Source of the DNA: Oscillospiraceae bacterium
GTDB taxonomy: Bacteria; Bacillota; Clostridia; Oscillospirales; Ruminococcaceae
Reading direction: 5' to 3'
Assembly: GCA_016302655.1 (NCBI GenBank)
Contig: JAEDNF010000030.1
Span: 1-11,020, forward strand
DNA: 11,020 nt
Each line of letters starts with the position of its first letter. Within the stretch, counting starts at the first letter, position 1. The translations under genes and the position numbers were made by a program. Positions 1 to 11,020 of the stretch are shown here, one piece after another. Under the pieces are notes generated by a model. That model was not told the DNA's origin. It saw only the letters and a program-made list of their open reading frames with translations, and made no database searches.

Positions 1-72
1 AAATATCTAAAATGCAGATTAAAGGTTAAGGACGATGAGGCTTATGAAACCTTTGAGGTCAGCGTCAGCTAA
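1..72 (+). CDS. C-terminal tail of an unidentified upstream gene (partial)
   Basis: Frame 1 is open from the first base and ends at TAA 70-72. It gives the last 23 residues of a protein, ending in AYETFEVSVS. The stretch is too short to identify. In related ICEs the VirD4-like coupling protein gene (CD1115 family) lies upstream of the Maff2 gene, so this could be its end or that of a small gene in between. I do not recognise the tail as VirD4. The reading frame could also be open by chance, since 23 codons is little evidence. Its stop is followed by a 119-nt non-coding gap. Confidence 0.4.
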   Translation, partial: KYLKCRLKVKDDEAYETFEVSVS

Positions 73-77
73 AATTC

Positions 78-108
78 CAACCGTTTGAATTTTTTAATTC
101 AGTGGTTG
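78..108 (+). other. Imperfect stem-loop after the upstream gene
   Basis: CAACC (78-82) pairs with GGTTG (104-108), and TGAATT (86-91) pairs with AATTCA (96-101) around a TTTT loop. A small internal loop separates the two stems. It lies 6 nt after the stop of the partial gene and could be a weak terminator or a processing site. It lacks a clear downstream T-run, so termination would be inefficient. Confidence 0.3.
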
Positions 109-136
109 TTCACATAGATACGACACAAGACATAAG
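109..136 (+). promoter_or_regulatory. Possible sigma-A-type promoter for the Maff2 gene
   Basis: TTCACA (109-114) matches the -35 consensus TTGACA at 5 of 6 positions. After a 16-nt spacer comes CATAAG (131-136), which matches the -10 consensus TATAAT at 4 of 6. Transcription would start near 143 and leave a leader of about 50 nt before the ATG at 192. This is a weak match found by eye. A dedicated promoter would fit a pilin-like gene that needs more product than its neighbours, but read-through from upstream is equally possible. Confidence 0.3.
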
Positions 137-191
137 ACATTTTTTGCAATACACAAATTAAACATTTTCAAATTTAAGGAGGAAAAAGATT

Positions 192-407
192 ATGGCATTT
201 TTCAACTCAGCAGTAACCGTACTGCAAACACTTGTAATAGCTCTCGGAGCAGGACTTGGTATTTGGGGTGCTATTAACCTTATGGAAGGATATGGTAATG
301 ATAACCCCGGTGCAAAATCACAGGGCATGAAACAGCTTATGGCAGGCGGAGGCGTAGCACTTATCGGAATGACGTTAGTACCGCTTCTGTCAGGATTGTT
401 CAACTAA
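192..407 (+). CDS. Maff2 family mobile element protein (pilin-like candidate)
   Basis: This 71-aa membrane protein matches the Maff2 family found in Tn1549/CTn-type conjugative elements, always next to the TrbL gene. Two hydrophobic helices are visible: about residues 9-31, rich in Gly and Ala, and about 47-69. A short polar loop (GYGNDNPGAKSQ) lies between them. Size, two-helix layout and position before the TrbL/PrgI/VirB4 genes resemble VirB2/TrbC pilins, so a role as pilus or channel subunit is inferred, not shown. The start is ATG 192 after AAGGAGG at 176-182. A strong terminator directly follows at 422-453, which would let this gene be expressed more than the downstream genes. Confidence 0.9.
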   Translation: MAFFNSAVTVLQTLVIALGAGLGIWGAINLMEGYGNDNPGAKSQGMKQLMAGGGVALIGMTLVPLLSGLFN

Positions 408-421
408 AGAGCACGGACGGT

Positions 422-453
422 AAAGCCCCTGCAATATTCTTGCGGGGGCTTTT
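422..453 (+). terminator. Intrinsic terminator or attenuator after the Maff2 gene
   Basis: A 13-bp stem with one G-U wobble pairs 422-434 with 440-452 around the loop TATTC, and the stem ends in a T-run at 450-453. The core is GCCCC against GGGGC. It sits 15 nt past the Maff2 stop and 82 nt before the next start. The short T-run suggests partial termination, which would reduce but not abolish transcription of the channel genes. I see no clear promoter between it and the TrbL gene. Confidence 0.8.
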
Positions 454-464
454 GAAAGGTGAAT

Positions 465-516
465 AACTTGCAAGGCAAGTTGTAGCGAGCAAATCCGTAA
501 GGATTTGTGTTAGCGT
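465..516 (+). repeat. Paired perfect hairpins between Maff2 and TrbL genes (palindromic repeat candidate)
   Basis: Two perfect 7-bp hairpins lie side by side: AACTTGC (465-471) with GCAAGTT (475-481), loop AAG, and CAAATCC (490-496) with GGATTTG (501-507), loop GTAA. The second is flanked on both sides by TAGCG (483-487 and 511-515). Neither has a T-run, so they do not look like terminators. The AAAGGAGG of the TrbL gene follows at 519-526. The layout of two hairpins with a flanked second stem and a nearby Shine-Dalgarno recalls the insert in topB at 8803-8910. It may be a dispersed repeat or an mRNA-stability or translation-control element. Confidence 0.5.
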
Positions 517-518
517 AG

Positions 519-526
519 AAAGGAGG
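519..526 (+). promoter_or_regulatory. Ribosome binding site fixing a TTG start for the TrbL-like gene
   Basis: AAAGGAGG at 519-526 is a near-perfect Shine-Dalgarno sequence 8 nt before TTG 535. No in-frame ATG lies nearby, so the TTG start is well supported. Confidence 0.85.
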
Positions 527-534
527 AAAACTCG

Positions 535-1404
535 TTGGATTATATTTTTGATAAATTCACCGAATGGATAAAAAACCTTCTTGTCGATGGCATAATGAAC
601 AATTTGTCCGGGCTATTTGATAATGTCAATGCAAAGGTTTCAGAAATCAGTACGCAAATAGGTTCTACTCCACAGGCTTGGAACGGCAACATTTTCAATA
701 TGATAAAAAACCTGTCGGATAATGTGATTTTGCCAATAGCGGGTGTAATACTTGCTTTGGTAATGACTTTAGAGCTGATACAGCTTATAACCGACAGGAA
801 TAATCTACACGATGTTGATACTTGGATGTTTTTCAAATGGATATTCAAGACAGCCTGTGCGGTTCTTATTGTTTCCCATACTTGGGATTTGGTAATGGGA
901 GTATTTGATGTAGCCCAAAATGTAATAAGCCGTTCATCCGGCATTATAAACGGAACATTGAATATTGATATTGCTTCACATTTTGCAGACCTTGAAACAA
1001 GACTGCAAGCAATGGGCATTGGAGAGCTGTTGGGACTTTGGCTGCAATCGTTCATTGTCGGTATTACGATGTGGGCATTATCAATTTGCATTTTTATCAT
1101 AGCTTACGGACGAATGATTGAGATATATCTTGTAACTTCGGTTGCTCCTATTCCGATGTCCACAATGGTCAATCGCGAATGGGGACAGATGGGACAGAAC
1201 TATTTAAGAAGTTTGTTTGCATTGGGTTTTCAGGGCTTTTTAATTATGGTATGTATAGCGATTTATGCGGTGTTGGTTCAAAATATGATTGTGGACACCA
1301 ATGTCAGCACGGCTATCTGGTCGTGTATGGGCTATACGGTTCTTTTATGCTTTACCCTATTCAAAACCGGCTCGCTTGCAAAAAGCGTGTTTAATGCGCA
1401 TTAA
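535..1404 (+). CDS. TrbL/VirB6-like conjugal transfer membrane protein
   Basis: This 289-aa polytopic membrane protein belongs to the VirB6/TrbL-like group of Tn1549/CTn elements (C. difficile CD1112 type by my recollection of family naming). These proteins form the inner-membrane part of the type IV secretion channel. Visible features: an amphipathic N-terminus (about 1-60), hydrophobic segments near 64-86, 100-120, 165-190, 226-250 and 258-276, and a conserved-looking stretch near 193-216 (YLVTSVAPIPMSTM, then REWGQMG) typical of this group. The TTG start at 535 is set by AAAGGAGG at 519-526. The TAA at 1402-1404 is followed after 17 nt by the PrgI gene, so the two are co-transcribed. Identification rests on family pattern and gene order. 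Confidence 0.85.
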   Translation: MDYIFDKFTEWIKNLLVDGIMNNLSGLFDNVNAKVSEISTQIGSTPQAWNGNIFNMIKNLSDNVILPIAGVILALVMTLELIQLITDRNNLHDVDTWMFFKWIFKTACAVLIVSHTWDLVMGVFDVAQNVISRSSGIINGTLNIDIASHFADLETRLQAMGIGELLGLWLQSFIVGITMWALSICIFIIAYGRMIEIYLVTSVAPIPMSTMVNREWGQMGQNYLRSLFALGFQGFLIMVCIAIYAVLVQNMIVDTNVSTAIWSCMGYTVLLCFTLFKTGSLAKSVFNAH

Positions 1405-1421
1405 GGGAAGGAGGAATTTAG

Positions 1422-1817
1422 ATGGCTTATGTACCTGTACCAAAGGACTTAACAAAGGTCAAAACAAAAGTAATGTTCAACCTTACAAAACGACAGCTTA
1501 TATGCTTCGGCTTGGGCATTGTTATCGGCTTGCCGATATTCTTTCTTACAAAGAGTGCACTTGGTACAAGTGTTTCGGCAATGCTTATGATTATTGTGAT
1601 GCTTCCTTGTTTTATGCTTGCACTATATGAAAAGCACGGGCAGCCGCTTGAAAAGGTGCTGAAGAATATCATTGATGTATGCTTTCTTCGTCCTAAGGAG
1701 CGACCGTATATGACAAACAATTTTTATGATTGCTTACACAGACAGGAAGAACTTGAAAAGGAGGTTACAAACATTGTACACAAAAAATCTAAGCCGTGCG
1801 GACAAAAACGCCATTGA
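1422..1817 (+). CDS. PrgI family conjugal transfer membrane protein
   Basis: This 131-aa protein starts MAYVPVPKDL, the typical beginning of PrgI family proteins, which sit next to VirB4 in Gram-positive conjugation systems and act as VirB3-like inner-membrane partners of the ATPase. Two transmembrane helices are visible at about 25-42 and 48-69. They are followed by a short motif ending FLRPKERPY (about 88-96) and a charged cytoplasmic tail rich in Lys and Glu. ATG 1422 is preceded by AAGGAGG at 1408-1414. Its last 44 nt (1774-1817) overlap the start of the VirB4 gene, suggesting coupled translation. Confidence 0.9.
   Translation: MAYVPVPKDLTKVKTKVMFNLTKRQLICFGLGIVIGLPIFFLTKSALGTSVSAMLMIIVMLPCFMLALYEKHGQPLEKVLKNIIDVCFLRPKERPYMTNNFYDCLHRQEELEKEVTNIVHKKSKPCGQKRH
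1756..1765 (+). promoter_or_regulatory. Ribosome binding site fixing the TTG start of the VirB4 gene
   Basis: AAAAGGAGGT at 1756-1765 lies inside the PrgI coding sequence, 8 nt before TTG 1774. The only upstream in-frame ATG (1726) has no comparable site, so the TTG is the better VirB4 start. Confidence 0.8.
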
Positions 1818-4158
1818 TACGGCTATCCGTAAGGCAAAAAAAGAAGACAAGAAACAGATGTCGGCTCAAGCTAGTATTCCGTTTCAGCAGATGTTTCGTG
1901 ACGGAATATGCAAGGTCAGCGACAACTATTACACAAAAACCATTCGCTTTCAGGATATTAACTATCAGCTTAATCAGAATGAGGATAAAACGGCTATTTT
2001 TGATGGTTGGAGTGATTTTTTAAACTACTTTGACAGCTCAGTAAACTTTGAACTGTCATTTATGAACCTGTCCGCAAAGGACGACAGCTTTTCCCGACAG
2101 CTTATTATCCCACCTCAGGGCGACGACTTTGATGAAATCCGTGAGGAATATACGGAAATGCTTCAGGACAGGCTTGCGAGGGGCAATAACGGGCTTATCA
2201 AGACAAAGTATATTACTTTCGGCATAGAAGCCGATAATATCAAAGCAGCAAAGCCGCGCATAGAGCGTATCGAAACCGATATTCTCAACAACTTTAAGAA
2301 GCTCGGTGTAGCCGCTGCTCCGTTAAACGGTACAGAACGGCTAAAGGTAATGTACGATATGTTTCATCTTGACGCAACCGATCCGTTTCGCTTCTCATGG
2401 GATTGGCTCCCGAAAACAGGCTTGTCTGCCAAGGACTTTATAGCTCCTACTTCCTTTGAATTTAGGAACGGATATGCTTTTAAGGTTGGAAGCAAATTCG
2501 GAAGTGCATATTTCTTACAGATACTTGCACCGGAATTATCGGACAGAATGCTTGCGGATTTTCTTGATATGCAAAGCTCCGTTATTGTTTCTATGCATAT
2601 TCAGTCGGTCGATCAGGTGAAGGCTATTAAGACAATCAAACGTAAAATAACCGACCTTGATAAGATGAAAATCGAGGAACAGAAGAAAGCTGTTCGTGCA
2701 GGCTATGATATGGATATTATTCCGTCAGACCTTGCCACTTACGGCTCTGAGGCAAAAAAGCTCTTGCAGGACTTACAAAGCCGAAATGAGCGAATGTTTC
2801 TTATGACATTCATTGTCGTAAATCTCGGCGATACAAAGCGAAAGCTGGACAGTAATGTATTTCAGGCAAAATCCATTGCACAGAAATACAACTGTACTTT
2901 GGAACGACTTGATTTCAGGCAGGAAGAAGCGTTGATGTCTTCTCTTCCTCTCGGTAAAAACTTAATCGAAATACAGCGGGGCTTAACTACATCAAGCGTC
3001 GCTATTTTTATACCCTTTACCACACAAGAACTGTTCCAAACGGGAAAAGAAGCTCTGTATTGCGGTATTAACGCACTTTCAAATAACCTGATTATGGTTG
3101 ACCGAAAACTTCTTAAAAATCCAAACGGGCTTATACTCGGTACACCGGGTTCCGGTAAATCTTTTTCGGCAAAGAGAGAAATTGCAAATGTTTTTCTCGT
3201 CACCGAGGACGATATTATCATCTGTGATCCTGAAGCAGAGTACGGTCCGCTTGTAGAAAGACTGCACGGACAGGTCATAAAAATCTCTCCGACTTCGGGG
3301 GATTTTATAAATCCGATGGACTTGAATTTAAACTATTCGGAGGAAGAAAATCCGCTGTCTTTGAAATCAGACTTCATACTATCGCTTTGTGAACTGATTG
3401 TCGGAGGAAAAGAGGGCTTGCAGCCTGTAGAAAAGACGATTATTGACCGTTGCGTAAGTCTTATTTACAGAAATTACTTGAACGATCCGAAGCCTGAGAA
3501 TATGCCTATTTTGGAGGACTTATACAATGAACTCCGTAAGCAGGACGAGAAAGAAGCACAGTATATAGCTACCGCGCTCGAAATCTATGTAACAGGCTCA
3601 CTTAATGTATTCAACCACAGGACAAACGTAAATATTCATAGCAGAGTTGTGAGTTACGATATTAAGGAGCTTGGCAAACAGCTTAAAAAGATAGGTATGC
3701 TTATCGTTCAGGATCAGGTATGGAACAGAGTAACCGTAAACCGCGAAGCACATAAATCCACACGTTACTATATTGATGAGATGCACTTGCTGTTAAAAGA
3801 AGAACAGACGGCGGCATACACGGTTGAGATTTGGAAGCGTTTCCGTAAATGGGGCGGTATTCCGACAGGTATTACGCAGAATGTCAAAGATCTCTTATCT
3901 TCAAGAGAGGTCGAGAATATATTTGAAAATTCTGATTATGTGTATATGCTAAATCAAGCACAGGGTGACAGACAGATACTTGCAAAGCAATTAAATATCT
4001 CAAATCATCAGCTATCCTATGTTACTCATTCAAGTGAGGGCGAAGGCTTGCTGTTTTACGGCAGTACGATATTGCCGTTTGTTGACCGTTTCCCCAAGGA
4101 TACGAAACTCTACGGTATAATGACAACCAAGCCTCAAGAGCAGATCGAAAGGTCGTGA
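1774..4158 (+). CDS. virB4: VirB4-like conjugal transfer ATPase
   Basis: This is the hexameric ATPase that powers assembly of the type IV secretion channel and substrate transfer at the membrane. From TTG 1774 the protein has 794 aa and begins MYTKNLSRADKNAID, which resembles related VirB4 N-termini. An ATG at 1726 would add 16 residues but lacks a ribosome site. The N-terminal half (about 1-400) is the variable VirB4/TrbE domain. The ATPase domain carries Walker A GTPGSGKS at 456-463, an acidic DPEAEYG motif shortly after, and Walker B ending YYIDEMH with Asp668 and Glu669. A later GITQNVKDLL motif is also typical of VirB4. All catalytic residues look intact. It overlaps the PrgI gene by 44 nt. 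It belongs to the CD1110-type VirB4 group of Tn1549/CTn elements. Confidence 0.95.
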   Translation: MYTKNLSRADKNAIDTAIRKAKKEDKKQMSAQASIPFQQMFRDGICKVSDNYYTKTIRFQDINYQLNQNEDKTAIFDGWSDFLNYFDSSVNFELSFMNLSAKDDSFSRQLIIPPQGDDFDEIREEYTEMLQDRLARGNNGLIKTKYITFGIEADNIKAAKPRIERIETDILNNFKKLGVAAAPLNGTERLKVMYDMFHLDATDPFRFSWDWLPKTGLSAKDFIAPTSFEFRNGYAFKVGSKFGSAYFLQILAPELSDRMLADFLDMQSSVIVSMHIQSVDQVKAIKTIKRKITDLDKMKIEEQKKAVRAGYDMDIIPSDLATYGSEAKKLLQDLQSRNERMFLMTFIVVNLGDTKRKLDSNVFQAKSIAQKYNCTLERLDFRQEEALMSSLPLGKNLIEIQRGLTTSSVAIFIPFTTQELFQTGKEALYCGINALSNNLIMVDRKLLKNPNGLILGTPGSGKSFSAKREIANVFLVTEDDIIICDPEAEYGPLVERLHGQVIKISPTSGDFINPMDLNLNYSEEENPLSLKSDFILSLCELIVGGKEGLQPVEKTIIDRCVSLIYRNYLNDPKPENMPILEDLYNELRKQDEKEAQYIATALEIYVTGSLNVFNHRTNVNIHSRVVSYDIKELGKQLKKIGMLIVQDQVWNRVTVNREAHKSTRYYIDEMHLLLKEEQTAAYTVEIWKRFRKWGGIPTGITQNVKDLLSSREVENIFENSDYVYMLNQAQGDRQILAKQLNISNHQLSYVTHSSEGEGLLFYGSTILPFVDRFPKDTKLYGIMTTKPQEQIERS

Positions 4159-4223
4159 TGATATTTTACAGATAACAAATTAGAGGTATTTACAGACAAG
4201 GATTTTATAAGGAGGACTACAAT

Positions 4224-4631
4224 ATGAACTACAACTACGAAACAATGCAGATTATTATGGAGAGTGCAGACATTTTATACACTATGCTTCAGGAGCTTAA
4301 CGACGGTATCAGAAGCTTACCCGGATGTAAAATGACCGCAAACCTTAAAAGACTTTCGGCTAATATCGGAGCAACATGCAACGGTATCTATCAGACTATG
4401 AGGAGTATCGGTATGGAATCAGAATTTCCGTGTGAGCAGTGTCCGGCAGATATGGATGAATACAACGGTGCCGATATTCCTTCCGGTTCTGATTTGAAAG
4501 AGTTTTTAGATAAGATTGCCGGAATACTGGTTTCGGATAAGCCTGTTTCAATCTCCGCTGATATTTATATTAACGAGGGACACTCAGAGAATGCGGGCAA
4601 CGATTACGATGATGATGAGGATGATGAATGA
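4224..4631 (+). CDS. Hypothetical 135-aa protein with acidic tail
   Basis: I do not recognise this protein. ATG 4224 follows AAGGAGG at 4209-4215, and codon use looks like that of the neighbours, so it is very likely translated. The N-terminal part (about 1-65) is predicted helical and contains Cys residues in GCKM and GATCNG. A CEQC pair follows near residues 69-72. The last dozen residues are almost all Asp and Glu (DYDDDEDDE). There is no signal peptide or membrane helix, so it is probably cytoplasmic. It lies between the VirB4 and NlpC/P60 genes, 65 nt after the former. By C. difficile numbering a CD1109 locus would fall here, but I cannot say whether this is a homologue. The CxxC could be a metal or redox site, but a single pair is weak evidence. 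Confidence 0.8.
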   Translation: MNYNYETMQIIMESADILYTMLQELNDGIRSLPGCKMTANLKRLSANIGATCNGIYQTMRSIGMESEFPCEQCPADMDEYNGADIPSGSDLKEFLDKIAGILVSDKPVSISADIYINEGHSENAGNDYDDDEDDE

Positions 4632-4668
4632 TTATGAAAAACAAATTCAGACAAGGCGGTGGTAACAG

Positions 4669-6360
4669 GTGGCGAAAAGATCTCCAAAACTGCTGTTTAC
4701 CGACGAAGAACGGAATACGCCCGAACTTAAAAGGGCTGTCAAGAAAGCAGATAAATCAATCACAAAACTTGAGAAAGCCGAGGCGAACATTCCGAAGAAA
4801 AGGATAAAGAAAAAACAGCGGTTTATCGACGAAAAAAGCGGTAAGGTCGAGACAAAGATTATGTTCGAGGAAGTCGATAAAAAGAAGCCGTCATCTCAAT
4901 TGAAATCGGAAGTAAGGACAGCACCCGCACAATTTGCGGCGGGTGCTGCCGTAAACATACTTCGAGACAACGAGGACGACAGTGCGGCAACGGACATAAC
5001 GCACAGTGTAGAGAAAACCGCCGATACAAGCATAAGAGCTACACAATTTGCAAACCGTTCATCAAAGCTGAAACCCTATAAGAATGCGGAAAGAGCAGAG
5101 AAACAAGCTGACAAGGCTAATATTACTGCTCTCAACAAACAGGCTAAATATCAGTCGCGTGAAAACTCCGGCTCTAATCCCCAATCCAAACGTCAGCAGA
5201 AAAAAGCCATTAAAAAGGAATATGCAAAAGCCAAACAAAGCGGAGCAACGACAAAGAAAGCGACAGAGATTACAAAAGAAGCGTCCAAAAAGACCGCGGA
5301 TACTTCAAAAAAGATTGCTGAATTTGTGAGGCATCATAAAACGGCATTTGCAATTATCGGTGGTATTGCTGCCGTTATCGTTATGATTTGCTGTATCTGC
5401 TCCTCCTGCTCCGTTATGTTTCAAGGTGCAACATCGGCGATAGCAAGCTCTACATATCCGAGCGAGGACAGCGAAATGCTTGCAGCGGAAGAAAGGTATA
5501 AAGCAATGGAACAGGAATTGTCGGATAAAATCTCAAATTACGAAAGTACCCACAGCTATGATGAGTACATTTATGAGCTTGATGATATTGAACACGATCC
5601 GTATGTATTGATTTCCGCACTGACAGCTCTAAAACAAGGGGCGTGGACTGTTTCAGAGATTGAAAGCGACTTGTCCGATTTATTTGCAAGGCAGTATGTT
5701 CTGACAGAAACCGTGACGGTTGAACAAAGAACGAGAACGGTTACAAACCCGGACGGAACAACCTCCGAGGAAACTTATGATTATTATATTTGTACCGTAA
5801 AGCTCGTCAACAATAACCTGTCACATATTCCGTCTGAAATATTAAGTCAAGACCAATTAGAGCTGTATGCGACATATATGAAAACGCTTGGCAACAGACC
5901 TGATTTATTCGGAGATTCTGTGTATGTGGATAAATACATCAATACAGAATATGATGACTATGCAATACCGCCTGACGCATTATCCGATGTAAAATTTGCT
6001 GCTATGATGAATGAAGCAAAGAAATATCTCGGTTATCCCTATGTTTGGGGCGGTTCTACTCCCTCTACTTCGTTTGATTGCTCAGGATTTGTGTGCTGGG
6101 TAGTTAATCACAGCGGTTGGAGCGTGGGCAGAACTACGGCAGAGGGATTGCGTCAGCAATGTGTGAGGGTTTCACCGGCAAATGCTAAACCCGGCGACCT
6201 TATTTTCTTTGAAAAGACGTATAACACGGTAGGAGCATCTCATGTTGGTATCTATGTCGGTGACGGTATGATGATACACTGCGGCGATCCAATTCAGTAT
6301 GCGAATGTCAACTCAGCATATTTCAGCTCACATTTTATGCAATATGGCAGACTGCCATAA
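4669..6360 (+). CDS. CD1108 family NlpC/P60 cell-wall hydrolase
   Basis: This 563-aa membrane-anchored peptidoglycan hydrolase should open the cell wall for the conjugation machine. Residues 1-224 are cytoplasmic, hydrophilic and Lys-rich, with family-typical sequence (SKLKPYK, then KRQQKKAIKKEY). One transmembrane helix spans about 225-246 (includes IIGGIAAVIVMICCICSSC). The extracellular part has a linker with a Glu-rich helix near 265-285, a TVTVEQRTRTVTNPDG stretch, and a C-terminal NlpC/P60 domain (about 440-563). The likely catalytic triad is Cys471 in FDCSG, His525 in SHVGIY and His537 in MIHCGD. The start is GTG 4669 with a weak AAGGCGG site near 4653-4659, weaker than its neighbours, so output may be lower. 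Unlike VirB1-type enzymes, no transglycosylase domain is seen. Confidence 0.93.
   Translation: MAKRSPKLLFTDEERNTPELKRAVKKADKSITKLEKAEANIPKKRIKKKQRFIDEKSGKVETKIMFEEVDKKKPSSQLKSEVRTAPAQFAAGAAVNILRDNEDDSAATDITHSVEKTADTSIRATQFANRSSKLKPYKNAERAEKQADKANITALNKQAKYQSRENSGSNPQSKRQQKKAIKKEYAKAKQSGATTKKATEITKEASKKTADTSKKIAEFVRHHKTAFAIIGGIAAVIVMICCICSSCSVMFQGATSAIASSTYPSEDSEMLAAEERYKAMEQELSDKISNYESTHSYDEYIYELDDIEHDPYVLISALTALKQGAWTVSEIESDLSDLFARQYVLTETVTVEQRTRTVTNPDGTTSEETYDYYICTVKLVNNNLSHIPSEILSQDQLELYATYMKTLGNRPDLFGDSVYVDKYINTEYDDYAIPPDALSDVKFAAMMNEAKKYLGYPYVWGGSTPSTSFDCSGFVCWVVNHSGWSVGRTTAEGLRQQCVRVSPANAKPGDLIFFEKTYNTVGASHVGIYVGDGMMIHCGDPIQYANVNSAYFSSHFMQYGRLP
4920..4947 (+). repeat. Perfect 9-bp inverted repeat inside the NlpC/P60 gene
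   Basis: AGCACCCGC (4920-4928) pairs with GCGGGTGCT (4939-4947) around a 10-nt loop. It encodes an Ala-rich patch (APAQFAAGAA, about residues 85-94) in the otherwise charged N-terminal region. It is not followed by a T-run. It may be chance, or the remnant of a small palindromic insert like the one in topB. Confidence 0.4.
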
Positions 6361-6372
6361 AGGAGGATTATT

Positions 6373-6600
6373 ATGAACGAACGAATTACAAGGCTCAAAG
6401 AGGACTATGCGAAAAACGAAAGTAAAATCGCGTCCCTGCAAGCAAAAAACAAAAAGCTTGCCGAGAAAATAACTCAGCATGAAAACGCCGAAATTATCGG
6501 CGCAGTCCGCAGTACCGGAATAAGCATTGACGAGCTTTTGAGCTTGCTCGGCAAAACAGAAATTAAGAATGATTTGGAGGATAATGACAATGAGATTTAA
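6373..6600 (+). CDS. DUF4315 family protein
   Basis: This 75-aa protein has the typical DUF4315 layout. A charged coiled coil (about 1-37, repeating Lys/Glu/Leu/Ile) is followed by the family motif NAEIIGAVRSTGIS (38-51) and a short helix (ELLSLLG). DUF4315 proteins are small and of unknown function, and are encoded between the CD1108 and DUF4366 genes in Tn1549/CTn-type elements, as here. The coiled coil suggests an adaptor or oligomerisation role, by inference only. ATG 6373 follows an AAAGGAGG that overlaps the stop of the previous gene (about 6359-6366). Its last 11 nt overlap the next gene, so translation is probably coupled. Confidence 0.9.
   Translation: MNERITRLKEDYAKNESKIASLQAKNKKLAEKITQHENAEIIGAVRSTGISIDELLSLLGKTEIKNDLEDNDNEI
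6576..6580 (+). promoter_or_regulatory. Ribosome binding site deciding the start of the DUF4366 gene
   Basis: GGAGG (6576-6580) lies inside the DUF4315 gene. ATG 6569 precedes it and ATG 6584 is only 3 nt away, while ATG 6590 is 9 nt away and begins a clean signal peptide. ATG 6590 is therefore chosen. Confidence 0.75.
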
Positions 6601-7372
6601 GAATACTTTTTTGATAACTATGGCTGTTGTACTTGGTATAACAGCTTTTTCTTTCCCCGTTTCGGCGAATGTTTCCGCAAGCGAAGATACGGCAACAGAC
6701 ATCAGCGTAAATGACAGCATTGAGAGTAAAACGCCGCTTACGCCAAAAGGCAATTTAACGACCGTTGACGATGTTCATCAGGTCTGCGATGAGGATACGA
6801 TTGAAGATAAGCAGTTTATTACCGTACAGACAAAGAACGGCAATACATTCTACATCATCATAGACCGCAGCGGTGACAGTGAAAATGTTTATTTCTTAAA
6901 TGCCGTTGATGAAACGGATTTAATGGCACTTATGGAAGATGAGCAAAAAGCGGCTGTTACTGCTGCCGCAACTTGCACCTGCACCGAGAAATGCGAGGTT
7001 GGCAGCGTAAACACTGATTGTGCGGTTTGTTCAAAAAACAAGGATAACTGTATAGCACAGGCAGCAGCTACCCCTGTTCCCGATGAGAAAGAACAGCCGG
7101 CAGAAAAGAAGCAAAATACAACAATGCCGTTTGCTATACTCGTTCTGTTTGCATTGTTCGGCGCAGGAGGAGCGTTCTATTGGTTTAAGATTAAAAACAA
7201 GAAATCAAGCACAAAGGGTGACACCGATCCCAATGACTTGTTTGAGGAGGACGAGGACTACGAAACAGAGGACGAAGATACCGAGGTAGAAACGGAAGCA
7301 GAGCCTGATTATGAGATTGAGGACGAGGACAGCGAAATATCCGATGACGAAAGAGAGGATTTGAAAGAATGA
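6590..7372 (+). CDS. DUF4366 (CD1107 family) secreted membrane-anchored protein
   Basis: From ATG 6590 this is a 260-aa protein. It starts with a signal peptide (about 1-25: MRFKNTF, a hydrophobic core, then FPVSA). The DUF4366-like ectodomain follows, including KNGNTFYIIIDRS and VYFLNAVDE stretches typical of the family. A cysteine cluster holds Cys129, 131, 135, 144, 147 and 154. One transmembrane helix (about 179-202) precedes a basic stop-transfer (KIKNKK) and a strongly acidic cytoplasmic tail (about 213-260). The family is of unknown function but always accompanies the CD1108 and DUF4315 genes in Tn1549/CTn elements. The six cysteines may form disulfides or bind metal outside the cell. 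It overlaps the DUF4315 gene by 11 nt and topB by 4 nt (ATGA). Confidence 0.87.
   Translation: MRFKNTFLITMAVVLGITAFSFPVSANVSASEDTATDISVNDSIESKTPLTPKGNLTTVDDVHQVCDEDTIEDKQFITVQTKNGNTFYIIIDRSGDSENVYFLNAVDETDLMALMEDEQKAAVTAAATCTCTEKCEVGSVNTDCAVCSKNKDNCIAQAAATPVPDEKEQPAEKKQNTTMPFAILVLFALFGAGGAFYWFKIKNKKSSTKGDTDPNDLFEEDEDYETEDEDTEVETEAEPDYEIEDEDSEISDDEREDLKE
7256..7330 (+). repeat. Degenerate repeat encoding the acidic DUF4366 tail
   Basis: DYETEDED (residues 223-230) recurs as DYEIEDED (240-247), 17 residues later. At the DNA level GAGGACGAGGAC occurs at 7247-7258 and again at 7319-7330. This looks like an old 51-nt tandem duplication, or convergent low-complexity acidic sequence. Confidence 0.5.
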
Positions 7373-9528
7373 AGTTAGTAATTGCAGAAAAACCTTCAGT
7401 AGCAAAAACAATTGCAAAAGTAATCGGAGCTTCAAAACACAATGACGGATACCTATCAGGGGGCGGCTATGCCGTCTCTTGGTGCTTCGGTCATTTGGCA
7501 GAGCTTGCACAGGCTGAAAGCTATAATGAGAGCTACGGGAAGTGGAAACATTCGGATTTGCCGATTATTCCCGACACATGGCAGTACGCGGTAAGCGAGG
7601 ATAAAAGAAAACAGTTTGAAATCATATCAAATTTAATGCACGATAAAAGCGTTACAGAGGTAATTAACGCCTGTGATGCCGGACGTGAAGGTGAATTGAT
7701 TTTCAGAACGGTGTTTAACCTTGCCGGATGCAGTAAACCTATGAAGCGTTTATGGATTTCCTCTATGGAGGATACGGCTATAAAGGACGCTTTTAATAAT
7801 CTCCGTCCCGGCAGTGAATATGACGCACTGTATAACGCTGCTTTATGCCGAAGTAAGGCAGACTGGCTTGTTGGTATAAATGCGACAAGATTGTTTTCCG
7901 TACTGTATCACAGAACACTAAACGTCGGCAGAGTAATCTCACCCACACTTGCTATGATTGTACAGCGTGAAGCTGAAATCAAAGCCTTTAAGAGCGAACC
8001 GTTCTATAAGGTGTTTCTTGATTTTGATGGGTTTAAAGCAGAAAGCGAACGCTTTGCCGATGAAGAAAGTGCAGCAGCTGTTGCACAAATTTGCAACAAT
8101 GAAGAAGCAGTAGTTAAAGCTGTAGAACGCAAGGAAAAGAGCGAAAAAGCTCCTACACTCTACGACCTGACTACGCTTCAGAGAGAAGCTAACAGAACGT
8201 TGGGTTATACTGCTCAGCAAACACTTGATTACCTTCAATCCTTGTATGAAAAGAAGCTCTGCACCTATCCGAGAACAGACAGCAAATTTCTTACTGAGGA
8301 TATGAAAAATACCGTAAATGAGATTGTCGCAATAGCCGCTGATGTTCTTGGTTTAGTGTCCCCAAACAGCATTGATAAGGATAAGGTTTGCAACAATAAA
8401 AAGGTGTCCGACCATCATGCAATTATCCTTACAAAGAGCGTTAAAAACACTGATACCCATTCTCTCCTTGCAGGAGAGCAGGAAATCTTAAAGCTTATAG
8501 CAAAGAGAACACTTTGTGCTGTCAGCGAACCGTATGTATATACAGAAACATCAGCCGTGATTTGTTGTGGAGGCAAGGAATTTAACGCCAAAGGCAAATC
8601 GGTTATCAATCTTGGGTGGAAAGCCTTTGTTAAAACAGATGAAGGAGATAACAATCTGCCTAACCTCGGCGAAGGACAGTCGTTAATTACAAATTATATA
8701 TCTGTTAAAGAGGGCAAAACAACTCCTCCGAAGCATTTTACAGAGGACACAATACTTTTCGCAATGGAAAATGCGGGTGCAAACGATATTCCCGATGAAG
8801 CCTTTTCGGGGTACCCCGCGCAAGCGGGCTTGCGTGGGGAAAAGGAGGAACAACAAAGCGGAGTGGCTACCCGCCAAACGGTGGGTGTAACGGAGCGGAG
8901 TTTGTTCCGACGCGGTTTAGGAACTCCGGCTACAAGGGCGGCTATCATTGAAAAGCTCGTTTCGGTGGGTTTTGTTACAAGAACAAAGGGACAGAAAAAT
9001 GTAAATCTTATACCTGAAGGCATTGGTGCTTCTCTCATAACAATACTTCCGGAGGAATTACAGTCCCCACTATTGACGGCACAATGGGAACAGCAGTTGC
9101 TTTTGATTGAAAAGGGCGAAATAAACCCCGATGATTTTATGTCTGCGATTGAGAATATGGTGAATACTCTTGTCCGTGATTACAAGGTAATTGACGGAGC
9201 TGAGGTGTTATTCCCATCAGGGCGAGAAGTTGTCGGCAAATGTCCTCGCTGCGGCAGTAATGTTACAGAGAGCAAAAAAGGCTACTTCTGTGAAAAGAAT
9301 AATTGCAGATTTGCTCTGTGGAAAGACAATCGCTTCTTAACCTCAAAGAGAGTGAGCTTGTCATCTAAAATGGCTGAAAAGCTGCTTAAAGACAGCAAAG
9401 CCTACGTCAGTGGGATTTATTCAGAAAAAACAGGTAAAAAGTACGATGCTTTTATCGTTATGACCGATGATGGGACAAAAACAACATTCGGTCTTGATTT
9501 TACGAAAGGAGGTACTTTAAATGGCTGA
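7369..9528 (+). CDS. topB: DNA topoisomerase III (type IA), with in-frame structured insert
   Basis: This 719-aa type IA topoisomerase relaxes or decatenates DNA by cutting one strand through a tyrosine. The Toprim domain (about 1-150) has IAEKPSVAK near the N-terminus and the metal-binding motif DAGREGE at 103-109. The catalytic Tyr300 lies in TYPRTDS. Conserved TLQREANR precedes it and GLGTPATRA follows at 516-524. A four-cysteine zinc ribbon is at Cys625, 628, 641 and 646 (C-x2-C-x12-C-x4-C). Residues 479-514 are an unusual insert just before GLGTPATR, coded by hairpin-forming DNA. ICEs of this family usually carry topB beside the transfer genes, probably to help strand handling. It starts in an ATGA overlap with the DUF4366 gene and ends overlapping the next gene by 8 nt. 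The frame is intact. Confidence 0.96.
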   Translation: MKLVIAEKPSVAKTIAKVIGASKHNDGYLSGGGYAVSWCFGHLAELAQAESYNESYGKWKHSDLPIIPDTWQYAVSEDKRKQFEIISNLMHDKSVTEVINACDAGREGELIFRTVFNLAGCSKPMKRLWISSMEDTAIKDAFNNLRPGSEYDALYNAALCRSKADWLVGINATRLFSVLYHRTLNVGRVISPTLAMIVQREAEIKAFKSEPFYKVFLDFDGFKAESERFADEESAAAVAQICNNEEAVVKAVERKEKSEKAPTLYDLTTLQREANRTLGYTAQQTLDYLQSLYEKKLCTYPRTDSKFLTEDMKNTVNEIVAIAADVLGLVSPNSIDKDKVCNNKKVSDHHAIILTKSVKNTDTHSLLAGEQEILKLIAKRTLCAVSEPYVYTETSAVICCGGKEFNAKGKSVINLGWKAFVKTDEGDNNLPNLGEGQSLITNYISVKEGKTTPPKHFTEDTILFAMENAGANDIPDEAFSGYPAQAGLRGEKEEQQSGVATRQTVGVTERSLFRRGLGTPATRAAIIEKLVSVGFVTRTKGQKNVNLIPEGIGASLITILPEELQSPLLTAQWEQQLLLIEKGEINPDDFMSAIENMVNTLVRDYKVIDGAEVLFPSGREVVGKCPRCGSNVTESKKGYFCEKNNCRFALWKDNRFLTSKRVSLSSKMAEKLLKDSKAYVSGIYSEKTGKKYDAFIVMTDDGTKTTFGLDFTKGGTLNG
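8803..8910 (+). repeat. In-frame palindromic insert inside topB
   Basis: About 108 nt (36 codons; ends uncertain by a few nt) interrupt topB between IPDEA and RGLGTPATR, where relatives usually have two to four residues. By my count the insert is about 60% G+C, above its surroundings. It contains the palindrome CGGGGTACCCCG (8807-8818). Hairpin A has 11 bp with one wobble, 8814-8824 with 8829-8839, loop CGGG. AAAAGGAGG follows at 8840-8848. Hairpin B has an outer 7-bp stem GGAACAA/TTGTTCC (8847-8853 with 8902-8908) and an inner 7-bp stem with one wobble (8869-8875 with 8880-8886, loop AAAC). GCGGAG repeats on both sides of the inner stem (8858-8863, 8895-8900). Structure dominates over protein content, which suggests a mobile palindromic element that keeps the reading frame. 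Confidence 0.75.
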
Positions 9529-11020
9529 TAACAAGAAAACAGAGGTAACTCAGCCTGCGGAGGAAAAGAAGACAAACAAGCAGCGGTTAAAGGATATTAC
9601 CGACAGCATTGAAAACGGAATAAAAGAATTGTTTGAATCGGATAAGTATCAGCAGTATCTTCAGACTATGAGCCGTTTTCACCGCTACAGTGTAAATAAC
9701 CAAATGCTTATTTATATGCAAAATCCTAATGCTACACTTGTTGCCGGCTTTAATAAATGGCATGACCAATTCGGGCGCAATGTGAAAAAGGGCGAAAAAG
9801 GCATTAAGATTATTGCCCCTACTCCCTACAAGAAAAAGATTGAGGAAACAAAGCTTGATCCCGATACCAAATTGCCTATTCTTGATGATAACGGTAATGA
9901 GGTTAAGGTTGAAAAGGAAATTCAAATCCCGATGTTCAGAGTTGTATCTGTATTCGATGTAAGTCAAACCGCCGGAAAACCCTTGCCGCAGCTTGCAAGC
10001 GATTTATCGGGTAATGTGCAGAATTATGATGCGTTTTTAGAAGCAATAAAGCGCAGCTCGTCCGTTCCCATAACCTTTGAGCCGATAAGCAATGCGGATG
10101 GGTATTTCTCTCTTGATGAGCAGAAAATCGTTATCCGCGATGGTATGAGTGAGGTTCAGACGGTATCGGCACTTTTACATGAGCTGGCACATTCCAAACT
10201 TCATAACAGAACAAAGGATGATAAGGTTCAGACTGATGAACAGGATGCAGATAAGCCCAAGCTCGACCGAAACACAGAAGAAGTTCAAGCAGAAAGTATC
10301 TCATTTGCGGTATGTGCGTATTACGGTATTAAAACCGAGGAAAACAGCTTTGGATATATTGCTTCGTGGAGCAATGGCAAGAAGCTGTCGGAGCTGAGAG
10401 AGTCTCTTGAAACAATTAACAAGACCTCAAACATAATGATTACCGACATAGACAAGCACTACGCAGAAATCAGAAAAGAACGAGGTCTTGACAATGAGCA
10501 GCTTGACCTAGACGAAGCAATGTTTGAAAACAGTATCAATTATTTGCATATACAGAAAACAGCTGATAATGCGTGGGATTATTCTGTTTACGATAAGGAA
10601 ACATTGAAACTCGTTGATGGCGGTCAGATAGACAATCCCGATATGAAGCTCGAACAGGTAAAGGAGCAGATTATATCCGAGTATGAAGTTAAACTGCCAT
10701 ATGGTGAGCCAATGCCTGACAGTGAGAAAAACAGACTTCTTGACGATATTTCCGAAAAGGCATTATCACAAATGTCTGTGGATTTACCCGATCCCAACAT
10801 CACATTAGCAGATATGAACGCATACGGATACAGCTATGAAAATATGTTGCCGCTTACAAAGGATGTGGCACAGAAGCTGTTTGATATGGACGCGGCAGTG
10901 TATATGCTCCACTATGATAATACCGAGTCAATGGTATTGGATACAAGTGAGATTGAAGCGTTTGACGGTATTTTCGGCATAGAAAAAGCAGATTGGGAAG
11001 CTGTTAAGGAAAATTATCTG
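9521..11020 (+). CDS. ArdC-like / HELAH metallopeptidase / YodL-domain protein (3' end missing)
   Basis: The frame is open to the window end, giving 500 codons without a stop. Residues about 20-150 match the ArdC N-terminal (DUF1738-type) ssDNA-binding domain. They include YSVNNQMLIYMQNP near 56-69, then FNKWHDQFGRNVKKGEKGIKI. A zinc-metallopeptidase-like segment follows with HELAH at 220-224 and a candidate third ligand Glu258 in QAESISFAV, as in ImmA/IrrE-like domains. Residues about 424-500 (ITLADMNAYGY to GIFGIEKADW) look like the YodL domain of Tn1549-type proteins. ArdC proteins protect incoming single-stranded DNA, so a role in establishing the element in the recipient is inferred. ATG 9521 follows AAAGGAGGT at 9505-9513 and overlaps topB by 8 nt. 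Further domains probably lie beyond the window. Confidence 0.88.
   Translation, partial: MADNKKTEVTQPAEEKKTNKQRLKDITDSIENGIKELFESDKYQQYLQTMSRFHRYSVNNQMLIYMQNPNATLVAGFNKWHDQFGRNVKKGEKGIKIIAPTPYKKKIEETKLDPDTKLPILDDNGNEVKVEKEIQIPMFRVVSVFDVSQTAGKPLPQLASDLSGNVQNYDAFLEAIKRSSSVPITFEPISNADGYFSLDEQKIVIRDGMSEVQTVSALLHELAHSKLHNRTKDDKVQTDEQDADKPKLDRNTEEVQAESISFAVCAYYGIKTEENSFGYIASWSNGKKLSELRESLETINKTSNIMITDIDKHYAEIRKERGLDNEQLDLDEAMFENSINYLHIQKTADNAWDYSVYDKETLKLVDGGQIDNPDMKLEQVKEQIISEYEVKLPYGEPMPDSEKNRLLDDISEKALSQMSVDLPDPNITLADMNAYGYSYENMLPLTKDVAQKLFDMDAAVYMLHYDNTESMVLDTSEIEAFDGIFGIEKADWEAVKENYL

Follow-up and report, generated by a model that had tools for sequence, protein, structure and literature searches.

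Does the segment that interrupts the topoisomerase gene of this locus belong to the protein, or is it a structured DNA element that happens to be translated? The window, i.e., the whole stretch of 11,020 nt that was analysed, encodes Maff2, a TrbL/VirB6-like protein, PrgI, a TraG-type ATPase, an NlpC/P60 protein, a DUF4315 protein, a CD1107-like protein, TopB and an ArdC-N/LPD16 protein, and we take it to be part of a Tn1549/CTn-like conjugative element. The initial annotation described a mobile, hairpin-rich palindromic element inserted in frame in topB. The gene (7369..9528, + strand) codes for a type IA DNA topoisomerase III according to its ORF, its domain matches and TopB protein comparison, and it stays open on both sides of the insert as one intact, uninterrupted frame of 719 aa. 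The Topoisom_bac and Toprim domains exceed their cut-offs, and the C-terminal repeat matches weakly. An assembly error is unlikely to have produced the insert, since topB in a second assembly, an uncultured Eubacterium sp. MAG (L229), carries the same one. Counted by eye, the two inserts are identical except for 2 bases, both of which change an amino acid. One of these exchanges, T8882 to C in the L229 copy, turns a G-U pair into a G-C pair.

In the TopB alignment, 37 codons (FSGYPAQA...SLFRR; 8803..8913, + strand) replace 3 codons (ERK) of close relatives: the window reads DIPDEA-[FSGYP...SLFR]RGLGTPATR where the relatives P0009-P0024 read DIPDEA-ERKGLGTPATR. The insert is thus located directly before GLGTPATR, as had been described, and the net gain is 34 residues (719 aa with and 685 aa without insert). 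The covariance model R1 introduced below matches the window copy, which is among its 26 seeds, over model positions 1-108 with 84.5 bits and places the core of the repeat at 8808..8913 (+ strand). The annotated insert of about 108 nt is therefore real, but its ends, given as 8803..8910, shift to 8808-8913 for the core and to 8803-8913 at the protein level.

Within these boundaries, the 12-nt perfect palindrome noted initially is found at 8807..8818 (CGGGGTACCCCG), and base frequencies show its GGGG-N-CCCC core to be kept in the family. By fold prediction and covariation, the first hairpin joins 8814..8824 to 8829..8839 through 11 pairs, one of them G-U. The annotated Shine-Dalgarno sequence is also present as AAGGAGG at 8842..8848; a start codon at normal spacing from it is absent, and its last two bases lie within the outer stem of a second domain. 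This outer stem, supported by covariation, has its 5' side at 8847..8854 and its 3' side at 8900..8908 with a bulge at 8902, and is followed by the GACG 3' end conserved in the base frequencies. A site on the 8847-8854 side that is either tandem G-A or Watson-Crick across the family is Watson-Crick in the window copy. The inner hairpin of the second domain is predicted to pair 8870..8875 with 8880..8885, the arm that contains T8882 (fold prediction, L229 comparison). All these features lie on the + strand. The two strong hairpins of the initial reading are predicted as well: a 131-nt segment folds at -53.3 kcal/mol (z -2.29), and 6 of 200 shuffled sequences do equally well. Taken singly, the fold of the window copy is only modestly above chance, so that the case for structure rests on the compensatory changes in the family.

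The protein comparison is based on the best 120 of 6498 TopB hits, whose ranking favours insert carriers because the query region includes the insert. Even so, 92 of these 120 are without insert, and in 28 the site is occupied by a related insert. The statement that the stretch has no family counterpart consequently holds for most relatives, not for all of them. Among those lacking the residues are P0009, P0013 and P0024, which show 94-97% identity to the window protein; P0009-P0024 are the closest insert-free proteins among the best 120. This lends support to the reading as a mobile repeat. Across the best 120, the insert is present in some and absent in other proteins that are 94-98% identical. 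On a tree of 114 TopB proteins built with the insert columns excluded, the trait changes 8 times, with 5 changes forced by well supported branches, compared to 25.1 changes for shuffled labels; recombination between elements could account for part of this distribution. TopB lineages with just 52-63% identity carry an insert at the identical site with a similar peptide, and insert-bearing lineages retain a recognisable peptide, of which the GLRGEKEGQRNGADAR type recurs. Such same-site inserts in distant lineages could reflect either the long retention of a peptide or a hotspot.

At the DNA level, topB yielded a single partial hit, which is insert-free (L084), in 245 genomes of the order, and no match in phages and plasmids; a search for TopB in viral contigs gave no match either. 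Of the 291 class genomes, 113 contain a TopB hit, and the repeat model matched none of the 30 TopB loci taken from them (0/30). One further TopB (L279) bears a different, unrelated short insert in the same loop. The junctions of the repeat in topB and in the CD1107-like gene are not clean, as a few codons are replaced. The proposed surface loop agrees with predicted disorder: AlphaFold gives a pLDDT below 50 at residues 470-525, with 21-37 per ten-residue block over 471-520, although an alignment of few rows (28 sequences) may depress the values at the insert. In the same model, 528 of 719 residues reach a pLDDT of at least 70, with an overall mean of 76.6 and a pTM of 0.50, and the placement of the domains is not reliable.

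Searching the insert DNA for copies elsewhere, as had been proposed, revealed homologous copies at many unrelated loci, found with both blastn and R1. The family is a dispersed, strongly structured repeat of about 107 nt. With the window copy as blastn query, a 73% identical copy was found in MT839034.1 (L001), a 4.6-kb human-faecal record that is labelled phage and resembles part of a similar conjugative element. This copy lies in frame in a CD1107-like gene, right after a signal-peptide-like start, and is lacking at this place in L158 and L159. When the L001 copy served as query, 87 of 394 nearest-order genomes gave matches (E<=0.01, with at most 2 candidates scored per genome). The nearest order and class were taken from the closest genome sharing 30% of the window's words; they are likely those of the carrier and not necessarily the window's own, and the label Clostridia rests on the named records Eubacterium, Ruminiclostridium and Fusicatenibacter. 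The seeds of model R1 are 26 of the 30 listed copies; L038, L043 and L019 were left out by hand and L052 because of a coordinate error. The model matched 102 of 295 order genomes at E<=0.01 and 87 at E<=0.001, and eight genomes reached 13 or more matches, where 13 candidates were usually scored. In the class, 64 of 291 genomes across many families matched at E<=0.001.

The window copy as DNA query gave no match in 59 genomes near the nearest genome, which itself contains one weak R1 match (E 0.003). A negative control comprised 198 kb from 21 viral contigs: the best match scored 24.8 bits (E 0.003) and was seen in two contigs that agree in the sequence around it, and no match had E<=0.001; the counts at E<=0.01 may therefore include some chance hits. 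Three exact patterns had no match in viral contigs. A fourth occurs in 23 of them, with R1 matches at E<=0.001 only in L013 and L019. In this material, a viral-labelled contig holds two copies (L013 4317-5735; L019), and elsewhere the 3' end motif follows a repeat-like stretch (CTCATCCGTCAGC...CCTTCCCC). A plasmid hit (H2) of 22 bases with E 0.3 was taken as chance. Comparison to Rfam 15 gave no match to the element, either in 16 sources at E<=1 or in 40 loci at the gathering score. We did not find the family described in the literature, where coverage of subscription journals was thin, and it is apparently undescribed; one candidate report (PMC8172020) is, in the part available, unrelated to it.

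Compensatory base changes, the check suggested for the folded element, are abundant in two independent alignments. RNAalifold on the 26 copies finds double compensatory changes at 20 of 25 pairs. The second alignment consists of 36 hand-picked copies out of 64 further ones, all outside the model and none shared with the first; here 24 of 27 pairs are double-changed, and the same two-domain fold results. None of the three conditions that the initial annotation named as refuting thus applies: most relatives lack the residues, homologous DNA occurs elsewhere, and bases change in a compensatory way. In a count with given structure, 93.1% of the paired cells can pair, compared to 78.3% after shuffling and 43-52% with the partners slid, and the covariation amounts to 0.498 versus 0.224 for shuffled data, a value as high in 0 of 500 shuffles. 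Domain 1 extends the GGGG-N-CCCC palindrome into a hairpin of 11 pairs. Domain 2 is a long branched stem that contains the tandem G-A site and whose 3' end is GACGACGA-like. At the two-by-two site of its outer stem, 37 of 62 copies show tandem G-A, 21 two standard pairs and 4 other combinations, and the G-C pair at the outer end is reversed to C-G in a subset of copies. The sense RNA folds at -50.4 kcal/mol and the antisense at -38.0 kcal/mol, sense being the lower one in 116 of 117 copies; cells with G-U number 97, those with A-C 18. Better folding of the sense strand together with this excess of G-U suggests that the structure under selection is the single-stranded sense form, be it RNA or DNA. 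Part of the asymmetry reflects composition, because G-rich strands tend to fold better via G-U. The target of selection thus seems to be a fold of the sense strand that is tolerated in flexible loops.

To survey the genomic context, 120 high-scoring copies were used, which do not constitute a random sample: 56 of the 63 first-set matches (7 duplicates dropped) and 64 of the 65 second-set ones. According to a crude gene caller, 95 of them are intergenic, 9 lie in genes in sense, 13 partly in genes in sense, 2 in genes in antisense and 1 partly in antisense. How crude the caller is can be seen from L129, which was called antisense and truly lies in sense in mutL. All verifiable in-gene copies are in sense, while L078 (antisense) and L092 (partial antisense) stand as caller output. 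The antisense copy of L078 (1239-3113) is located between apparent variable and template repeats of a diversity-generating element. In-frame sense hosts with a Pfam match include topB, the CD1107-like gene, an NlpC/P60 protein, two DNA-methylase ORFs and a CHC2 primase; further ones are an EF-G-like protein with YacP domain (in a linker), a DUF5906 protein and MutL (in a linker). For topB, mutL and the CD1107-like gene this assignment is based on comparison to copy-free relatives, and for the CHC2 primase, the DUF5906 protein and the other hosts on ORF evidence. One of the two copies at L033 stops right at the methylase start and may be 5' untranslated. Several of the 13 sense copies lying partly in genes form an in-frame C-terminal tail, and tails derived from the repeat are seen in a serine recombinase and an IstB-like protein.

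Copies also reside in structured RNAs. The P12 loop of the RNase P RNA gene rnpB carries them, each in sense, in two families of the order, represented by genus g39 (L035-L038) and genus g81 (L066, L089); genes with one or two P12 copies are found at L036 1217-1841, L038 1211-1835, L066 1297-1757 and L089 1852-2313. In the family of g39, 4 of 10 genomes have the rnpB copy, and the number within the genus is 0, 1 or 2. At L034 (1407-1628), a copy lies in sense inside a pemK RNA motif (RF02913). A pemK RNA also adjoins a copy at L079, and at L113 (2001-2453) a copy with altered 5' end stands directly against the start of tmRNA. A subfamily of about 123 nt abuts tRNA genes, 3' end to 3' end (L040, L050, L111, L122, L137). 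Both neighbouring genes are co-directional with the copy in 45 cases and both opposed in 14, again by the crude calls. Genes that tightly flank copies in the same direction are presumably eutB-eutC and V-ATPase subunits, and some operon copies have a GAGGACG form of the 3' end just upstream of a start codon. Base frequencies over 114 copies show A-rich, G-poor 5' flanks without a fixed sequence and G-rich 3' flanks.

Several loci allow a comparison of filled and empty sites between relatives. The mutL copy is present in G171 and G447, and the filled site exceeds the empty one by exactly 114 nt, in frame, with a target duplication no longer than one base. Of the 18 relatives compared here, one is filled (G447), three are cleanly empty (G118, G090, G241), two have other lengths and 12 are unalignable on the left. 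In the gap between what we take to be eutB and eutC, G090 carries a copy, 13 of 19 relatives have a short gap of 24 nt and 6 of 19 a longer one; the model matches the longer gap in L208, with no match in L194, L200, L204 and L207. Other inverted-repeat-rich sequences fill the same gap in sister species (L194, L200, L204, L205, L207). In the DUF4315 gene, a copy occurs in L025, L026 and L028 and is absent from L001, L156-L160, L164 and L165. A copy of G425 and the copy of G287 are 96.6% identical, and two copies of G624 92.8%; their flanks, at 56-59% identity, are no more alike than unrelated sequence in the same comparison.

Other candidates for such evidence were rejected or set aside. L094 was dropped as an empty-site pair, its relatives having unrelated sequence in the linker. 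The three identical copies of G604 (L261-L263), at three places of a single-contig genome and presumably just upstream of 23S rRNA, share their flanks and were rejected as proof of movement. Three pairs were set aside as evidence of dispersal: the 100% pair L266/L267 of G624 has about 12 flanking bases in common on either side, the left flanks of the G465 pair are partly alike (71%), and one left flank of the 100% pair of G502 comprises just 3 bases.

Implementing all facts, the topB insert is very probably a copy of this dispersed structured repeat, without a conserved coding role, tolerated in a loop and mainly a selfish passenger moved in trans. That the 37 residues are an inherited functional loop of TopB, kept as protein and only incidentally similar to the repeats, seems highly improbable. 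The shared site in 28 of the best 120 hits, the recurring GLRGEKEGQRNGADAR-like peptides and the 8 instead of 25.1 changes on the tree would suit such a loop, but the same DNA unit occurs with covariation in intergenic DNA, rnpB, mutL and other genes, TopB proteins of 94-97% identity lack it, and the model finds it at none of the 30 class loci. Moreover, each of the two differences between the window copy and the L229 copy changes the amino acid, one of them at the same time improving a base pair. Still less credible is an insert that never reaches the product, being skipped or removed from the RNA by bypassing, splicing or processing. The strong sense-strand fold and the copies within an essential RNA, RNase P, would permit this, but the frame is kept open and the known gains are multiples of three (114 nt in mutL, 34 residues in TopB), which removal would not require; nor do the base frequencies show splice-like conserved flanks.

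A domesticated cis-acting RNA, i.e., a stabiliser, processing or regulatory element whose usefulness to host genes drives its spread, is unlikely. It would explain the crude orientation bias, the tight placement between co-directional genes (presumably eutB-eutC and V-ATPase subunits) and the GAGGACG ends right before start codons. Yet the bias could follow the replication strand, the examined copies show no consistent gene class, a regulatory use is not obvious for those in rnpB and inter-domain linkers, and the copy number varies between sister species. A MITE, the miniature derivative of a DNA transposase element with terminal inverted repeats, would likewise be small, dispersed and partly palindromic, and we regard it as very unlikely: judged by eye from the base frequencies of 114 copies, GGGG... 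at one end and ...GACGACGA at the other do not form inverted repeats, which together with the missing target duplication beyond one base in mutL disfavours an ordinary MITE.

For the selfish structured repeat, the following course would fit the observations. Copies may spread via an enzyme that acts in trans on the folded single strand, DNA or RNA. Within a host transcript, each copy would form a compact, self-contained RNA domain and would for this reason be tolerated in flexible loops or linkers of host products, such as the TopB loop ahead of GLGTPATR, the linker of MutL and P12 of RNase P RNA. Copies in genes would persist only where length and frame leave the reading frame open, and the peptide would be a by-product of a mainly selfish passenger. 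Movement of the repeat and the absence of a peptide role are probable readings of the sequence comparison. There is a small chance that the element copies via its sense RNA like a bacterial SINE, i.e., that a structured non-coding RNA of about 107 nt is put into host transcripts, or reverse-transcribed together with them, by a trans-acting reverse transcriptase. If true, this route would explain the sense orientation of in-gene copies, the lack of target duplication, the insertion into RNase P RNA, the tandem copies and the class-wide spread. The tRNA-abutting subfamily counts against the transcript-sense idea, because its 3'-to-3' placement is not explained by it.

ERIC, BOX, RUP and REP are dispersed structured repeats, a description that fits the family as well. 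Intragenic ERIC and BOX can encode peptides, according to the part of PMC10969869 available. The same excerpt describes Rickettsia palindromic elements as palindromic repeats of about 150 bp dispersed in frame within unrelated protein genes, and in-frame fusions by intragenic MITEs as not unusual (PMC10969869), which makes the topB insert less exceptional than the Rickettsia elements alone would imply. Our repeat works like the Rickettsia elements: it keeps the frame when inserted in protein genes, occupies unrelated genes as well as intergenic sites, and forms hairpins. The comparison made in the initial annotation is valid for this behaviour (in-frame, dispersed, palindromic), and kinship forms no part of its support. 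In contrast to the Rickettsia elements, the nearest genomes belong to another class, many copies sit in genes of conjugative elements, the fold is documented by covariation together with sense-strand asymmetry, and RNase P RNA as well as a pemK RNA motif harbour copies. MITEs are likewise short, non-autonomous mobile DNA, whereas the repeat family has no terminal inverted repeats or target duplication that we could see. The IS200/IS605 type of mobility (REP/RAYT) is marked by a Y1 transposase and a fixed target tetranucleotide beside the end; the 5' flank of our copies is A-rich and G-poor but not fixed. Embedded perfect inverted repeats of up to 284 bp are described, in the section of PMC6649704 available, for protein genes of Nematomorpha; these are mitochondrial and likened by description. 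STAXI, a structured motif frequently located close to genes for topoisomerase and other DNA-handling functions, consists, in the portion of PMC2864571 at hand, of tandem pseudoknots near genes, whereas our family forms inserts within genes.

Rickettsia is the best-known source of in-frame palindromic repeats, and here a large family is found in another bacterial class. One of its copies lies in a conjugative element from human faeces, and the family enters loops and linkers of proteins, structured RNAs and operon junctions. Some of the odd insertions annotated in mobile elements of the gut would be explained by it. Beyond this, it would offer a system in gut anaerobes for studying how proteins gain peptide segments from selfish, RNA-structured DNA, by which agent such DNA is moved, and how an essential RNA such as RNase P tolerates it.
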